Shown here one piece after another: positions 1 through 64,000 of a DNA stretch of 64,000 nucleotides; position 1 is the first letter of the stretch, and every line of letters starts with the position of its first letter. Source of the stretch: Pseudanabaena sp. Chao 1811 (GTDB lineage: Bacteria > Cyanobacteriota > Cyanobacteriia > Pseudanabaenales > Pseudanabaenaceae); assembly GCF_027942295.1 (NCBI RefSeq), contig NZ_CP101416.1, positions 3,706,501 through 3,770,500 on the forward strand, given 5' to 3'. The notes beneath the pieces were generated by a model that was not told the origin of the DNA, did not search any database, and was given only the letters and a program-made list of their open reading frames with translations. The translations under genes were made by a program, and so were the position numbers.

Positions 1-2
1 TT

Positions 3-2861
3 CTTAGCGAAGATGCACCCACATATTTAGCAAATTTTCAGAAAGGCTTAGCTCAACTGCAATCGGGCAAACCTGACTATGTTTTTTTGATGCACGCCGC
101 CCATTCGCTCAAGGGTGGCTCGGCGATCGCAGAACTCAATAGCCTGAGTCAAATTGCCCATAAGCTAGAAGATCTTTTAGAGATTTTGCAACATAACGAG
201 TTTTGCGATCGCGCTACGATTGCGGAGGTACTTAGTCATGGTATTGATGAAGTTGCATCTGTTATCTCCCAAGCCGTTAGTTTACCAGCTCATAATCTGG
301 CTGATATTAAGGTTGATCCCGAACTTTTACAGAAATTAGACTCTTTACTGGCGATCATTAAAAATCCTACTGAGCCGTCAGCATTTGCTCAGGGAGAGTC
401 CCCAGAAGTAGAGAAGCAAGAAACTGTCTCAAATCACTCTACTCCGCAAGAGCCGAAAGCATCAAAGCAGAGTGCGATTATAATCTCTTCCTTAGAAAAG
501 GATTTAGAGTCCTGCATGAGACAAGTGGAAAATCTGTTGTCTAATCCTTCGGCTTTATCAGAATCAAAAATTAAAGAGGAACTACAGTACTTTTGTGAAG
601 AATGCCTACTGCTTGGTGATGCCCTAAGTATTGATTGGCTAGTTAATACGGTTGAACCCTTTGAGGGAAAGCTCCAACAAGGATTGCCGATCGCTAATTT
701 ATTAGCAGACACCAAAGAAGTTATTGACAATTTGCGATCGCAGCGTTCTCAATATCTCTATCCTGAATCTAATAAGACTCATACAATAGTAAAGGATATA
801 GAGAATGTAGAGAATGAACCACTCCCTAGCAAAGTAGAAGCAGTAAATTCGCAAATAACACCATCTATTCCTGAACTAAAGGAGAATTCTAACCAAAGCC
901 AAGCTGCCATTGAAAATCAGGCGATCACCACATCCCCAATTGAAGCGATTTCATACTTACGGATCCCCTCATCGCAGATTGAAAGTATGACCAATACGGT
1001 TGCGGAGATGATTTTGCGCCATGAACGTTTACTCAGACAACAGCAGCAATTAGGGCAAGCTAATAAAAATCTACAGGCGCTTGTATTGCAAATGATTCCC
1101 CTGCAAGAGCAAGTCCAGACACTTTACGATGAATTGGCGATCGCTAATCCCATAGGTAAGTCTAATAGCAATACCCATAATAATGACTATAACAATACAG
1201 ATATTGTTGATCGTACCAACTTAAATGATGCTTTTGAGCAGGATGACTTTGATCAATTAGAGCTTGATCAATACTCTTCTTCACATACTACTCTCCAAAA
1301 CCTACAGGAAGTTCTATTAAGAGTGCGTGAGACCCGTTATGACATTGATCTTAGCTATCGAGATTTTGGTGAAGAAATCCAATATTTACGCCAAGATCTT
1401 GATCGTCTTTATGCAGAATTAACCCAATCTCGTCTTGTTCCCTTTAAGACAATTGCTAATCGTTTCTTCCCACAACTAAAGCGCCTTTGTCAACGCAATA
1501 ATAAGCAAGTTGAATTGGTAATTGAAGGGGAAGAAGTTTTAATTGACCAAGTAATTTTAGAACAACTCCAAACACCTCTAAATCATCTACTCATCAATGC
1601 CTTTGATCATGGTGTAGAAGCACCTGAAGTCCGACGTGAACTAGGTAAATCTGAGACTGCAAAAATCATTTTGAGTGCTTCTTTATCTGGCAATCAAGTA
1701 ATTATTTATCTTCAGGACGATGGTGATGGTATCAATCTGAATAATGTATATACAAGAGCTGTTGAAAAAAACATTTGTCCAGCTGAAATACCTATGGGTA
1801 AAATCCCGCGCCAAGAAATTCTCAATTTTATCTTTCAACCCCATTTCTCGACTCGTAATACAGTGACGGATATTTCTGGGAGAGGTATGGGTTTAGATAT
1901 TGTCCGATCGCAGATTAATCGTTTACGGGGCAATATTCAAGTTGAGACATTACAAGGTCGGGGAACAACTTTTACGATCCGTTTACCACTTGGCTTAAGT
2001 TTAGTTACTTTACTGATTTGTACAATCAATGAAAATTTAATTGCTATTCCCATTAATGATATTTTAGATATCTTTGCCTACAATGAAGAGCTAGTACATT
2101 ACAATCCTAATTTTACTGAAATTGCATGGCGAAAGAAATTAATTCCCTTGATATATTTAAAGCAAGCTTTAAACTATGGTCAAAATCAGCAGGAATTAAT
2201 TAATAGCAAAGTTTGTTTAGTTATAAATCAGGCTAATAGACCCATTACTATAGTAATTGACTCAATTGTTGAGGAACGACAATTAATTATCAAACCCTTT
2301 GATAATAGTGTTGCAGTTCCTAGTTATCTCATGGGATGTACATTATTAGGTACTGGACAAGTTGTACCTGTTTTAAATTCCGATAATTTACATATTCTCT
2401 TAAAAGAAAGTATTGAAAGAAATATCAAACAAAATACTAAAAAAATAGATAAAAATACTGATAACTCCAATTTATTAAATAATCAAATATCAACTAAAAC
2501 AATTTTAATTGCGGAGGATTCGATCGCTACCCGCAACATGCTGGAACTTGTGCTAAAACAATTAGATTTTGAAATCATTTCCTGTCGTGATGGGCAAGAA
2601 GCGATCGATATGCTCAACCGATTACAGGGCAAAGTCTCAATGGTGATTTCTGATATAGAAATGCCAAGAGTAAATGGTTTTAATCTTCTGCAAACAATCC
2701 GCACCCACGATAATTGGTACGCTATGCCTGTGGTGATGCTGACCTCACGCACAGGCGATCGCCATCGACAAAAAGCAATCAGTCTAGGAGCAAATCAATA
2801 TCTGAGTAAGCCAATTGTGGTTAATGAATTGATTGAATGTTTAGGAGAGATTTTCAAATAA
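3..2861 (+). CDS. CheA-type hybrid histidine kinase (5' end outside window)
   Basis: A chemotaxis-style signalling kinase that passes phosphate from ATP to its own Hpt histidine and on to response regulators. The frame is open from the first bases, so the true start lies upstream; about 952 residues are visible. In order: an Hpt domain with the phospho-acceptor motif HSLKGG near visible residue 34, long helical/linker sequence, the CheA dimerisation and HATPase region (HLLINAFDHG, DDGDGI, GRGMGLDIV), a CheW-like domain, and a C-terminal receiver domain (acceptor Asp in ISDIEMP, Lys in LSKPI). Cyanobacterial CheA-REC hybrids control type IV pilus phototaxis or adaptation; which pathway this one serves cannot be told because its operon partners lie outside the window. 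Confidence 0.93.
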   Translation, partial: LSEDAPTYLANFQKGLAQLQSGKPDYVFLMHAAHSLKGGSAIAELNSLSQIAHKLEDLLEILQHNEFCDRATIAEVLSHGIDEVASVISQAVSLPAHNLADIKVDPELLQKLDSLLAIIKNPTEPSAFAQGESPEVEKQETVSNHSTPQEPKASKQSAIIISSLEKDLESCMRQVENLLSNPSALSESKIKEELQYFCEECLLLGDALSIDWLVNTVEPFEGKLQQGLPIANLLADTKEVIDNLRSQRSQYLYPESNKTHTIVKDIENVENEPLPSKVEAVNSQITPSIPELKENSNQSQAAIENQAITTSPIEAISYLRIPSSQIESMTNTVAEMILRHERLLRQQQQLGQANKNLQALVLQMIPLQEQVQTLYDELAIANPIGKSNSNTHNNDYNNTDIVDRTNLNDAFEQDDFDQLELDQYSSSHTTLQNLQEVLLRVRETRYDIDLSYRDFGEEIQYLRQDLDRLYAELTQSRLVPFKTIANRFFPQLKRLCQRNNKQVELVIEGEEVLIDQVILEQLQTPLNHLLINAFDHGVEAPEVRRELGKSETAKIILSASLSGNQVIIYLQDDGDGINLNNVYTRAVEKNICPAEIPMGKIPRQEILNFIFQPHFSTRNTVTDISGRGMGLDIVRSQINRLRGNIQVETLQGRGTTFTIRLPLGLSLVTLLICTINENLIAIPINDILDIFAYNEELVHYNPNFTEIAWRKKLIPLIYLKQALNYGQNQQELINSKVCLVINQANRPITIVIDSIVEERQLIIKPFDNSVAVPSYLMGCTLLGTGQVVPVLNSDNLHILLKESIERNIKQNTKKIDKNTDNSNLLNNQISTKTILIAEDSIATRNMLELVLKQLDFEIISCRDGQEAIDMLNRLQGKVSMVISDIEMPRVNGFNLLQTIRTHDNWYAMPVVMLTSRTGDRHRQKAISLGANQYLSKPIVVNELIECLGEIFK

Positions 2862-2890
2862 GTGACATTGTTATAGAGCTAGTGAATTAC

Positions 2891-2927
2891 AGAATTATGT
2901 CCCCGCTTGCGGCGGGGACATAATTCT
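2891..2927. terminator. Inverted repeat between convergent genes
   Basis: Perfect 16-bp arms around a 5-nt loop (arms 2891-2906 and 2912-2927). It lies between the convergent cheA-like and uvrC genes and could terminate both. It has no long T run. Confidence 0.65.
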
Positions 2928-2969
2928 CTGTACCTCGCTTGCTTGAAAAGCACTATATTCGTGATAGTT

Positions 2970-4841
2970 TTATTCGGTGGCAGGATGAAAATGATTATAA
3001 ATATGTTGAGCTAATTTCTTTCCAATACCATCTGTTTCCGCAATCTGTTCAACGGTAGCTTGGCGAATATATTCAACTGAGTGAAACTTCTCAAGTAGTA
3101 ATTTCTGGCGATGATGCCCTAAACCCGTAATCTGATCGAGATGCGATCGCTGCATCCTTTGGCTCCGTTTTTGCCGATGGAAGGTAATTGCAAAACGGTG
3201 CGCCTCATCCCGCAATCGCCGCAACACCTGCACTCCTGCTCGTTCGGGATCGCCACTGATCAATGGCTCTGACTGCTCAGGCAAGAAAATTTCCTCGCGC
3301 TTTTTGGCAAGACTAATTACAGTTAGGCGATCGCGCAAACCTAACTTATCGATTATTTTCATCACCGATGACAATTGTCCCTTGCCACCATCAATCATGA
3401 CAACATCAGGGAAATCTATTTCTGGGGAGTTAGAGGATTGATGATTGGCATGATTTTTGAATCTTCTCGCAATTACTTCCGCTAAACTGGCAAAATCATC
3501 GGAATGACCCGCTTTAACATCAGGATTACGGATTTTGTAATGGCGATAATGTTGTTTTGCGGGAATACCATCGATAAATACAACTTGGCTAGCTACAGCA
3601 TCAGAACCTTGTATATGGGAAATATCATAGCCTTCGATCCGATGGGGTAGACTATCGAGATTGAGAAGTTCGGCTAAGTCTTCCAATCCTTGCAAATTGC
3701 GATCGCTTTGTTTTTGAATTCTTGCCAATTCATACTGGGCATTGCGTTCCACCATTTCGATTAACTCTGCCTTGAGTTGGCGTTGGGGAGTGGCAATTGC
3801 CACTTTACGCCCCTTGCGATCGCTCAGCCATGCTTGCAATATTTCCACCTCAGGAAGTTCTAGTTGCGTATGGACTTCATTGGGAATTTCCACAGGATCG
3901 CAGTTTTGATAATGAGCCTCTAAGGTGCGTTGCAAAATCGCCTCTGGGGTATCGCTCTGACTATCTGCTAAAAAGGCTAACCTGCCCACCAAACGACCTG
4001 CCCTAATTTGGAATAGCTGAATACAGGTATGCTGATCGTCATAGGCTAGGGCGATCGCATCACGCGAAACGGTATCGTCAGGTAGCGATACCTTTTGATT
4101 AGAGTTGAGGTTTTGTAAAACTTGAATGCGATCGCGCAGATCCGCCGCCTTCTCAAATTCCAAATTCTCCGCCGCTACTTCCATCTTTTCTGTAAAGGCT
4201 TCCACTAATTCGCTGGATCTTCCTTGAAAGATCATTGCTACCCTTAGCATCGTTTTGCGATATTCCTCAGGCGAAATCTTCTCTTGACATACCCCCGGAC
4301 ATAAGCCCATGTCATAGTTGAGGCAGGGACGATCCTTAAACATTGGTATCGGTCTTTGTCGCAGGGGAAAAGCGCGCTTAATAATTCCCAAAGTTCGTTT
4401 GAGATTAAAGACATCTACATAAGGCCCATAGTATTTATCCTTTGTGCCGCCCATCCTGCGTTTACGGGTAATGAAAATACGCGGATAGTCCTCTGACCAA
4501 GTAATACAAACGTAAGGATATTTTTTGTCATCCTTTAGCAGCACGTTGTAATAGGGCTGATATTGCTTAATAAGATTTGCTTCGAGAGCAAGGGCTTCGG
4601 ATTCAGAGTCAGTGACAATAAACTCGATTTCATGCACCAGTTGCACCATCATGGCGATGCGTGGCGATAAGTCTTGACTACTACGAAAGTACGATCGCAC
4701 CCGATTGCGTAGAGCCTTTGATTTACCAATGTAGATGACACCATCATGGCGATCGCGCATAAAATAAACCCCTGCTTCTAGAGGTATCTCTTTCAATCGC
4801 GCCTGTAATTTTTCAGGATTTTGCAATAATGGCTCAGTCAT
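2970..4841 (-). CDS. uvrC: Excinuclease ABC subunit C
   Basis: Nuclease subunit of UvrABC nucleotide excision repair; it makes the incisions on both sides of a lesion marked by UvrA and UvrB. The 623-aa length is normal. The N-terminal GIY-YIG nuclease is visible (GVYF then [13 protein letters not shown], residues about 24-50), followed by the Cys-rich segment ([13 protein letters not shown] near 173-185), a UvrB-binding UVR motif (about 217-250), the RNase H-like C-terminal nuclease ([18 protein letters not shown]) and tandem HhH repeats at the end. The ATG at 4841 gives the conserved N-terminus. It is transcribed alone, convergent with the upstream kinase gene. No sign of damage or transfer. 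Confidence 0.97.
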
Positions 4842-4873
4842 TACCCAATCATATCAAGGTAGGGATAAATAGG

Positions 4874-4908
4874 TAAGGATGGGCGGCGCAAAGCGCCGCC
4901 CATCCTTA
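4874..4908. repeat. GC-AAA-GC-tipped hairpin, copy 1 of a dispersed repeat
   Basis: Perfect 16-bp arms with the 3-nt loop AAA. The same arm sequence recurs at 7815-7853, so this is a dispersed repeat as well as a possible terminator or processing signal. It lies on the promoter side of uvrC, not behind a gene, so a plain terminator role does not explain this copy. Confidence 0.8.
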
Positions 4909-4935
4909 AGTCATCAAAACAGTTTTGCGGAACGA

Positions 4936-4997
4936 ACAGTAATTTATAGAGGTTTTCATTGTGCTGTAGTCACAATGAAAACCTCTATAATTACTGT
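4936..4997. repeat. Long inverted repeat upstream of the pentapeptide gene
   Basis: Arms 4936-4963 and 4971-4997 pair over 27 bp with a single bulged T and a 7-nt loop. The arms are AT-rich, unlike the GC-tipped hairpin family. The repeat sits about 120 bp before the start of the pentapeptide gene in a 279-bp intergenic region. It could be a small non-autonomous element or a structured leader. Confidence 0.7.
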
Positions 4998-5120
4998 CAT
5001 GAGGTTATTTTCTCCAGTTTATGGCTACCTTGGTTGGTAGTTCTAAACCAGTAATGAATTTCTGTGTGGAGCAGAGCATTTCATTACCAAAATGGTACTT
5101 TTTAATGAGGTTTTTCAAGT

Positions 5121-6179
5121 ATGGATGCAGCGCTCACTCCTCAAGATATTTTGCGACGTTATGCAAAAGGCGATCGCGACTTTAGCGGCATCAATCTTAC
5201 TGGCATCAAACTCAGTGGCGCAAATCTCAGCCGTACCGATTGGTTAGATGTCAATTTATCTAAAGCTTACCTCAACAGTACCGTTTTAACCTTTGCTTGT
5301 CTAACTCGTGCTAATTTGCGTGGAGCCGTGATGATGGGCGCACATCTATGTGGAGCCAACCTCAACCAAGCGAGTTTAAGTAATGTCAATCTGTCCAATG
5401 CTGATCTGCATGGTGCAAGTCTCCAAGGTGCAACTCTATTTGGTGCTAATCTCAGTTTGGCAAATTTAATGGATACAAACTTAATCGAAGCTGATATGCG
5501 AACGGTTAACTTAAATGGAGCTAACCTTGTTGGAGCCTGCATGAGAGGTGCAAACCTCAGACAGGAAAGGGCTGTTGGCGATCAGCATGATCTTGATTCT
5601 AATAGAAAAAAGCGCAGTATTGCCAGTCTGAATGGGGCAAATCTATCTGGGGCTGACTTGCGGGGAGCCAATCTATCTGGAGCAGATTTGCAGAAGGCAG
5701 ATCTCCGTGGAGCTAATCTTCAAGAGGCAACTCTTAGTGGAGCAAATCTCCAAGAAGCAAAACTGAATAATGCTAATATGCAGGGGATCTTTCTCAGTGA
5801 AGCAAATCTCAGTAATGCAACGCTGTCAGGTGCAGTTCTCAATAATGCCAAATTAGAAAGAGCGATTCTCATTGATGCTGACTTTAACGGTGTGTCGTTG
5901 CGGAGTGCAGTGATGGCAGACATTAAGGCAAGCCGAGTTAAGATGCAGGGGACTGACTTAACTGATGCCAAGTTTTCCCGTGCTGATCTCAGTCGTGCGG
6001 ATCTGAGAGATGCAATTTTGGTGCGGACTAATCTCATTGAGGCATATCTCGCTCGAACAAATCTGGCTAATGCAGATTTAACCGATGCAGTTCTCAATCG
6101 TGCGGAATTAAGCAGTGCCAATCTAGTTGGTGCAATTCTCAAAGGTGCAACCCTACCCGATGGAAAAGTCCACAAATAA
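5121..6179 (+). CDS. Pentapeptide repeat protein
   Basis: A 352-aa protein made almost entirely of A(D/N)LXX pentapeptide repeats (for example ANLSGADLRGANLSGADL around residue 173), which fold as a right-handed quadrilateral beta helix. The first 20 residues (DILRRYAKGDRDFSGINL) form the usual cyanobacterial cap. A non-repeat break of about 20 residues near 148-167 (RQERAVGDQHDLDSNRKKR) divides the solenoid into two blocks. There is no signal peptide or membrane segment, so a cytoplasmic location is expected. Such proteins are abundant in cyanobacteria and few have known functions. The stop codon is embedded in the downstream hairpin. Confidence 0.9.
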   Translation: MDAALTPQDILRRYAKGDRDFSGINLTGIKLSGANLSRTDWLDVNLSKAYLNSTVLTFACLTRANLRGAVMMGAHLCGANLNQASLSNVNLSNADLHGASLQGATLFGANLSLANLMDTNLIEADMRTVNLNGANLVGACMRGANLRQERAVGDQHDLDSNRKKRSIASLNGANLSGADLRGANLSGADLQKADLRGANLQEATLSGANLQEAKLNNANMQGIFLSEANLSNATLSGAVLNNAKLERAILIDADFNGVSLRSAVMADIKASRVKMQGTDLTDAKFSRADLSRADLRDAILVRTNLIEAYLARTNLANADLTDAVLNRAELSSANLVGAILKGATLPDGKVHK

Positions 6180-6209
6180 TAGAGGAACGCAAAGCGTTCC
6201 TCTATTATT
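6175..6209. terminator. Bidirectional terminator-like hairpin (AAA loop)
   Basis: Perfect 16-bp arms (6175-6190, 6194-6209), loop AAA. It overlaps the stop codons of both convergent neighbours, the pentapeptide gene and the methyltransferase. A/T-rich arm bases give a U tract in either direction. Confidence 0.8.
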
Positions 6210-7159
6210 TATGCAGCTTTAGCGATTACTGTCCGATGGCGCGGAGTGTTGGCAGTAATGCTAGGAGCTTCAAAACCTGCGGCAACTAACTCTGCTGCAA
6301 GATCAAAGGAGAAGTATTGATCGAGATAGGGTTCTGTACTTTTGAGTAAAGTCAGAATGTAAGGGGGCATTTTGAGATAGATATCCGAGTAGGGATTCAT
6401 ATCCATAAGTGTGAAGTAACCATTGGGACGCAGGACACGACGGATTTCACGCAAAATTTGGCGCGTCGCATCTTGAGGCAATTCGTGAAATAGGAGAAAA
6501 CAGGAAACAAAATCAAAGGAAGCATCGGGTAAGCCTGTATTTTCGGCGGCGGCGTGAATCCAGTTGATTTGTTGTGATTCTATTAACTCAGGATGCTTAG
6601 TGCGCGTATTGTAATTTGCGATCGCTAAAAAATGGGGAGATAAATCCAAGCCTGTAATTTTTGCCTGTGGATAAGCATTGTGTAATACGAAAGTACTCAT
6701 CCCCACGCTGCAACCAATATCGAGAATATCTTGAGGTGCATTAAGAAGCTTTTCTTTGACAATATCAATATAGCTTTGACGTAGACGGGAATCACCTTTT
6801 ACAGGAGGTTCCGCATCATTCCAAATCCGTGAATGCACAGCATAGGCAGCAACTTCTACTTCCGTTGCAGGTAGCCAGCCGAGATTGCCTTCTTCATAGG
6901 CGTGGAAATGCTTGAGGTAATATTCGGGATACTTAACATTAGGATTTTGGACTTTGGCAAGTTCGCCATCAAGATCTTGTTTTTGCAAATCAGCAACAAT
7001 TTGTCGCCAGTTTACGCCCATTGACTCGGCGCGTTCGATCATCATCTTCCGAGCGCGTTGTTTGGCAATATTAAATAAAGGGCTAATCGCTAAAATGCCA
7101 TTAACTAATCGTGAAGCTAGTCCAATTTTGGGGCTAGGGGCTGAATTGGCAACAGTCAT
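6209..7159 (-). CDS. Class I SAM-dependent methyltransferase
   Basis: A 316-aa protein. The C-terminal two thirds is a Rossmann-type methyltransferase: motif I ILDIGCSVGMST near residue 140, the acidic end of strand 2 (GLDLS), and the strand 4-5 region FDFVSCFLLFHELP followed by LREIRRVLRPNGYFTLMDMN, typical of UbiE/Methyltransf_11 enzymes. The N-terminal 120 residues contain a helical extension seen in cyanobacterial homologues. The substrate cannot be read from sequence; quinone, lipid and small-metabolite methylation are all possible. Convergent with the pentapeptide gene; start ATG at 7159. Confidence 0.85.
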   Translation of the reverse strand: MTVANSAPSPKIGLASRLVNGILAISPLFNIAKQRARKMMIERAESMGVNWRQIVADLQKQDLDGELAKVQNPNVKYPEYYLKHFHAYEEGNLGWLPATEVEVAAYAVHSRIWNDAEPPVKGDSRLRQSYIDIVKEKLLNAPQDILDIGCSVGMSTFVLHNAYPQAKITGLDLSPHFLAIANYNTRTKHPELIESQQINWIHAAAENTGLPDASFDFVSCFLLFHELPQDATRQILREIRRVLRPNGYFTLMDMNPYSDIYLKMPPYILTLLKSTEPYLDQYFSFDLAAELVAAGFEAPSITANTPRHRTVIAKAA

Positions 7160-7185
7160 AATAATTTAAAAAATATAATTTCTAA

Positions 7186-7224
7186 AATCAAAGAGTAGCA
7201 AGCTTAGCTTGCTACTCTTTGATT
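7186..7224. terminator. Hairpin (TTA loop) at the 3' end of the acetyltransferase gene
   Basis: Perfect 18-bp arms (7186-7203, 7207-7224). It overlaps the last codons and stop of the gene ending at 7212, so part of the arm is coding. Confidence 0.75.
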
Positions 7225-7757
7225 CTACGTGACTTAACGGCGATCGCAGGATTGCCCATATAAATTGTCATTGGTTCTAGCGATCGCGTCGCCACACTGC
7301 CTAAGCCCAAAACTGCTCCTTGACCGACTCTAACCCCTGCGGCAATAGTTGCACGGGCAGCAATCCAACTGCCTGATTCGATATAAATGGGGGCAGTACG
7401 CAAAGCAAAATCGCGATCGCCCCAGTCGTGATTGCCAGTGCAGAGATATACACCTTGGGATATGCAGCAATGGCTCTCAATCGTAATTAAGTCAAGATTA
7501 TCTAGCCAAGTATCTTCACCAATCCAGACAAAATCTTTGATAATTAGCCGCCAAGGAAATTTAACGCGCACACCTGTTTTAATCCGCACACCCTGACCAA
7601 TTTTTGCGCCGAACCATCGCAAAATAAGTACTTTCAATCCCGAAAAAGGGATCAAGTAACTCCGCACAATTGGTGCGCCGATAAAGTACCAAATCACTTG
7701 TTTCCAAAGTGGTGCGCCGATGGTGTAAGTTCCTGTGGTGTAGCGATCGAGACGCAA
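7212..7757 (-). CDS. WcaF-like hexapeptide-repeat acetyltransferase
   Basis: A 181-aa left-handed beta-helix (LbH) acyltransferase resembling WcaF, which O-acetylates exopolysaccharide (colanic-acid-like) precursors. Visible features: a membrane-proximal helix (WYFIGAPIVRSYLIPF), then hexapeptide repeats through GVRIKTGVRV and ISQGVYLCTGNHDW, where the His of GNHDW is the expected catalytic base, and GAVLGLGSVATRSL. Only a TTG codon at 7757 gives the conserved N-terminus (MRLDRYTTGTY); a GGGGAG stretch 8 bases upstream supports it, and an in-frame stop follows immediately upstream. It is probably part of extracellular polysaccharide or glycan synthesis, although no glycosyltransferase is adjacent. 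Confidence 0.85.
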   Translation of the reverse strand: MRLDRYTTGTYTIGAPLWKQVIWYFIGAPIVRSYLIPFSGLKVLILRWFGAKIGQGVRIKTGVRVKFPWRLIIKDFVWIGEDTWLDNLDLITIESHCCISQGVYLCTGNHDWGDRDFALRTAPIYIESGSWIAARATIAAGVRVGQGAVLGLGSVATRSLEPMTIYMGNPAIAVKSRRIKE

Positions 7758-7814
7758 AGTTGCAACTCCCCATTAAAAATTTTTAATCATCGCTAAGCTG
7801 GTAGTCTGTATTGT

Positions 7815-7853
7815 GGTAAGGATGGGCGGCGCAAAGCGCCGCCCATCCTTACC
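7815..7853. repeat. GC-AAA-GC hairpin, copy 2 of the 4874 repeat
   Basis: Perfect 18-bp arms, AAA loop, with the same core as 4874-4908. It lies between divergently transcribed genes (7757 and 7945), so it cannot be a simple terminator for either. This suggests the element can spread, or acts as a promoter-region or RNA-stability element. Confidence 0.8.
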
Positions 7854-7944
7854 TACTTAGAGTTCGCCCATAGGGTGAGCTTAGCGATAGGTATATAAGC
7901 GTGCTATACAATATTAAGGCTTTTCTAATGGTCGAGTTTTTTCT

Positions 7945-8328
7945 ATGCAAGTTTGGGTATTGCTGTTTAACGCCAACACCGATAATGAAGGTATCTACAC
8001 CCTAGAAATTGAAGGCAACAACATTGTGATTGCTTTTGAGCAAGAGGATGATGCAATTCGTTATGCAGGTCTACTAGAAGCGCAGGATTTTTTATCGCCA
8101 ACAGTAGAAAGCATTGACAGTGAAGATTTAGAAGCATTTTGTCGAGATGCAGACTATGAACTAAACATTGTGCCAACCGAAGGTCTGCTAGTTCCCCCTG
8201 AGAAAAATGTTGATAAAACTGATTGGTCTAAGGATCTTGAAAAGGATCAGTCAGAACCAGAAGAGGAACTCATAGTCGAAGATCCCGTAATTGCCATGAT
8301 GCGTCGCCGCCTAGAGAATTTACTGTAG
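7945..8328 (+). CDS. DUF3110 domain protein
   Basis: A 127-aa soluble protein. Residues 1-90 (VWVLLFNANTDNEGIYTLE ... FEQEDDAIRYAGLLEAQDF) match the cyanobacterial and plastid DUF3110 family. The tail is acidic (EEELIVEDP) and ends in a basic MMRRRLENLL. Function is unknown in the family; it is found almost only in oxygenic phototrophs. It is followed after 15 bp by a thioesterase gene on the same strand, so the two are probably co-transcribed. Confidence 0.85.
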   Translation: MQVWVLLFNANTDNEGIYTLEIEGNNIVIAFEQEDDAIRYAGLLEAQDFLSPTVESIDSEDLEAFCRDADYELNIVPTEGLLVPPEKNVDKTDWSKDLEKDQSEPEEELIVEDPVIAMMRRRLENLL

Positions 8329-8343
8329 TTATTTATTCTAGGT

Positions 8344-8826
8344 ATGACCACAATGGCAGATTTACCTTCTACAACTCTAACCAGTGAGATTACTAAATTT
8401 CAACCAACTAATACCAATGATGGTTGGTTTAACTACCCTGTGCGGGTCTATCCCCACCATACGGACTATTCAGGTGTAGTTTGGCATGGTATGTACTTAA
8501 CTTGGATGGAAGAGGCAAGGGTAGAATGCTTGCGGACAGTGGGGATGAGCTTTGAGGAACTAGTCTCGGCAGGGGTGGATTTACCTGTAGCAGAGATGTC
8601 TTTGCGTTATCACCGTTCAGCAAGGATGGGAGATGATGTGCTGGTCATGACGAAGCTTGTGCCAGATAAGGTACGTCTAAACTGGGAATATCAAATTCGT
8701 ACAGAAACAGATCTATGTGTAACAGCAACGGTGACACTCGTACCTGTAGATTTTGAGAAACGTAAGTTGTTGCGATCGCTACCAAGCTCTTTAGAAGGGG
8801 CGATCGCCAAACTTACAGGAATTTAG
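8344..8826 (+). CDS. Hotdog-fold acyl-CoA thioesterase (YbgC/DHNA-CoA thioesterase-like)
   Basis: A 160-aa single hotdog domain. The segment YPVRVYPHHTDYSGVVWHGMY has the spacing of the 4HBT/YbgC catalytic signature, with Asp in HTDYSGVV, followed by TWMEEARVECL. In cyanobacteria the closest described function is hydrolysis of 1,4-dihydroxy-2-naphthoyl-CoA in phylloquinone synthesis; other acyl-CoA substrates are possible, so no symbol is given. The first 25 residues are extra to the fold; ATG at 8353 is an alternative start. It lies 15 bp downstream of the DUF3110 gene and is closed by a hairpin 3 bp after the stop. Confidence 0.85.
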   Translation: MTTMADLPSTTLTSEITKFQPTNTNDGWFNYPVRVYPHHTDYSGVVWHGMYLTWMEEARVECLRTVGMSFEELVSAGVDLPVAEMSLRYHRSARMGDDVLVMTKLVPDKVRLNWEYQIRTETDLCVTATVTLVPVDFEKRKLLRSLPSSLEGAIAKLTGI

Positions 8827-8829
8827 ATA

Positions 8830-8854
8830 TTGAGCCACGCTTAGCGTGGCTCAA
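8830..8854. terminator. Short hairpin (TTA loop)
   Basis: Perfect 11-bp arms just after the thioesterase stop; same GC-N3-GC tip as the other intergenic hairpins. Confidence 0.7.
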
Positions 8855-8885
8855 ATGACTATTAAATGAGGAAATTAAGAAAATT

Positions 8886-10097
8886 ATGGCAGATTGGCAA
8901 GTAATTGCAGGCGGCGTGACTGCCGCTAAGGGCTATAAAGCTGCAGGAATCACCGCAGGATTGAAACCATCGGGCGCACCTGACTTAACTCTAATTGCAT
9001 CTGATGTACCTGCGATCGCCGCAGGAGTATTTACCAAATCCTGTGTTCGTGCTGCCTGTGTGGACTTTAATCGTGAAGTCTTAGCCAAGGGTGGTAAGGT
9101 CAGCGCAATTCTCTGCAATGCGGGTCAAGCCAATGCCAGTACAGGCGAAGAAGGTTGGCGTAATGCCGTGGAATGTGCGGAACTCGTCCAAAAAGCTTTA
9201 GCTACCGAAGATGGTGTTTTAGTTGCATCAACGGGTGTCATCGGCAAGCAACTGCTCATGGACAAAATGCGGGCAGGCATTGCCAAAATTGCAACCCTAA
9301 TTTCACCCGATGGTGGTGAAGCTGCCTCCAAAGCGATCATGACTACCGATACTGTGCCGAAAAGTATTGCCTTGGAAACCGTAATTGATGGTAAGCCTGT
9401 GAGAATTGGCGGCATCTGTAAAGGTTCGGGCATGATTCACCCCAATATGGCAACGATGCTCGGATTTGTCACCTGTGATGCGGGTGTCGAACCCAAGCTC
9501 TGGCAAAAAATGCTGTCAAGCTCAATCGAGGCAAGTTTTAACCAAGTCACCGTCGATGGTGATACTAGTACCAATGACATGGTGCTAGCCCTGAGCAATG
9601 GACAGTCAGGCGTAAACATTGATGACGAAAGCTCTCCTGCGGCGCAACAATTACAAGCGATGCTGCAAGAAGTATGTATGAGTCTTGCTAAGGCGATCGC
9701 TCGCGATGGCGAAGGCGCAACCTGTATGATCGAGGTCAATGTTTCAGGAGCATCTAGCACTGAGGATGCTCGTAAAATTGCCAAAACCATTGTCGGCTCA
9801 TCATTAGTAAAATCTGCTGTCTTTGGTAATGATCCTAACTGGGGCAGAATTGCTGCCGCTGCAGGACGCGCAGATGTGAACTTTAATCAAGATGTGTTGA
9901 ATATTCAACTAGGTAATTTTGTGATGATGCAGGATGGCACACCACAGGATTACGATCGCGCCGCCGCCAGCGACTACCTCAAAAATGACACCGTGATCAT
10001 CAATGTCGGTGTGGGCGATGGCGATGGCAGTGGCACAGCTTGGGGCTGTGATCTCAGCTACGATTACGTCAAAATCAACGCTGAATATACGACCTAA
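8886..10097 (+). CDS. argJ: Bifunctional glutamate N-acetyltransferase / N-acetylornithine transacetylase
   Basis: Arginine synthesis enzyme that recycles the acetyl group from N-acetylornithine to glutamate (and can use acetyl-CoA). The 403-aa length is normal. The self-cleavage and nucleophile site is visible as HPNMATMLGF, with Thr190 as the expected new N-terminus of the beta chain; the oxyanion-hole glycines (ASTGVIG) and the C-terminal NDPNWGRI and YVKINAEYTT motifs are intact. Cytoplasmic alpha2-beta2 enzyme. It is preceded by a hairpin and followed by another, so it appears monocistronic. Confidence 0.97.
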   Translation: MADWQVIAGGVTAAKGYKAAGITAGLKPSGAPDLTLIASDVPAIAAGVFTKSCVRAACVDFNREVLAKGGKVSAILCNAGQANASTGEEGWRNAVECAELVQKALATEDGVLVASTGVIGKQLLMDKMRAGIAKIATLISPDGGEAASKAIMTTDTVPKSIALETVIDGKPVRIGGICKGSGMIHPNMATMLGFVTCDAGVEPKLWQKMLSSSIEASFNQVTVDGDTSTNDMVLALSNGQSGVNIDDESSPAAQQLQAMLQEVCMSLAKAIARDGEGATCMIEVNVSGASSTEDARKIAKTIVGSSLVKSAVFGNDPNWGRIAAAAGRADVNFNQDVLNIQLGNFVMMQDGTPQDYDRAAASDYLKNDTVIINVGVGDGDGSGTAWGCDLSYDYVKINAEYTT

Positions 10098-10139
10098 AGT
10101 TAGGGTTAGGCTAGGCATTGCTGAGCAATGGAATTAAAT

Positions 10140-10178
10140 AATAAATGAGGGCAGTGCGTAGCACTGCCCTCATTTATT
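10140..10178. terminator. Hairpin (GTA loop) after argJ
   Basis: Perfect 18-bp arms (10140-10157, 10161-10178), 43 bp after the argJ stop. The remaining 170 bp to ctaC hold no visible gene and presumably include the cta promoter. Confidence 0.75.
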
Positions 10179-10351
10179 CAGCATGATCCCAAAGAAATTG
10201 CTAAAAGATTGCAAACAATTGCCCCTCATTCTGGAATTAGATGCAAGTATAGACACTATGTCAATCTGTCCTAATTCTCAAAATATCCGCTAGGACGCTC
10301 CCATTGATTTCGATTCACTTTGTAGGAGCAGCACGATAGGGCAACCTCACC

Positions 10352-11338
10352 ATGAAAGTAAACAACAAACTAATTTCCATAGTCGTCATCATTGGGCTGA
10401 TCATTGCCGCCAGCATTTGGTATGGTCGCAACAATGGCTTGCTTCCCGTTGCCGCAGGTGATGAAGCTACTCTGTATGACGGCTTATTCAACACGATCCT
10501 CGCGATCGCGGCGGGATTTTTCCTCATCGTTGAGGGAGTCTTGCTATATTCGATCATCAAATTTCGGAAGCGCAAAGGCGATGAAGCCGATGGACCTGCA
10601 ATCCACGAGAACCTAACCCTCGAAATAGCTTGGACAGCAATTCCTACCGTAATTGTGATGTGGGTCGCGATCTATAGCTTTGATGTCTATACTGCGATGC
10701 AAGGTACACAAGATCTGAGTGGTATGGCTCATGGTGGAATGCACAATGCCGTTGCCCATGTAGATCATGCTGCCCATCATGAAAGTGGTGGAATGCACTC
10801 AAACTCTATGACATCGAAAGCAACACTAGCTTCGTCGAATAATAATGGCGTAATGATGGCGGGGGTCATACCATCAGAGGATTCCGATGTTGTCGCGATC
10901 AATGTCAGTGCCATGCAGTTTGCTTGGGTTTTTAACTACACTGATGAAATTGCCACTGCGGAATTACATGTGCCTGTCGGCAAAAAGATTCGTTTAAATA
11001 TGAATGCTGTTGATGTTCTCCATGCTTTTTGGGTTCCTCAATTACGCATCAAACAGGACGTAATCCCCGGACGTGAAACCTATCTCGAATTTACGCCCCG
11101 TGTTGTTGGGGAATATCCTGTCGTCTGCGCTGAGCTGTGCGGTTCCTATCATGGCGGTATGCGTACCACTATGGTGATTGATACTCCCGAAGACTATGCC
11201 AAGTGGCTCAAAGAACAGCAAGAAATCGCTAGCAACGATCCAGAAGCGATCGTCGCCTCACGTCCTCCATCCCAAATGTCAGAGCAGGAATACCTTGCAG
11301 GCAAGGTCGCTCAGATGGGCATAACAAGTAAAAAGTAA
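10352..11338 (+). CDS. ctaC: Cytochrome c oxidase subunit II
   Basis: CuA-bearing subunit of the respiratory aa3-type oxidase that accepts electrons from cytochrome c6 or plastocyanin. The 328-aa protein has two N-terminal transmembrane helices (about 7-27 and 45-67), then the periplasmic or lumenal cupredoxin domain. The CuA ligands are intact: CAELCGSYHGGM (Cys, Cys, His, Met) and an upstream His in VLHAFWVP. Unusual is a His/Met-rich insert between helix 2 and the cupredoxin domain (about residues 120-155: GMAHGGMHNAVAHVDHAAHH and HESGGMHSNSM). First gene of ctaCDE. Confidence 0.97.
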   Translation: MKVNNKLISIVVIIGLIIAASIWYGRNNGLLPVAAGDEATLYDGLFNTILAIAAGFFLIVEGVLLYSIIKFRKRKGDEADGPAIHENLTLEIAWTAIPTVIVMWVAIYSFDVYTAMQGTQDLSGMAHGGMHNAVAHVDHAAHHESGGMHSNSMTSKATLASSNNNGVMMAGVIPSEDSDVVAINVSAMQFAWVFNYTDEIATAELHVPVGKKIRLNMNAVDVLHAFWVPQLRIKQDVIPGRETYLEFTPRVVGEYPVVCAELCGSYHGGMRTTMVIDTPEDYAKWLKEQQEIASNDPEAIVASRPPSQMSEQEYLAGKVAQMGITSKK

Positions 11339-11422
11339 AAAGTAAAAAGGCAAAAGTAAAAAGGCTAAAAAAGCCAAAAGCCAATCCCCCATTACCAATT
11401 ACCAATCCCTCATTACCAATTA
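11328..11422. repeat. GTAAAAA heptamers and a 21-bp tandem duplication between ctaC and ctaD
   Basis: From the ctaC stop the intergenic DNA holds GTAAAAA-type heptamers (11328-11370), then two 21-bp units at 11381-11401 and 11402-11422 that differ at one base, then a partial third unit reaching the ctaD start region. This resembles cyanobacterial short tandem repetitive (STRR) DNA. The reverse complement of the heptamer run appears again at 59637-59665. Confidence 0.8.
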
Positions 11423-11434
11423 CCAATCTCCTCT

Positions 11435-13087
11435 ATGACCCAAACTCTCACTCCAACTCAAAGCTCGACCGCAGGGGCAGAACCCCAAAAGACTCCTTGG
11501 TGGGAGTTCTTTACCTTTAGCGTCGATCACAAAGTAATTGGGATTCAATATCTCGTTACGTCATTTATGTTTTATTTGATCGGTGGGGCGCTCGCCTCGG
11601 CGGTGCGTGTGGAGCTTGCTACACCCGATTCCGATCTCGTTGATCCCGCTTTTTATAACAGCCTGTTTACCATGCACGGTACGGTGATGATCTTTTTGTG
11701 GATCGTGCCTGCGGTAACGGGTGGTTTCGGCAATTACCTTGTGCCTCTGATGATTGGGGCGCGCGATATGGCTTTCCCAAAATTGAATGCGATCGCCTTT
11801 TGGTTGACGATTCCTGCGGGACTCCTGCTCATGGGCAGCTTCTTTGTAGGGCCTGCTTCCACAGGCTGGACAGCCTATCCACCTTTGAGCATTTTGACCG
11901 ATGAGCATGTCGGACAAGCGATTTGGATTCTCAGCATCCTTTTGGTGGGGACTTCATCAATCTTGGCGGCGGTGAATTTTATCGTCACGATCTGGTCAAT
12001 GCGGATGAAGGGGATGGATCTGTTCAGTATGCCTCTATTTTGCTGGGCGATGATGGCAACATCGGTATTGGCGCTATTGGCAACCCCTGTATTAGCTGGC
12101 GCAATGGTGCTGCTAGGATTTGACCTGTTGATCGGTACTAACTTCTTTAATCCCACAGGCGGTGGCGATCCCGTTGTCTATCAGCACTTATTTTGGTTCT
12201 ATTCTCACCCTGCCGTCTATGTGATGATTTTGCCTGTATTTGGGATTATTTCTGAAGTGATTCCACCTCACAGCCGCAAACCGATTTTTGGATATAAGGC
12301 GATCGCCTATTCCAGCATGATGATTTGCGCTTTGGGCTTATTTGTGTGGGCGCACCATATGTTTACCAGTGGTACACCTGACTGGTTGCGCGTATTCTTT
12401 ATGGTGGCGACTTTGCTAGTTGCCGTGCCAACTGGCATCAAAGTATTTAGCTGGGTTGCTACGCTTTGGGGTGGTAAGTTGCGCTTAGATAGTCCCTTGC
12501 TTTTTGCGATGGGCTTTATCTCCACCTTCTTAATCGGTGGTTTGAGCGGCGTTATGCTGGGTTCGGCTCCCGTTGATATCCATGTTCATGATACATATTT
12601 TGTAGTGGCTCACTTCCATTACGTCCTCTTTGGTGGCAGTGTGTTTGGCATTTATGCTGGTCTATACCACTGGTTCCCCAAGATGACTGGACGGATGTTG
12701 AACGAATTTTGGGGCAAAATACATTTTGTGCTGACCTTTATCGGAATGCACTTAACCTTTGGTCCGATGCATATTCTTGGTTTGCAGGGAATGCCGCGCC
12801 GCGTTGCCCAGTACGATCCGCAATTTGCGCCCATTAATGTGATCTGTACTATTGGCGCATTGATCTTGGCATTTTCTACAGTTCCTTTCGTGATCAATGC
12901 CGTTTACAGTTGGTTTAAGGGTGAGCAAGCTCCCGATAATCCTTGGAATGCCCTAACTCTGGAATGGACAACCTCTTCGCCTCCTATTCCCCATAACTGG
13001 GTTGGCGATCCTGTACTAGCGACAGGACCTTATGACTACGGTGAAGAGTATAAAGAAGATCGTCAAGAAGCGATCGCCGTATCTTAA
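11435..13087 (+). CDS. ctaD: Cytochrome c oxidase subunit I
   Basis: Catalytic haem-copper subunit with 12 transmembrane helices, 550 aa. Visible ligands: low-spin haem His in TMHGTVMIF, CuB His and cross-linked Tyr in YSHPAVYVM, the following CuB His pair in WAHHMF, and the haem a3 / haem a His pair in VAHFHYVLF. The D-channel Glu of classical A1 oxidases (HPEVY) is replaced by Ala, and YS precedes the His-Pro: the A2-type arrangement. It lies 96 bp after ctaC and 97 bp before ctaE, and all three are on the same strand. Confidence 0.97.
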   Translation: MTQTLTPTQSSTAGAEPQKTPWWEFFTFSVDHKVIGIQYLVTSFMFYLIGGALASAVRVELATPDSDLVDPAFYNSLFTMHGTVMIFLWIVPAVTGGFGNYLVPLMIGARDMAFPKLNAIAFWLTIPAGLLLMGSFFVGPASTGWTAYPPLSILTDEHVGQAIWILSILLVGTSSILAAVNFIVTIWSMRMKGMDLFSMPLFCWAMMATSVLALLATPVLAGAMVLLGFDLLIGTNFFNPTGGGDPVVYQHLFWFYSHPAVYVMILPVFGIISEVIPPHSRKPIFGYKAIAYSSMMICALGLFVWAHHMFTSGTPDWLRVFFMVATLLVAVPTGIKVFSWVATLWGGKLRLDSPLLFAMGFISTFLIGGLSGVMLGSAPVDIHVHDTYFVVAHFHYVLFGGSVFGIYAGLYHWFPKMTGRMLNEFWGKIHFVLTFIGMHLTFGPMHILGLQGMPRRVAQYDPQFAPINVICTIGALILAFSTVPFVINAVYSWFKGEQAPDNPWNALTLEWTTSSPPIPHNWVGDPVLATGPYDYGEEYKEDRQEAIAVS

Positions 13088-13154
13088 TTCCTAAAACAAG
13101 AGGCTTAAGCCTCTTGCCTAATTCCTAAAACAAGGGGCTTAAGCCCCTTGTCTA
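13087..13154. repeat. Two tandem 34-bp hairpin units with compensatory change
   Basis: Unit 1 (13087-13120) and unit 2 (13121-13154) each hold a 20-bp palindrome (13097-13116 and 13131-13150). The units differ at paired positions, A with T in one and G with C in the other, so pairing is preserved. The array sits between ctaD and ctaE; it may set the relative level of ctaE by partial termination or by mRNA processing. Confidence 0.8.
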
Positions 13155-13184
13155 ATTGAGTCCAAATTATCCAAACATTTACCT

Positions 13185-13805
13185 ATGCAAGGATCGATCG
13201 CTACCACTACGACAATCTCTGAAGATACAATTCATGCCCATGAGTCAACGGGTCATGCCGAACATCCTGACCTAAGGGTTTTTGGACTAATTGTCTTCCT
13301 GATTTCTGAAGGAATGCTCTTCTTCGGGCTGTTCGCCGCCTACCTGACCTTTCGCTCTGTCGCCACCTCATGGCCGCCCGAAGGCACACCTGAACTCGAA
13401 CTTCTGTTACCCGGAATTAACACAATCATTCTGGTATCGAGTAGCTTTGTGATTCACCAAGCCGATAGCGCGATCAAAGAGAATAAAGTTAAAGCTGCTC
13501 AGCTATGGTTTCTCGCGACCTTCATCATGGGCGCGATCTTCATTGCTGGGCAGATCTATGAATACCAGCATTTAGAATTTGGGCTGACCACAAACCTATT
13601 TGCGAGTACCTTTTATGTCCTCACAGGCTTTCATGGTTTGCACGTCATCATCGGTTTGACCTTAATTGCTTCCGTATTGGTGCGATCGCTTAAGGCAGGA
13701 CATTACAGTAGTACCAGTCATTTTGGCATCGAAGCTGCCTCCATCTATTGGCACTTTGTCGATATTGTCTGGATTATTCTATTTCTGTTACTTTATATTC
13801 TCTAA
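13185..13805 (+). CDS. ctaE: Cytochrome c oxidase subunit III
   Basis: Third core subunit of the aa3 oxidase, 206 aa, with five predicted transmembrane helices, the short form usual for cyanobacteria and other bacteria. Diagnostic stretches are FLISEGMLFFGLFAAYLTF (helix 1, with the conserved Glu), LTGFHGLHVIIGL (conserved His pair) and IYWHFVDIVWIILF at the C-terminus. The start at 13185 gives a 28-residue cytoplasmic N-terminus. Last gene of the cta operon. Confidence 0.96.
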   Translation: MQGSIATTTTISEDTIHAHESTGHAEHPDLRVFGLIVFLISEGMLFFGLFAAYLTFRSVATSWPPEGTPELELLLPGINTIILVSSSFVIHQADSAIKENKVKAAQLWFLATFIMGAIFIAGQIYEYQHLEFGLTTNLFASTFYVLTGFHGLHVIIGLTLIASVLVRSLKAGHYSSTSHFGIEAASIYWHFVDIVWIILFLLLYIL

Positions 13806-13931
13806 TTCCAATTCCAAAAATAGTCATTGCTTTAGATTTCAGAAATGGCGTTGCTGTTTTTTCAATCTAAAAACCTTACTGGATTTGATTTTCAATTTTC
13901 TGAGGTATGGCTATATAGCTATCCTAAATGC

Positions 13932-13970
13932 TTTGTGGAAGCGCACCCCTTTGGGGTGCGCTTCCACAAA
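13932..13970. repeat. GTGGAAGCGCACCCC hairpin, copy 1
   Basis: Perfect 18-bp arms, loop TTT. The 15-bp core arm is shared with 15794-15826, so it is a dispersed repeat. It lies in the 280-bp gap between ctaE and the exosortase gene, which otherwise holds no convincing gene. Confidence 0.8.
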
Positions 13971-14018
13971 CCTAAAAATCTACAAATGATTTGGGATTAC
14001 TATACTTGTGAGAATATG

Positions 14019-14053
14019 ATAAAAGAGGCAGTGCAAAGCACTGCCTCTTTTAT
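14019..14053. terminator. Hairpin (AAA loop) upstream of the exosortase gene
   Basis: Perfect 16-bp arms (14019-14034, 14038-14053). It lies 32 bp before the next start codon, so it may isolate the exosortase gene from cta read-through or sit in its leader. Confidence 0.7.
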
Positions 14054-14085
14054 AGTTAAAGATAATCTTTTAAATCTAATTAGCC

Positions 14086-14979
14086 ATGCTCAACAATATT
14101 TTGCGCGGTGACTTTACTGATTTCCTAAATTCCTTACAACAAACATTGCGGAAATTAGAATTTTGGTTACTAGCAACATGGGTAAGTCTCATCGCCATTA
14201 ATGTCGCACTTCAATGTCGTCTGGGGGATAATCTTGACGATACAGCGATGGTAATTTTGACTTGGGCAGTAGCGGTTTTATTAGTAATTCGTAATCGCCA
14301 CAATTTCAAATTTGAGACAACACCATCAGCGATTGCTACTGGTGCATTATTAATTACTTGGGTACTAATTAAAAGCTTATTAACCCGTAGAGTTTACGAT
14401 ATTCTATTTATCCTTACACCTGTGATGTCAACGATTGGGATGGCACTAATTGCCTCAGGTTGGAAAGGATTAAAGCAATATTGGCAGCCGATTTTGCTGA
14501 CAGCAACGCTAGGAACACCTGTTCCATTTTTATTCTCAGCGATCGAAAAATTTATCCCCGTTAATGCCTTTACTGCTCAATTTGCTAATTCTGTATTGTG
14601 GTATGGAGGCTTAAAAGTTGTGCAACAGGGAGTAACAATTCTCAGTCCCTATGGTGCGGTGGAAGTTGCTAGAGGTTGTGCAGGACTGCCACCAATTTTC
14701 ATGCTCCTTCGCATTACTTTGATGTTTGTCTTAGTTTTTCCTGTATCCCGATTCCATATGTGGATTATGTTTCCTTCGGCTGTAGCGATCGCTTTTATTG
14801 TTAATTCCTTGAGAGTGTCATTGCTGGTGACTATTTCTAACCAAGCAGACCTATTCAAATATTGGCATGATGGGGATGGTTCACAAATGTTTTCAGTTAT
14901 TTCTGTATCGGCTCTATTAGCTTTCTGTAATTGGCTAACTAGAGATGACGATGATGAAGGTGAATACGAAGAAGCCTAA
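14086..14979 (+). CDS. Exosortase family protein (cyanoexosortase A-like)
   Basis: A 297-aa integral membrane transpeptidase-like protein with about eight transmembrane helices. Exosortases cut and transfer proteins carrying PEP-CTERM-type tails. The triad is visible: Cys in EVARGCAGLPPI (about residue 205), Arg in VNSLRVSLL (about 245) and His in FKYWHDGDGSQMFS (about 264). The acidic tail DDDDEGEYEEA is unusual. No PEP-CTERM substrate or exosortase-associated partner gene is in the window, so its substrates must be encoded elsewhere. Confidence 0.85.
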   Translation: MLNNILRGDFTDFLNSLQQTLRKLEFWLLATWVSLIAINVALQCRLGDNLDDTAMVILTWAVAVLLVIRNRHNFKFETTPSAIATGALLITWVLIKSLLTRRVYDILFILTPVMSTIGMALIASGWKGLKQYWQPILLTATLGTPVPFLFSAIEKFIPVNAFTAQFANSVLWYGGLKVVQQGVTILSPYGAVEVARGCAGLPPIFMLLRITLMFVLVFPVSRFHMWIMFPSAVAIAFIVNSLRVSLLVTISNQADLFKYWHDGDGSQMFSVISVSALLAFCNWLTRDDDDEGEYEEA

Positions 14980-15012
14980 AAAAAAGAGGGGCGCTTAGCG
15001 CCCCTCTTTTTT
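14980..15012. terminator. Bidirectional terminator (TTA loop) between convergent genes
   Basis: Perfect 15-bp arms ending in A6/T6, immediately after the exosortase stop and 8 bp before the stop of the convergent lipoprotein gene. Canonical intrinsic terminator in both directions. Confidence 0.85.
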
Positions 15013-15019
15013 GGAAAAA

Positions 15020-15676
15020 TTACTTTTCGATTTTAAAAGAAGTAATAAAGCGATCGACATCAGTAGCTGCTAGCTTATCCTTTGCTCCTAAGGCAAACAC
15101 CTGATAGAGTCGATTGTCGGCAAGGCAAAACCTTCCTTTCATTGATACATCTGTCGTTTTGACCTTTCCAATAGCTTCAAAATCACGGCAAGGAATATCA
15201 CCAAGAGTAGATTCTTTCTCAGACTTAATTTCTCCCTTCAGATTACCAACGGAGCCTTTTACCGAATCTGAGAGTCCCTTCTGGACATCCGCAGGATTAG
15301 CGATCTTATTAGGAAAGTCTGCATAACCCACAAAATAGCCTGAATCATTAGCTTCCGCAATTACCATATTTAACTTAATCGTTCCCACATCAGTTTTCTG
15401 ATCTTGGGACTGTTCCTGTGGCTTGCTAGGTAACTGGATACTAAATTTCCCAGCCGCAGATTTGTAGTCTTGCCAACCCTCAGAATTGGTGGTTGGTTTG
15501 TCAGATGCTTTGGGTGTTGCACTATCCTTGGGTTTTTCTGAAGGCTTTTCTGAGGATGTTGCTGTAGGTGATGCGGATTTTGTAGGGGTGGCATTATCAG
15601 CTACAGGCGTAGAGGGAGTGCAAGCACTGACTGCAAATAAGACTAAACCAGCAGCAAGGGAAATATACTTTTTCAT
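15020..15676 (-). CDS. Putative lipoprotein with PsbP/DUF1795-like fold
   Basis: A 218-aa exported protein. The N-terminus is a lipoprotein signal (LVLFAVSAC, with lipidated Cys at about residue 19), followed by a low-complexity Ser/Thr/Pro/Lys linker (20-66) that would hold the domain off the membrane. The domain begins at WQDYKSAAGKFSIQLPSKP and continues to the end, a pattern seen in PsbP-like and other small mixed alpha/beta exported domains. The specific function is not recognised. Two Cys (in DIPCRDFEA and GRFCLADNR) could form a disulfide. Confidence 0.75.
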   Translation of the reverse strand: MKKYISLAAGLVLFAVSACTPSTPVADNATPTKSASPTATSSEKPSEKPKDSATPKASDKPTTNSEGWQDYKSAAGKFSIQLPSKPQEQSQDQKTDVGTIKLNMVIAEANDSGYFVGYADFPNKIANPADVQKGLSDSVKGSVGNLKGEIKSEKESTLGDIPCRDFEAIGKVKTTDVSMKGRFCLADNRLYQVFALGAKDKLAATDVDRFITSFKIEK

Positions 15677-15793
15677 ATCTAATTTAAGCTATGACCTTTG
15701 ATTTGGGGACAAGCATAAAGCTCGTTAGCTACTATATCGCGCCTTGCAAAAGTATTAACAGAAATTAAATGAATGTGCAAAGCACATTTCTTC

Positions 15794-15826
15794 GTGGAAG
15801 CGCACCCCTTCGGGGTGCGCTTCCAC
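15794..15826. repeat. GTGGAAGCGCACCCC hairpin, copy 2
   Basis: Perfect 15-bp arms, loop TTC, same arms as 13932-13970. It lies 7 bp after the rsgA stop (reading on the minus strand) and may serve as its terminator. Confidence 0.8.
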
Positions 15827-15832
15827 AAAACA

Positions 15833-16903
15833 TTAATCCAAATCTTCATCTAAATTTTGATGTTCACTGCGGCGCGACTCACGACGGTAGCGCTTTTTGA
15901 GTAATCTTGGCTCCTGTTGTTTCCCATCACTGGCATCTTTAACTTTTAGCGAAGAATCAGCTGTAGTAGTATTTTTGAGCTTTTGTTGATAGGCGATCGC
16001 CTCTTCGAGATAGGCGAGGTAATGCTCGTAACGTTCCCAATCACCGCGTACTAAGCAATTAGGCTCGTCGCGACGATGTAAACAATTATTAAAATGACAG
16101 ACATCGCCAGCGCTTAATCTTTGCTTAGCTTCAGGAAAACAATCCGCTAATTCTTGCGGAATTACGGTGAGATTGGGCTGCATGAATCCGGGGGTATCCG
16201 CCAGATAGCCGCCCGCAGGCAAAGCAAAGAGTTCAACATGGCGCGTTGTATGTCGCCCATGCCCCAATCGCTGAGAAACTTCACCAACACGAACTTGTAA
16301 ATTGGGAATTAATAAATTAATTAGACTGGATTTACCAACGCCCGATAGCCCTGCGACGACGGTGACACCAGTTTGTAAATGTTGAGCTAGTTCATTAATC
16401 CCTTCATGGGTATAGGTGCTAATGGCAACTGGAGGATATCCCCAAGACTTGAGGCGATCGCTCCAAGACTGCCATACCTCATCACTAACTAAATCGCGCT
16501 TATTCAGGCAAAGCAAAACCTCAACCTGAGTGCTTTCAGCTTTAACCAAAAAGCGACTAAGTTGGTGCGGATCAAGATTTGGCTCAGCAAGGGCAAAAAC
16601 TAATAAGATGCGATCAACATTTGCTACCGTTGGACGGTCTAGCAAATTACGGCGTGGGTCTACTTCTGAGATTGCCCCCCTTCTACCATGCCAGTCGGGT
16701 TCCTCGATAGTAACGCGATCACCTACACAGATTTGCTGCCCAATTTTTTTTAGTCTTGCGCGTCTTGTACAGAGGAGTTCATCAATAAGCTGACTAGTAT
16801 TTTGTCCAAATTCATCAAGCAACTCTAAACGGAAAGCTCGATCTAGCCTGACCCGATAAAAGTTGGCTTGTACAGCCAAGACCGTACCTTTTAGAGCCAA
16901 CAT
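15833..16903 (-). CDS. rsgA: Ribosome small-subunit biogenesis GTPase RsgA
   Basis: Circularly permuted GTPase acting late in 30S assembly. In order: an N-terminal OB-fold domain (LALKGTVLAVQANFYRV), G4 motif NKRDLV, then G1 GLSGVGKSSL and G3 DTPGF, and a C-terminal zinc knuckle (CHFNNCLHRRDEPNCLV, Cys-His-Cys-type). The last ~45 residues are basic and variable. Third gene of a dnaJ-tusA-rsgA run on the minus strand, 13 bp behind tusA. Confidence 0.96.
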   Translation of the reverse strand: MLALKGTVLAVQANFYRVRLDRAFRLELLDEFGQNTSQLIDELLCTRRARLKKIGQQICVGDRVTIEEPDWHGRRGAISEVDPRRNLLDRPTVANVDRILLVFALAEPNLDPHQLSRFLVKAESTQVEVLLCLNKRDLVSDEVWQSWSDRLKSWGYPPVAISTYTHEGINELAQHLQTGVTVVAGLSGVGKSSLINLLIPNLQVRVGEVSQRLGHGRHTTRHVELFALPAGGYLADTPGFMQPNLTVIPQELADCFPEAKQRLSAGDVCHFNNCLHRRDEPNCLVRGDWERYEHYLAYLEEAIAYQQKLKNTTTADSSLKVKDASDGKQQEPRLLKKRYRRESRRSEHQNLDEDLD

Positions 16904-16916
16904 AGGAACACTTGCA

Positions 16917-17150
16917 TCATGCTTTTTGGACTGTTAATGCGAAAAAGCGATCGCGCTCTTCAATCCCCTTAACCTTATGTCCATCAGAAATAAGGCTATT
17001 GGGGACTTGCTCAATCGGCTCCCCCCCATCGAGCAGAACCTCCAGCAGTTGTCCTGTTTCCAATTTTTCTAAATGCAATTTTGCCCGCACAAAACTAAGA
17101 GGACAGGGAACACCGCGTAAATCGATTGATTGGATAGCCTGAATGCACAT
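16917..17150 (-). CDS. tusA: TusA-family sulfur carrier protein
   Basis: A 77-aa sulfur-carrier fold. The family motif DLRGVPCPLSFVRAKL (residues 10-25) carries the active Cys16, which would take a persulfide from a cysteine desulfurase. It differs from E. coli TusA in its hydrophilic C-terminus, so the exact acceptor (tRNA thiolation, molybdopterin or another pathway) is open. It lies between dnaJ and rsgA, a conserved cyanobacterial order. Confidence 0.88.
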   Translation of the reverse strand: MCIQAIQSIDLRGVPCPLSFVRAKLHLEKLETGQLLEVLLDGGEPIEQVPNSLISDGHKVKGIEERDRFFALTVQKA

Positions 17151-17185
17151 ATATCTCTGAATTGTTCTTGAAAAAAATATTATAA

Positions 17186-17222
17186 ATTTAAAAAAGCCTT
17201 GCTTTGCAAGGCTTTTTTAAAT
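17186..17222. terminator. Hairpin with T run between dnaJ and tusA
   Basis: Perfect 17-bp arms (17186-17202, 17206-17222), loop TTT, with A6/T6 in the arms. It lies 10 bp beyond the dnaJ stop, so tusA-rsgA may receive only partial read-through from dnaJ. Confidence 0.8.
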
Positions 17223-17231
17223 TATTAGGTT

Positions 17232-18359
17232 TTACTTTTGGTTGCCAAATATGCCGCCTAAAATATCGCCAATGCCACCTTTAGCAGCATTCCCAAATTG
17301 CTTTTCTTTGAGCTTTTCGAGGACTTCCCGTTCTTCACTACCGATTTTGGTCGGAATATCAATCTTGACTCTGATTAAATGATCGCCACGAGCGACGGGA
17401 TTGCCCAATTTAGGTACACCTAATCCCTCTAGGGTCAGTACTGTATCAGGTTGCGTACCTGCGGGAATTGTGAGCGGTTTCTTGCCATCAACGGTGTTAA
17501 TTGTAATCTTGTCACCAAGGATGGCTTGTAGGTAGCTAATCTTGATTTCCGAAAGAATGTTAATGCCTTCGCGCTCAAACTCGTTGTCAGCTTGGACGAA
17601 TAGATAAACATAGAGATCGCCCGAAGGACCTCCACGCTGTCCTGCATCACCTTCGTTAGATACACGCAATCTTGTACCACTATCAACACCTGCGGGAATG
17701 GTGATTTTCAGTTTCTTGGTAACTTGATTGAGCCCTAAACCATTACAGCTTTCGCATTTGTCCTCAATGGTTTGACCAGTACCATTACAGGTAGGACAGG
17801 TAGAAACCTGCGTAAAACTACCAAAGGGGGTACGTGTGGCGCGACGTACTTGACCAGTACCGCTACAAGTGCCACAAGTACGCGGTCTAGTTCCTGCTTT
17901 TGCCCCCGAGCCGCTACAAGTGCCACAGGTTTCTAAGTGCGAAATTTTGATCTGCTTTTCGCCACCAAATACGGCTTCACGAAATTCTAACTTGAGATCG
18001 AAGCGTAAATCTTCGCCGCGAGTAGGTCCACTGCGACGGCGTGCTTGCTGTTGCCCCGTATTAGAAAAGCCACTAAAGAAGCTTTCAAAGATATCAGCAA
18101 ATCCACCCATATCGCCCATATCAGGTGCGCCACCGCCGCCTGATACGCCAGCTTCGCCAAAGCGGTCATAACGTGCACGAGTCTCTGGTTCTGAGAGAAC
18201 TTCGTAAGCACGATTAATTTCTTTAAATCGTTCATCTGCCCCCGCTTCTTTATTGACATCGGGGTGATATTTTCGAGCTAAACGTCGATATGCTCGTTTG
18301 ATTTCCTCTTTGTCAGTATTGCGATCAACTCCAAGGATTTCGTAATAATCACGCGCCAT
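17232..18359 (-). CDS. dnaJ: Chaperone protein DnaJ (type I)
   Basis: Hsp40 co-chaperone that delivers clients to DnaK and stimulates its ATPase. 375 aa with all type I parts: J domain with HPD ([11 protein letters not shown], residues 31-41), Gly-rich linker ([14 protein letters not shown]), four CxxCxGxG zinc repeats ([42 protein letters not shown]) and the C-terminal substrate-binding domain. dnaK is not adjacent in this window. First gene of the dnaJ-tusA-rsgA run. Confidence 0.97.
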
Positions 18360-18480
18360 AGGGGGTTTCTCTGTCGCCTAAAGGATTCATGGACAATTAT
18401 TCTAGTTTAACCTAGCACTTATCGTTTGTTTGTGGATATTTGTAGGGAGTACGTTTTACCGCACATATCGCACATATCTC

Positions 18481-18513
18481 TGTGAAAATCTCAGCAAAAC
18501 CGAGATTTTCACA
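18481..18513. terminator. Hairpin after the ferredoxin gene
   Basis: 12-bp perfect arms (18481-18492, 18502-18513) with a 9-nt loop, 6 bp beyond the ferredoxin stop on the minus strand. Confidence 0.65.
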
Positions 18514-18518
18514 CAAAA

Positions 18519-18815
18519 CTAGGGCTTTGTCTTTACGCTAACATCGCCGTTAACTAATGTCTGACAAGCAAGACGATAGTTAGCAGATTTATTTTTAAGC
18601 TTTTTTTCTTCAAATTCAGTTCTAGGGGATAGATTTTCTAGTCCATCCACAATCTCGACAACACAGGTGGCACATTGTCCATAACCATTACAGTTAGTGA
18701 GCTTCGCAACAAATTTGTAGATATCGATATTGTTTTCGAGAGCCTTGATGCGGAGGTTTGCGCCATCCATAGCGATCGCTTCCTTGCCTTCATTCACAAA
18801 CGTAATGTTTGCCAT
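18519..18815 (-). CDS. Plant-type [2Fe-2S] ferredoxin
   Basis: A 98-aa electron carrier. Cluster ligands are visible as [10 protein letters not shown] (Cys-x5-Cys-x2-Cys) and a fourth Cys in YRLACQTL. The spacing differs from photosynthetic PetF (Cys-x4-Cys-x2-Cys) and matches the divergent cyanobacterial ferredoxins that serve specialised partners. No partner is adjacent. Start ATG at 18815. Confidence 0.88.
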
Positions 18816-18928
18816 AACTGAGTATTAATTCTTTGTTAATTTTTATTACTTAGTAAGTATCTTACGAAATGGTTGCTTATCGCAATCTAACCAAAAACGT
18901 AGATGCCAAAGTATAACCATAAATATAT

Positions 18929-18981
18929 AAAACCCATAGGAGAGTTGCGACGCAAAGCGTCGCAACTCTCCTATGGGTTTT
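18929..18981. repeat. Very long GC-AAA-GC hairpin (25-bp arms)
   Basis: Perfect 25-bp arms, AAA loop. It lies between the divergent ferredoxin and LOG-like genes, and its right arm would overlap the 5' end of the LOG frame if an upstream ATG at 18973 were used. Confidence 0.8.
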
Positions 18982-19020
18982 GATATTGAGTGCGAGGATC
19001 AAGCTCCCTCATCTACTAAA

Positions 19021-20100
19021 ATGATATTTATGGCTATAATTCCTTCAACTTCAGATATTAAAGCTCTTGCAGAAGATTTGCATAAGCTGGTTGATAATCT
19101 CGAATCGACCGAGCATGGAGAGCTAATTTACAGTGCCTTAAAGGCGATCGCCCAACTTAGTCAGACCGATGCTGAGCGTCTCGACTGGAAAATTTTGACG
19201 GGTTCTTTGCAGGATATGCAAAAGGCGATCGCCATGTTTTATCCGTACCGTTTTAAGCGCAAGGTGAGTATTTTCGGCTCGGCACGTACCCACTCGGATG
19301 CCCCTGAATATCGGCAAGCCTATGAGTTTGCTGAGCAGATTACCCAAAGGGGCTTTATGGTAATTACTGGAGCTGGGGGCGGTATTATGGCGGCAGGTAA
19401 TGAGGGATCGGGAGAAAATTCCTTTGGCTTAAATATCAGTTTGCCCTTTGAACAAACCAGTAATGGTTTTGTACCTGAAGATTCTCGTCTGGTTAAGTTT
19501 CGCTATTTCTTTACGCGCAAATTATATTTTGTGAAAGAGAGTGATGCGATCGCGCTTTTCCCTGGGGGATTTGGTACGCAGGATGAATTTTTTGAATGTT
19601 TGACGCTTTGCCAAACGGGACGGACTACGCCACGCCCGATGGTGTTAATGGATAAGAAGGGCGGTGATTACTGGAAGCAATGGGATATTTTTGTCCAAGA
19701 GCAGTTGATTGCAAGGGGATTGATTGTCAAGGAGGATCGCAGTCTCTACAAAATTACTGACGATATTGATGAGGCTTGTCAATATATTTCTTCGTTTTAC
19801 AGTGTTTATCATTCCTGTCGATGGGTGGGCGATTTGTTTGTAATTCGCTTAAATTTTGAAATTACTGATGAGCATCTTGAGCGCTTAAACGATAACTTCA
19901 GCGATATTTTGATCAAGGGTAAAATAGAGCGTAGTCAGGCTTTGCCCAAGGAAGCTAATGAGCAACATATTATCGATTTGCCACGGTTAACTATGCACTT
20001 TAATCAACATAGTTTCGGGCGGTTGCAAGAATTGATTACAGCAATTAATGACACCTGTGATAGTGGTAATCCAATGGTTTGCCACCCTGAACAACGTTAA
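19021..20100 (+). CDS. LOG-family (TIGR00730-type) protein
   Basis: About 359 aa. The core is a Rossmann-like LOG/lysine-decarboxylase-like domain: VSIFGSARTHSD, the PGGxGTxxE signature as PGGFGTQDEFFE, and GAGGGIMAAGNEG. LOG proteins act as cytokinin-activating nucleotide 5'-monophosphate phosphoribohydrolases; this long form has extra N- and C-terminal segments and its substrate is not established. ATG at 18973 is in frame but lies inside a perfect hairpin arm, so 19021 (or 19030) is the more likely start. Confidence 0.82.
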   Translation: MIFMAIIPSTSDIKALAEDLHKLVDNLESTEHGELIYSALKAIAQLSQTDAERLDWKILTGSLQDMQKAIAMFYPYRFKRKVSIFGSARTHSDAPEYRQAYEFAEQITQRGFMVITGAGGGIMAAGNEGSGENSFGLNISLPFEQTSNGFVPEDSRLVKFRYFFTRKLYFVKESDAIALFPGGFGTQDEFFECLTLCQTGRTTPRPMVLMDKKGGDYWKQWDIFVQEQLIARGLIVKEDRSLYKITDDIDEACQYISSFYSVYHSCRWVGDLFVIRLNFEITDEHLERLNDNFSDILIKGKIERSQALPKEANEQHIIDLPRLTMHFNQHSFGRLQELITAINDTCDSGNPMVCHPEQR

Positions 20101-20181
20101 TCAAGCAGCGATCGCTAATGGTTAAAATGTTATCAAGAGCTTTCAGCGCCAATCAGTAAACAGATCTAGGAAAAACACATC

Positions 20182-21447
20182 ATGAGAGGCGGTATCCGCA
20201 TCGGCAGCATTTTTGGTATCTCACTATATGTAGATTCATCATGGTTTCTTGTACTTACTATTCTTGCGATCTTACTGGGAAATGCCTATGCCAAGTTGTC
20301 GCCATCCTTTTCCCTAGGTTATGGTGTGATTACCGCCATACTCTTCTTTTTGTCGATCGCATTTAATAAAATTGCTCATGCCCTTATGGCTAAGCTTAGG
20401 GGGGTCGAGATCAATGCGGTTAACATTCAGTTTATTGGTGGCGCTAGTACTGAGCAGGAAGCCAAAGATCCATTCTCCGTATTTAGCATTGCTATCTCTG
20501 GTCCATTAGTTAGCTTAGTTTTAAGCGTGATCGGATTTACGATTGCTTGGCTAATTGCAGGAGACTCCCTTCTTTCCAGTAATCCTAAAGCCATCGAAAA
20601 TTTGCCTACAAGCATCGGTAATATTCGTGCTATCTGGGCAATAATCACTTTGTATTTTGCCCAAATAAACCTATTTATTGGCGTGTTTAGCCTCATTCCT
20701 GCACTTCCCTTTGCAGGCGGTCATATTCTCAAAGCGGCTATTTGGAAATTAACTGGCGATCGCTTTACGGGAATTCGCTGGGCAGCGCGTTCAGGGCAGG
20801 TAGTTAGCGTAATCATCATGATTTATGCAGGACTAGTGTTTGCCAGTAACTTGCTATTCGGCATATTTTTTCTATTGTTAGGCTGGCTACTATTTGGTAA
20901 TGCAGGTAGCTATTTGTATATAAACAACCTCCAGCAAGCACTACTAGCCATTAATGCCGAATCAGCCATGACCAGAGATTTTCGCCTAGTTGATGCTGAT
21001 ATCTCATTACGTGACTTTGCAGACAAATTTCTTCTTATGGAAGAAAAAGATGCCAATCCTATTTATATTGCTTCTGCAAATGGAAGAGATCGTGGTCTAG
21101 TGTCATCAGAAGCGATCCGTCATATTGACAGTCATGAGTGGGAAGCAAAATCTTTACAGACCTTAGTAACCCCCTTAGATGAAATTGACACAGTTGATCT
21201 CAAAGCTCCCATTTTCAATGTGATTAGTCTCATGGAACAAAAACAGTTGCGCTATGTAATTGTGCGATCGCCTGTAGGCTCAGTTGCAGGAGTTATTGAT
21301 CGTGGTGATATTATCAAAGCTCTTGATGGCAAACTACTATGGCGTATTCCTTCTGAATTCATCAAACAGATCAAAACTGATGGAAAGTTTCCACCCAATT
21401 TGCGCCTGAGTGAGATTTGTGAACAGTTAATACAAAATGAGAAATAG
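20182..21447 (+). CDS. M50 site-2-protease-like membrane protein with CBS pair, catalytically degenerate
   Basis: A 421-aa protein with the layout of cyanobacterial S2P family proteases: about six transmembrane helices (1-240) and two CBS domains (about 255-380). It opens exactly like active homologues (GGIRIGSIFGISLYVDSSWF). The zinc motif HExxH is replaced by NKIAH (residues 62-66), so the first His ligand and the catalytic Glu are gone, and the third ligand motif LDGG is FAGG (177-180), losing the Asp. It is therefore probably a pseudoprotease that binds membrane clients or nucleotides through the CBS pair. The frame is intact, which argues for a retained role. Confidence 0.85.
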   Translation: MRGGIRIGSIFGISLYVDSSWFLVLTILAILLGNAYAKLSPSFSLGYGVITAILFFLSIAFNKIAHALMAKLRGVEINAVNIQFIGGASTEQEAKDPFSVFSIAISGPLVSLVLSVIGFTIAWLIAGDSLLSSNPKAIENLPTSIGNIRAIWAIITLYFAQINLFIGVFSLIPALPFAGGHILKAAIWKLTGDRFTGIRWAARSGQVVSVIIMIYAGLVFASNLLFGIFFLLLGWLLFGNAGSYLYINNLQQALLAINAESAMTRDFRLVDADISLRDFADKFLLMEEKDANPIYIASANGRDRGLVSSEAIRHIDSHEWEAKSLQTLVTPLDEIDTVDLKAPIFNVISLMEQKQLRYVIVRSPVGSVAGVIDRGDIIKALDGKLLWRIPSEFIKQIKTDGKFPPNLRLSEICEQLIQNEK

Positions 21448-21475
21448 GAAAATGTTTGTAAGTATCTATTGGAGA

Positions 21476-23218
21476 CTAAAAGCCTAAAGAATCTAAGTCT
21501 CCAGACAGGTCTTCCAAAGTCACCATAGAAGGATTAGAGTCTGACTCAACCTTATTTAGAGAAATAGTCCCCATATTTCCCAAGATTCGCTCTATCGTGA
21601 TCGCTCCTAGATCAGTAATTTCTGATTTTGTGGTTTTAGGGATGTCTGCTTTTATGTCTGAGTTTTGATTGCGCATAGCTGGATCTTCTGCATTTGTCTG
21701 ATCCTCTTCATCCATTAATAGGAGCAATTTATCTAGATCCTGTTTAGGAATTCTTGATTTTATTGAGTCGATATCTTCTTTTAGATCCGTTTTGTCTGAT
21801 GTAAAAGTATCAGATGATTTTTTCTCACTCCCAATTGACGGCACATCAAAGGAGAAATCATTGAATAGGTCATCATCTAAATCCGTAGGTGCAGTCTCAT
21901 CATTCACCCTATGGAGTACAGTTGGATTAACAGGTAGTTCCTCTAACTCCTTGCGATCGCTAATCCCCATCTCGCTATAACTATTAGCTGACCCAGCAGT
22001 CATAAAGTCATCAAATAATGATTCGACAGTAGTGGAGCTTTGAGAGTCTTGAGAACGATCGGAGCCGTTATTGGCTAATGGAGAAGATGGTTTGTCTACT
22101 GATGAAATATTTGGTGGCAAATTTGGTGACGGAGACTCCAGAAAATCTTCAAATAGGGTGTCTGCTGTATTAGAGTCTAAACTAGACTGTGATGCAGTAC
22201 TTAATGATGAAGATTCTAGAAAATCTTCAAACAGGGCATCTGCTGTATTGGGACTTGTACCAGATACTAATGGAACTTCCTTTGCATTAAAGTCAGGTTT
22301 TTCTGTTTGCGGAGGATTGGGAGTTATTACTTCAGAATTAGAATTTTCTAGAACAGGATCCGTGATAGTTTCATCAGATATAGATTGTGCTATTTCGGGT
22401 TTTGGGCTTTCTAAAACAGGATAAGAACTAGGTTGGGGTGGTGTTTCTTGCAAGTCTAAAGTAATACCTTGGTGGTTTACTTCTGTATTCTCTTGATCTT
22501 GAGCAGGTTCTAAAAATATTTTAGTAACAAGTCGAACCTTCGCTTTTTGCCATTGTTGCCCAGGTTGTAATATTGATAGGTTTGTAATTACTTGATCGCC
22601 ATTTTCGTCTGTCTTGCTAGATTCAGCGATCGTATCGAGTAAACTTCGTAGGTTTGGATTGGAAGCTACTGCTGCAAATAAAAAGCTAGGCTTACTAATT
22701 ACTTGAATTAATTCCGTGAGAGTAGTCAAGCATCGGACAGTGCCAACATGCTCATCGGTAAACCGCACAATAATATCTTGATATTCCTGCAAGTTTTGCT
22801 GAATTTGAGACAACTTTTGTACTAGGATAACCCCTTTTGGATTACTGACAAGATTCATATTTGGATCTTGTACTAAATTTGAGGAATTAGCAATTACTGG
22901 GCTAGGTAATGATTGTCTGGAATGAGGATTTAGGAAAATCTCATATTGCCAAGCTAGGTAATTATTGTCAGAGCGATAGGTCAAAATCTTGACCCGTTTG
23001 ATTTGCTCCACCTGCAAAATCAGCATACCCCGTTGAATAATTGTAATTACTGCTTTTTGGTTTGGTATCTGTGATGCTTGTAAAGAAATTTTGAGACATT
23101 CTCCCTCAAGTGCTGCTTGGGCATGGATGCCTTTAGATTCTAAAGAGCGATTTATCAAAGTAGCGATCGCTTGGGGATCACCCTGCTTTGCCAACTCCAT
23201 AACGCTTAGTTGTGTCAT
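21476..23218 (-). CDS. Large acidic protein with LF(E/D)DF repeats
   Basis: A 580-aa protein not recognised by function. Residues 1-100 form a compact domain (ELAKQGDPQAIATLINRSL ... GMLILQVEQIKRVKI) that recurs in several cyanobacterial proteins. The remainder is acidic and Ser-rich, probably disordered, with four short copies of an LF(E/D/N)DF motif near residues 326, 351, 400 and 450 (ADALFEDFLESSS, ADTLFEDFLESPS, VESLFDDFMTAGS, DDDLFNDFSFD). The first two copies are also close DNA repeats, implying recent duplication. Such spaced motifs suggest a multivalent docking scaffold. It is convergent with the M50-like gene, 28 bp away. Confidence 0.8.
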   Translation of the reverse strand: MTQLSVMELAKQGDPQAIATLINRSLESKGIHAQAALEGECLKISLQASQIPNQKAVITIIQRGMLILQVEQIKRVKILTYRSDNNYLAWQYEIFLNPHSRQSLPSPVIANSSNLVQDPNMNLVSNPKGVILVQKLSQIQQNLQEYQDIIVRFTDEHVGTVRCLTTLTELIQVISKPSFLFAAVASNPNLRSLLDTIAESSKTDENGDQVITNLSILQPGQQWQKAKVRLVTKIFLEPAQDQENTEVNHQGITLDLQETPPQPSSYPVLESPKPEIAQSISDETITDPVLENSNSEVITPNPPQTEKPDFNAKEVPLVSGTSPNTADALFEDFLESSSLSTASQSSLDSNTADTLFEDFLESPSPNLPPNISSVDKPSSPLANNGSDRSQDSQSSTTVESLFDDFMTAGSANSYSEMGISDRKELEELPVNPTVLHRVNDETAPTDLDDDLFNDFSFDVPSIGSEKKSSDTFTSDKTDLKEDIDSIKSRIPKQDLDKLLLLMDEEDQTNAEDPAMRNQNSDIKADIPKTTKSEITDLGAITIERILGNMGTISLNKVESDSNPSMVTLEDLSGDLDSLGF

Positions 23219-23395
23219 ACCCTATTCCCAATTGGCTCCAAGTTGCTGACGATTCCTATTTCGTAATCATTGCGATTTTCTCATTGGTATAGAAAATATC
23301 AAACCGCAAATTAACTCAACTATAGGCTTTGCAGTTTTCACAATGTAACTGACAATTTTACAAATTTGTGAATTTAGAGACAAATTTTAGCGTAA

Positions 23396-23454
23396 TCCTA
23401 GTCCCAAAGAAGAAAGGATGCGCAAAGCGCATCCTTTCTTCTTTGGGACTAGGA
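23396..23454. repeat. Longest GC-AAA-GC hairpin (28-bp arms)
   Basis: Perfect 28-bp arms (23396-23423, 23427-23454), AAA loop, between cp12 and the 580-aa gene. An adjacent weaker 10-bp inverted repeat (23456-23465 with 23483-23492) follows toward cp12 and may be its actual terminator. Confidence 0.85.
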
Positions 23455-23508
23455 GCAAAAGAGAGATAACGCATGGCGCTGCCTCTCTTTTGTGGATTTC
23501 CTAGATAA

Positions 23509-23730
23509 TTAATCTTCGTATAAACGACATTCAGCAGCGTCAGGATTATCATCGCAATAGATTTCAAGGGAGTTCTTGGGCTTATCTTGTTTTTGGTGCG
23601 ATGCTTCAGCTTGTAACTCTTCTACTGCATCCCATGCAGCAGCACATTCCTTAGAGCCAGTACCGCTAACTTCACAGGTTTCTCTAGCTTGCTGTACTTC
23701 TTCTAGAATTTTCTCTTTAATATTGCTCAT
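23509..23730 (-). CDS. cp12: Calvin-cycle regulator CP12
   Basis: Small redox-switch protein that locks GAPDH and phosphoribulokinase into an inactive complex in the dark. 73 aa. Both disulfide pairs are present: Cys19/Cys29 (N-terminal, PRK side) and Cys59/Cys68 (C-terminal, GAPDH side). The core AAAWDAVEELQAE (residues 30-42) and the tail YCDDNPDAAECRLYED are the family hallmarks. Largely disordered until oxidised. Confidence 0.97.
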   Translation of the reverse strand: MSNIKEKILEEVQQARETCEVSGTGSKECAAAWDAVEELQAEASHQKQDKPKNSLEIYCDDNPDAAECRLYED

Positions 23731-23833
23731 GTATTTTTTGTTTCTACTATTCTGTAATCTAGATCCTATCAGACTTAATGCTTGCTAGCCATCTTACGTC
23801 AGGAGTAGGAAATCGCCTTCAAGAATGAGGGAT

Positions 23834-24730
23834 TTAGCCTAGGCTGAAGGTCGATGGAAGCATTCCCGCCAGTATGATAAAGCCGATCCATACATTTTGA
23901 CCGAAAGCCTTTTGGTATAACTCGGCAGGAATTTCAGCTTGGGTCAGTCTGTTACATTGCCATATCCATATTACTCCTGCCGTCAAGCAAGCAAAGTAGT
24001 GTGTGTAACCGAGCTGCATCTCCCAACCTAACCAAAGTAGGCTTCCTAGGGTAATTGTCAAAAAAATGGCGATCGCAAACGTTACATATCTTCCAAAAAA
24101 GAGCGCACTGGAATTAATTCCAACCTTGAGATCATCCTCGCGATCGCTCATGGCATAAATAGTATCAAAACCCATTGTCCAAGCAATTACCGCTAACCAT
24201 AATGCCCAAGCATAGTGATCGAGTCCACCTGTAACTGCACTCCAAGGAATCAGTACCGTAAAGCCCCATGCGATCGAAAGTACTAGCTGTGGTACTGGGA
24301 AAAAGCGCTTACAGGCAGGGTAAATGGCAATTACAGGGGCAGCAGCAAAACATAAGCCAAAACTAAGGGGACTGAGATAGGTTGATAGTAAAAATGCACA
24401 GAGTCCAGAAACTAGCAAAATGGCGATCCCCACTTGTATCGATAGCGATCGCTCAGCAAGGGGTCGATTTTTTGTGCGTTCTACTTGTGGATCAATATCG
24501 CGATCCCAGAGATCATTAATGACACAACCTGCGGCACTAGTTGCCAAGCTCCCAAGAATCACTACACCTAATAAATCAAGTGGTGGCAGTTGGTGCTGTG
24601 ATTTAGCGGCTGCTACGGTTGCCCATAGCGCAGGCAACATCAAAATCAATCTGCCTGCGGGTTTATGCCAACGCAAGAGACGCACAACCTTGTGAAATGT
24701 TGATTCGTTATTGGTGATGCCTGAGTTCAT
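23834..24730 (-). CDS. ubiA: 4-hydroxybenzoate polyprenyltransferase (plastoquinone pathway)
   Basis: UbiA-superfamily membrane prenyltransferase, 298 aa, with about nine helices. It attaches the solanesyl chain to 4-hydroxybenzoate, the step toward plastoquinone-9 in cyanobacteria. Both Asp-rich motifs are intact: NDLWDRDIDPQVERTKNRPL (residues about 67-86) and YAMSDREDDLKVG (about 192-204). The DR-D and DRExD patterns and the absence of the chlorophyll-synthase signature separate it from the paralogous chlG at 42.6 kb. Confidence 0.93.
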   Translation of the reverse strand: MNSGITNNESTFHKVVRLLRWHKPAGRLILMLPALWATVAAAKSQHQLPPLDLLGVVILGSLATSAAGCVINDLWDRDIDPQVERTKNRPLAERSLSIQVGIAILLVSGLCAFLLSTYLSPLSFGLCFAAAPVIAIYPACKRFFPVPQLVLSIAWGFTVLIPWSAVTGGLDHYAWALWLAVIAWTMGFDTIYAMSDREDDLKVGINSSALFFGRYVTFAIAIFLTITLGSLLWLGWEMQLGYTHYFACLTAGVIWIWQCNRLTQAEIPAELYQKAFGQNVWIGFIILAGMLPSTFSLG

Positions 24731-24768
24731 AGTGAATGATTGCCAAGTCTACTGAATAAAAGATTTTA

Positions 24769-24805
24769 ATTCCTGTGGACAGGATTTCATGCTGCCCACA
24801 GGAAT
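24769..24805. terminator. Inverted repeat upstream of ubiA
   Basis: 10-bp arms (24769-24778, 24796-24805) with a 17-nt loop in the intergenic region between divergent genes. Weak; could be a regulatory palindrome rather than a terminator. Confidence 0.4.
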
Positions 24806-24883
24806 CTTGATTGCGCTGCCTATTCTATTTTAGGCAAAGTTGCTGATTACAACGGTTTTCATCATTGTTAAGGTCATGATGGA

Positions 24884-24920
24884 GTTACGAGCATCTCTGT
24901 AACTAGTTACAAGCAGTAAC
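24884..24920 (+). promoter_or_regulatory. Cluster of four GTTAC/GTAAC motifs
   Basis: GTTAC at 24884 and 24906 and GTAAC at 24899 and 24916 alternate within 37 bp and include the palindrome GTAACTAGTTAC. The cluster ends 32 bp before the start of the secreted protein gene, the position expected for an operator. The regulator is unknown. Confidence 0.45.
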
Positions 24921-24952
24921 AGAAACAATTAACAAAATCATGAGGTTTTGAG

Positions 24953-25465
24953 ATGCGATCAATTAATAAACATATTTCTAAATTTAGCTTGCAACTTATT
25001 TCTCAAAAGGCTCTAACTGCCCTGTCGTTAGGATTATCTTTGGCTTTATTTACTATTGCAGGTAAAGCTTCTGCGGAACATTTAGTTACTGGCTTGACCA
25101 ATGAGTTAGCTAATGACAAAACCTGTGAGGGGACAGGTGGCATTCTCGCCTATGCGGAAACTAAGGACTATGCTTTGTATATTTGTGCTGATCTTAAGGA
25201 TGTTTCACAACCAAAGCACTATCGCAGTGTGAACAAAAATGGCACTACTGGGGTAAAACTTACTGCGAGAACCTATAACCCCAATCAAGGTACTTATTTT
25301 GAATTTCATAATGGCGATTATGTGTACATGCTTCAGATTCCCTCCGAAACTATTAAAAAACCTGTACTAATGGTTGAGTTTCCCGATGGTTCAGGGTATG
25401 AACAGCCCATAACGCGGTTTTTGATGAGCAGTGAGTTGCGATCGCCGATTTCTACCAATAAGTAA
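24953..25465 (+). CDS. Secreted protein of unknown function
   Basis: A 170-aa protein with a cleavable signal peptide (hydrophobic core ALSLGLSLALFTIAG, likely cut after ASA near residue 41). The mature part has one Cys pair (KTCEGTGG and LYICADLK) and a beta-rich pattern (YFEFHNGDYVYMLQIP). Not recognised as a named family. It is monocistronic, with a compact intrinsic terminator and a possible operator cluster upstream. Confidence 0.75.
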   Translation: MRSINKHISKFSLQLISQKALTALSLGLSLALFTIAGKASAEHLVTGLTNELANDKTCEGTGGILAYAETKDYALYICADLKDVSQPKHYRSVNKNGTTGVKLTARTYNPNQGTYFEFHNGDYVYMLQIPSETIKKPVLMVEFPDGSGYEQPITRFLMSSELRSPISTNK

Positions 25466-25494
25466 ACAAGGCGGCACTGAGTGCCGCCTTGTTT
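25464..25494 (+). terminator. Intrinsic terminator of the secreted-protein gene
   Basis: 14-bp arms (25464-25477, 25481-25494), loop TGA, followed by a T run. It overlaps the stop codon. Confidence 0.85.
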
Positions 25495-25525
25495 TTGAAA
25501 TATGCTAATATACATATCCTAGATT

Positions 25526-25598
25526 GGGGAATTAGCTCAGTTGGTAGAGTGCTGCGATCGCACCGCAGAGGTCAGGGGTTCGAGCCTCCTATTCTCCA
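25526..25598 (+). tRNA. tRNA-Ala (anticodon CGC)
   Basis: A full 73-nt cloverleaf: 7-bp acceptor stem, 4-bp D stem, 5-bp anticodon stem CTGCG/CGCAG, 7-nt loop with U33 and anticodon CGC at 25559-25561, 5-nt variable loop, 5-bp T stem with TTCGAGC loop, discriminator A. The acceptor carries a G3-U70 wobble pair, the alanine identity element. CCA is not encoded. The HIP1 octamer GCGATCGC (25554-25561) runs through the anticodon stem-loop and supplies the anticodon. The next gene ends 5 bp downstream on the other strand. Confidence 0.96.
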
Positions 25599-25602
25599 TT
25601 AC

Positions 25603-26037
25603 TTATAAATTAAGTTGCCTATCAAGCGTAATTCCAGATTGCGCTAGTTTTCGTGATTGGGGACTTCCTTTTAAAATATTATTACCACCTGAACTAATCC
25701 AATAAAAACGCTTTTTTGGCTGTTGATTTAATTCAGGAGCATCTGTTACTAAAAATTCTTTTAACCAGCTAAATTTTTTTAAAACCGATGTAACCTCAGA
25801 TGTATCAGCGCTATGCACCTCAATGAAATATGTTGTTCCGTCATAGCCAATTGCATAATCCCAACGTGAAGCATTACGGTAAATATCCTTAACAGCAGTA
25901 TCAATATCGACACTACCTTCACACTTTTTCGTGTCAGAAGGTCTAACTTTGTTACTATAATTTCCTAACGCTTGTAAGCCATTTCTATAAGCATCTTTTA
26001 GTAAAGGTGTTGCAGAAACTGCTTCTTTAAAATCCAT
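25603..26037 (-). CDS. Small nuclease-like partner of the adjacent ATPase
   Basis: A 144-aa protein without a recognised name. Residues 56-78 (ASRWDYAIGYDGTTYFIEVH) show the D-x12-E-x-(K) spacing of PD-(D/E)XK nucleases: Asp60, Glu73, with His75 where Lys is usual, and Glu40 as a possible helix-1 acid. This is an inference from pattern alone. It is encoded 9 bp behind the ATPase gene on the same strand, so it is the second gene of a two-gene unit, and its stop lies 5 bp from the tRNA-Ala gene. Confidence 0.7.
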   Translation of the reverse strand: MDFKEAVSATPLLKDAYRNGLQALGNYSNKVRPSDTKKCEGSVDIDTAVKDIYRNASRWDYAIGYDGTTYFIEVHSADTSEVTSVLKKFSWLKEFLVTDAPELNQQPKKRFYWISSGGNNILKGSPQSRKLAQSGITLDRQLNL

Positions 26038-26046
26038 TTTTAAAAC

Positions 26047-27201
26047 TTATAATTTGTCTTGAACTGCCTGAGAAACAACTTCAGAAGCTCTACTACTAAA
26101 ACTAGTTAAACCACCCCAATCGGCTGTTGATAAATCTTCATCAAATGGATCTAATGATGAAATATCACGCACCTCAACACCATCTTCTTTTTGGTCGAAA
26201 TAATAAGTAGAAAATTTCTTGTTTTTGAGAATATTTTCAAAAAGCTCGGTAATCAGTGGTGATGGTTTTAAATCGAAAAGTTGATAGAGATATTTAACAT
26301 CAGAGTTATTATTCTGTAAGTTGCGAATTGCCCAAACTGCTTCTAAAAGAACAGGTGAATGTGTCGAAATAAGTAAACGATAACCTCGGTGTAAAAGCTC
26401 TAAACACATCAAAATAACTGACAAAATTGCACGAGGATGCAAACCCATTTCTGGTTCTTCAATAACTACAAAATCGATATCAGGTTTCTTTGAATCCTCT
26501 AATACGGGCATTAGCCAATAAAGACCTAGGAGTAAAGGCATAAATTCTCTTTGCCCAGCCGACCAAGCCATAAATGGCAACAAATTACCATTAACATTAA
26601 TTTGAATGCGTTTACGCATCCCAACTGTATTTAATTCAACTTTAGCACCATGAAAAATACTTGCATTAATAGCATCACTTATATCTTGTCTGAGTTGTCC
26701 TGTTTGAGGAAAAACAGCGTTATCTTTATTAATAAATCCCTGTTGCATCAATAATTGTAGATGTTCACTAAATTGACGAACAACATAAGGATAGTCAATC
26801 GCAAAACTAGTAAATGAACGCGGCCATCCATTCTCAAGAGTCAACACACGTTGAGCAGGTACAAAAAATATACGTTCGGGATCACTACTGAGATAGCGAT
26901 TTTTTAATAATTCATCTAGAGGATTTCTTATGTTGTCACAAATTATTTCTGTACTGTCGCTCAGTAGATTACGCATTCCCTCGCCAAAATAAAGCTCACT
27001 GAAATTAGATACGTTCATATCCCAGTCATAGCCATATTTTAAAAGAGTATCTTTAATATTACTGATATCAAATAACAATTTTATGAGTTGTAATAAAATG
27101 CTTTTCCCTGTAGCTTGCGCTCCAACAAAAAGAGTTAGATCTCCAAAATCTATATTTGCACTTTTAATTTGACCTAGATTTTTAATATTAAGCTGTGTCA
27201 T
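26047..27201 (-). CDS. OLD/RecF-like AAA-family ATPase
   Basis: A 384-aa ABC-type ATPase of the SMC/RecF/OLD class: N-terminal LNIKNLGQIKSANIDFGDLT, Walker A GAQATGKS (about residues 27-34), signature-like WSAGQRE (about 218), Walker B VVIEEPEMGLHP (about 245) and H-loop ISTHSP. There is no Toprim domain, so the nuclease activity would have to come from its partner. ATG at 27201 gives the conserved N-terminus; a TTG at 27222 is an alternative. It sits 31 bp after hisC, with the nuclease-like gene 9 bp downstream. Such ATPase-plus-effector pairs are common in phage defence. Confidence 0.85.
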   Translation of the reverse strand: MTQLNIKNLGQIKSANIDFGDLTLFVGAQATGKSILLQLIKLLFDISNIKDTLLKYGYDWDMNVSNFSELYFGEGMRNLLSDSTEIICDNIRNPLDELLKNRYLSSDPERIFFVPAQRVLTLENGWPRSFTSFAIDYPYVVRQFSEHLQLLMQQGFINKDNAVFPQTGQLRQDISDAINASIFHGAKVELNTVGMRKRIQINVNGNLLPFMAWSAGQREFMPLLLGLYWLMPVLEDSKKPDIDFVVIEEPEMGLHPRAILSVILMCLELLHRGYRLLISTHSPVLLEAVWAIRNLQNNNSDVKYLYQLFDLKPSPLITELFENILKNKKFSTYYFDQKEDGVEVRDISSLDPFDEDLSTADWGGLTSFSSRASEVVSQAVQDKL

Positions 27202-27232
27202 AAGAATTAGCTCATACGTCAATTAGAAAATG

Positions 27233-28279
27233 CTAGAGGATAGATAAAAGATCGATTAGAGCCTGATTTTGTTCGTCAGTACCAACGGTAATGCGGAGCT
27301 TATCAGCTAGCCCTGCTTGATTGAAATAGCGGACTAAAATGCCAGATTCTTTGAGTTTTAAATAAATCTCTTCGGCGTTGCCTTTGGGTGGAGTGGCAAG
27401 CACAAAATTGCCGTGGGACTCTAGTACGGTATAGTCGAGATTTTTGAGAGCTAAAGTAAGTTTAGTCCGTGAGGTTTTGACTTTTTCGGCATTGGTAGTT
27501 TTGTATTCTTGATCGCGCATGGCAGCAGTACCGACTGCGATCGCTACGGCATCAATGTTATAGCTATCCTTGACCTTAAATAGCCCAGACAGAAGCTTGG
27601 GATTAGCAATGCCAAAGCCTAGACGCAACCCTGCAAGAGAATAACCTTTGGACAAAGTGCGTAATACGATTACGTTGTCAAATTCTTGCACTAAGGGCAA
27701 AGCCGAGTATTCTGCAAAATCGACATAGGCTTCATCGATCGCCACAATACCTGAAACTCTTTTTGCCAATTGGCGCAAATCATCAAGAGGAACGGCATGA
27801 CCCGATGGACTATTGGGTGAAGCAATAAAAGTTACTGCGCCATTTGCCGCTACAAGTTCATCAATGGGCAACTGAAAATTTTCACCATAGGGGACTTCTA
27901 CGGTTTCCGATGGTTGCATTGCTGCAAGGGTGCGATATAACACATAGGTTGGCATCGGATAAACCACCTTGCGATCGCGACCTTCCGCACAAGCCCTGAT
28001 CAAAATATTTAAAACATCATCACTGCCATTGCCCACAATCACCCAATCTGTAGGCACACTGAAAGCATCACTTACCGCTTGACAAAATTCATGGGCGAAA
28101 GGGTCGGGATAGCGCCGCAATGAATCACTATCGATAGTTTGCAAGGCGGCGATCGCCTTTGGTGAGGGTGGATAGGGATTTTCGTTAGTATTCAGTTTGA
28201 TAACTTTAATCCCCGACTTGGGTTGTTCCCCAGGAACATAGCCAGTCATCGCATCGATAGCAGGGCGGAAGTAGCTCAT
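27233..28279 (-). CDS. hisC: Histidinol-phosphate aminotransferase
   Basis: PLP enzyme of histidine synthesis, converting imidazole-acetol phosphate to histidinol phosphate. 348 aa, fold-type I. Visible: KLNTNENPYPPSPKA substrate loop (residues 27-41), GNGSDDVLN, ASPNSPSGHAVP, DEAYVDFAEY and the PLP lysine in RTLSKGYSLAGLRLGF. Family members can also act on aromatic amino acids. The ATPase module follows directly on the same strand. Confidence 0.93.
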   Translation of the reverse strand: MSYFRPAIDAMTGYVPGEQPKSGIKVIKLNTNENPYPPSPKAIAALQTIDSDSLRRYPDPFAHEFCQAVSDAFSVPTDWVIVGNGSDDVLNILIRACAEGRDRKVVYPMPTYVLYRTLAAMQPSETVEVPYGENFQLPIDELVAANGAVTFIASPNSPSGHAVPLDDLRQLAKRVSGIVAIDEAYVDFAEYSALPLVQEFDNVIVLRTLSKGYSLAGLRLGFGIANPKLLSGLFKVKDSYNIDAVAIAVGTAAMRDQEYKTTNAEKVKTSRTKLTLALKNLDYTVLESHGNFVLATPPKGNAEEIYLKLKESGILVRYFNQAGLADKLRITVGTDEQNQALIDLLSIL

Positions 28280-28330
28280 AACGCAGAGTGAAATTTATGT
28301 CAGGTTTACCATTGTATCGCAATCACCATT

Positions 28331-28365
28331 AAGTAAAAGGGGGCGCTTTGCGCCCCCTTTTACTT
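28331..28365. terminator. Hairpin (TTT loop) behind rbcR
   Basis: Perfect 16-bp arms (28331-28346, 28350-28365), 5 bp beyond the rbcR stop and upstream of hisC. Confidence 0.8.
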
Positions 28366-28369
28366 ATTA

Positions 28370-29296
28370 CTAAGCCTTGTCTCGAAATATTGGTAGAACT
28401 TCGTTACAAAAAGCCTCCGTTGCCTTAGACCGATAGCGATTGGGATTACGAATTTGTAACAACATGCGCTTAATTACGACCCCATCAATCCTGACCTGCT
28501 GCAAAGCTCCCATTTGCAGTTCCTTTTCGATCGCCGTCACTGACAAAAATGCTGCCCCCAAACCCGCCTGTACCGCATTTTTAATCGCTTCTATCGAATT
28601 TAGCTCCATCGCGATTTCTAACTGACGGGGATCAACGCCGCTATCTAACAACACCCGATCAATCGCCTTACGAATGGTTGACTGCGAGTCTAGGGTAATA
28701 AATTGCAGCTTATATAACTCATCAATGGGCAATGCCCCGACCTGTGCTAAAGCATGAGAAGTTGGTAGAATTAGCGCTAGCTCATCTTCAGCATAGGGGG
28801 TAACCTCTAAAGAATCCACCAAATCCGCAGGAATCTCGCCACCAATAATTGCCAAGTCTACTTGCCCATTCGCAACACTCCAAGCCGTTCGCCTTGTAGA
28901 ATGGACATGGAGTTGTACCGAGACTTCAGGGTATTTTTTACGAAATAAACCAATCATTTGTGGTATTAGATAGGTTCCAGTTGTTTGACTAGCACCTATA
29001 ATTAGAGTCCCACCATTGAGATTTTGTAAGTCATCAATGGCACGGCAAGTTTCCTGACAAAGGCTTAAAATGCGATCGCCATAGGAAAGTAACAACTGTC
29101 CAGCCTCCGTCAACTGTGCCCTTCTGCCCCCGCGATCGAACAAAGGTACATCTAGCTGTCGTTCTAGATGTTGGACTTGCAAGCTAACGGCGGGTTGAGA
29201 CACATAAAGGCTATCGGCGGCGCGTTTAAAGCTACCTTCAGCAGCGATCGCCTTGAGAATGCGTAATTGGTCTAGGGTGAACGGTATGTCGATCAT
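28370..29296 (-). CDS. rbcR: LysR-type regulator RbcR (Ycf30)
   Basis: A LysR regulator, about 308 aa, closely following the RbcR/Ycf30 pattern of cyanobacteria and plastids that activates Rubisco and carbon-uptake genes. N-terminal winged helix: [40 protein letters not shown]. The effector domain follows from [17 protein letters not shown]. The start at 29296 ([11 protein letters not shown]) fits homologues; an earlier ATG at 29332 would overlap the divergent gene that starts at 29316. Only 19 bp separate the two start codons. Confidence 0.9.
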
Positions 29297-29315
29297 AGAA
29301 GCAGCGTGAGAAAAG

Positions 29316-30299
29316 ATGAGTCGGGAGGTCATTCAGGATTTTTTGAATTTAGCAGGAGTTGTGGGGATCGCCCTCACAAACCGCCGTATGCGCCCCTATT
29401 TTTACGGACTAGATACCGTATTAGATAGGACTAAACAAGCATTAGGTCAGGGAGTGCTGCAAGTTGTCGAAAACTTACCAGAAGGATTTGAATCCTTTGA
29501 GTTTCACTTTGCAGGTCATATTGTATTTATCTACAAACTGACGCATGGGTTAGTACTGCTAGTACTTACAGATAGTGAGCTTGCATCAGTCGAGTATCGG
29601 CGCTGTATTACCAAAATCAAATATCTGATCGAAACAGATACATACAACACAGTCGCATACTTTAAGCTCTTATTAGGTTCGGTGACCCAGCAGTCTTTGC
29701 CAAGCACAAGTTGGACGGCAAATAGTACCAAAGTACCAGCCCAAGCAGCAGTGGCAGATAGTCCAGCCACCCATAACTTTACTAATCTCAAGCAATCTGC
29801 ACCACCTGCAAGTGCAAACGGACAAACTCAGCAGACAAATATAACTAAGCCAAGCACAACTAAGCCTCAAACACCTCCTGCATCATCTACAGCAGTACCA
29901 GTTAATAGTGCTGCTACTAATAAAGCTACTGATAGCCATACTAAGCAAGTATCAGCGAAAACTGGTACACAAGAGTATAAGTTAGATGAACTTTTATCGG
30001 CCTTAAACAAACTCAGCCACTTTACTACCCAATACCTTGGCAAGGTTGTTGTCACTAATTACTGGAAATCGAGCCGCCCAGACTCTACTTGGCTCCAAGA
30101 GTTTGAAGTTGATCGAAATGGACAAATAACTCATCCCAAGCAAAGTGCGATCGCCTGTACTCCAGAGCAACTTCAACAAATTCAGTCATGGGTTTCGGCA
30201 TATATCAAGCGATGTAAACAGGTAATTCGTAATTTTGATCAAATGCTCGAACAAGATTGTCTCGATAGTCGGCAAAAGCAGATCCTTACACCATCTTAA
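29316..30299 (+). CDS. Roadblock/LC7-like protein with disordered linker
   Basis: A 327-aa protein. Residues 1-125 resemble a roadblock/LC7 fold ([20 protein letters not shown] ... [12 protein letters not shown]), a module often used with small GTPases or as a dimer platform. A long Ala/Pro/Thr/Gln linker (about 130-220) leads to a conserved-looking C-terminal domain ([20 protein letters not shown] ... [15 protein letters not shown]). It starts 19 bp from the divergent rbcR and precedes the ferredoxin/V4R genes by 110 bp, so it may head that operon. The precise role is unknown. Confidence 0.7.
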
Positions 30300-30410
30300 T
30301 TAGGCTTAACAATTCTAAGCAATTTGGCGGGAAGTACTCTACGCATAGACATTAAATGCGTTAAACTAGCCTTTAATATTAAGGGGAACCATCGCAGAGG
30401 CAAGCTAAAA

Positions 30411-30905
30411 ATGGCTAAGCGTGTAAGAATTGAGCCTATTGCTCAGACAGCAGATATTGCAACAAATGGTGCATTGCTCTCTGGATTAATGGGGGACGAG
30501 CTACATATTTTGAAAGAATGCGGCGGACGTGGCATGTGTGCGACCTGCCACGTTTATATTCAGGAAGGAATGTCTTCACTTAGCCCAATGGGTAAGCGTG
30601 AGCAGCGTACTTTAGAAGTAATTACTACCTGTAAACCTAACTCTCGGCTTGCTTGTCAGGCTAAGGTTATGGGTGAAGGAATTGTGGTTGAACTGCCTAT
30701 CGGTATGTATGTCCAATCGATTCAGGACATTGAAGCGCTGATTGGACGACGCTGTGAAAAACCACTACTTAGCCCGATCACAGGTCAGACATTGGTAGAG
30801 GTGGGACAGCTAATTACGCGATCAGTAGTGCGTCAGTTGGAAAATACCAACTTTAGTGTTGGTGAGCAATTGGCAAACACCAAAAGAGCTGATATTTTCG
30901 AGTAA
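30411..30905 (+). CDS. [2Fe-2S] ferredoxin with C-terminal extension (Pap-operon type, slr0148-like)
   Basis: A 164-aa protein. Residues 1-95 are a [2Fe-2S] ferredoxin: ligands in CGGRGMCATC (Cys-x5-Cys-x2-Cys) and SRLACQAKV. About 70 extra residues (YVQSIQDIEALIGRRCEKPL ... SVGEQLANTKRADIFE) are unusual for a simple carrier. ATG at 30411 (MAKRVRIEPIAQ) gives a proper N-terminus; frame upstream uses only a TTG. Its position just before two V4R genes matches my recollection of the Synechocystis slr0144-slr0152 operon, where such ferredoxins are tied to photosystem II assembly. Confidence 0.82.
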   Translation: MAKRVRIEPIAQTADIATNGALLSGLMGDELHILKECGGRGMCATCHVYIQEGMSSLSPMGKREQRTLEVITTCKPNSRLACQAKVMGEGIVVELPIGMYVQSIQDIEALIGRRCEKPLLSPITGQTLVEVGQLITRSVVRQLENTNFSVGEQLANTKRADIFE

Positions 30906-31005
30906 AAATAGTCGCATGACTAAAAGTATTTCTTTACACTCAACAACCTTAACTACTAATACTAGTTTTGATCTCAATAATTTTTTGGATTAGGAGTATT
31001 TACTT

Positions 31006-31686
31006 ATGACTGTTGCCGTAGATCATCCAAATATTGCAGCCAAGCACAAAAGAAAAAATAATCATTACAGTCTGCAAGATTTTTTCCTGCCTAATTTTGA
31101 AAAAGGAATCATTGAAGACTGGAATGGGTTGAGAAATATCTTCACTAGTGAAGACTTTATCATTGGACTACAAGAGGGGCTAGAAGATGAAGTGGGTGAC
31201 GCTTCAGCAGCAGTTATGTATTCGATTGGTTGTGAGTGGGGCTTGCAAGATGCACTATTTTTTACCAAGTGGTTTGAAAGGGATTTTGGGCGCAGTATTC
31301 GCCAGACTAATTTGCCCTTCTTGTTAGAAACTTGGTGGTGGCCCTTTACCTCGCAGGGTTGGGGACGGTGGCAAGTGGATATGAGCGATCGCAAGCAGGG
31401 CTTTATGTTTATTAGCGTGTTTGACTCGGCGGTTGCCCGTAGTCTTGGCGATGTCGGTAAACCCGTTTGCCATTTGTATGCGGGTTTATTTTCAGGATTC
31501 TTTACCCATCTCGTGAATAAAGAACTAGAGTGTATCGAGATCCAATGCTATTCCATGGGCGAAAACTACTGTAAATTCTTGCTTGGTGGCAAAAATCGCA
31601 TTGATGCAGCCTCATTCTGGCTCAATGAAGGCGCAACAACTCGTGACATCGAAGGACGTTTGCGAAATGGAGAATTTCTAAAATGA
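31006..31686 (+). CDS. V4R (4-vinyl reductase) domain protein, slr0147-like
   Basis: A 226-aa soluble protein. The C-terminal half is a V4R domain (HLYAGLFSGFFTHLVNKELE, then IEIQCYSMGENYCKFLLGG), named after a small-molecule-binding domain in bacteriochlorophyll synthesis. Met/Cys-rich pattern C-YSMGENYC is the core. N-terminal 60 residues are family-specific. It overlaps the next gene by 4 bp (ATGA), showing translational coupling. Family function in cyanobacteria: photosystem II assembly support, inferred here from context; whether it binds a chlorophyll precursor is unknown. Confidence 0.82.
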   Translation: MTVAVDHPNIAAKHKRKNNHYSLQDFFLPNFEKGIIEDWNGLRNIFTSEDFIIGLQEGLEDEVGDASAAVMYSIGCEWGLQDALFFTKWFERDFGRSIRQTNLPFLLETWWWPFTSQGWGRWQVDMSDRKQGFMFISVFDSAVARSLGDVGKPVCHLYAGLFSGFFTHLVNKELECIEIQCYSMGENYCKFLLGGKNRIDAASFWLNEGATTRDIEGRLRNGEFLK

Positions 31687-31964
31687 ACAGTTCCGATTGG
31701 CGCTTACAGCCGTTACGCAGTTTTTGGCAAGGTGTAAATTGGGAAAATCAAGTGCTTGCCCCAGTCATTGTCAATACTCAAAATGGTAGCTATCCAACTT
31801 TGAGTTTATTGATGCCCGTAAGGCAATATTTCCGAGCGATCGCTTGGAATGGAGTTCCTGAAATTGCCGCCACAAGTCATGACTCTGCCCCCAGTGTTAA
31901 TACTGTTGATGACAATAGCGTTACTGTTGAAGATTTTCTAGATGATATTTCTAAATTCTTTTGA
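31683..31964 (+). CDS. Small conserved operon protein next to V4R
   Basis: A 93-aa protein with no recognised domain. The N-terminal 60 residues are Trp-rich and ordered (WRLQPLRSFWQGVNWENQVL); the tail is acidic and ends VTVEDFLDDISKFF, which could be a docking helix. It starts inside the stop of the upstream V4R gene (4-bp overlap), so it is translated with it. Likely the counterpart of one of the small slr0145/slr0146 proteins. Confidence 0.72.
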   Translation: MNSSDWRLQPLRSFWQGVNWENQVLAPVIVNTQNGSYPTLSLLMPVRQYFRAIAWNGVPEIAATSHDSAPSVNTVDDNSVTVEDFLDDISKFF

Positions 31965-32108
31965 ACTAAGTCATTTAGAAGGTTAGCCGTTGCTGGGTGA
32001 AACACAAAAAATCTTCTTGATTTCTCACTTTAGATTTAGACACTTAACATCTACCTGTTGCTACTTTGCTTAGGAAATAAAATCTCAATAATTCTCACCG
32101 TAAGAACT

Positions 32109-32567
32109 ATGATTCCGAAGATTCAAGAATTAATTAACCAAGCGCAGGATCGATATCTTGCATCGGACGAGCTTGGACTCATGGAAAGCTATGTGAGTTC
32201 ATTACCCGATCGCCTTAAACTCTATAAACTAATCCGCGATCGTGAAATTGATATTTTGCAAAGCGTTGCCGATCAAGTGCAATCAGAACTACCCAATGTA
32301 GCGGTAGAAGATCTAGAAGTTGGCATCAAAAATCTTGTTCTAGTTCTACGCTATAGCTCAATGGCAATGTTATTAAATGACGAAAACTTTTTAAAAGAAA
32401 GGTTGCTCAGTTGGTTAGAAGGAATCATGTCCATGCGCGATATGCGCCGCCTCAATGATGCTCTCTACAAATTGCTCAATCAAGTACTGCGCCAACAGTT
32501 TAGCCCTAATCAACTAGCCCTCCTTCAGCCTTTGATTACTGCCGCCCAAGTCACGCTAATTTACTAG
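32109..32567 (+). CDS. Phycobiliprotein-like helical protein lacking bilin Cys
   Basis: A 152-aa all-helical protein. The pattern VEVGIKN-type (DLEVGIKNLVLVLRYSSMAM), then LLNDENFLKERLLSWLEG, parallels the central helices of allophycocyanin/phycocyanin subunits (LRYxxYA ... GDxxxLxxRxL). It has no cysteine, so it cannot bind a phycobilin covalently. ATG at 32109 is used; only a TTG lies further upstream. It ends 13 bp before the second V4R gene. A role as a globin-fold chaperone or adaptor at the photosystem or phycobilisome is inference. Confidence 0.72.
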   Translation: MIPKIQELINQAQDRYLASDELGLMESYVSSLPDRLKLYKLIRDREIDILQSVADQVQSELPNVAVEDLEVGIKNLVLVLRYSSMAMLLNDENFLKERLLSWLEGIMSMRDMRRLNDALYKLLNQVLRQQFSPNQLALLQPLITAAQVTLIY

Positions 32568-32580
32568 GAGACTAACTAAC

Positions 32581-33237
32581 ATGATTTCTGTCGCCGATCT
32601 CATTAAAGAAAATCGCATCCCTGCCAATTTCTTTGACTACAATGCCTATGTTAAGGGAGATCTGGAAATTGGACTATTAGAAAATCGTCGAGGCGATCGC
32701 CTATTAGCGGTTCCTGACACTTTAATCTCTTCACTCTATGCAGGCTTAGCTAAGGAGACAGGACAAGCATCAAGACTAGTACTATTTAACTGTGGTAAAT
32801 GGTGGGGCAAAAACTTTTATACAAGATTTACGGAGTCCCTTGAAGAATATTATTCCCAGACCTTAGCTGAGATGGATATGATCACCTTCATACAAAGCTT
32901 AAAAGAATGTTGGAAAACCCACGGCTGGGGTAAGTTTGAGTTTGATCCGCAGCATCAAGCTCAAGGCTTTATTTTGATCAAGACCTACAACTCCCCCTAT
33001 GTCCGTAAGATTGCTGGTAATTCACTACCAACAGGTTATCTAGAGGCAGGTATTCTCACTTCATTTTTTACCCGCTTAACAGGGCGTGAGTTATTAGCAG
33101 TTCAAACAACCTGCGAATCCTTGGATGCTAGCCACAACACTTATATCATCGGCTTACCCGAAAGACTCCAAATTGTTGATTCATTCTTGAACGAAGGTTT
33201 AGATCACGCAACAATTTTACAAAGGCTACTCAAGTAA
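32581..33237 (+). CDS. V4R domain protein, slr0144-like
   Basis: A 218-aa paralogue of the V4R protein at 31.0 kb. The N-terminal half begins VADLIKENRIPANFFDYNAY; the V4R domain lies at about 150-200 (TGYLEAGILTSFFTRLTGRE, VQTTCESLDASHNTYIIGLP). The Cys pattern of the paralogue is not kept. It is the last gene of the run, 13 bp after the phycobiliprotein-like gene, and closed by a strong hairpin that overlaps its stop codon. Confidence 0.82.
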   Translation: MISVADLIKENRIPANFFDYNAYVKGDLEIGLLENRRGDRLLAVPDTLISSLYAGLAKETGQASRLVLFNCGKWWGKNFYTRFTESLEEYYSQTLAEMDMITFIQSLKECWKTHGWGKFEFDPQHQAQGFILIKTYNSPYVRKIAGNSLPTGYLEAGILTSFFTRLTGRELLAVQTTCESLDASHNTYIIGLPERLQIVDSFLNEGLDHATILQRLLK

Positions 33238-33270
33238 AAAGAAACCCGCATTGTGCGGGTTTCTTTTTAC
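33234..33270. terminator. Bidirectional terminator (TTG loop)
   Basis: Perfect 17-bp arms with A5/T5 in the arms, overlapping the V4R stop and 9 bp from the convergent PAM68 gene. Confidence 0.88.
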
Positions 33271-33278
33271 TTTTTGGA

Positions 33279-33797
33279 TTACTTTTTAGATTGCTGACCA
33301 GCTTTGACAAGTTGCTGTTGTGCCTTCCAAGATTCCTTTAAATACCCAAAGTTTTTGCTAAACTCTTCGCCGCCCCACCAGCTACCAACGCGCCCCTCAT
33401 CCCAAGAAGCGGAAATAGCACCGTAGCTGAGACCGACAACTCCCAAGCCTAAAAACAACATACTTACTAGCACCACTGCGGAGGTAGGCAACTCAAATAT
33501 ATGTCTGCTCACAATGATGTAGCTAACGACAAAGGTACTAATACCTAAGGCTGTAGGAATACCACAGAATAAAGCTGCCCGTCGAACAATCCGACGATTC
33601 ACTTCATCAGGAATACCTAAAGAATCATTTCGCTTAGGGGATGATTTTGTAGTCGTTTTGGTAGTACTTGTGTTGGGTTTCGAGTTACTTGTATTTGCCG
33701 CAGTAGGAGCAACAGGGGGCTTTTTAGTTTCCTTAGCTTTTGCTTTTTTACTACGATTATTTGGCTCGAAAGGGATACGTTCAGTTGGCTTACTCAC
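33279..33797 (-). CDS. PAM68-family photosystem II assembly protein
   Basis: A 172-aa membrane protein. A basic, Lys/Thr/Ser-rich N-terminus (1-60) is followed by the conserved core: IPDEVNRRIVRRAALFCGIP, two transmembrane helices (about 77-97 and 106-126) and the signature SYGAISASWDEGRVGSWWG. PAM68 (sll0933-type) binds early photosystem II intermediates and promotes CP47 or D1 handling. The start codon is GTG at 33797. It follows rpsO on the same strand and faces the V4R operon. Confidence 0.9.
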   Translation of the reverse strand: MSKPTERIPFEPNNRSKKAKAKETKKPPVAPTAANTSNSKPNTSTTKTTTKSSPKRNDSLGIPDEVNRRIVRRAALFCGIPTALGISTFVVSYIIVSRHIFELPTSAVVLVSMLFLGLGVVGLSYGAISASWDEGRVGSWWGGEEFSKNFGYLKESWKAQQQLVKAGQQSKK

Positions 33798-33828
33798 TTT
33801 TGTTCCTCACTAGCGCTAAAGAAGTTGT

Positions 33829-33859
33829 AATAGTATTCGTGTTTTGCACGAATACTATT
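33829..33859 (-). terminator. Hairpin behind rpsO
   Basis: Perfect 13-bp arms (33829-33841, 33847-33859) with a 5-nt loop, between rpsO and the PAM68 gene. Confidence 0.75.
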
Positions 33860-33865
33860 TAAAAA

Positions 33866-34135
33866 CTAGCCTCTTACACCCAAGCTTTGGATGAGTTGTT
33901 TGTAATGAGCGCGATCTTGATTACGAACATAAGCTAGCAAACGCTTACGTTGACCAATGATTTTGAGCAAACTACGACGAGAAGAGAAGTCCTTAGGATG
34001 TAGCTTGAGGTGAGTGGTCAACTGGTTGACGCGCTCGGTGAGCAATGCAACCTGAACATCAGAAGAACCAGTATCGGTAGGATGTTTTTGGTATTCGGAG
34101 AAAATTTCGAGCTTGCGTTCTTGCAAAAGTGCCAT
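33866..34135 (-). CDS. rpsO: 30S ribosomal protein S15
   Basis: An 89-aa primary rRNA-binding protein of the small-subunit platform. Recognisable motifs: EYQKHPTDTGSSDVQVALLT, HLKLHPKDFSSRRSLLKIIG and QRKRLLAYV. ATG at 34135 (MALLQERKLEIF) is the normal start; an upstream in-frame ATG at 34183 would add 16 unrelated residues. Confidence 0.97.
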   Translation of the reverse strand: MALLQERKLEIFSEYQKHPTDTGSSDVQVALLTERVNQLTTHLKLHPKDFSSRRSLLKIIGQRKRLLAYVRNQDRAHYKQLIQSLGVRG

Positions 34136-34428
34136 GATAAAAACTTGAACGTGTTTTGAGGTGGACGTGACTAAACCCGACAATCAACGCACTTAGGAGT
34201 TAGAGAGCGAGTACCCAAACTCACGATTGGGCATTCCTAGTTATTCCCATCTCTGGGTTTGCGCCACTTATCGAGAGCAATATGTTTGCTAACTCGACAG
34301 ATCGACTGCATAGGCGGTTTCCGTTTCTCAGTAGTCTCTGAGTAGGATGTATGGCGATCGCCAATTCTTTAAAGATATTAGCTTTCAGACAGACTAGCTT
34401 AACATGTTGACCACATATTTTTGTACGT
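34136..34428 (-). promoter_or_regulatory. Long rpsO upstream region, possible structured leader
   Basis: About 290 bp with no gene. On the minus strand it holds several short complementary blocks, for example CCCAA(N7)TTTGGG near 34212-34230 and repeated TAACTC/GAGTTA. It may include a 5' leader for S15 autoregulation plus the promoter; nothing here matches a named riboswitch. Confidence 0.35.
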
Positions 34429-34473
34429 CATTAAAAAATAAGGCGGTGCATTGCACCGCCTTATTTTTTAATG
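34429..34473. terminator. Strong hairpin (ATT loop) at the 3' end of a 41-aa gene
   Basis: Perfect 21-bp arms (34429-34449, 34453-34473) with A6/T6 in the arms; contains the stop codon of the small minus-strand gene. Confidence 0.85.
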
Positions 34474-34593
34474 AGCAGAACCATTGCCATGATATTTGTC
34501 GGTGTCGTAAAAGCCGTTACGAGTGCCGAAAAATAGACAGCTAATGGTAAAGACGATAGTTAGAATAGGCAAAATAACTTTGAGATCGAGCAT
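34468..34593 (-). CDS. 41-aa single-helix membrane peptide
   Basis: An open frame on the minus strand, ATG at 34593, encoding 41 residues: a short N-terminus (MLDLK), one hydrophobic helix (VILPILTIVFTISCLFFG) and a polar tail (TRNGFYDTDKYHGNGSAH). Size and layout are those of small thylakoid subunits that stabilise photosystem, cytochrome b6f or NDH complexes. I do not recognise the family. A real gene is supported by its own strong terminator, which starts at the stop codon. Confidence 0.65.
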   Translation of the reverse strand: MLDLKVILPILTIVFTISCLFFGTRNGFYDTDKYHGNGSAH

Positions 34594-34704
34594 GGTTTCA
34601 ATATCTGAAAGAATGATGACCTGTATATTTTAGTCTGAACTCAAGAAGCAGAAAGTAGCTTATAGGTGCTTTCTTAACAATTACAGCAATTTATCTAGGT
34701 TATA

Positions 34705-34739
34705 AAAAACGGAGAGTGCATTGCACTCTCCGTTTTTTT
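34705..34739. terminator. Bidirectional-type terminator (ATT loop)
   Basis: Perfect 16-bp arms (34705-34720, 34724-34739) with A6/T6; overlaps the stop codon of the FHA-LuxR gene. Confidence 0.85.
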
Positions 34740-35454
34740 AATTGTTTAAATCTGTATTATCGGCGGCACTATCTGCATTAGGACGATAGCTTTGCTCAAA
34801 GGCGTAGCGCACAATCTGGGAACGATTTTCCAAATTCAGCTTAGTCATGATGCTGCTGAGGTGAGTTTGGACTGTGCGTGGACTGATCTGGAGGCGTTTA
34901 CCAATTTCTTTGTTAGTAAAGCCTTGGACTACTTGCCAGAACACGCGCTCCTCAGAAGGCGTAAGGGTAGTGCGGGAAACAGGAGCAGTGGGTTGATGGA
35001 ATAACCGCATATGCTCACTGGGAGTGCGGTGGGGTTCACGTTTGTGAGGTGAGAAGAAATCAATATCAGTTTTGCCAATGGTCATGCGATCGCCACTTTT
35101 TAGCAAAATCGGGAAGGTAATTCTCTGTCCACGCATGAAGGAGCCATTACGACTACCAAAATCTACTAGATAGAAACTACCTGACTCATTGTTAGTAGTG
35201 CGTGGTTTGGAATCACCTCTCATAGATGAGTCAAACCCATCGTTTTTGGAAGCGCCTACAATTTGCAATGTAGCGTGATAGCGTGAAACCCATTTATCTG
35301 TTAGTACAATTGAGTTATCATAACCCCTCCCAATTGTCCAAAAATCTGCGTTTATAAGCGGAATCATCTGCTGCCCCTCATCAGCATGAACAATTAGATA
35401 GGGGTGTGGGTGTAGAAGGGTCACTGAACCGTTAGACAACTTTGTTGTGTGCAT
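34738..35454 (-). CDS. FHA domain / LuxR-type HTH regulator
   Basis: A 238-aa protein. The N-terminal FHA domain (about 25-135) reads phosphothreonine: WTIGRGYDNSIVLTDKWVSR with the key Arg and Ser, and FGSRNGSFMRGQR. The C-terminal LuxR/GerE helix-turn-helix (about 160-220) contains LTPSEERVFWQVVQGFTNKE and RLQISPRTVQTHLSSIMTKL. This links Ser/Thr kinase signalling to DNA binding. ATG at 35454 (MHTTKLSNG) is preferred over a TTG 9 bp upstream. No kinase is adjacent. Confidence 0.9.
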   Translation of the reverse strand: MHTTKLSNGSVTLLHPHPYLIVHADEGQQMIPLINADFWTIGRGYDNSIVLTDKWVSRYHATLQIVGASKNDGFDSSMRGDSKPRTTNNESGSFYLVDFGSRNGSFMRGQRITFPILLKSGDRMTIGKTDIDFFSPHKREPHRTPSEHMRLFHQPTAPVSRTTLTPSEERVFWQVVQGFTNKEIGKRLQISPRTVQTHLSSIMTKLNLENRSQIVRYAFEQSYRPNADSAADNTDLNN

Positions 35455-35812
35455 CTCAATCAATTGCCAATATAACCTATTTATATATTGTGAGACGTGT
35501 TTAATAAATTTTGAGTTCCTTTTCCAGATTCATGGCTTTTGCTGACATATTCTGTCACTAGCAGAAACTGAATTTAGATTAAGCAAAATCTATGAATATT
35601 CTACCCTTTTTATAGCAATTAGATAACCTTGGGATCACCAGTTAGATAGGATTGCTATATACTCCTCATAGAATTGAAAGCTGTTATAAACACCAACGGT
35701 TAAAAAATCAATCAAAACAAACCACACAAAAAATCAGATAAAAAAAAGAAGCATATGTTACTTTTTTTCTGTATTACAAATCTTAAAAGTCCTATGGGTT
35801 CTTGTTAAAAAA
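35455..35812. other. AT-rich intergenic region with divergent promoters
   Basis: About 358 bp between divergent genes (FHA-LuxR and the DUF948-like gene). AT-rich with A runs; no open frame, tRNA or inverted repeat of note. Likely holds both promoters. Confidence 0.5.
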
Positions 35813-36211
35813 ATGATTTGGATTGCGATCGCCTTACAGTTAATACTTAGTGCAGGATTGCTATGGGCAGCATGGCAGGTTTGGCTGCTCAAAAAAGCAC
35901 TTACTGCCACTGTAAAGACGGTAGATGGTTGGACAGAAGCTTGCCAAAGTGGTTTACAGGTCTCTTCCCCCAGTCTTGAGGTAGCGCGTGGTGGTGTGGG
36001 ATCTCTGCGAGAGCAATATCAAAAGTTGCAAATGCAGCTAGAAAGAATTCGGAAATTATTGTCTATGCTTGGACGTGGTGTATCCTTTTTAGGGAGTCGT
36101 TGGCAAAAGTCTAGCAAAGGTTCGTCAAACTCTCTCAATAACAAATCAAGTCATAGGTCGTCAGGCAGCAAGTCGTCAGGGAGCAAGCATAATGTCAAAC
36201 GGCGCAGGTAA
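35813..36211 (+). CDS. Small membrane-anchored protein (DUF948-like)
   Basis: A 132-aa protein: one N-terminal transmembrane helix (IAIALQLILSAGLLWAAWQVWLL, given here in part), a helical middle (SLREQYQKLQMQLERIRKLL) and a strongly basic Ser/Lys-rich tail (SSGSKSSGSKHNVKRRR). First of three genes with similar single-anchor topology; its last 20 bp overlap the YtxH-like gene. Function unknown. Confidence 0.72.
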   Translation: MIWIAIALQLILSAGLLWAAWQVWLLKKALTATVKTVDGWTEACQSGLQVSSPSLEVARGGVGSLREQYQKLQMQLERIRKLLSMLGRGVSFLGSRWQKSSKGSSNSLNNKSSHRSSGSKSSGSKHNVKRRR

Positions 36212-36554
36212 ATTTTTTGGTGGATTGATTGTCGGTACTGCGATCGGTACGGCTGTGGGTATTTTATTTGCGCCCCGCTCAGGCAAGGAAACCCGTCAGG
36301 TTTTAAAGCGCTCTGCTAAAGATCTACCCAAAATAGCGGAGGAAGTAGGAGCTAATGTGCAGTATCAAGCCGATCGCTTGACTGTACAGGCTCAACGAAC
36401 TCTTGATGAGGCATTGATAAGATTGCAAGAGGCGATCGCTACTGGACAGGAGGCTAGCCGCAAACTCCAAGATGAATTAATTCTATCGATGGCAAATACA
36501 TCTAATAACTCATCCATCGAAATAGACGATATTCCAGTTGAAGATGAAGATTAG
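36192..36554 (+). CDS. YtxH domain protein
   Basis: A 120-aa protein. The N-terminus has the YtxH signature: a Gly-rich membrane helix (FFGGLIVGTAIGTAVGILFA) followed by PRSGKETR. A long amphipathic helix and an acidic tail (EIDDIPVEDED) follow. YtxH proteins are stress-associated membrane proteins without a defined activity. Start lies within the upstream gene (20-bp overlap), so they are co-translated. Confidence 0.85.
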   Translation: MSNGAGKFFGGLIVGTAIGTAVGILFAPRSGKETRQVLKRSAKDLPKIAEEVGANVQYQADRLTVQAQRTLDEALIRLQEAIATGQEASRKLQDELILSMANTSNNSSIEIDDIPVEDED

Positions 36555-36597
36555 ACAATTAAAGAGCAAGTACTTAGTCAAGCACTTATAAGAAATT

Positions 36598-37140
36598 ATG
36601 TCAGAAGCTATCTTCCTGCTAGGTTTATCCTTTTTATTAGTGGTCGTTTGCCTGACAATTCTTTTGCTCACGGCAATTCCCACATTTCAAGAGTTAGCGA
36701 AAGCTGCTAATAGCATTATTCGTCTTGCCGATACTTTAACTAGAGAATTACCTGCCACCCTTGAAGCTATTCGGATGACTGGTTTAGAGCTAAGTGAGTT
36801 AAGTGATGAACTAAACCAAGGAGCAAAAAGTGCAGGTGAGGCAGTTAAGCAGGTAAATGATGGTATTAAGGGTGTGCGTCAAAGTGCTTCCAGTGCCACG
36901 ATCGCTACTAAAAGTGCATTTGCTGGTATCAAGGCAGGATTAAAATCTTTGGGTCGTCGTCCTCGACAAAGACGTACAGAGACTTATCAAGAAAATCTAC
37001 GTAGCAACAACCAATCTATTCGCGATTTAGGTAGTTCCTCTATAGACGATGAAGAGGATATTACTAATCAAGGCAGACTAATCACGCCCGATGACATCCG
37101 TTCTGAGGGATTTATGGGGGATTTAAATTCAGAAGATTAA
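36598..37140 (+). CDS. DUF948-like membrane protein
   Basis: A 180-aa protein with one N-terminal transmembrane helix (about 5-29), a helical apolipoprotein-like region (LADTLTRELPATLEAIRMTG ... SDELNQGAKSAGEAVKQVND) and a charged tail. The pattern matches DUF948-type proteins. It lies 43 bp after the YtxH gene; the three genes probably form one operon, closed by a hairpin overlapping this stop codon. Confidence 0.78.
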   Translation: MSEAIFLLGLSFLLVVVCLTILLLTAIPTFQELAKAANSIIRLADTLTRELPATLEAIRMTGLELSELSDELNQGAKSAGEAVKQVNDGIKGVRQSASSATIATKSAFAGIKAGLKSLGRRPRQRRTETYQENLRSNNQSIRDLGSSSIDDEEDITNQGRLITPDDIRSEGFMGDLNSED

Positions 37141-37170
37141 AAAAGGAGTGCGTAACGCACTCCTTTTTTA
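37138..37170. terminator. Terminator (TAA loop) overlapping a stop codon
   Basis: Perfect 15-bp arms with A6/T6 tract; the left arm begins with the stop codon of the DUF948-like gene. It lies 21 bp from the convergent perR gene. Confidence 0.88.
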
Positions 37171-37190
37171 AGGACATTTTTTTAATGACA

Positions 37191-37610
37191 TTACTTATTG
37201 CAGCGATCGCAGATACCGCTAACAGTCACTTCATAATTATCAACCTTTAGTCCTGAGCGAATTTGCTGGAAGCCTAGTCCTTCAAAGGCATTCCAAGCAA
37301 TATCTTCGATTTCACCACAGCATTTGCATCGGAAGTGGTGATGTGGCTCAACATTGGCATCATAGCGACATACGCCCTGTTCTAATAAGACTTCGCGGAC
37401 GAGTCCTGCATCTCGCAAAGTTTGTAGAGACAGATAAACTGTTGCCTGTGACGAGGTGGGTGCGTTTTGGTTGAGATCGTTCAAGATTTGCTCAGCAGTA
37501 GGATGATCTTGGCGATCGAGCAGGTTTGCATATACAGCAAAACGCTGGGGTGTAACACGCAACCCCTTTGATTTCAGTATTTGGACAACCCTATCCGCTT
37601 GCTTTTGCAT
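37191..37610 (-). CDS. perR: Fur-family peroxide regulator PerR
   Basis: A 139-aa metalloregulator. Winged helix (KSKGLRVTPQRFAVYANLLD, TSSQATVYLSLQTLRDAGLV) and a dimerisation domain with HHHFRCKCCGEIEDI and a second CxxC pair (CDRC) for structural zinc. Divergent from a peroxiredoxin gene, as in Synechocystis slr1738/sll1621, which supports PerR rather than Fur or Zur. It would repress the peroxiredoxin gene until metal-catalysed oxidation by peroxide. Confidence 0.9.
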   Translation of the reverse strand: MQKQADRVVQILKSKGLRVTPQRFAVYANLLDRQDHPTAEQILNDLNQNAPTSSQATVYLSLQTLRDAGLVREVLLEQGVCRYDANVEPHHHFRCKCCGEIEDIAWNAFEGLGFQQIRSGLKVDNYEVTVSGICDRCNK

Positions 37611-37742
37611 GATCTAATCTGAAAGTTTTAACTAAAGTCTTAGTTGTCTAGGACACAATCATAACACCCCTATCTAGGAACAACAACTTTATTAAACTTT
37701 TTCTAATAATTGAATATTTCTAGCTATTGACTAATTTCTAAA

Positions 37743-37757
37743 TAAGAATTATTCTTA
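37743..37757 (+). promoter_or_regulatory. Candidate PerR box (7-1-7 inverted repeat)
   Basis: TAAGAAT-T-ATTCTTA is a perfect 7-1-7 inverted repeat, the architecture of Fur/PerR operators, ending 33 bp before the peroxiredoxin ATG. A second inverted repeat AACTAA-4-TTAGTT (37630-37645) lies 20 bp before the perR start and may serve autoregulation. Confidence 0.65.
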
Positions 37758-37790
37758 GATAAATCAAAAAGTTACCTAAACTAAAAAACT

Positions 37791-38363
37791 ATGGCAGTTA
37801 TCGACACATTACCAGATGTAGTATTTAAGACTCGCGTGCGTGACGAGTCCGTCGGTGGTCCTAACCCCTATCGTTGGCAAGATCGCACCACTGAAGATCT
37901 TTTCGGTGGTAAGAAGGTAGTACTTTTCTCTTTGCCTGGTGCATTTACTCCTACCTGTTCTTCTAATCACTTACCTCGCTACGAAGAGCTTTATGATGAA
38001 TTCAAAGCTTTGGGCGTTGACGAAGTCATCTGTGTTTCTGTAAACGATGCTTTCGTGATGTTTAAGTGGGGCAAAGAAATTGGTGCTAAGAAGGTATTCT
38101 TGCTCCCCGATGGTAACGGCGAATTTACTCGTAAGCTTGGTTTCTTGGTTGACAAGTCCAATATCGGTTTTGGTTTCCGTTCTTGGCGCTATGCAGCCGT
38201 AATCAGCGATCGCAAGATCGAGAAACTTTTCGTTGAGCCTGGTTTTGGTGATAACGCTGGTGATGATCCTTTTGAAGTTTCTGACGCTGATACCGTCTTG
38301 GCTTACCTCAAGGGTGCTGCACCTGCTGGCGTATCTGCTCCTCGCTTAGCATTTGAAGGCTAA
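37791..38363 (+). CDS. Type II (Prx5-like) peroxiredoxin
   Basis: A 190-aa thiol peroxidase that reduces H2O2 and organic peroxides. The peroxidatic Cys sits in PGAFTPTCSSNHLPRYEELY (PxxxTxxC, about residue 51), with no resolving Cys of the typical 2-Cys class in the C-terminus, consistent with the type II class regenerated by glutathione/glutaredoxin or thioredoxin. Divergent from perR with a candidate operator between. It is followed by a terminator and then by a thioredoxin-reductase-like gene that could supply reductant. Confidence 0.92.
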   Translation: MAVIDTLPDVVFKTRVRDESVGGPNPYRWQDRTTEDLFGGKKVVLFSLPGAFTPTCSSNHLPRYEELYDEFKALGVDEVICVSVNDAFVMFKWGKEIGAKKVFLLPDGNGEFTRKLGFLVDKSNIGFGFRSWRYAAVISDRKIEKLFVEPGFGDNAGDDPFEVSDADTVLAYLKGAAPAGVSAPRLAFEG

Positions 38364-38370
38364 TCACTAA

Positions 38371-38403
38371 AATAAGAAAGTGCGCTTGGCGCACTTTCTT
38401 ATT
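38371..38403. terminator. Hairpin (TTG loop) after the peroxiredoxin gene
   Basis: Perfect 15-bp arms (38371-38385, 38389-38403) between the peroxiredoxin and flavoprotein genes. Confidence 0.8.
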
Positions 38404-38433
38404 CTTATTAACGTAACTTAAAGTGGGGTGGCT

Positions 38434-39438
38434 ATGAAACTTTCTAGCAAAAATCTAAACGAGCGCCTTGATACTGTCTACGATGCGATCGTGGTTGGTG
38501 GTGGCATGGGTGGACTATCAGCAGCAATCTATCTTGCTCGCTATGGTCTAAAGTGTCTAATTGTCGAAAAAGGCAAAGGGCGATCGCTATGGATGCAAGA
38601 TTTGCGTAATTATGTCGGACTCGACCCCACCACCCCCGGGCGCGACATCCTCAATCATGGGACAAAGACAGCTTTGGATTGGGGAGCCGATCATTTGCGC
38701 GGCTATGTGGAAGAAGTCGTCGATGAAGGCGAAACCTTTGCGGTGAAAGTAAAAGTTGGCAAAACTAACAGTATTTATCCCGTATTTCGTAGCAAGTATT
38801 TAGTTGCCGCTTCAGGAATTATCGACAATTTGCCCCAATTAGAAGACATGCAAAATGTCTATGATTATGCAGGCTATACGCTTCATGTCTGCATGATCTG
38901 CGATGGTTTTGATATGTGGGATCAGAAGGCTGTGTTGATTGCGAATACAGAAGGACAAATTGGTGCTGCCTTTGTCTTGAACTGGTTCACTCCCTATATT
39001 TCCGTTTTGACGCATGGCTTATGTGAAGTCAGCGATAAAACAAAACAGAAGCTTGCAGAGCATGGCTATCCATTGTACGAAGCACCGATCGCTAAATTCC
39101 ACGGTGAAAATCATCAACTCAGTGGTGTAGAACTCACCGATGGCACAATTGTGGAAGCAACCACTGGCTTAGTGGGTATGGGTTCGATTTACCACAATCA
39201 ATACCTCAAGGGAATTGAAGGATTGGAATATGATGGGCAGAATCTTGTAACTAATGATATGTGCAAGACTACCCACGATCGCATTTTTGCCCTTGGCGAT
39301 TTGAAGAGAGGCTTGAATCAAGTTTCGATCGCTGTAGCGGATGGAACTTTAGCCGCAACTCAAATTTGGCGAAATATCCGACGTGCTAGTCCTCCTCGCA
39401 AATGGGAAGAAAACATCAAAGTTCCTACTACAGTTTAA
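38434..39438 (+). CDS. Thioredoxin-reductase-like FAD protein (DDOR-type candidate)
   Basis: A 334-aa flavoprotein with the thioredoxin reductase fold: FAD-binding AIVVGGGMGGLSAAIYLARY, redox motif VCMICDG (Cys-x2-Cys), and FALGDLKRGLNQVSIAVADG. The NADPH-binding GxGxxA segment of true reductases is not recognisable (AVLIANTEGQIGAAF replaces it), which fits the cyanobacterial DDOR/FFTR-like enzymes that do not use NADPH in the standard way. ATG at 38434 is preferred over GTG at 38428; AAGTGGGG upstream may be the ribosome site. Neighbouring peroxiredoxin and perR suggest a peroxide-response role. Confidence 0.85.
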   Translation: MKLSSKNLNERLDTVYDAIVVGGGMGGLSAAIYLARYGLKCLIVEKGKGRSLWMQDLRNYVGLDPTTPGRDILNHGTKTALDWGADHLRGYVEEVVDEGETFAVKVKVGKTNSIYPVFRSKYLVAASGIIDNLPQLEDMQNVYDYAGYTLHVCMICDGFDMWDQKAVLIANTEGQIGAAFVLNWFTPYISVLTHGLCEVSDKTKQKLAEHGYPLYEAPIAKFHGENHQLSGVELTDGTIVEATTGLVGMGSIYHNQYLKGIEGLEYDGQNLVTNDMCKTTHDRIFALGDLKRGLNQVSIAVADGTLAATQIWRNIRRASPPRKWEENIKVPTTV

Positions 39439-39468
39439 AAAGAAGCCTCGCATTGCGGGGCTTCTTTT
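39438..39468. terminator. Terminator (ATT loop) after the flavoprotein gene
   Basis: 14-bp arms (39438-39451, 39455-39468) with one G-U-type mismatch, directly at the stop codon. A second hairpin follows at 39476. Confidence 0.8.
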
Positions 39469-39475
39469 GTAGGGA

Positions 39476-39506
39476 GTATTCATTTTGCCGTAGGCAAAAT
39501 GAATAC
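39476..39506. terminator. Second tandem hairpin (GTA loop)
   Basis: Perfect 14-bp arms (39476-39489, 39493-39506). The next ~190 bp up to mazE hold no gene. Confidence 0.65.
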
Positions 39507-39698
39507 CATGCAATTTGCTGTACTAGAATCGAGAATTATTCCCAATTCTCTGAGGTTGTTGGGGGTGAAAGTAGCACTCACTGAGGACATATAAAACTTC
39601 TGCTTATTAGTGTCATAGGGAAATTAACATTTGCGATTAACTTACAAGTATCACCGTCGTATTTGCTAAAATTAAATACAGATCTTTAAGGTTTAGCT

Positions 39699-39944
39699 AT
39701 GTCTGATGTCGCTATAACTATAAACAAGAATACTCATGAAGTTCTTTTAAAACTTTCTAAGCAGTCTGGTGATAATTTGCAAACTTTGTTAGACAAGGCA
39801 GTGGAGCAATATCGTAGACAGTTGTTTCTCTTGCAAGCAAATCAGGCTTTTGCGGCTTTAAGAAAAGACGAGTTATTGTGGCAAGATGAGCTTAATGAGC
39901 GTCAGGAGTGGGAGCAAACTTTAGCTGACGGGATTGATGATTAA
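39699..39944 (+). CDS. Antitoxin of a MazF-type pair
   Basis: An 81-aa protein. The N-terminal 45 residues look like a ribbon-helix-helix DNA-binding unit (VAITINKNTHEVLLKLSKQS) and the acidic C-terminus (DELNERQEWEQTLADGIDD) would wrap the toxin. Its stop codon overlaps the toxin start by one base (TAATG), the usual type II toxin-antitoxin arrangement. First gene of the 39.7-42.5 kb toxin-antitoxin cluster. Confidence 0.82.
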   Translation: MSDVAITINKNTHEVLLKLSKQSGDNLQTLLDKAVEQYRRQLFLLQANQAFAALRKDELLWQDELNERQEWEQTLADGIDD

Positions 39945-40288
39945 TGCCTCAAAAGATTGCAAGGGGAGAGGTATGGTTAGCAGATCTTAATCCCGTAAGA
40001 GGTCACGAACAGGCGGGGAAACGTCCTTGTTTGGTAGTTTCTGTAGATTTGTTCAATCAGGGATCTGCTGGATTAGTGGTTGTTGTTCCTATCACTTCAA
40101 AGGATAAATCAATTCCTTTTCATGTTGCGGTTAATCCTCCAGATGGAGGTTTGAAGGTGAGGAGTTTTATTAAGTGTGAAGATGTGCGATCAATTTCTGT
40201 AGAGAGGTTAGATAAGCGCTTAGGATACTTGTCTACTCAGGTGTTTGCAGATGTAGAAGATCGATTACGAATTTTGATGGGGCTATAG
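39944..40288 (+). CDS. MazF/PemK-family mRNA interferase
   Basis: A 114-aa toxin of the CcdB/PemK fold that cleaves single-stranded mRNA. Diagnostic motifs: RGEVWLADLNPVRGHEQAGK with RPCLVVS (catalytic Arg region), VPITSK, and SFIKCEDVRSISVERL with the conserved Asp/Arg. Full length and apparently intact. Translationally coupled to the antitoxin. Confidence 0.93.
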   Translation: MPQKIARGEVWLADLNPVRGHEQAGKRPCLVVSVDLFNQGSAGLVVVVPITSKDKSIPFHVAVNPPDGGLKVRSFIKCEDVRSISVERLDKRLGYLSTQVFADVEDRLRILMGL

Positions 40289-40310
40289 TTGATTTCGATA
40301 GCTAGGAACT

Positions 40311-40646
40311 TCATAAAGCTTGCTCTACCTGACGCGCAATTAATCTATCGCGCAATCCTTGAGGATCAAATTTTGCCTCGTTCATTTTACGGATTGTTTG
40401 CGCTTGATCTTGCCTTTGCTGTAAATATGTTTCAACCTCTTGTTGATGATTGAGGTAAAAGCTAATGGTGGTATAAACATCGGCTAGTTTCAAGGATGGA
40501 TAGCGATAAACAATTTCTTCAGCCGTTGCACCATTCTGAAAGGATTTGATGACTGTATCTAGGGTGACACGGGTTTTGCCAACGCGCACTACGCCATCGG
40601 TGTCGGTTTTGAGTGGAACTGGTTCAGCAGTAACTACTAATGTCAT
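40311..40646 (-). CDS. DUF433 protein, orphan antitoxin
   Basis: A 111-aa protein with a DUF433 winged-helix segment (GVVRVGKTRVTLDTVIKSFQ, NGATAEEIVYRYPSLKLADV). DUF433 proteins are usually followed by a DUF5615 PIN-like toxin. Here the 22 bp downstream lead straight into the convergent MazF gene, so the toxin gene is absent. Probably a leftover of a lost pair, or an antidote kept for other elements. Confidence 0.85.
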   Translation of the reverse strand: MTLVVTAEPVPLKTDTDGVVRVGKTRVTLDTVIKSFQNGATAEEIVYRYPSLKLADVYTTISFYLNHQQEVETYLQQRQDQAQTIRKMNEAKFDPQGLRDRLIARQVEQAL

Positions 40647-40746
40647 GATATTTTTAGATTAAATGATGTTAAATATCGTTCAACTTTTGCTGATCTAGGC
40701 TTGCATCATAATCACTATGTATGCCAATCCAAGACTAGACAATATT

Positions 40747-40938
40747 TTAATTTGCTAGCTCTGCTTCGTACTCGCTATCAATCTCATCTAGTAATTGATT
40801 AAGCTTTCCAGAGTCAAGATCATGTTCTATTTGCTGATCCCATATTTGCTCACGGTAGTCTATTAGCCATGTTGTTAGGTTATCTAGTTCCTTGCCAGAC
40901 AGTTTTTTTATTGCTATTTTAAGTTCTTGAATACTCAT
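40747..40938 (-). CDS. Small orphan antitoxin-like protein
   Basis: A 63-aa protein of the common cyanobacterial antitoxin type (LKIAIKKLSGKELDNLTTWL ... DQQIEHDLDSGKLNQLLDEI) that normally precedes a RelE/ParE toxin. No toxin frame is present in the ~100 bp downstream. It lies 16 bp behind the HEPN-like gene on the same strand, so it could instead be that protein's antidote. Confidence 0.75.
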   Translation of the reverse strand: MSIQELKIAIKKLSGKELDNLTTWLIDYREQIWDQQIEHDLDSGKLNQLLDEIDSEYEAELAN

Positions 40939-40954
40939 AGCTTTGTAGAAATAT

Positions 40955-41680
40955 CTAAAAAATATTCTTCGTAAGCCAATCTGCTCCTTGAATTAGTTCT
41001 TCTACTTGCTCTTTTGTTGGTTCAGAATCTTTCTTGTGAGAGCAGAGGTTTCGGAGATCTGCCAGAAATGAAATTTTTCGCCACTCATGCGTATCAATTA
41101 CACCAGCAGACTTCAAGGGATCATTCAAATCTGCAATTGTTGGATTTTTTTTTGCAACTTGGATACTGTGACTAACTACTACTTTTTGAAGATGTCCCTC
41201 AATAACAACTCCAGCAAGCGCCCCAGCAGCACGGTGATTAATCTTTACTAATTGTCTAGCAGCTACTAACTCACTATCTTTTAACTCTGCATACAACTCA
41301 CCCTCAATATTTGCGATTACTGAATCTATGCGAGTCTCAATTGATTTTAGTATTGTAAGCTGGTTCATGAAGCAGACTAAAACTCTTTCTTTTGCATTAA
41401 AATCGGAAATTTGAGAGGTAGGGGTAAACTTTATAAAGTCTTGAATTACGAAGGTCTCATTGTTAATATACTTTCGTTTAGGATCAATCTCATAGTAATT
41501 CCGAAATTCTTTGTATCGATCTGGTGCAAGAGATTCTATAGCTTTTAGAGATTTCGTATACCAAAACTGGTAATCGAAGTGAAATTCCAAACCCAGTTCA
41601 TTTTTAAAATCTAAAGCTAGCTCTCCACCTTCTTTACATAAAGCTAGTATCTCGGCATGAATAAGTTCTCGTTTAGGCAT
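40955..41680 (-). CDS. HEPN-like protein
   Basis: A 241-aa mostly helical protein. Near the C-terminus LADLRNLCSHKKDSEPT holds an R-x4-H motif (RNLCSH), the catalytic signature of HEPN ribonucleases, within helical context typical of that fold. The N-terminal 130 residues are not recognised. ATG at 41680 (MPKRELIHAEIL) is preferred over a TTG at 41713. It lies within the toxin-antitoxin cluster, with a 63-aa antitoxin-like gene 16 bp downstream. HEPN proteins here often act as RNases or in abortive infection. Confidence 0.65.
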   Translation of the reverse strand: MPKRELIHAEILALCKEGGELALDFKNELGLEFHFDYQFWYTKSLKAIESLAPDRYKEFRNYYEIDPKRKYINNETFVIQDFIKFTPTSQISDFNAKERVLVCFMNQLTILKSIETRIDSVIANIEGELYAELKDSELVAARQLVKINHRAAGALAGVVIEGHLQKVVVSHSIQVAKKNPTIADLNDPLKSAGVIDTHEWRKISFLADLRNLCSHKKDSEPTKEQVEELIQGADWLTKNIF

Positions 41681-41762
41681 TGAATTTTCTAAGTGTAAGT
41701 GTGAGGTTGACAAATACTGTGTATTGTCCGCATGGTCATGAGTAATAAAGTCATATTACTAT

Positions 41763-42209
41763 CTACACCCACGAGTCTAAAGAGAAAGTGTGTACTTGAT
41801 AAACACGCCTAAAATCACTGTCAGCGGAAACTAAAGTCAAATCATACTGAATTGCTGTTGCTGCAATCCAAAGATCATGATCGGTGAATCCTAGATTTTC
41901 AATAGTTACACTTCGGCGTTTACTTTTATCCTTTGGAGCAAATTGGTTAAAAACTTTTGCCTTAAGATTGCTGTAAATACTGGCAGTTTCTTCATCAAGA
42001 AAATAAATCTCTACCTCAGATAAAAAACTTTGAATTGCCTCTAGATTTTTCTCCTTTCGTGCTGATCTTTCAGCCATGTACAACAGTTCCGCTTGAGTGA
42101 TAATGCTAACGCCAACTGTTTCAGAAGATATGGATTGTAATTTATCCGTAATCTTAGGATCACCATTGATAATGTAGCTGCAATGGTTTGTATCAAGTAA
42201 ATAAGCCAT
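41763..42209 (-). CDS. VapC-type PIN-domain toxin
   Basis: A 148-aa PIN ribonuclease. Acidic residues of the active site are present: LLDTNHCSYII (Asp, Asn), ITQAELLYMAERSARKEKN (Glu), FTDHDLWIAATAI (Asp pair) and LVSADSDFRRV (Asp). Full length and apparently active. It follows its antitoxin gene by 9 bp on the minus strand. Confidence 0.93.
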   Translation of the reverse strand: MAYLLDTNHCSYIINGDPKITDKLQSISSETVGVSIITQAELLYMAERSARKEKNLEAIQSFLSEVEIYFLDEETASIYSNLKAKVFNQFAPKDKSKRRSVTIENLGFTDHDLWIAATAIQYDLTLVSADSDFRRVYQVHTFSLDSWV

Positions 42210-42218
42210 AAATCAATG

Positions 42219-42479
42219 CTAAAACTCAGTTTTAGAGCGTGTTTCTCGCACAAAATCAAGACATTCAGCTAGATCATCACCTTGCCAAGTTCCCGTATAA
42301 CGTAACAAATCGCTGGCTTTTTTATTGCGCTTCAGTGGTGGAATACGGCGAAATTGTTTATTACTTGCATCCTCTTTAGACTCAATCGAATCAATAAAAC
42401 TACTAACCAAGAAAAGGCGCTCTAGCGGTAATTGAGCTATTTGCTGTTCAACTTTTTCGCGTAACTCAGAGTAAGTCAT
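42219..42479 (-). CDS. Antitoxin paired with the VapC toxin
   Basis: An 86-aa protein: N-terminal helical segment (ELREKVEQQIAQLPLERLFL) and a C-terminus with RIPPLKRNKKASDLLRYTGT that may neutralise VapC. ATG at 42479 is preceded at 5 bp by a consensus AGGAGG Shine-Dalgarno (42485-42490), unusually strong for this window; a GTG codon further upstream would overlap that site. 9 bp to the toxin gene. Confidence 0.82.
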   Translation of the reverse strand: MTYSELREKVEQQIAQLPLERLFLVSSFIDSIESKEDASNKQFRRIPPLKRNKKASDLLRYTGTWQGDDLAECLDFVRETRSKTEF

Positions 42480-42616
42480 ATGCACCTCCTTGGGTTAGGT
42501 AAAACAATAGCAAACCTACTCTAATCATTATGTCATAGCTTATTTGATTGCATTAGCATGGTATGGCGATCGCCTAAAAGCTATAATCAACCGCAAGTCT
42601 ATAAATTTTTGTAAAT

Positions 42617-43603
42617 ATGTCGTCTCCAACCCCTGACGTACCAGCGAGCGAGTCTCGCGATGCCCGTACCCGCCAAATGCTCGGAATGAAAGGTGCGGAC
42701 ATTAAAGAAGCTTCGATCTGGAAGATCCGCTTGCAATTGATGAAACCGATTACATGGATACCCCTGATGTGGGGCGTACTCTGCGGTGCTGCCTCCTCTG
42801 GCGAGTTTATATGGTCAATTGAAAACGTATTGCGATCGCTACTTTGTATGCTCATGTCAGGTCCTCTACTGACGGGCTATACCCAGACGATTAATGATTA
42901 TTACGATCGCGAAATTGACGCAATCAACGAGCCATATCGTCCGATTCCATCGGGAGCAATTCCCCTCAATCAAGTCATTGCTCAGATTTGGATTTTGTTA
43001 CTCGGCGGTATTGGTGTAGCAGCAATTCTCGATATCACCGCAGGTCATGCCGACTTCATCATGACCAAATTAGCGCTGGGCGGCTCCTTCGTTGCCTATA
43101 TCTACTCTGCACCACCTTTAAAGCTCAAGCAGAATGGTTGGCTTGGTAACTATGCCCTTGGAGCCAGCTATATCGCGTTACCTTGGTGGGCAGGTCATGC
43201 CCTCTACGGACATCTCAACTGGACAGTGGTAGTTGTGACCTTGATTTACAGCTTCGCAGGTTTAGGGATTGCGGTAGTTAACGACTTTAAGAGCGTTGAA
43301 GGCGATCGCGAATTAGGATTGAACTCTTTGCCCGTAATCTTTGGTGTGCAGAAGGCGGCGTTGATCTCCGCAACAGCGATCGATGTCTTCCAAATTGGAA
43401 TTGCGGTGTATCTCGTCACGGTCGGACAGCAGCTATTAGCTAGCTTGATCGTGCTATTAGTGATTCCGCAGATTACCTTCCAAGATATGTACTTCCTGCG
43501 CGATCCACTTAAGAACGATGTCAAATATCAGGCAAGCGCTCAACCATTTCTGGTGATTGGGATGCTAGTCGCAGGTATTGCTATGGGACATGCGGGAATT
43601 TAA
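42617..43603 (+). CDS. chlG: Chlorophyll synthase
   Basis: UbiA-superfamily membrane enzyme that esterifies chlorophyllide a with phytyl or geranylgeranyl diphosphate, the last step of chlorophyll a synthesis. 328 aa with about nine helices. Prenyl-diphosphate/Mg motifs: NDYYDREIDAINEPYRPIPS (residues about 92-111) and NDFKSVEGDRELGLNSLPVI. The N-terminal 30 residues are soluble. The final 16 codons and following terminator are repeated immediately downstream. Confidence 0.97.
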   Translation: MSSPTPDVPASESRDARTRQMLGMKGADIKEASIWKIRLQLMKPITWIPLMWGVLCGAASSGEFIWSIENVLRSLLCMLMSGPLLTGYTQTINDYYDREIDAINEPYRPIPSGAIPLNQVIAQIWILLLGGIGVAAILDITAGHADFIMTKLALGGSFVAYIYSAPPLKLKQNGWLGNYALGASYIALPWWAGHALYGHLNWTVVVVTLIYSFAGLGIAVVNDFKSVEGDRELGLNSLPVIFGVQKAALISATAIDVFQIGIAVYLVTVGQQLLASLIVLLVIPQITFQDMYFLRDPLKNDVKYQASAQPFLVIGMLVAGIAMGHAGI

Positions 43604-43737
43604 TAAATTCCAAGAAATAGCGACGCTATTTCTTGGAATCAAAAACATTGGAATGCTAGTCGTAGGCATTGCTATGGCACATCTGGGAATTTAATCGATT
43701 ACCAAAAATAGCGTTGCTATTTTTTAGAATCAAAAAC
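43556..43737. repeat. 91-bp tandem duplication of the chlG tail and terminator
   Basis: Copy 1 (43556-43646) holds the last codons of chlG (IGMLVAGIAMGHAGI, stop) plus its hairpin; copy 2 (43647-43737) repeats both with scattered substitutions (IGMLVVGIAMAHLGI, stop). The tail frame is preserved in the vestigial copy, with conservative changes. Confidence 0.92.
43607..43639 (+). terminator. chlG terminator hairpin
   Basis: Perfect 15-bp arms with a 3-nt loop just after the chlG stop. Its decayed duplicate lies at about 43700-43730. Confidence 0.8.
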
Positions 43738-43791
43738 AATGCTGTGTATTGTTTTTGACTATATGTGATAAAGGGAGCCTAGCGCTCCCTT
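43730..43791. repeat. Two further hairpins after the chlG duplication
   Basis: 11-bp arms 43730-43740 with 43748-43758, and 8-bp arms 43771-43778 with 43784-43791. The region to the efflux adaptor start at 43902 holds no gene. Confidence 0.6.
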
Positions 43792-43901
43792 AAAATTTGG
43801 GGATGAAATAGCTCCCAAAGGGTGATTTTTGTAAGCTTATTTATTGGTATAGATCAATAGGCTAATAGCACCGATACATCAAAAAGACTTTGCCAATATT
43901 C

Positions 43902-45173
43902 ATGATGAAACCTCAACTCCCACAGCCGATCGCTACAAGAGACAAATCTCTCAGTCATAAATCATGGAACAAAGCCTTAGGTGCTGTAATTAGTGTTTTG
44001 CTAGTTTCTTGCTCAGGCAATGCACCCCAAGCAGGATCTAGAGCCGTACCTGTCCCAATTGCTGCGGTTGAAACAGGTACAGTTAGCGATAGTTCTGACT
44101 ATATGGCAAATCTACAATCGCGCCAATCGGTGACATTGCAGCCGCGAGTTGATGGCTATGTGCAAGAGATATATGTCAAGGCAGGCGATCGCGTGGAAGC
44201 AGGTGCACCAATTTTGCGAATCGATCCTGCAAAGCAACAGGCTGCATTGCAGCAGTCAGTAGCAGTTGTGGCAAGCTCACAGGCTGATTTTGAAAGTGCC
44301 AGAGCCACACTCGCTCAATTGCAAGCCGCTAAAGAATCCACCCTATCCAGTCTCGATTTTAATCAAAAGGAATTTAAACGCTATTCCGATTTGGCTTCGC
44401 AGGGTGCGATCGCTAAGCAAAAACTTGATGAAGTTTCAAATAGCCTCAGAAATGCAAGAGCCGAGCTAGGAAAAATTGATGCTCAAATCACTGCTCAGCA
44501 AGCCAATATTAATAGTGCTGCCACAAGAATCGAAGCATCTCGCTCTGGGGCAATTCAACAGGAAGTTCAGTTGGATTTCTATACGGTGACAGCTCCCTTT
44601 GCGGGAATTGTTGGCGATATTCCCATCAAGGTTGGCGATAATGTCAACAGCACAACTCAACTAACAACGGTGACACAAAACCAAGTATTGGAAGTTCAGA
44701 TCTCTGTTCCCGTTGAGAATGCACCACGGTTGAAGATGGGGCAACCTGTAGAACTGTTAGATACGCAGGACAAGCCTCTAGTTAAAGGCAATATTGCTTT
44801 TATCTCGCCAAATATCAATCCACAAACGCAATCGGTTTTGGTGAAAGCAAATTTTAACAATGCCAATAATCAACTCAAGGCAAATCAATTTGTGAGAGCG
44901 CGATTGATTTGGTCTTCGCGTTCTGGCGTGCTAGTCCCAACTTCGGCAATTTCCCGTCTTGGCGGTCAGGACTTTGTATTTGTTGCTGAAACTTCTCCCG
45001 ATGGCAAGTCGTTGATTGCGAACCAGAAGCCCGTCAAATTAGGAAAGATTACTGGCAATAATCAAGAGGTATTGGAAGGTTTAACTGCTAAGGACAAAAT
45101 CGTAACTGGCAACATTCTCCAATTACGCAATGGTGCAGCGATTATGGATGCGGCAAATTTACCGAAAAAATAA
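43902..45173 (+). CDS. RND efflux periplasmic adaptor (MFP) lipoprotein
   Basis: A 423-aa membrane-fusion protein that would link an inner-membrane RND pump to an outer-membrane channel. Signal with lipobox (ISVLLVSCSGN, lipidated Cys near residue 38), biotinyl/lipoyl-like half motifs (VTLQPRVDGYVQEIYVKAGD and YTVTAPFAGIVGDIPIKVGD), a coiled-coil hairpin between them and a beta-barrel C-terminus. The true start is ATG 43902 or 43905. Both neighbours are unrelated, and no RND pump gene is adjacent, so it is an orphan adaptor here. Confidence 0.9.
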   Translation: MMKPQLPQPIATRDKSLSHKSWNKALGAVISVLLVSCSGNAPQAGSRAVPVPIAAVETGTVSDSSDYMANLQSRQSVTLQPRVDGYVQEIYVKAGDRVEAGAPILRIDPAKQQAALQQSVAVVASSQADFESARATLAQLQAAKESTLSSLDFNQKEFKRYSDLASQGAIAKQKLDEVSNSLRNARAELGKIDAQITAQQANINSAATRIEASRSGAIQQEVQLDFYTVTAPFAGIVGDIPIKVGDNVNSTTQLTTVTQNQVLEVQISVPVENAPRLKMGQPVELLDTQDKPLVKGNIAFISPNINPQTQSVLVKANFNNANNQLKANQFVRARLIWSSRSGVLVPTSAISRLGGQDFVFVAETSPDGKSLIANQKPVKLGKITGNNQEVLEGLTAKDKIVTGNILQLRNGAAIMDAANLPKK

Positions 45174-45216
45174 CTAGAAACAAGAAGTGATGCTCCGCAT
45201 CACTTCTTGTTTCTAG
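45174..45216. terminator. Bidirectional hairpin (TCC loop)
   Basis: Perfect 20-bp arms (45174-45193, 45197-45216) starting at the adaptor stop and overlapping the 3' end of the convergent Ycf55-like gene. Confidence 0.85.
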
Positions 45217-46978
45217 GACGACTTTCTTGCCAAGCAGTCCCAATCCCTTGCAATACACCACGCCCGATTAAGCCTATTCCGCGCCCAATCACATTAGTTA
45301 AGACATACACAAATCCACTACCGAGAAAAGCGATCGCGGATTTTAGTCTCGGTGCGATCGCATCTTGAAGTTCTAACACTAGAGTTACCGCCAGTTGAAT
45401 TCCTTCTAATTGTTGTAGTTCCTGACTACGTGGCGCATAGATACTGACTTGTTTAATTCCAGAATTCGCAAAAGCAAACAGCACTTGGCGGCTTTCAAAA
45501 ATTAATTGCGGATTAGTAATATATTTCTCTAAGCGATATTTCCAAGACAAATTATTACGAAATCGTTCAATCTCACGGGTGGGCAATAGATTGTAGCGAT
45601 AGAATTTGTGCTTTACCTCTTCCAAATCAGCAAAATGATTTAAAAGTGGTTGGATTACACCATTGGCAATTTGAATCAATAAATTGTCGAGAATCAATTC
45701 GGATCGCTGCATGGCTTCGGGCGTACCGATCGCTAAATTAGCATTATTAACTATTAATTCTGTCTCAAAAAGTAAATGGGATAGAAAATTCTCAATTTGT
45801 GGAACTTTATTTAAAAAAGCAGCTTGCACAATTGCGACATCCTTCAGTAATACATCAACAACATTTACTTCTGAATTATCCAAAGGATGACTCAGGCTAT
45901 AGTATTTACCAAAAAAGTTAATAACCGTTTCTTGCCAAATATTTCTTAAAATCGTTGGTATTTGATCATGCAATTGGGATGCTTGAATTTCAGAGAAACG
46001 TAGCTCCGTCAAGCTTTGCTCCACCTGCCGCAAAGCAATATATAACAGTTCTCGCTTTTTCTCATCCTTTAAAATGTCAATTTCTAAAGGAGTCCTACTC
46101 AAATTCGCTAAATTTGCCTGCAACTTTTCAACAGTCCGATCCCATAAACTCGCTTGAATAGCCAGAATATTTGACTCTTTTGTGATGCCAGTTATTTCCA
46201 CTTGAGAATTCGCAACTTCTACGGACAAATCACTGGCTAAATTAGTAGAACTTACATCATTTGATTGTGAAAGAATATGTGGTCTTTTTGATGGCTTCCA
46301 TAGTTGATGAATCAACCAACGCGCAGCCTGTAACTCGCGCACTTGCCCTGCTAAAACTAACTGAGCAAAGCGATCGCTAATTTGTTGAGTCTTGGCTCCC
46401 TCTAAACTTGACTTCACTTCCTCTAAAGCACGATCAATACGCCGCAGTCCCGACAAATAGAAATTATGCCGAATGATCGCTACTACGCTGACGGGTTCAT
46501 CGGGTAGATTTGTAAATGCTTGCTTAGATTGCTTAATCTGAGGATTATCGCGATCGCCTAAATAGATCTCTCCTGACGCAACTTGACGAATCGCAATAAT
46601 TAATTCTTCAGGCTTAGTTCCTTTTAGGCAATATCCCTCAACACCAGTCCGTAAAGCGATCGCTACTAATTCAGTCGGTTGGGGTGAGCTTAATAACAAA
46701 ATGGGTAAATCTGGATACCTTGACTTTAGTTGTTGGCAAAGTTCTAAGCCTGATAGATACTCATTACTAACTTCAGAATCTCTTTCTTCTAAGTTGAGAT
46801 CAAGTAATATCAAGTCAATAGCTATTGCATCACCACTTAAAAATTCTAAAGCTGCCTCAGCAGTATCTACCTCCGCCACAACTTCCAAATCAGAAAACTG
46901 CGCCAACCAAGACCGCATCCCCATCCGAAAAATGCGATCGCTATCAATTAAAAGTAACCTATATAACTCATTACTCAT
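45200..46978 (-). CDS. Response regulator-DUF3685 (Ycf55-like) protein
   Basis: A 592-aa protein. Residues 1-135 are a receiver domain with the phospho-acceptor Asp in IDLILLDLNLEERD and Lys in YCLKGTKPEE. The remaining 450 residues match the cyanobacterial/plastid DUF3685 (Ycf55-type) family, with conserved stretches such as WSW-like RTVEKLQANL and LVLELQDAIAPRLKSAIAFL. There is no HTH, so output is not through DNA binding of a known type. Function unknown. It is divergent from ycf20, 52 bp away. Confidence 0.8.
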   Translation of the reverse strand: MSNELYRLLLIDSDRIFRMGMRSWLAQFSDLEVVAEVDTAEAALEFLSGDAIAIDLILLDLNLEERDSEVSNEYLSGLELCQQLKSRYPDLPILLLSSPQPTELVAIALRTGVEGYCLKGTKPEELIIAIRQVASGEIYLGDRDNPQIKQSKQAFTNLPDEPVSVVAIIRHNFYLSGLRRIDRALEEVKSSLEGAKTQQISDRFAQLVLAGQVRELQAARWLIHQLWKPSKRPHILSQSNDVSSTNLASDLSVEVANSQVEITGITKESNILAIQASLWDRTVEKLQANLANLSRTPLEIDILKDEKKRELLYIALRQVEQSLTELRFSEIQASQLHDQIPTILRNIWQETVINFFGKYYSLSHPLDNSEVNVVDVLLKDVAIVQAAFLNKVPQIENFLSHLLFETELIVNNANLAIGTPEAMQRSELILDNLLIQIANGVIQPLLNHFADLEEVKHKFYRYNLLPTREIERFRNNLSWKYRLEKYITNPQLIFESRQVLFAFANSGIKQVSIYAPRSQELQQLEGIQLAVTLVLELQDAIAPRLKSAIAFLGSGFVYVLTNVIGRGIGLIGRGVLQGIGTAWQESRPRNKK

Positions 46979-47029
46979 TGAGGAACTGGCGTAATAGAAT
47001 TAGCGCTAATAGTTTTCAAATATACAACT

Positions 47030-47383
47030 ATGCAAAATACTCGTATCAGCACCATTGTAAATGTTGCCTCTGGACAGATATCTCGTTGGTCAAGTCAATC
47101 TTGGCGACGAAAGTCTTTAATATTAATCAGTTTGTTATTAGGATTTTTTCTAGCATCTGTTATCTCAACTTCTACTGGTGCTAAGTCCAATTTAGACGTT
47201 GAGGTAGCGGCAGTTACAGTTTTTATTGTGGAAATGATTAGCAGGTTTACCTATAGCATGAAAAGAGTAACTCTTGCTGATGGTAGCTTAGCGCCCAGAA
47301 AATTAATCTATGAAATGTTGAATTCACTAAAGATAGGTGTTACCTATGGATTATTTTTGGAAGCCTTTAAGTTGGGGTCTTGA
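47030..47383 (+). CDS. ycf20: Ycf20 family membrane protein (DUF565)
   Basis: A 117-aa protein with the DUF565/Ycf20 pattern: SWRRKSLILISLLLGFFLAS, ISTSTGAKSNLDVEVAAVTV and VEMISRFTYSMKR, with about three hydrophobic segments. Ycf20 is conserved in cyanobacteria and plastids; in algae and plants it is linked to non-photochemical quenching. Divergent from the Ycf55-like gene and closed by a long hairpin. Confidence 0.92.
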   Translation: MQNTRISTIVNVASGQISRWSSQSWRRKSLILISLLLGFFLASVISTSTGAKSNLDVEVAAVTVFIVEMISRFTYSMKRVTLADGSLAPRKLIYEMLNSLKIGVTYGLFLEAFKLGS

Positions 47384-47447
47384 AAATCTGCTCAGCGCTA
47401 TTTCTTATTTCCCAAAGATTGCCAAGTTTTTGCAAGACTTTGCGCTA

Positions 47448-47518
47448 AACCCAGAACCAGAGAATTTTTTGATAGTGATGCGAAACAACACTATCAAAAA
47501 ATTCTTTGATTCTGGGTT
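47448..47518 (+). terminator. Long 30-bp inverted repeat after ycf20
   Basis: Arms 47448-47477 and 47489-47518 pair over 30 bp with two mismatches; 11-nt loop; ends in a T-rich stretch. Unlike the GC-tipped family in loop and arm composition. Confidence 0.8.
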
Positions 47519-47537
47519 GTTTGATAATAGCTGTCAG

Positions 47538-48155
47538 TTAATTGCGGCGGTGGGTAACCTGATCCGCATAATCAGCAATACTTTCTGGCATAGCAACTCC
47601 CGTCAAAATGATATTCACTTTAGGCGATCGCGTTTCTAGCACATTGAGCAACTCTTCTTCAGTGATTAGTGATCGTGCCACGAGTAAATTTGCCTCATCA
47701 AGGACAACTAAACCTGCATTACCAGATTTAATAACAGCTTTGGCATAGTCCCACAATTCTAAAACTGCGGTCTTTTCTTCATCGGTCAACTCGATCTCTG
47801 GGTTAGATAGATCGCGCTGAGCATCACAACGTAGCCATTCGAGATTTTCTACCAACCGACGGGGATTACTCAAGCCTTGATTAATACCTGCTTGAAAAAG
47901 TTGGACGAGTAATACCTGTGTACCTTGCCCTGCTGTCCGTAAGCCTTGGGCGATGATATCAGTATAAAGATTACGATGAGGCGCAATAAAAACCTGAACA
48001 TTGCCTTTAATTGGGGTCACGAGAGATGTGGTTTTTTGTAAGTTGGTAACTGTCGGATTCGTCTTAGTATGATTAGATTGATGCTGATTGGTTTGATTTT
48101 GATTGGTCTTGGGCTGATTCGTCTTGACCTGAGCCGTTTTAATTTGAGCCACCAT
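47538..48155 (-). CDS. CobO/BtuR-like P-loop protein with degenerate Walker A
   Basis: A 205-aa protein resembling cob(I)alamin adenosyltransferase CobO: GQGTQVLLVQLFQAG, a central helical part and LVVLDEANLLVARSLITEEE with LTGVAMPESIADYADQVT. The ATP-binding loop expected before GLRTAG (GxGKGKTT-type) reads APHRNLYTD, so Gly, Lys and Thr are missing and ATP use is doubtful. The first ~45 residues are a Lys/Thr/Asn/Gln repeat tract (KTNQPKTNQNQTNQHQ). ATG at 48155 is used; a GTG at 48182 is possible. Probably repurposed rather than a cobalamin enzyme. Confidence 0.78.
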   Translation of the reverse strand: MVAQIKTAQVKTNQPKTNQNQTNQHQSNHTKTNPTVTNLQKTTSLVTPIKGNVQVFIAPHRNLYTDIIAQGLRTAGQGTQVLLVQLFQAGINQGLSNPRRLVENLEWLRCDAQRDLSNPEIELTDEEKTAVLELWDYAKAVIKSGNAGLVVLDEANLLVARSLITEEELLNVLETRSPKVNIILTGVAMPESIADYADQVTHRRN

Positions 48156-48329
48156 AAACAAATCTAGTGTTTTATTTTCCACTAAGCATCATAGCAGACA
48201 CTAGATATAGAATATGTTTGCTGAGAGGATTTGAAGTATATACCTAAATTTTACACTTCGGCAAATAGAGGGTTATGCGAGATTTTGCTTTAGGCGATCG
48301 CAATAAGTAGCTCAGCATAGCTATAAACC

Positions 48330-48384
48330 AAACCCATTATTGTTGTGGCGATTACATAGCGATCGGCATAACAATAATGGGTTT
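48330..48384. repeat. Inverted repeat in the gap upstream of the CobO-like gene
   Basis: 15-bp arms (48330-48344, 48370-48384) with a 25-nt loop containing HIP1-like sequence. Confidence 0.55.
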
Positions 48385-48405
48385 TTAGATCCGAAAAATG
48401 GTTAT

Positions 48406-48438
48406 ACAAAAAGGGGATGCAAAGCGTCCCCTTTTTGT
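48406..48438 (-). terminator. Terminator (AAA loop) of the 141-aa gene
   Basis: 15-bp arms (48406-48420, 48424-48438) with one G-T mismatch and T5; abuts the stop codon of the gene on the minus strand. Confidence 0.8.
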
Positions 48439-48863
48439 TAATTTGAGCGTAATTGTTCTAGTTCAGAACGTAAGCTCGCTAGCTGCTGTGTAAGCTCTGC
48501 AATCTCATCTCGCATACTAGCTTTCACTTTTTTGTCAGGCTTATCCGAAGTATTATCTGAACTATTGTCATCAACAGTTTTGGCAGTGGTAGTTACTGTG
48601 GTGAGACCAACAGATTCAATATCAGTGGTAGTTCCGTTTACCTGTTGAGCGATAAACTTATCCACATAGCTACGAGCCTCTGCTTCAGTCGTCACACCCT
48701 TTTCGGCAAGCTCCTGCGTAATCTCATCGAAACTGCGACCTAACCTTCTCAAATTTTCTTCGCGTTTGGTGGGGTCTTGGATTACCTCAATTAACGATGA
48801 AGTTGCGCCCAGAGTGACGTAGTAGCCTCTTTGCAAAAGCTTTTCTAAGTCGATGGTATCCAT
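48438..48863 (-). CDS. Small protein with C-terminal coiled coil, phasin-like layout
   Basis: A 141-aa protein: N-terminal helical half (LEKLLQRGYYVTLGATSSLI ... LAEKGVTTEAEARSYVDKF), a Thr/Ser/Asp-rich linker and a C-terminal coiled coil (RDEIAELTQQLASLRSELEQ). Similar small helical proteins are annotated as phasin-like or unknown in cyanobacteria; no specific role is claimed. Monocistronic. Confidence 0.72.
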   Translation of the reverse strand: MDTIDLEKLLQRGYYVTLGATSSLIEVIQDPTKREENLRRLGRSFDEITQELAEKGVTTEAEARSYVDKFIAQQVNGTTTDIESVGLTTVTTTAKTVDDNSSDNTSDKPDKKVKASMRDEIAELTQQLASLRSELEQLRSN

Positions 48864-48963
48864 AAAACTCCTGCGAGTATGTAGTTTTGTAATATATTCT
48901 AATCGATATTTTTGGGTTAGAGCTAAAGTACGCTGACTGACAACGCACTTTAGAACTTTAGAT

Positions 48964-49551
48964 CTAAGGCTTCAACACATTTGCAGGAAACTTACCAAGT
49001 ACATTCCCCGCAGGACTGTAATGGCAAACTACATAAAAAGCATTAAATTTTGTGCCATTCAGGGTTTTAGTACCCTTAGATGCACCACATCCTAGTTGAG
49101 TACTGCCCTTCCATACCACTTGTGTAAAGTGACCAGTAGCCGAAGAAAATCCGGGAGCAGCATAATTATAAAGCTTCACCTCGTTATACCAAGAATCTAT
49201 TGCCCCTTTAGCGAGGTTGTCGGAAGTAACAGAAGTTGCAGTTGTGTAGTAGACATATAGATTCTCCCCAGCACCATTTCTCTGAGCAGAAGAACTATGG
49301 GCAAATGTCCCCGTAGCAGCTAACCGATCTGCCCAAGCCTGTGCCGTAATATTCACTGAATTGTTGAGTGTCATTGCAGGACTGTGATGGATACTGCGAT
49401 AGGCATTGTGTTTAGATAGGGCAGTACTGCGAAAAGTAGTCAAGTTAATCGTTTGTGCAGATGCGACATCGCAATTCAGAGCGACTAGTGGCACAATGGC
49501 AGCCAACCCTGTCAGAGTTAAACCGATGTATCGTTGCTGATTGATTAACAT
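48964..49551 (-). CDS. Secreted CAP (SCP/PR-1) domain protein
   Basis: A 195-aa exported protein with a signal peptide (IGLTGLAAIVPLVALNCDVA, cut near ASA) and a single CAP domain: HNAYRSIHHSPAMTLN, WADRLAATGTFAHSS, GENLYVYY, HFTQVVWKGSTQLGCGASKG and VCHYSPAGNVLG, with the conserved His and Glu residues. CAP proteins bind lipids or act as proteases in various systems; the bacterial role is open. Confidence 0.92.
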   Translation of the reverse strand: MLINQQRYIGLTLTGLAAIVPLVALNCDVASAQTINLTTFRSTALSKHNAYRSIHHSPAMTLNNSVNITAQAWADRLAATGTFAHSSSAQRNGAGENLYVYYTTATSVTSDNLAKGAIDSWYNEVKLYNYAAPGFSSATGHFTQVVWKGSTQLGCGASKGTKTLNGTKFNAFYVVCHYSPAGNVLGKFPANVLKP

Positions 49552-49612
49552 TTCGTAAAAACACCAAATTCATTAGCAGATATTTTAGCTTTTCTTTTTT
49601 GATCGATAATTT

Positions 49613-51427
49613 ATGGATATGGATTATGTAGTAGCCCAGTCAGCACAGGACAAGAATATAATCAACGATTTACAGCGTGATTTTCAAATAGTTAATCGAG
49701 CTTTGCGTGTCCTGAGTGCTTGTACCCAAGCTGTGATTCGTGCTGTTGATGAAAACACCTTGTTGCAAAATCTTGTGCAACTAATTACTGATGAAGCGGC
49801 CTATCGCATGGCATGGATTGGGTATGTGTGTTATGACGCAGCTAAATCAGTAAAGCCTATGGCTTGGGCTGGCTATGAGTCAGACTATCTCAAGACAATA
49901 AATCTCACTTGGGACAATGATCATCCTCGTGGACAGGGACCTACTGGCAAAGCAATTCGTTCGGGGCAACCTGTAGCCTGTCAAAATATGCTCGAAGATC
50001 CTCAGTTTGAGCCTTGGCGTGAAGCTGCTCAGCAAAGGGGCTATCAATCATCTTTGGTGCTACCTCTTCTCAATCACGGTTCAGTCTTTGGTTGTCTAAA
50101 TATTTATTCAGGAGAATCCGAGACTTTTAATCAACGAGAAGTGGAACTACTGCAAGAACTTTCTGATAGTTTGAGCTTTGGTATTGTCTCTTTACGCACC
50201 AAGCAGGAACGGAAACAGGCGGAAGTAGAACTACGGATGTCGGAAGAAAAATTCTCCAAGGTTTTTTATGGCAGTCCGATCGCCAAAGTTATTGCCAAAG
50301 TTGATGATGGAAGATATATCGATGTCAATCACGGTTTTGAAAGACTTTTTGGCTTCGAGCGCTCGGAGGTATTAGGACGTAACAGTTTGGAACTAGGCAT
50401 TTTGCGGAGTCTAAGCGATCGCCAAAAAATGTTGCAGAAATTTGATGTGGATGGCAAGCTTGTAAATTACGAATTACCTTTGTACAAACGTAATGGGGAT
50501 ATGCTTATCTGCCATGTTTCTGCGGAATTAATCCCAATTGGTGATGAAATTTGTCGGCTTCTTGTGGTTTTGGACGTTACAGAACGTAAACAAGCCGAAA
50601 TGATGATTTTGCGTCTTAATGAAGAATTAGAGCAACGGGTCAAGGATCGGACTGCGGAATTAACCCAAGCTACGGAACAATTGCGACTTACTAATCAGGA
50701 ATTGCTGCGCTCAAATCAAGAACTGGAGCAATTTGCCTATGTTGCTTCCCATGATTTGCAGGAACCCTTACGGGCTGTGATGGGCTATACCCAATTACTC
50801 ATGAGCGAATATGGCGATCGCTTTGATGACGTAGCAAATTCCTATGCCGAATATGTGATCGATGGGTCTAAAAGAATGCAGCAGTTGATCCAAGATTTAC
50901 TTGCCTATTCACGGGTTAGTACCAGAGGCAAGGATTTTGCTCTCACTGACGGTAATGCTGTAGTCCAAGCAGCCATGCGAAACTTACAGTTAGCGATCGC
51001 TGAGAAAAATGTAGAAATCATTATTGAGCCACTACCTGTAGTTAATGGCGATCGTAGCCAACTGGTGCAGCTATTCCAAAATCTGATCGGTAATGCGATT
51101 AAATTTTGTAAAGCTGAACAGCCTCATATTCACATTTGCGCCACTAAAGTTGAGGCTCTTGGCGATCTTGAAGGAAATGAGCAAGTCCCGCATTATCTCT
51201 TTCAGGTAAGAGACAATGGTATTGGTATCAAGCCCCAATATCTTGAGCGCATTTTTGAAGTGTTTAAACGACTGCATACGCGGCGAGAATATGATGGTAC
51301 TGGAATTGGGCTAGCTATTTGCAAAAAAATTGTCTTACGACATGGTGGGCAAATTTGGGCAGAATCGATGCCTAATGTGGGAACAACCTTCTTTTTTACA
51401 ATTCCCTTATCCAGTACAGTCTATTGA
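49613..51427 (+). CDS. GAF-PAS sensor histidine kinase
   Basis: A 604-aa soluble sensor kinase. GAF domain (about 30-200: NLVQLITDEAAYRMAWIGYV, GPTGKAIRSGQPVACQNM), PAS (about 212-330: GSPIAKVIAKVDDGRYIDVN), a coiled coil, then a HisKA domain with the phospho-acceptor in VASHDLQEPLRAVMGYTQLL and a HATPase domain (NLIGNAIKF, DNGIGIKP, GTGIGLAIC). The H-box matches phytochrome-associated cyanobacterial kinases, but no bilin-binding Cys motif is visible in the GAF. Two response-regulator genes follow on the same strand. Confidence 0.93.
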   Translation: MDMDYVVAQSAQDKNIINDLQRDFQIVNRALRVLSACTQAVIRAVDENTLLQNLVQLITDEAAYRMAWIGYVCYDAAKSVKPMAWAGYESDYLKTINLTWDNDHPRGQGPTGKAIRSGQPVACQNMLEDPQFEPWREAAQQRGYQSSLVLPLLNHGSVFGCLNIYSGESETFNQREVELLQELSDSLSFGIVSLRTKQERKQAEVELRMSEEKFSKVFYGSPIAKVIAKVDDGRYIDVNHGFERLFGFERSEVLGRNSLELGILRSLSDRQKMLQKFDVDGKLVNYELPLYKRNGDMLICHVSAELIPIGDEICRLLVVLDVTERKQAEMMILRLNEELEQRVKDRTAELTQATEQLRLTNQELLRSNQELEQFAYVASHDLQEPLRAVMGYTQLLMSEYGDRFDDVANSYAEYVIDGSKRMQQLIQDLLAYSRVSTRGKDFALTDGNAVVQAAMRNLQLAIAEKNVEIIIEPLPVVNGDRSQLVQLFQNLIGNAIKFCKAEQPHIHICATKVEALGDLEGNEQVPHYLFQVRDNGIGIKPQYLERIFEVFKRLHTRREYDGTGIGLAICKKIVLRHGGQIWAESMPNVGTTFFFTIPLSSTVY

Positions 51428-51441
51428 GGCTTTGAGTAGTA

Positions 51442-51492
51442 CAGAAATATTTTTGAAAGCGTTGCTTCGCAACGCTTTCAAAAATATTTCTG
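51442..51492 (+). terminator. Long hairpin (TTC loop, 24-bp arms)
   Basis: Perfect 24-bp arms (51442-51465, 51469-51492) 15 bp after the kinase stop; partial terminator before the response regulator gene. Confidence 0.85.
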
Positions 51493-51553
51493 GGTTTTAA
51501 TTAAGCGCAAAGCGCTGTAATGTCGAAAATGTCGAGGTTTAGTATTTGACCCT

Positions 51554-52009
51554 ATGAGCAATAATCAGAATAATTATCCTTATCGACCAATTGAAGTTTT
51601 ACTGGTCGAAGACTCTCCTAGTGATGCGAATTTGACAATCCGAGAGTTCAGCAAAGCCAAAATTGCCAATAAATTATATTGGGTTGAAAATGGGGAAGAT
51701 GCCATGGACTATCTCCATGGTCGGGGGGAGTTTATCGATGTTGCGCGTCCAGATTTAATTTTGCTGGATCTGAATTTGCCTGGCATGGACGGGCGGGAAG
51801 TTCTCGCAGAGGTGAAGGCGGATATAGATTTAAAACAAATTCCAATTGTGATCTTAACTACGTCCACCGATGAAGAAGATGTGTTGCGCTCCTACAATCT
51901 CAATGCTAACTGTTATGTCAGTAAGCCCATTGATATTCATGAATTTATGCTTGCAGTACAAAGAATTAACGAGTTTTGGCTCACTACAGTTAAATTACCT
52001 CATAATTAA
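51554..52009 (+). CDS. Rcp1-type response regulator
   Basis: A 151-aa stand-alone receiver: acidic pocket VEDSPSDA, phospho-acceptor Asp in LLDLNLPGMDG, Thr in LTTSTDEED and Lys in VSKPID. Size and the extended C-terminus match Rcp1-like partners of cyanobacterial phytochrome kinases, so the preceding GAF-PAS kinase is its probable donor. Confidence 0.93.
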   Translation: MSNNQNNYPYRPIEVLLVEDSPSDANLTIREFSKAKIANKLYWVENGEDAMDYLHGRGEFIDVARPDLILLDLNLPGMDGREVLAEVKADIDLKQIPIVILTTSTDEEDVLRSYNLNANCYVSKPIDIHEFMLAVQRINEFWLTTVKLPHN

Positions 52010-52104
52010 TTAAAGGTAACATTGAAAGGAAAGTTTATAGCGCATTCTGCGAATGCACCATAGGCTAATTAGATTTTAACCAACTTGTTCTCGTTTAGCT
52101 GCCC

Positions 52105-53259
52105 ATGAATCCAGAATCTCTCCAAGTTTTATTAGTCGAAGATAGCCCAACCGATGCGCGGCTATTTCAGCAAGTATTTCTTCGCTCCTCTGTAGGGAAG
52201 TGGTCATTGGAGATCGCTGAGCGACTAAGTGATGCAATTGGATATTGTCAATCGAACGACTTTGACTTGGTGTTACTGGATTTACAATTGCCTGATTCGG
52301 AAGGTTTAGATACCATCGCTCAATTTAATCAAGCATTTCCTGACATTCCCATTATTATTTTGACAGCCTTTGACGATGAGGAATTAGCGCTGCAAGCAAT
52401 GGCTAAGGGAGCACAAGATTATTTAGTCAAAGATCAAGTCACTACATATCTTTTGAGACGTAGCATTCGCTATGCTATGGAGCGATCGCAAATTGTGCAA
52501 AGGATTAGAGATAGTGAACAAGCTACATTAAAAGCGCTAGAGAAGGAAAAAGAACTAAATCAACTCAAATCATATTTTGTGTCTATGGTTTCCCATGAGT
52601 TTCGCAATCCTTTGACAGCATTACAACTAGCCAGTGACGTTATTCTTTCATCAGGACATCAATTAACACCCGAAAAAAAGCAAATTTATGCAAGGAGAAT
52701 TAACACATCTATAAAAAATATGTGTCATCTCTTAGACGAAGTAATTCTATTAGGAAAAGTTGATACAGGTAAATTTGAAATTGCATTTGAAGATATGAAT
52801 TTTCAAGAATTTTGTGAGCAATTGATCAGTTCACTTAGTTTTAGCGATGATAACAAACATCCTATAAATTTAAGTTGTCATGCAGTTCCTACTTTTCTCA
52901 AACTTGATCCTAATCTCTTAAGACATATTTGCACCAATCTCATCTCTAATGCACTCAAATATTCGCCTGTGGGAAATGAAGTTAATGTTGTAGTTGATTA
53001 TTTAGAGATTGATAATAAATTGATATTTAGTGTCAGCGATCGCGGCATTGGTATTCCTGAAGCTGAACAAAGTCGATTATTTAATACCTTTAGCCGATGT
53101 AGCAATGTTGGCAAAATCCAAGGAACTGGTTTAGGCTTAGCGATCGTAAAACGCTGTGTTGATTTGTGGGGCGGCGAAATCCAAGCGGAAAGTAAAGTTG
53201 GTACTGGCACAAAATTCACGGTGACTTTATCCGTGGGTTCCATTAGCACCAAATCATAG
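52105..53259 (+). CDS. Receiver-histidine kinase hybrid
   Basis: A 384-aa REC-HisKA-HATPase protein. Receiver (1-125) with LVEDSPTDARL, Asp in LVLLDLQLPDSEG and Lys in YLVKDQ; kinase core with MVSHEFRNPLTALQLASDVI, NLISNALKYSP, SDRGIGIPE and GTGLGLAIV. Such N-terminal-REC kinases relay signals from another kinase, here most likely the one at 49.6 kb. Third gene of the signalling cluster; no output domain of its own. Confidence 0.93.
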   Translation: MNPESLQVLLVEDSPTDARLFQQVFLRSSVGKWSLEIAERLSDAIGYCQSNDFDLVLLDLQLPDSEGLDTIAQFNQAFPDIPIIILTAFDDEELALQAMAKGAQDYLVKDQVTTYLLRRSIRYAMERSQIVQRIRDSEQATLKALEKEKELNQLKSYFVSMVSHEFRNPLTALQLASDVILSSGHQLTPEKKQIYARRINTSIKNMCHLLDEVILLGKVDTGKFEIAFEDMNFQEFCEQLISSLSFSDDNKHPINLSCHAVPTFLKLDPNLLRHICTNLISNALKYSPVGNEVNVVVDYLEIDNKLIFSVSDRGIGIPEAEQSRLFNTFSRCSNVGKIQGTGLGLAIVKRCVDLWGGEIQAESKVGTGTKFTVTLSVGSISTKS

Positions 53260-53342
53260 TGTGCTAATTTCTGAATCAAAACCAGATAAAATGGTAAGAC
53301 CCTTGCTTTATAAGGCTTTTAACATTTTTTATAAATATCATC

Positions 53343-53876
53343 ATGGCAGCTCAATTAGCTAACCAATTAGAAGAAAAAATTATTTTAGTCGATACTAGCG
53401 ATCGCCAGATTGGGACTGCTGAGAAATTGCAGGCGCACCGCGACGGGCTATTGCATCGTGCCTTTTCGATTTTCGTGTTGAATTCCCAAGGACAGCTTTT
53501 GCTGCAAAGACGCGCCAAGCATAAATATCATTCAGGTGGACTCTGGACAAATACCTGTTGCAGTCATCCTCGCGATGAAGAATCAACCCTGCTCGCCGCC
53601 CATCGTCGATTGCAAGAGGAAATGGGCTTTGATTGTGAATTGAAGGAGTTGTTTAGTTTTGTCTATCGGGCTGAGTTAGATAATGATTTGATTGAGTATG
53701 AGTTTGATCATGTGTTTGTCGGTTATAGCGATCGCGAACCAATTCTCAATCCTGATGAAGCCGATGATTGGCAATGGATAGATTTACAGGTTTTACAATC
53801 GGATATTAAAGAACATCCCGAAGCCTATACCTATTGGTTACGCGATTGCTGCGATCGCTTCATTGCTGCTCTATAG
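53343..53876 (+). CDS. idi: Isopentenyl-diphosphate delta-isomerase, type I
   Basis: A 177-aa Nudix-family enzyme that interconverts IPP and DMAPP for carotenoid, phytol and quinone synthesis. Catalytic Cys in LWTNTCCSHPRDEES, catalytic Glu in EYEFDHVFVGY, and the Nudix-like AHRRLQEEMGFDCE helix. Most cyanobacteria are known for the unrelated FMN-dependent type II isomerase, so a type I gene here may have been acquired. Stand-alone gene. Confidence 0.93.
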   Translation: MAAQLANQLEEKIILVDTSDRQIGTAEKLQAHRDGLLHRAFSIFVLNSQGQLLLQRRAKHKYHSGGLWTNTCCSHPRDEESTLLAAHRRLQEEMGFDCELKELFSFVYRAELDNDLIEYEFDHVFVGYSDREPILNPDEADDWQWIDLQVLQSDIKEHPEAYTYWLRDCCDRFIAAL

Positions 53877-54061
53877 CAGGATTAACTTTGCCTATGGCAA
53901 AATCAATCCCGAAAACCCTTGCTGTGATTGATTTTGGGTTTTCAAACGAGTATGTACTTATTTGAAAAACGCTATAACTGTAGAATGCGTTAATGTAATG
54001 TAACGCATAAAGCAAGCCATATTCTAAGTTTACTTGCACCAACTGACTAAGGAGGAAAATT

Positions 54062-54544
54062 ATGGATACTTATTCCGAAGAACAGGTTGATCAGATTCTC
54101 CGCTATGCTCTCGCTAAGAGAACTAATGGTCAAAACCTCACCAAACAGCAGATATACGAGATTGCCTCAGATATGGGTGTAAGTGAGGCTGATTTCCTCG
54201 CCGCAGTTCAGGAATGGCAATCTAAGCAAGCTGTACGCAAGGAGCAAGTAGAATTCGATAAGTACAAAAAAAAGTCTTTTAAATCGAATTTGTTGAAATT
54301 TGCGATCGTCAATTCTTTTTTAGTGGCGTTAAACTTATTTACCTCTGGTCATATTGGCTGGGCAATTTATCCGCTCTTATTTTGGGGCTTAGCAGTGGCG
54401 CTAGACGCATGGGTGACGTATCAAACCGATAGCGAAGAATATGAAAAACAATTTCAAAAATGGATGCAAAAACAAAAACGCGATCGCTTAACTGCTCAAA
54501 TTACAGGCAAATTAACGACTAGCCTCGAAGAATGGTTGAAATAA
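54062..54544 (+). CDS. 2TM domain protein
   Basis: A 160-aa protein: N-terminal helical domain with SHOCT-like look (QVDQILRYALAKRTNGQNLT), two transmembrane helices (about 82-98 and 100-120) and a basic cytoplasmic helix. The pair of helices fits the 2TM family; function unknown. A good Shine-Dalgarno (AAGGAGG) lies 7 bp before the start, uncommon in this window. Convergent with the molybdoenzyme gene. Confidence 0.82.
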   Translation: MDTYSEEQVDQILRYALAKRTNGQNLTKQQIYEIASDMGVSEADFLAAVQEWQSKQAVRKEQVEFDKYKKKSFKSNLLKFAIVNSFLVALNLFTSGHIGWAIYPLLFWGLAVALDAWVTYQTDSEEYEKQFQKWMQKQKRDRLTAQITGKLTTSLEEWLK

Positions 54545-54580
54545 TTTAAGGAAGCATTGCTAAGCAATGCTTCCTTAAAT
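54544..54580. terminator. Bidirectional hairpin (TAA loop)
   Basis: Perfect 17-bp arms (54544-54560, 54564-54580) at the stop of the 2TM gene, overlapping the convergent gene's 3' end. Confidence 0.85.
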
Positions 54581-56842
54581 ATAAACCGCAATGGGAACAC
54601 GCTTAAAAGCAGGTGTGCCGCAATGTTCGTCAATGGGAGCGCTAAAAATTGCATTGACTTCTGGATAAAACATTAAAGCCGAACCTTCGCGAATCTGTCC
54701 ATAGATGATTTCTACATTTGCCATTTCCCCTGCATTACCTCTAACCATTACGCGCTGATGTTCTTGAAAACCTGCGCGATCGCCATCGGCTTTACTCATT
54801 AAAATGCAGTTGCGGTGAGGCATTCCGCGATAGTAGTCACCATCCTTATACACAACCGTATTATGCTGAGAATAGCTGCGCCCTGTGCCAAGAATGAGTG
54901 CGATCGCTTTTGTATATTCAGGTAAATTGAAACTGGCAATCGTTGGTAATTCTAGCTTGGGTAAAGGAGTGATGAACATTTTGGCTCTGCCCGATCGCGT
55001 TGGGAAATTGGGCGTGTGGAAGATGCGATTAGTGATCGTAAATTCTTGATTGGTATCGTCAATTTCGCCGATTTTGGCATAGTCGGGAATAGTTTTGGCA
55101 ATCAGTTGGCGGATGTATTTGGGATCTTGTAGCGATCGCCAATTAATGACATCGTGACCATGTAGGCGATCGGCAAGTTCGGAGAGAAACTCTACTTCGG
55201 AAATTAAATCTGTACCTTCGCGTTGATGGAGATGCGATGTCCCTTCATCATTGAGACGTACAAAGTTATTGCCAGACTCGGTTGTGGTTTTATGGGGATT
55301 CTCAAAGCGGGCAAATACAGGCAGGATTAAAGTATTCTCTTTCGCGAGTCCATGAAAATGTCCAAGATTGGGCTTGGTGGAAATATAAATAATCGTTTCG
55401 ATATTACCGAGAGCGCGTTTAGCTTGGGTGAGATCGGGATTTGCCGCATAGATATTGCCACCCAGACAGATCAAAGTATCAATTTCATGGCGATCGCTTG
55501 CCTCGATCAAAGCGCGAGTGTCATAGCCCTGCACCCGACTCAGCGATCGCTGCAATAATTTCTCTAAAGCCTGCATGATCTCTTCCTTGAGGCGAATCGT
55601 CACCCCCATCGAGCCAAAACCCTGCACATTGGAATGTCCACGAATCGGCATCGTTCCTGTGCCTTCTTTGCCTGCATTACCCGTTAATAGAGCGGTATTA
55701 GCAATACTAAAAATATTGTCCACCGCATTAGAATGCTGCGTGATGCCCATCGCCCAAGCAAAGACAACCCGTTGCGAAGTGCCAATCATCTCAGCAGCAA
55801 TTTCTAGTTCTTCGCGAGAGACTCCGCAGGTATTGATAATATCTGCCCAATCTAGCGATCGCACCTGCTCAATGACTGCTTCCCAACCTTCTGTATGCTG
55901 CCGAAGGAATTCATAATTAATCCAATTATTCTCCAGCAAAGATTTTTGAATACCTAGCAAAACCGCAGTATCACTACCTGAAATCGGCTGAATGTAATGG
56001 GAAGATATTTCCGAACCTTTGAGAAAGGATTTGATCGGATAGGCGGGTGAGGCGAATTTGACCAAACCCACTTCAATCAAGGGATTAATCACGATGACTT
56101 TGCCACCGCGATCGCGTAGTTTAATTAGTTCATTCATCAAGCGCGGATGGTTGGCAGGCGCATTAGAACCAATCAAGACAATGCAATCGCTCTGTTTCAA
56201 ATCTGCAAGGCTAACCATTGAGGTTCCTGAACCAAATACTTGTTTCAGTCCTACCGTTGAAGCTGAATGACAGAGATCGGAGCAATCAGCAAGATTATTA
56301 GAACCAAGCGATCGCATGAGCAATTGCAAAAGGTATGCTGCCTCATTGGATGAACGCCCTGAACTGTAGGATCCGAGACGCTCTGGTGCTTTTTGAAAGG
56401 CTTTGGTGACGATTGCATAGACCTCATCCCATGTGATCCGTTCGTAGCGATCGCTATTAGCACGTTTAATTACTGGAAAGCTCAAGCGACCTAAGCGATC
56501 GGCTTCCATCGAATTTAATTTTTGCAGTTCAGGAATGGAATATTGCTCAAAGAAATGTTGCGGAATCGGTTCCATTAACTCTGAGGCGATCGCTTCCACA
56601 CTTTTGGCACAACGTTGTAAATTTTCCTCATCCTCATTCTGAAATCCTCCCTTTTGTCCACCTGTTCCCCATGCACAGGATAGACAGGCACTCTTATGCA
56701 GCAACGTTTTCCAGAGCATTCCCCCTTTGACATCTAAGGTCTTTTCTGCCCAGTAGCTAATGACTTGCCATCCTCCACCCATCGCAGGTTTACTGGTATC
56801 TAGAGTGGGGTTCTCTGTCTCAGTGTTAAAAGGATTGGTCAT
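54575..56842 (-). CDS. FdhF/YdeP-family molybdopterin oxidoreductase
   Basis: A 755-aa molybdoenzyme of the YdeP/formate-dehydrogenase-alpha-like group. N-terminal CLSCAWGTGG (Cys-x2-Cys) and Cys78 suggest an Fe-S site; the Mo ligand is Cys191 in SDLCHSASTVGLKQVFGSG, in the place of selenocysteine in FdhF. Later motifs VIVINP and GNAGKEGTGTMPIRGHSNVQ are pterin-binding. Homologues are linked to acid resistance or unknown redox steps, and the physiological substrate is unclear. No partner subunit or Tat signal is seen, so it is likely cytoplasmic and stand-alone. Confidence 0.9.
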   Translation of the reverse strand: MTNPFNTETENPTLDTSKPAMGGGWQVISYWAEKTLDVKGGMLWKTLLHKSACLSCAWGTGGQKGGFQNEDEENLQRCAKSVEAIASELMEPIPQHFFEQYSIPELQKLNSMEADRLGRLSFPVIKRANSDRYERITWDEVYAIVTKAFQKAPERLGSYSSGRSSNEAAYLLQLLMRSLGSNNLADCSDLCHSASTVGLKQVFGSGTSMVSLADLKQSDCIVLIGSNAPANHPRLMNELIKLRDRGGKVIVINPLIEVGLVKFASPAYPIKSFLKGSEISSHYIQPISGSDTAVLLGIQKSLLENNWINYEFLRQHTEGWEAVIEQVRSLDWADIINTCGVSREELEIAAEMIGTSQRVVFAWAMGITQHSNAVDNIFSIANTALLTGNAGKEGTGTMPIRGHSNVQGFGSMGVTIRLKEEIMQALEKLLQRSLSRVQGYDTRALIEASDRHEIDTLICLGGNIYAANPDLTQAKRALGNIETIIYISTKPNLGHFHGLAKENTLILPVFARFENPHKTTTESGNNFVRLNDEGTSHLHQREGTDLISEVEFLSELADRLHGHDVINWRSLQDPKYIRQLIAKTIPDYAKIGEIDDTNQEFTITNRIFHTPNFPTRSGRAKMFITPLPKLELPTIASFNLPEYTKAIALILGTGRSYSQHNTVVYKDGDYYRGMPHRNCILMSKADGDRAGFQEHQRVMVRGNAGEMANVEIIYGQIREGSALMFYPEVNAIFSAPIDEHCGTPAFKRVPIAVYI

Positions 56843-57020
56843 AGATTTGGATGAGTTCTACTACAAAAACTATATAGGAACACAATGCTCATTTGGTTAG
56901 TCTACATCGGTGGAGCAAAAATTATGTAAATTGCTATTACAATTTCACAAAATCCCGTAGATAAAATATTTTTGCGCTAAATTACTACCATCTCAATCTT
57001 GAAATTTATCCAAAATCTAT

Positions 57021-57737
57021 ATGCCATTTTTCTCAGTTCTTCTTGCCTTGCTGAGCGATCGCGATCAGTTCATCAAAGAAATTTATGATGACGTTAAAAT
57101 TAACACCAAAATAGTTGGCTTATTAATATGTAGTTCTATATTTTTAGCAATTTATGGTGGCTTAATTGGAGCGATTAGCTCTTGGATGCAGATCATCTCT
57201 TCCGCCGCAAAGCTACCATTTCTATTTTTAATTACATTAGCAATTTGTTTGCCAGCACTCTATTTCTTTAATGTTTATTTTGGCTCAAAAACTACTCTAA
57301 GCCAATATGCAGCAATTTTGCTTTGTGCAGTCACAATTACTAGTACATTACTATTTGGTTTTGCTCCAGTTACTTTGTTTTTCTTAATTACAGCCGACAA
57401 TTATTCGTTTTTTCTGCTATTAAATGTCGCCATATTTACTCTGACAGGCATTATTGGGGTTTACTTTCTCTATCAGGTTTTACTACCAAAAACCGAAACT
57501 ATTATTGCCGACAAAGATTTGGCAATTGATGATACAGCCATTGATAAGAACCGCAAAATTCGCATCTCTATCCTCAAGTTCTGGCTAGGACTCTATGCTT
57601 TTGTTGGTAGTCAGATGGCTTGGACATTGAGACCATTTTTCGGTTCCTTTGGCTCTAAATTTGATGTTTTTCGACCCCGTGAAGGCAATTTTTATCTGGC
57701 TGTATGGAACGCGCTTAAGAACTTATTTTTTACATAA
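57021..57737 (+). CDS. Multi-pass membrane protein (Yip1-like)
   Basis: A 238-aa protein with about five transmembrane helices in the first 165 residues, of Yip1-domain-like layout, and a C-terminal loop (IRISILKFWLGLYAFVGSQM, LRPFFGSFGSKFDVFRPREG) that is a recurring signature in cyanobacterial homologues. Function unknown. The next gene starts 21 bp downstream, so they form an operon. Confidence 0.78.
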   Translation: MPFFSVLLALLSDRDQFIKEIYDDVKINTKIVGLLICSSIFLAIYGGLIGAISSWMQIISSAAKLPFLFLITLAICLPALYFFNVYFGSKTTLSQYAAILLCAVTITSTLLFGFAPVTLFFLITADNYSFFLLLNVAIFTLTGIIGVYFLYQVLLPKTETIIADKDLAIDDTAIDKNRKIRISILKFWLGLYAFVGSQMAWTLRPFFGSFGSKFDVFRPREGNFYLAVWNALKNLFFT

Positions 57738-57758
57738 ATCTGAGACTGCCTAACAACT

Positions 57759-58472
57759 ATGCAAACAGATATTAGGAATTTGCAGATTACTGAACAGGAT
57801 TTAGAGAGGGTTACTGGTAGAGAAGTCACTCGTTTATTTATAGGCAGTGTATATCGAATTTCTCTATTAAATAATCCTAAATATTTAGTTCCTTTTTTGA
57901 CAAGTGAGGCGATCGCTTTATTTTTGATTGCGATCTTTAGTTTGCCAATTAGCATCCTCCTATTTCAATCTCTTGGTAAGTCCATCGATACTCGGCAAGA
58001 GCAGATCGGGTTTGCTATTTTTGTATTTCTGCTTGTATTAATTCTGTTTGCAGGTTGGAATTTTGTTGCTTGGATTCGTGCAAAAAATATGTCTTGTTTG
58101 TCCCATCTGTTAGATGAGGTCGATAAATATAATCAGGTGATTGCGGCGGTAGATCTGTGCGATCGCCTGAAGTCTGTCGGTAATCAATCAGCAAATCTTA
58201 ATCATCGTGAGGATATATTACAAGCGCTGGAGTTAACTAGAGATAGTCTGATTTGTGGTCTGACTACCGAAAAAATTCTCCGAGAGCATCGTCGTTTCCT
58301 CAGTGGTCAGCGTGAGCTTTTTCATAATATCGAGCAGAACCTGATCGCATTAAAGTCCTTAGATGTGCAGAATCAGGCTGACCAATATAGTTCTCTACTC
58401 AGTGATGCGCTAGTGATTGGGATGAATGTGCAAACGGAGATGATGAAGTTGCAGACAAGGGAAGTTGTATAG
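57759..58472 (+). CDS. Two-helix membrane protein with helical C-terminus
   Basis: A 237-aa protein: two transmembrane helices (about 48-70 and 82-104), then about 130 helical cytoplasmic residues (LSHLLDEVDKYNQVIAAVDL ... RRFLSGQRELFHNIEQNLIA). I do not recognise a family. Probably functions with the upstream Yip1-like membrane protein. Confidence 0.7.
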   Translation: MQTDIRNLQITEQDLERVTGREVTRLFIGSVYRISLLNNPKYLVPFLTSEAIALFLIAIFSLPISILLFQSLGKSIDTRQEQIGFAIFVFLLVLILFAGWNFVAWIRAKNMSCLSHLLDEVDKYNQVIAAVDLCDRLKSVGNQSANLNHREDILQALELTRDSLICGLTTEKILREHRRFLSGQRELFHNIEQNLIALKSLDVQNQADQYSSLLSDALVIGMNVQTEMMKLQTREVV

Positions 58473-58823
58473 ATATAGCGATCGCATGGCGATCTTCCTA
58501 GCCGTAAGTATTTAAGAAATGTTGCTGAATATCACAAGATCATCACGATTAAATCTGGAAAGCGTAGCAGTAAGCCTTGCATAAGAGGAAGCTGAACGCG
58601 AGCTAGCTACTAAGCTGAAATCAGTTGAAGGGTTTGTTGATTTTGTAAATACTCTAAGACCAATAATCTGAGATAGTCCAACATACAGATATATGACTGC
58701 ATCTGTGGATAATGCGATCGCGCTTCGCTGTAGAGTTGAACGATGAGGTGGTTGTTAAATACGCTTAGTTTTTAGAGTTCGGTGGTTTTTCTATCAATAC
58801 TAGGTCTAGGTTTGAAATCTGAT
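58473..58823. other. Intergenic region with a possible gene remnant
   Basis: About 350 bp between accessory genes. Apart from scattered HIP1 sites, one stretch (about 58585-58671, plus strand) reads EEAERELATKLKSVEGFVDFVNTLRPII before a stop, written here as EEAERELATKLKSVEGF followed by VDFVNTLRPII. It resembles the tail of a decayed gene without start. Too short to assign. Confidence 0.35.
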
Positions 58824-59213
58824 TTATGAGGTTGTTAACCAAGCTAAAATCTCGTCAATTATTAATTCAATACTTGGTAGTGGATAGACGATGATTTCTC
58901 CATTTTGTAGATGTTTATGTTCTTTTTCTGATAGTGGTGGTTTGTGAGCGGCATTATCGTAACGAAAAATCAAACTTTCTCCTGCATCTTGATATTGGTA
59001 GGCATAGCTGAAATGTTCGATCCGTTCCTGCTTGGCGGAAATGTATTCTCGAATAAAAAGTACAGAGTTATCAATTAGTTCTACTTTGATATTGATGAAG
59101 AGTTCACCTGATGGACGAGATTCGCTATTGGATGTGATTGTTTTGGCTAAACCGTAATCTTCTAGTCGAGAAACTGCAATAACTAAGTCTTGAAAATATC
59201 TAAATACTGACAT
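58824..59213 (-). CDS. TumE-type (DUF6516) toxin-like protein
   Basis: A 129-aa protein with the DUF6516/TumE pattern: RLEDYGLAKTITSNSESRPS, LFIREYISAKQERIEHFSYA (conserved Glu/Tyr) and RYDNAAHKPPLSEKEHKH. Members are toxins of a type II system with unknown target. It overlaps the upstream small gene by 9 bp or more, implying coupled translation. Confidence 0.78.
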   Translation of the reverse strand: MSVFRYFQDLVIAVSRLEDYGLAKTITSNSESRPSGELFINIKVELIDNSVLFIREYISAKQERIEHFSYAYQYQDAGESLIFRYDNAAHKPPLSEKEHKHLQNGEIIVYPLPSIELIIDEILAWLTTS

Positions 59214-59508
59214 TTTGGCTGATGTTTTGTAGGCTTAGGAGAATTTGTAAGTCTTGAGTAATATTTTCTAAACAGCGATATTCGCCAAACCATTCAATAT
59301 ATTCTAAGTCTTTGCCTTCTAGATTCTCTGCTGTCCAAGAGGTGACAAACTCACTGGAGGAGATTTGATATTTTTGCTCGAATGTTTTTAATTTTTGTTC
59401 TATTTGTTTTTTACCTTGTTCCATTCGTAGGATTTCGGCACGGATTGTTTTTTGGAGAATTGCGATCGCACGATCGGGGTATTCGGTAAGGATTTTTAAC
59501 TCGTTCAT
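59200..59508 (-). CDS. Antitoxin-like partner of the TumE-type protein
   Basis: A 102-aa protein, largely helical (IRAEILRMEQGKKQIEQKLK, then FEQKYQISSSEFVTSW). ATG at 59508 (MNELKILTEYPDR) is used; TTG at 59514 is possible. It overlaps the toxin-like gene by 14 bp, and its acidic helical make-up fits an antidote. Assignment is mostly by context. Confidence 0.68.
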   Translation of the reverse strand: MNELKILTEYPDRAIAILQKTIRAEILRMEQGKKQIEQKLKTFEQKYQISSSEFVTSWTAENLEGKDLEYIEWFGEYRCLENITQDLQILLSLQNISQNVSI

Positions 59509-59652
59509 TGTCAAGTTGCGATAAAGTTTTACTGCTATTTTAGTCTTTTTAGATCTTGCCGATCGCTAATTACGTCACTTTTCAGGCAAATAGGCGATCG
59601 CTATGAATATTTACAACATCCATAACTTACCTCCAATTTTTACTTTTTACTT

Positions 59653-60154
59653 TTACCTTTTTACTTGATCGAGGATCGCAAGGACAATTTGAGAATGATC
59701 CATATCCAATCCTTCGCAGAGAATATCTTCATCACGTTCTCCGTTGAGGATTTGCCGAGTCGCATTACATCCCATATTTTGACATTCGGGATCGACTGCT
59801 TGTAATTGAGATTCTAATTGCTGTCTGACCTCGGCATCGTCAACCGCCATCACTACACCCTCGATAAACTGGCTGTGTTGGCGTAGCTCGTACTCAGTGC
59901 CTGCAAATTTGGCGCAAGCAGTGCGCGAAAGGCGGCGATATTCTTTTGCTTTGGCTGGATCTCCTTGTTTATCGCTAATTCGTGCCAAAAGTTCGTAAGT
60001 ATTCCAAATCTGAGCCGCAGCAGGATCAAGGGTTTGCTTAATTGCTAAGGACTCTTCAGCTAATTGTTGTGCTTCGTTGAGACGATTTGGAAATTTTTGG
60101 ATTAGATTAGCAAGGTTACTGAGATAGCTGGATACCAAAACGAGATCGCCAATT
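59653..60154 (-). pseudogene. 3' fragment of the interrupted CHAT-NB-ARC-TPR gene
   Basis: Encodes the C-terminal end of the large gene, cut off by the IS. In the frame continuing from the 5' part it reads GDLVLVSSYLSNLANLIQKF and further TPR-like helices (LNEAQQLAEESLAIKQTLDP, RISDKQGDPAKAKEYRRLSR) to the stop at 59653. No start codon of its own is convincing; the long frame running from inside the IS is an artefact of the junction. Confidence 0.9.
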
Positions 60155-61481
60155 GAGAGTGTAAAGTGAAGTGTGTAAAGTCTGGGATATATACAGAGAG
60201 ATGATCTAGACACACAATTACCAACACTAAAACTGATGAATATACGCAAAGAATTGCTCGACGAATTGCTGCAAGAATGTAAAACACCACCTGACCTATT
60301 CGGAGAAGGAGGCATTCTGAAACAACTGACAACCGCGTTGGTGGAGAGAGCCTTGGAAGCAGAACTATCAACCCATCTGGGATACGGTAAGCACGAACCA
60401 AGACCAGAAGGACAAACCAACAGTCGCAATGGCTATAGCCAGAAAAAAGTGCAAGGTGACTTTGGCGTAGCCGAAATCGCAGTCCCCCGAGATCGGCAAG
60501 GGGAGTTTGAACCGCAGATGGTGAAGAAAGGACAAAGTCGCTTGTCAGGACTAGATGAAAAGATCATTGCTCTCTACGCACGAGGTATGAGTGTCAGGGA
60601 TATTCAAGCCCAGTTGCAAGAAATGTATGGTGTTGAAGTATCACCAACACTTATTTCCAATGTTACAGATGCAGTAATTGACGAGGTGAAGCAATGGCAA
60701 AACCGTCCCCTTGAAGCAGTCTATCCAATCGTCTTTCTGGACTGTCTAGTCATCAAAGTCCGAGACAATGGCAGAGTGATTAACAAATCCTTGTACTTTG
60801 CCTTGGGCGTGAATATGGACGGGTACAAGGAATTACTGGGTATGTGGATTTCTCCGAATGAAGGTGCGAAATTCTGGTTGTCAGTACTCACCGAAATTCA
60901 CAACCGTGGGGTCAAAGATATTTTGATTGCCTGTGTCGATGGCTTGACTGGTTTCCCTAATGCGATTGAGACGGTATTTCCTAAAACTCAGGTGCAGTTA
61001 TGCATTGTCCACATGGTCAGAAACTCGGTCGCTTTTGTACCTTGGCAACAACGCAAGCAAGTTTGTGCTGACCTCAAGGCTATTTATAGCGCGGCGACGG
61101 AATCGGAGGCTGAGTTTAATCTCGAACTCTTTGCTGAAAAGTGGGACAAGCAATATCCATCAATCTCCAAGTCTTGGCGCAGTCATTGGGCAAACATTAT
61201 CCCCTTCTTTGCTTTCCCGACCGAGATTCGCAGGGCGATTTATACCACCAATGCGATTGAGTCGATGAACAGTAGTTTGCGGAAGGTGATTAAATCCCAA
61301 CAGATTTTTCCCTCTGATGATGCTGCTTTCAAGCTCGTTTATTTAGCAATGCGGAATATCTCGAAGAAGTGGACGATGCCGATTCGTGATTGGAAACCTG
61401 CTCTTAATCGCTTTGCCATCCTCTTCGAGGATCGTCTCCACGTCTAGCTTCTAGACTTTACACATTTTACTTGACAGTCTC
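60155..61481 (+). mobile_element. IS256-family insertion sequence, complete
   Basis: A 1,327-bp element. The ends are 29-bp inverted repeats, 25 of 29 matching (60155-60183 and 61453-61481), beginning GAGA/GAGAC on each side. It is flanked by an 8-bp direct duplication CGCCAATT (60147-60154 and 61482-61489), the size IS256 elements make. One transposase gene fills it. It lies inside a minus-strand NLR-like gene. Confidence 0.97.
60236..61447 (+). CDS. IS256-family (mutator-type) transposase
   Basis: A 403-aa DDE transposase, full length. The N-terminal region includes [20 protein letters not shown] and [10 protein letters not shown]; catalytic Asp in [12 protein letters not shown] and [14 protein letters not shown], and the Glu lies in the C-terminal [15 protein letters not shown] region. 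No stop or frameshift, so it could be active. It reads opposite to the gene it interrupts. Confidence 0.96.
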
Positions 61482-63116
61482 CGCCAATTTTTTGACTGAC
61501 ATTGATCGCCTTGCGATACCATTCCTCACCCTCTTTCAGTTTCCCCGAACCTTCACGCATGATCGCCAACTGATTCCAAGTCGTTGTTGCTACAGCCAAA
61601 TTACCTTGCGCTTCGTCAATCTGTGCAGACTGGCGATAAGCTTGCTCTGCGGCTTCCCACTGGCGCGCTTTTTCAAAAGTCATTCCCAACTGATGCCATA
61701 CAGTTGCTTCTAATTCGGGTTCGTTGAGTTGCTGAGAGGTTATGAGTGCTTCGTGATAACTTTGGATGGCTTCGGTGAGATTGTTCTGTACTTGTGCCAA
61801 GGTTGCTAGTTGGATTTGTATTACAACTTCATTTCGTCGATCACCCAATCCTTTTATAATCGCTAACGCTGTCTCGTAGGACTCACGGGCGCGATCGTAG
61901 TCCCCAATTATCACCAATACATCCGCTAAGTCTGCCTGACATGCTCCTATTTGTCGCTTCACGTAGTTATCTTGCTCTAGCAGTCCCGCCACTTTTAACG
62001 CAAGGCGATACGTTGCCGCCGCCAGTTCTAGCTGTCCCGTTGACCCATAGCAACGTCCAAGCCTACCCAGCGTAAGACAGCGCTGATAGCTAGGAGTCGC
62101 ACCTAAGCCTGCCAAAACCTCCTGAAACACCGCCTCTGCTTTGGCATAGTGTCCTGCATTAAACAACTGTTCACCGCGATTATCCCTCGTCGTAAACCAA
62201 GTTGGAGAGCCAATCTCACCGCCCATGTGTTGCATCATTGCTGTCAAGTCTGCCCGATCTTGATTCAGCCCGAAGTAGTCAAGAAACTTGTTAACGTTAT
62301 CCACAAAATTGACAGCAAAGTCTTCGCCTGCGGTAATGCTGCCGCGCACCGCATACAGCAAATTCGGTAGTTCCCGTTGGGCTACGGCTCTAGCAAAGAA
62401 AGGATTTTCAGCATCCTCGAAATACAAATAACGTGACATTTGATAATAGCGTTGGTGATGGCGGCTGAGGAGTTGCTGTTGTTCGGGTTCAGTCAACCGT
62501 GACCACATCACAGGGGCAAGCGTAGGATGAAATTTGAGAAAAGGCGCAGTCACCCCCACATGAATCAAAGATTCAGCCAGTCCCGTTGCCTCTAGCTGTG
62601 TTCTGAGTGCATTCCATTCCGTTTCCGCAATTTCCGTAATCGCAAGTAGGTAAGGTTCCATCGCTCCACCCTGAAACACTCCCAACCGCTTAATCCATTC
62701 CTGTGCTTGAGGATCGAGCCGACTCACCGACAGATTCAGCGAAGCCAGCAAAGGATTATTTGGAGTATCCGCCACTAACTGCGCTAACTCCCGATGCACC
62801 TCTAGCGCCCTTCTTTGCTTCAGTTGCCCCGCCAACAACCCCAACGACAAAGGATGATAGTCCAGCAACTTAAACAACTCCAACAAACCCTCACGGGGCG
62901 GCAAATCAAACTGTGGCTCTGGTGGCAACTTGATCAAACTTTGGAAATAGTCCAGCGCATCATCTTTCGATAAACCACCCAAAGGAGGTAAAGCAATATG
63001 CTTCAAACTCCCCTGATTGGGATAATCAGAATGCTGCAAATCCGCCGCCCTCGTCGTCAGCAACACCCGACTATTTCCCGCCTCCGACCATTCTTTTGCG
63101 ATGTCGAGCAGGGCTT

Positions 63117-63200
63117 GATCCCCCCTACCCCCCTTAGAAAGGGGGGCTTGATCGGAATCTTCTTCTTTGCCCCCCTTTACAAGGGGGGGTAGGGGGGATC
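63117..63200. repeat. Intragenic inverted repeat (PLxKGG-type) inside the NB-ARC coding region
   Basis: 19-bp G/C-homopolymer arms (63117-63135 and 63182-63200) forming a dispersed cyanobacterial repeat translated in frame as PLPPLVKGGKEEDSDQAPLS. It follows Walker B of the NB-ARC domain. Confidence 0.8.
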
Positions 63201-63547
63201 TAATTGTCTCCAAATTATCCAAAATCACCAACACAGACTGTTCCCTCAGCGCCCTAGTCGCCGCCGCCCCATCAATCAAATTCGTATCCAACACCGTCGC
63301 CAACACACTCACCGCATAACCCACAGGATCGACACCCTGAAAATCCGCAAAACTGATAAAACACACCCGCGCAAACATACCCGTCAGCAACAGCCACCGC
63401 CCCACCTCCTCAGCCAGATAGGTTTTCCCCATCCCCCCAAACCCCGAAATCGTAATCCGCCGCGCCCCCCGCACAAACGCCCTCTCGATCGCCCACAACT
63501 CCCGCGACCTACCCCAAAAACCTGCCTCCTGAACCTCACGGAGATTG

Positions 63548-63646
63548 CCCTCACCCCTAGCCCCTCTCCCAGAGGTAGAGGGGGACAAGAGATCTGAATT
63601 CTCCTCTTCTCCCCTCGCCCCTTGGGAGAGGGGCTGGGGGTGAGGG
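63548..63646. repeat. Intragenic inverted repeat (PHPQPLSQGARG-type) between CHAT and NB-ARC
   Basis: 24-bp arms (63548-63571, 63623-63646), 23 of 24 matching, translated in frame as the linker HPQPLSQGARGEEENSDLLS. This is a familiar dispersed element in cyanobacterial genomes. Here it adds about 35 residues at a domain border. Confidence 0.85.
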
Positions 63647-64000
63647 TTGAATAACGCTCCATCATTCCCCACCTGATACAAAGCAGGTAAAAACCAATCC
63701 TGCACCTTCAAAACCACCCGATCCTTACCCCTTGGGCGATCACCCCGTTCTTTATTGAGATACAGATCCCGCCGCGCATTTTCCAACGCCTCACCCACAC
63801 CCTGACCCCGCAGCAAAAAGCCATAAAACTTACCAAACAACTGCCGCGCCGTCACCGCCAACACCGAATATTGCATCGCCAACACCGACGGCATCCCCGC
63901 CTGAGTCAACCGCGCCGCCACACTCCCCAAAGCATCATCACCACCGACCGCCGCCGACTGACAAGCCGACAAAATAATCGCACTCACCCTTTGCCGATTC

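Follow-up and report, generated by a model that had tools for sequence, protein, structure and literature searches.

A CBS-type site-2 protease homologue in Pseudanabaena, apparently inactivated in place and kept as a pseudoprotease

When a homologue of the site-2 proteases (S2Ps) carries other residues where the cutting motifs should stand, is its gene decaying, or has the protein been kept for a role that needs no cutting? The question is raised by an open reading frame in the 64,000-nucleotide stretch of Pseudanabaena sp. Chao 1811 that was analysed here as a whole (the window), in a genome of 4.73 Mb on a single contig. The original prediction described the product as an M50-like membrane protein with frame, membrane core and CBS pair intact and with all metalloprotease motifs lost, and likened it to inactive rhomboid-type pseudoproteases with regulatory roles. 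The features discussed below are collected in Table 1.

Table 1. Positions of the gene, its parts and its former active site in the window, and of two paralogues elsewhere in the genome
Feature	Coordinates	Strand	Remarks
M50/S2P-type gene of the CBS type, putative pseudoprotease	20182..21447	+	421 aa, ATG start, open frame
M50 membrane core, residues 1-256	20182..20949	+	PF02163 at 51-194; 3b4r alignment
CBS pair, about residues 257-389	20950..21348	+	PF00571 match 335-382; structural CBS-pair matches
Former HExxH, now NKIAH, residues 62-66	20365..20379	+	first zinc-binding His and catalytic Glu substituted; H66 retained
Former NxxPGLPLDGG loop, now SLIPALPFAGG, residues 170-180	20689..20721	+	Asn170->Ser, Asp178->Ala
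EGY-like M50 paralogue (L002/L051)	C1:1234174-1235745, outside window		RELAM for HExxH, LDGG kept
EGY-like M50 paralogue (L004/L081)	C1:457943-459418, outside window		RAIAQ for HExxH, LDGG kept

The architecture is as described. In Pfam, the protein matches Peptidase_M50 (PF02163) with 49.7 bits against a cut-off of 27.2, and a single CBS copy (PF00571) is scored with 30.3 bits; NCBIfam has no family for it. The structure was predicted from a 38-sequence alignment with a mean pLDDT of 84.9, and CBS-pair proteins align to the model over about residues 253-389, so that the term CBS pair is structurally valid although Pfam scores one copy. Among the matches listed, the best structural match of the predicted model is the Methanocaldococcus jannaschii S2P (PDB ID 3b4r), with a Z score of 20.1 and an rmsd of 3.3 over 216 residues, in an alignment that spans model residues 3-257. 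The same protein came up with an E-value of 7.4e-26 when a profile was run against the sequences for which structures have been solved.

At the columns of the former active site, active members have HELGH or HELAH and, as a rule, NLIPGLPLDGG, and the replacements by NKIAH and, at residues 177-180, by FAGG are both present in the frame. The statement that all motifs are lost holds for the first histidine, the glutamate and the aspartate, and Asn170 is gone as well, but H66, G179 and G180 are kept. The Asp of LDGG, the third zinc ligand, is thus absent from the source-genome protein, which has Ala178.

Each of 26 Pseudanabaena genomes carries one orthologue, with an open frame of 417-424 residues in every case and HExxH in none. 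The first zinc histidine (residue 62) is replaced by Asn in 20, Ser in 4 and Thr in 2 of them, and the catalytic glutamate (residue 63) by Lys in 25 and Arg in 1, whereas H66 is retained in 23, including the source genome, and is Arg in 3. At residue 178, the zinc aspartate has become Glu in 23 genomes and Ala in 2 and is still Asp in 1, and within the genus FAGG is found only in the source genome and its 97%-identical neighbour. The changes N170->S, G174->A and L177->F are each present in 26/26, and N163, P173, P176, G179 and G180 are retained in 26/26. In the genus, column 63 hardly varies, but three quarters of the columns in the membrane part vary less than column 62 does, so that one part of the old site is fixed while another drifts. 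Sequencing error or chance as the cause of the motif loss is ruled out, because all 26 genus genomes examined share it.

Outside the genus, the picture is the opposite. Both histidines, the glutamate and the aspartate are intact in 12/12 genomes from the seven remaining genera of the family, and HExxH and DGG are present in all 124 class loci examined outside the family. These comprise 114 loci, 108 with the long type and 6 with a shorter paralogue, to which 10 more were added, one of which (L365) has its gene split across two frames. They come from the better-scoring 116 of the 163 out-of-family genomes matching at E<=1e-40, which leaves out 47, and from 4 named loci, the remaining named loci being family members that were not added, many of them apparently genomes counted already; in 2 of the 116 genomes, the shorter type alone was found. 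The profile search covered 195 genomes, 11 of which gave no match at E<=1e-40. An intact HExxH in relatives had been named as evidence against the motif loss, but since the motif is present outside the genus and missing inside it, the loss is dated rather than refuted.

The phylogeny places this loss. In an IQ-TREE analysis of 78 sequences, in which the bootstrap did not fully settle, the genus forms one clade (100/100), the genus and the rest of the family form one clade (100/99), and the shorter paralogous type is separate (100/100), the Pseudanabaena protein grouping with the CBS-type orthologues. The class was represented by 34 long-type sequences, randomly drawn from the 108, together with 6 short-type sequences; for tree and alignment, genus and family sequences were trimmed at 440 residues on account of a non-homologous tail in one of them (L039). 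A single loss on the Pseudanabaena stem, followed by vertical descent, explains the motif counts. Acquisition from elsewhere of a gene whose motifs had been lost beforehand was also considered and is not supported, because the genus clade is nested within the family clade.

An active paralogue in the same genome had been suggested as a point to look for, and one exists in the form of an active-looking RseP-type protease, but not of the CBS type. In Pseudanabaena, no active CBS-type copy was found alongside the gene: at E<=1e-3, 38/38 family genomes gave a single match each, and a profile search at E<=1e-40 likewise gave one per genome in 17/17 sampled genus genomes, some of all these assemblies being incomplete (76-100%). 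Because no further copy turned up in the genus at these thresholds, the cutting residues were apparently lost in the resident gene itself, rather than following a duplication with one copy remaining active.

The surroundings of the gene point to no partner. A gene for a LOG/lysine-decarboxylase-like (SLOG) protein at 18973-20100 on the plus strand ends 81 bases upstream on the same strand, and it adjoins the M50-type gene only in part of the genus; ferredoxin and DnaJ genes likewise lie upstream only in part of it. None of seven neighbour proteins from the window adjoins the gene in other genera within flanks of 3-5 kb, in a search against 48 loci, many of which are the same genome counted twice. 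Elsewhere in the window, at 25603-27222 on the minus strand, a gene pair for an AAA ATPase and a small partner matches PADLOC PDC-M56A (571.1 bits) and PDC-M56B (199.5 bits) and is thereby a candidate for anti-phage defence.

Selection on the gene was assessed with pairwise Nei-Gojobori estimates of dN/dS (our own implementation), taking medians over pairs with dS of 0.1-1.5. The median within the genus is 0.090 (127 pairs) or 0.091 (131 pairs), compared with 0.118 for active orthologues from other cyanobacterial families (36 pairs from a set of 22 sequences that we chose because they are close to one another) and 0.100 for active family members, the latter from only 2 usable pairs. Because a value of about 0.09 is as low as that of active orthologues, the Pseudanabaena protein can be regarded as being as constrained as its active relatives, that is, as a maintained pseudoprotease and not a decaying gene. 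The pseudoprotease reading of the original prediction is upheld by this purifying selection, together with the intact frame and the loss of catalytic residues in all 26 genus genomes.

The changes are concentrated where the active site used to be. In 120 active sequences, 100 columns have one residue at a level of at least 90%; the genus has a different majority residue in 28 of them, and 22 of these 28 lie at residues 54-90 or 166-182. Fisher's test gives p-values of 2.6e-8 for this clustering and 1.5e-5 for the membrane part alone, both of which are too good, because the residue windows were set after the changed columns had been seen. The clades used as controls are small, with 2, 3 or 9 members. 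Four active ones from within the family show 28/105, 26/101, 14/101 and 9/98 changed columns, of which 12/28, 13/26, 8/14 and 2/9, respectively, are near the site, while a control clade from the class shows 5/102, with 0/5 near the site. Since active family clades have also altered conserved columns near the site, part of the remodelling can be ascribed to general family divergence. The near-site change is nevertheless strongest in Pseudanabaena, and compared with the control clades only there are the His, Glu and Asp affected.

The sequences show that the first zinc-binding histidine, the catalytic glutamate and the zinc aspartate are gone from a gene that has an intact frame, occurs in 26/26 genus genomes, descended vertically and has beside it no active CBS-type copy at the thresholds used; a predicted S2P fold and purifying selection complete the picture. 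The explanation that we favour, and hold to be more probable than not, is an in-place conversion on the Pseudanabaena stem to a selected pseudoprotease that would act as a CBS-sensing, non-cutting membrane receptor or tether. A client or regulator in the membrane would still be bound by the substrate groove of the M50 core but no longer be cut, the CBS pair would sense a small ligand, probably a nucleotide, and the bound ligand would alter how tightly the client is gripped, giving a ligand-gated membrane tether or receptor. Speculatively, the lysine at the position of the catalytic glutamate (25 Lys, 1 Arg) may replace the charge of the zinc by pairing with Glu178; this pairing would fail in the source genome, because it carries Ala178.

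Several observations count against this explanation: the neighbourhood points to no partner, active family clades also changed conserved columns near the site, and constraint is weaker on the membrane part than on the CBS part. The last of these would fit the CBS pair being the sole working part, with the M50 core reduced to a membrane anchor. Within the genus, dN/dS is 0.063 for the CBS part and 0.108 for the membrane part, 28 of 30 conserved CBS columns are retained and 2 changed, and the ratio of membrane to CBS divergence is 1.2-1.5, compared with 0.8-1.0 in the class. However, active family members already have ratios of 1.0-1.4, so the membrane part may be relaxed at most mildly, and the core is still under strong purifying selection, is full length in 26/26 genomes, and has the former active-site columns 170, 174 and 177 fixed for a new residue in all of them. 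We therefore regard a mere anchor as unlikely and keep the gated receptor or tether as the preferred reading.

A further possibility concerns the other M50 homologues of the genome. At E<=0.001, PF02163 matches four proteins of the source genome, the labels RseP-like and EGY-like being our own assignments from architecture and motifs. Besides the gene in the window, these are a presumably RseP-like protease with a PDZ domain (L001), in which HELGH and LDGG are intact, and the two EGY-like paralogues of Table 1. The RseP type keeps both motifs in 26/26 genus genomes. The first EGY-like type (L002) has Arg at the first histidine in 37/37 family sequences examined (26 from the genus and 11 of 12 others, the twelfth genome having given only a fragment), while elsewhere in the class His stands there in 27/27 sequences (26 HExxH, 1 HDLGH), drawn from the better-scoring 27 of 51 matching out-of-family genomes. 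This type is probably a second, older and family-wide pseudoprotease, judging from these counts, although its family group has a support of only 0.65 in a midpoint-rooted FastTree phylogeny of the EGY-like sequences. In the second type (L004), HExxH is found in 0/33 family sequences. These do not join their presumed class counterparts in the same tree, so that orthology is uncertain; in the possible counterparts HExxH is present in 17/23 and missing in 6/23, and the loss in this type therefore appears to be repeated. The dN/dS is 0.080 for the L002 type and 0.203 for the L004 type, which evolves faster. As three of the four homologues in the source genome are without HExxH and only the RseP-like protein has both HExxH and LDGG, three of the four look catalytically dead.

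The protein in the window might accordingly serve RseP in the manner of an iRhom, either by binding the clients of this protease or by regulating it; RseP is the only one of the four matches in the source genome to keep HExxH and LDGG, and it does so in all 26 genus genomes. This we consider quite doubtful, because more than four M50 matches are found in 4/26 genus genomes, where all seven extra proteins that were read carry HExxH. Several of these extra proteins (L340-L346) have long C-terminal parts, which by their appearance we take to resemble TPR repeats.

Catalysis that is kept or regained with other residues (H66, E178, K63) would be in line with H66 in 23/26 and an acid at position 178 in 24/26 genomes, but it is very improbable, as the first histidine and the glutamate of HExxH are missing in 26/26, H66 is missing in 3/26, and 2/26, including the source genome, have no acid at position 178. 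A decaying gene or a sequencing or assembly error, to which lost motif residues in a protease gene could point, can be dismissed almost with certainty given a loss common to 26/26 genomes, their open frames and a dN/dS of about 0.09.

Beyond the receptor or tether proposed for the single protein, a broader scenario may be put forward, though we are somewhat less inclined than not to rely on it: Pseudanabaena would have disarmed most of its site-2 proteases and yet kept the proteins, one EGY-like type first and the CBS type later, with RseP spared. If true, a role such as the membrane binding of transcriptional regulators would be an old, important part of cyanobacterial S2P function, and cutting would be dispensable without a replacement gene. 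S2Ps are usually explained through what they cut. With three of the four S2P homologues found in the source genome lacking the cutting motif, and with sister genera that keep the motif in the CBS type, the genus offers a natural separation-of-function experiment on which S2P roles need proteolysis.

Among solved structures, the M. jannaschii S2P has a zinc site and a membrane-core fold that matches the one predicted for the Pseudanabaena protein, which differs in lacking the first His, the Glu and the Asp. SpoIVFB, an active sporulation protease, is the next M50 structure listed, in complex with pro-sigma-K (PDB IDs 8vjm and 8vjl; Z scores of 13.8 and 12.3), but its core matches only at an rmsd of about 13. 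The iRhoms are membrane members of the rhomboid family without catalysis that serve regulation, and they were the likeness drawn in the original prediction. They belong to the rhomboid family, whereas the Pseudanabaena protein has a predicted S2P fold, and because its best structural match among those listed is the site-2 protease 3b4r, the likeness is probably limited to function.

The CBS-type cyanobacterial S2Ps (the long subfamily) share the M50 core and the C-terminal CBS part and form one family clade with the Pseudanabaena protein apart from the shorter type, but HExxH and DGG are replaced in the 26/26 Pseudanabaena genomes. Sll0528 of Synechocystis, a characterised and related S2P that is perhaps one of the shorter paralogues, has been described as a metalloprotease (PMC4284730). 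This protein and RbcR, a transcriptional regulator, interact, and knocking out Sll0528 lowers the regulon of RbcR (PMC12014562), a possible precedent, by analogy, for a binding role. Hardly any substrates are reported for cyanobacterial S2Ps in the covered parts of these papers (PMC4284730, PMC12014562). Dead protease homologues that are conserved in photosynthetic bacteria are described for the pseudo-orthocaspases of cyanobacteria (PMC6426788), which belong to the caspase-like p20 family and thus to a different protease class from the S2Ps.

A cyanobacterial S2P pseudoprotease was not found by title among the matches listed in the part of the literature covered, and uncurated non-peptidase homologues may well be present in databases. 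The nearest known case is EGY3, a plant chloroplast S2P pseudoprotease that has lost its zinc motif, is conserved and reportedly has a stabilising effect on other proteins of the chloroplast (PMC9355673, PMC10978774); a 2022 paper calls plant EGY3 the only S2P pseudoenzyme. The Pseudanabaena protein resembles EGY3 in being a conserved S2P homologue without a zinc motif in a photosynthetic host. To our knowledge, EGY3 has no CBS domain. In contrast to EGY3, which is described only for plants, the Pseudanabaena gene is bacterial and CBS-bearing and has beside it no active copy of its own type at the thresholds used, and it looks like a new, bacterial counterpart of an S2P pseudoprotease known from plants.
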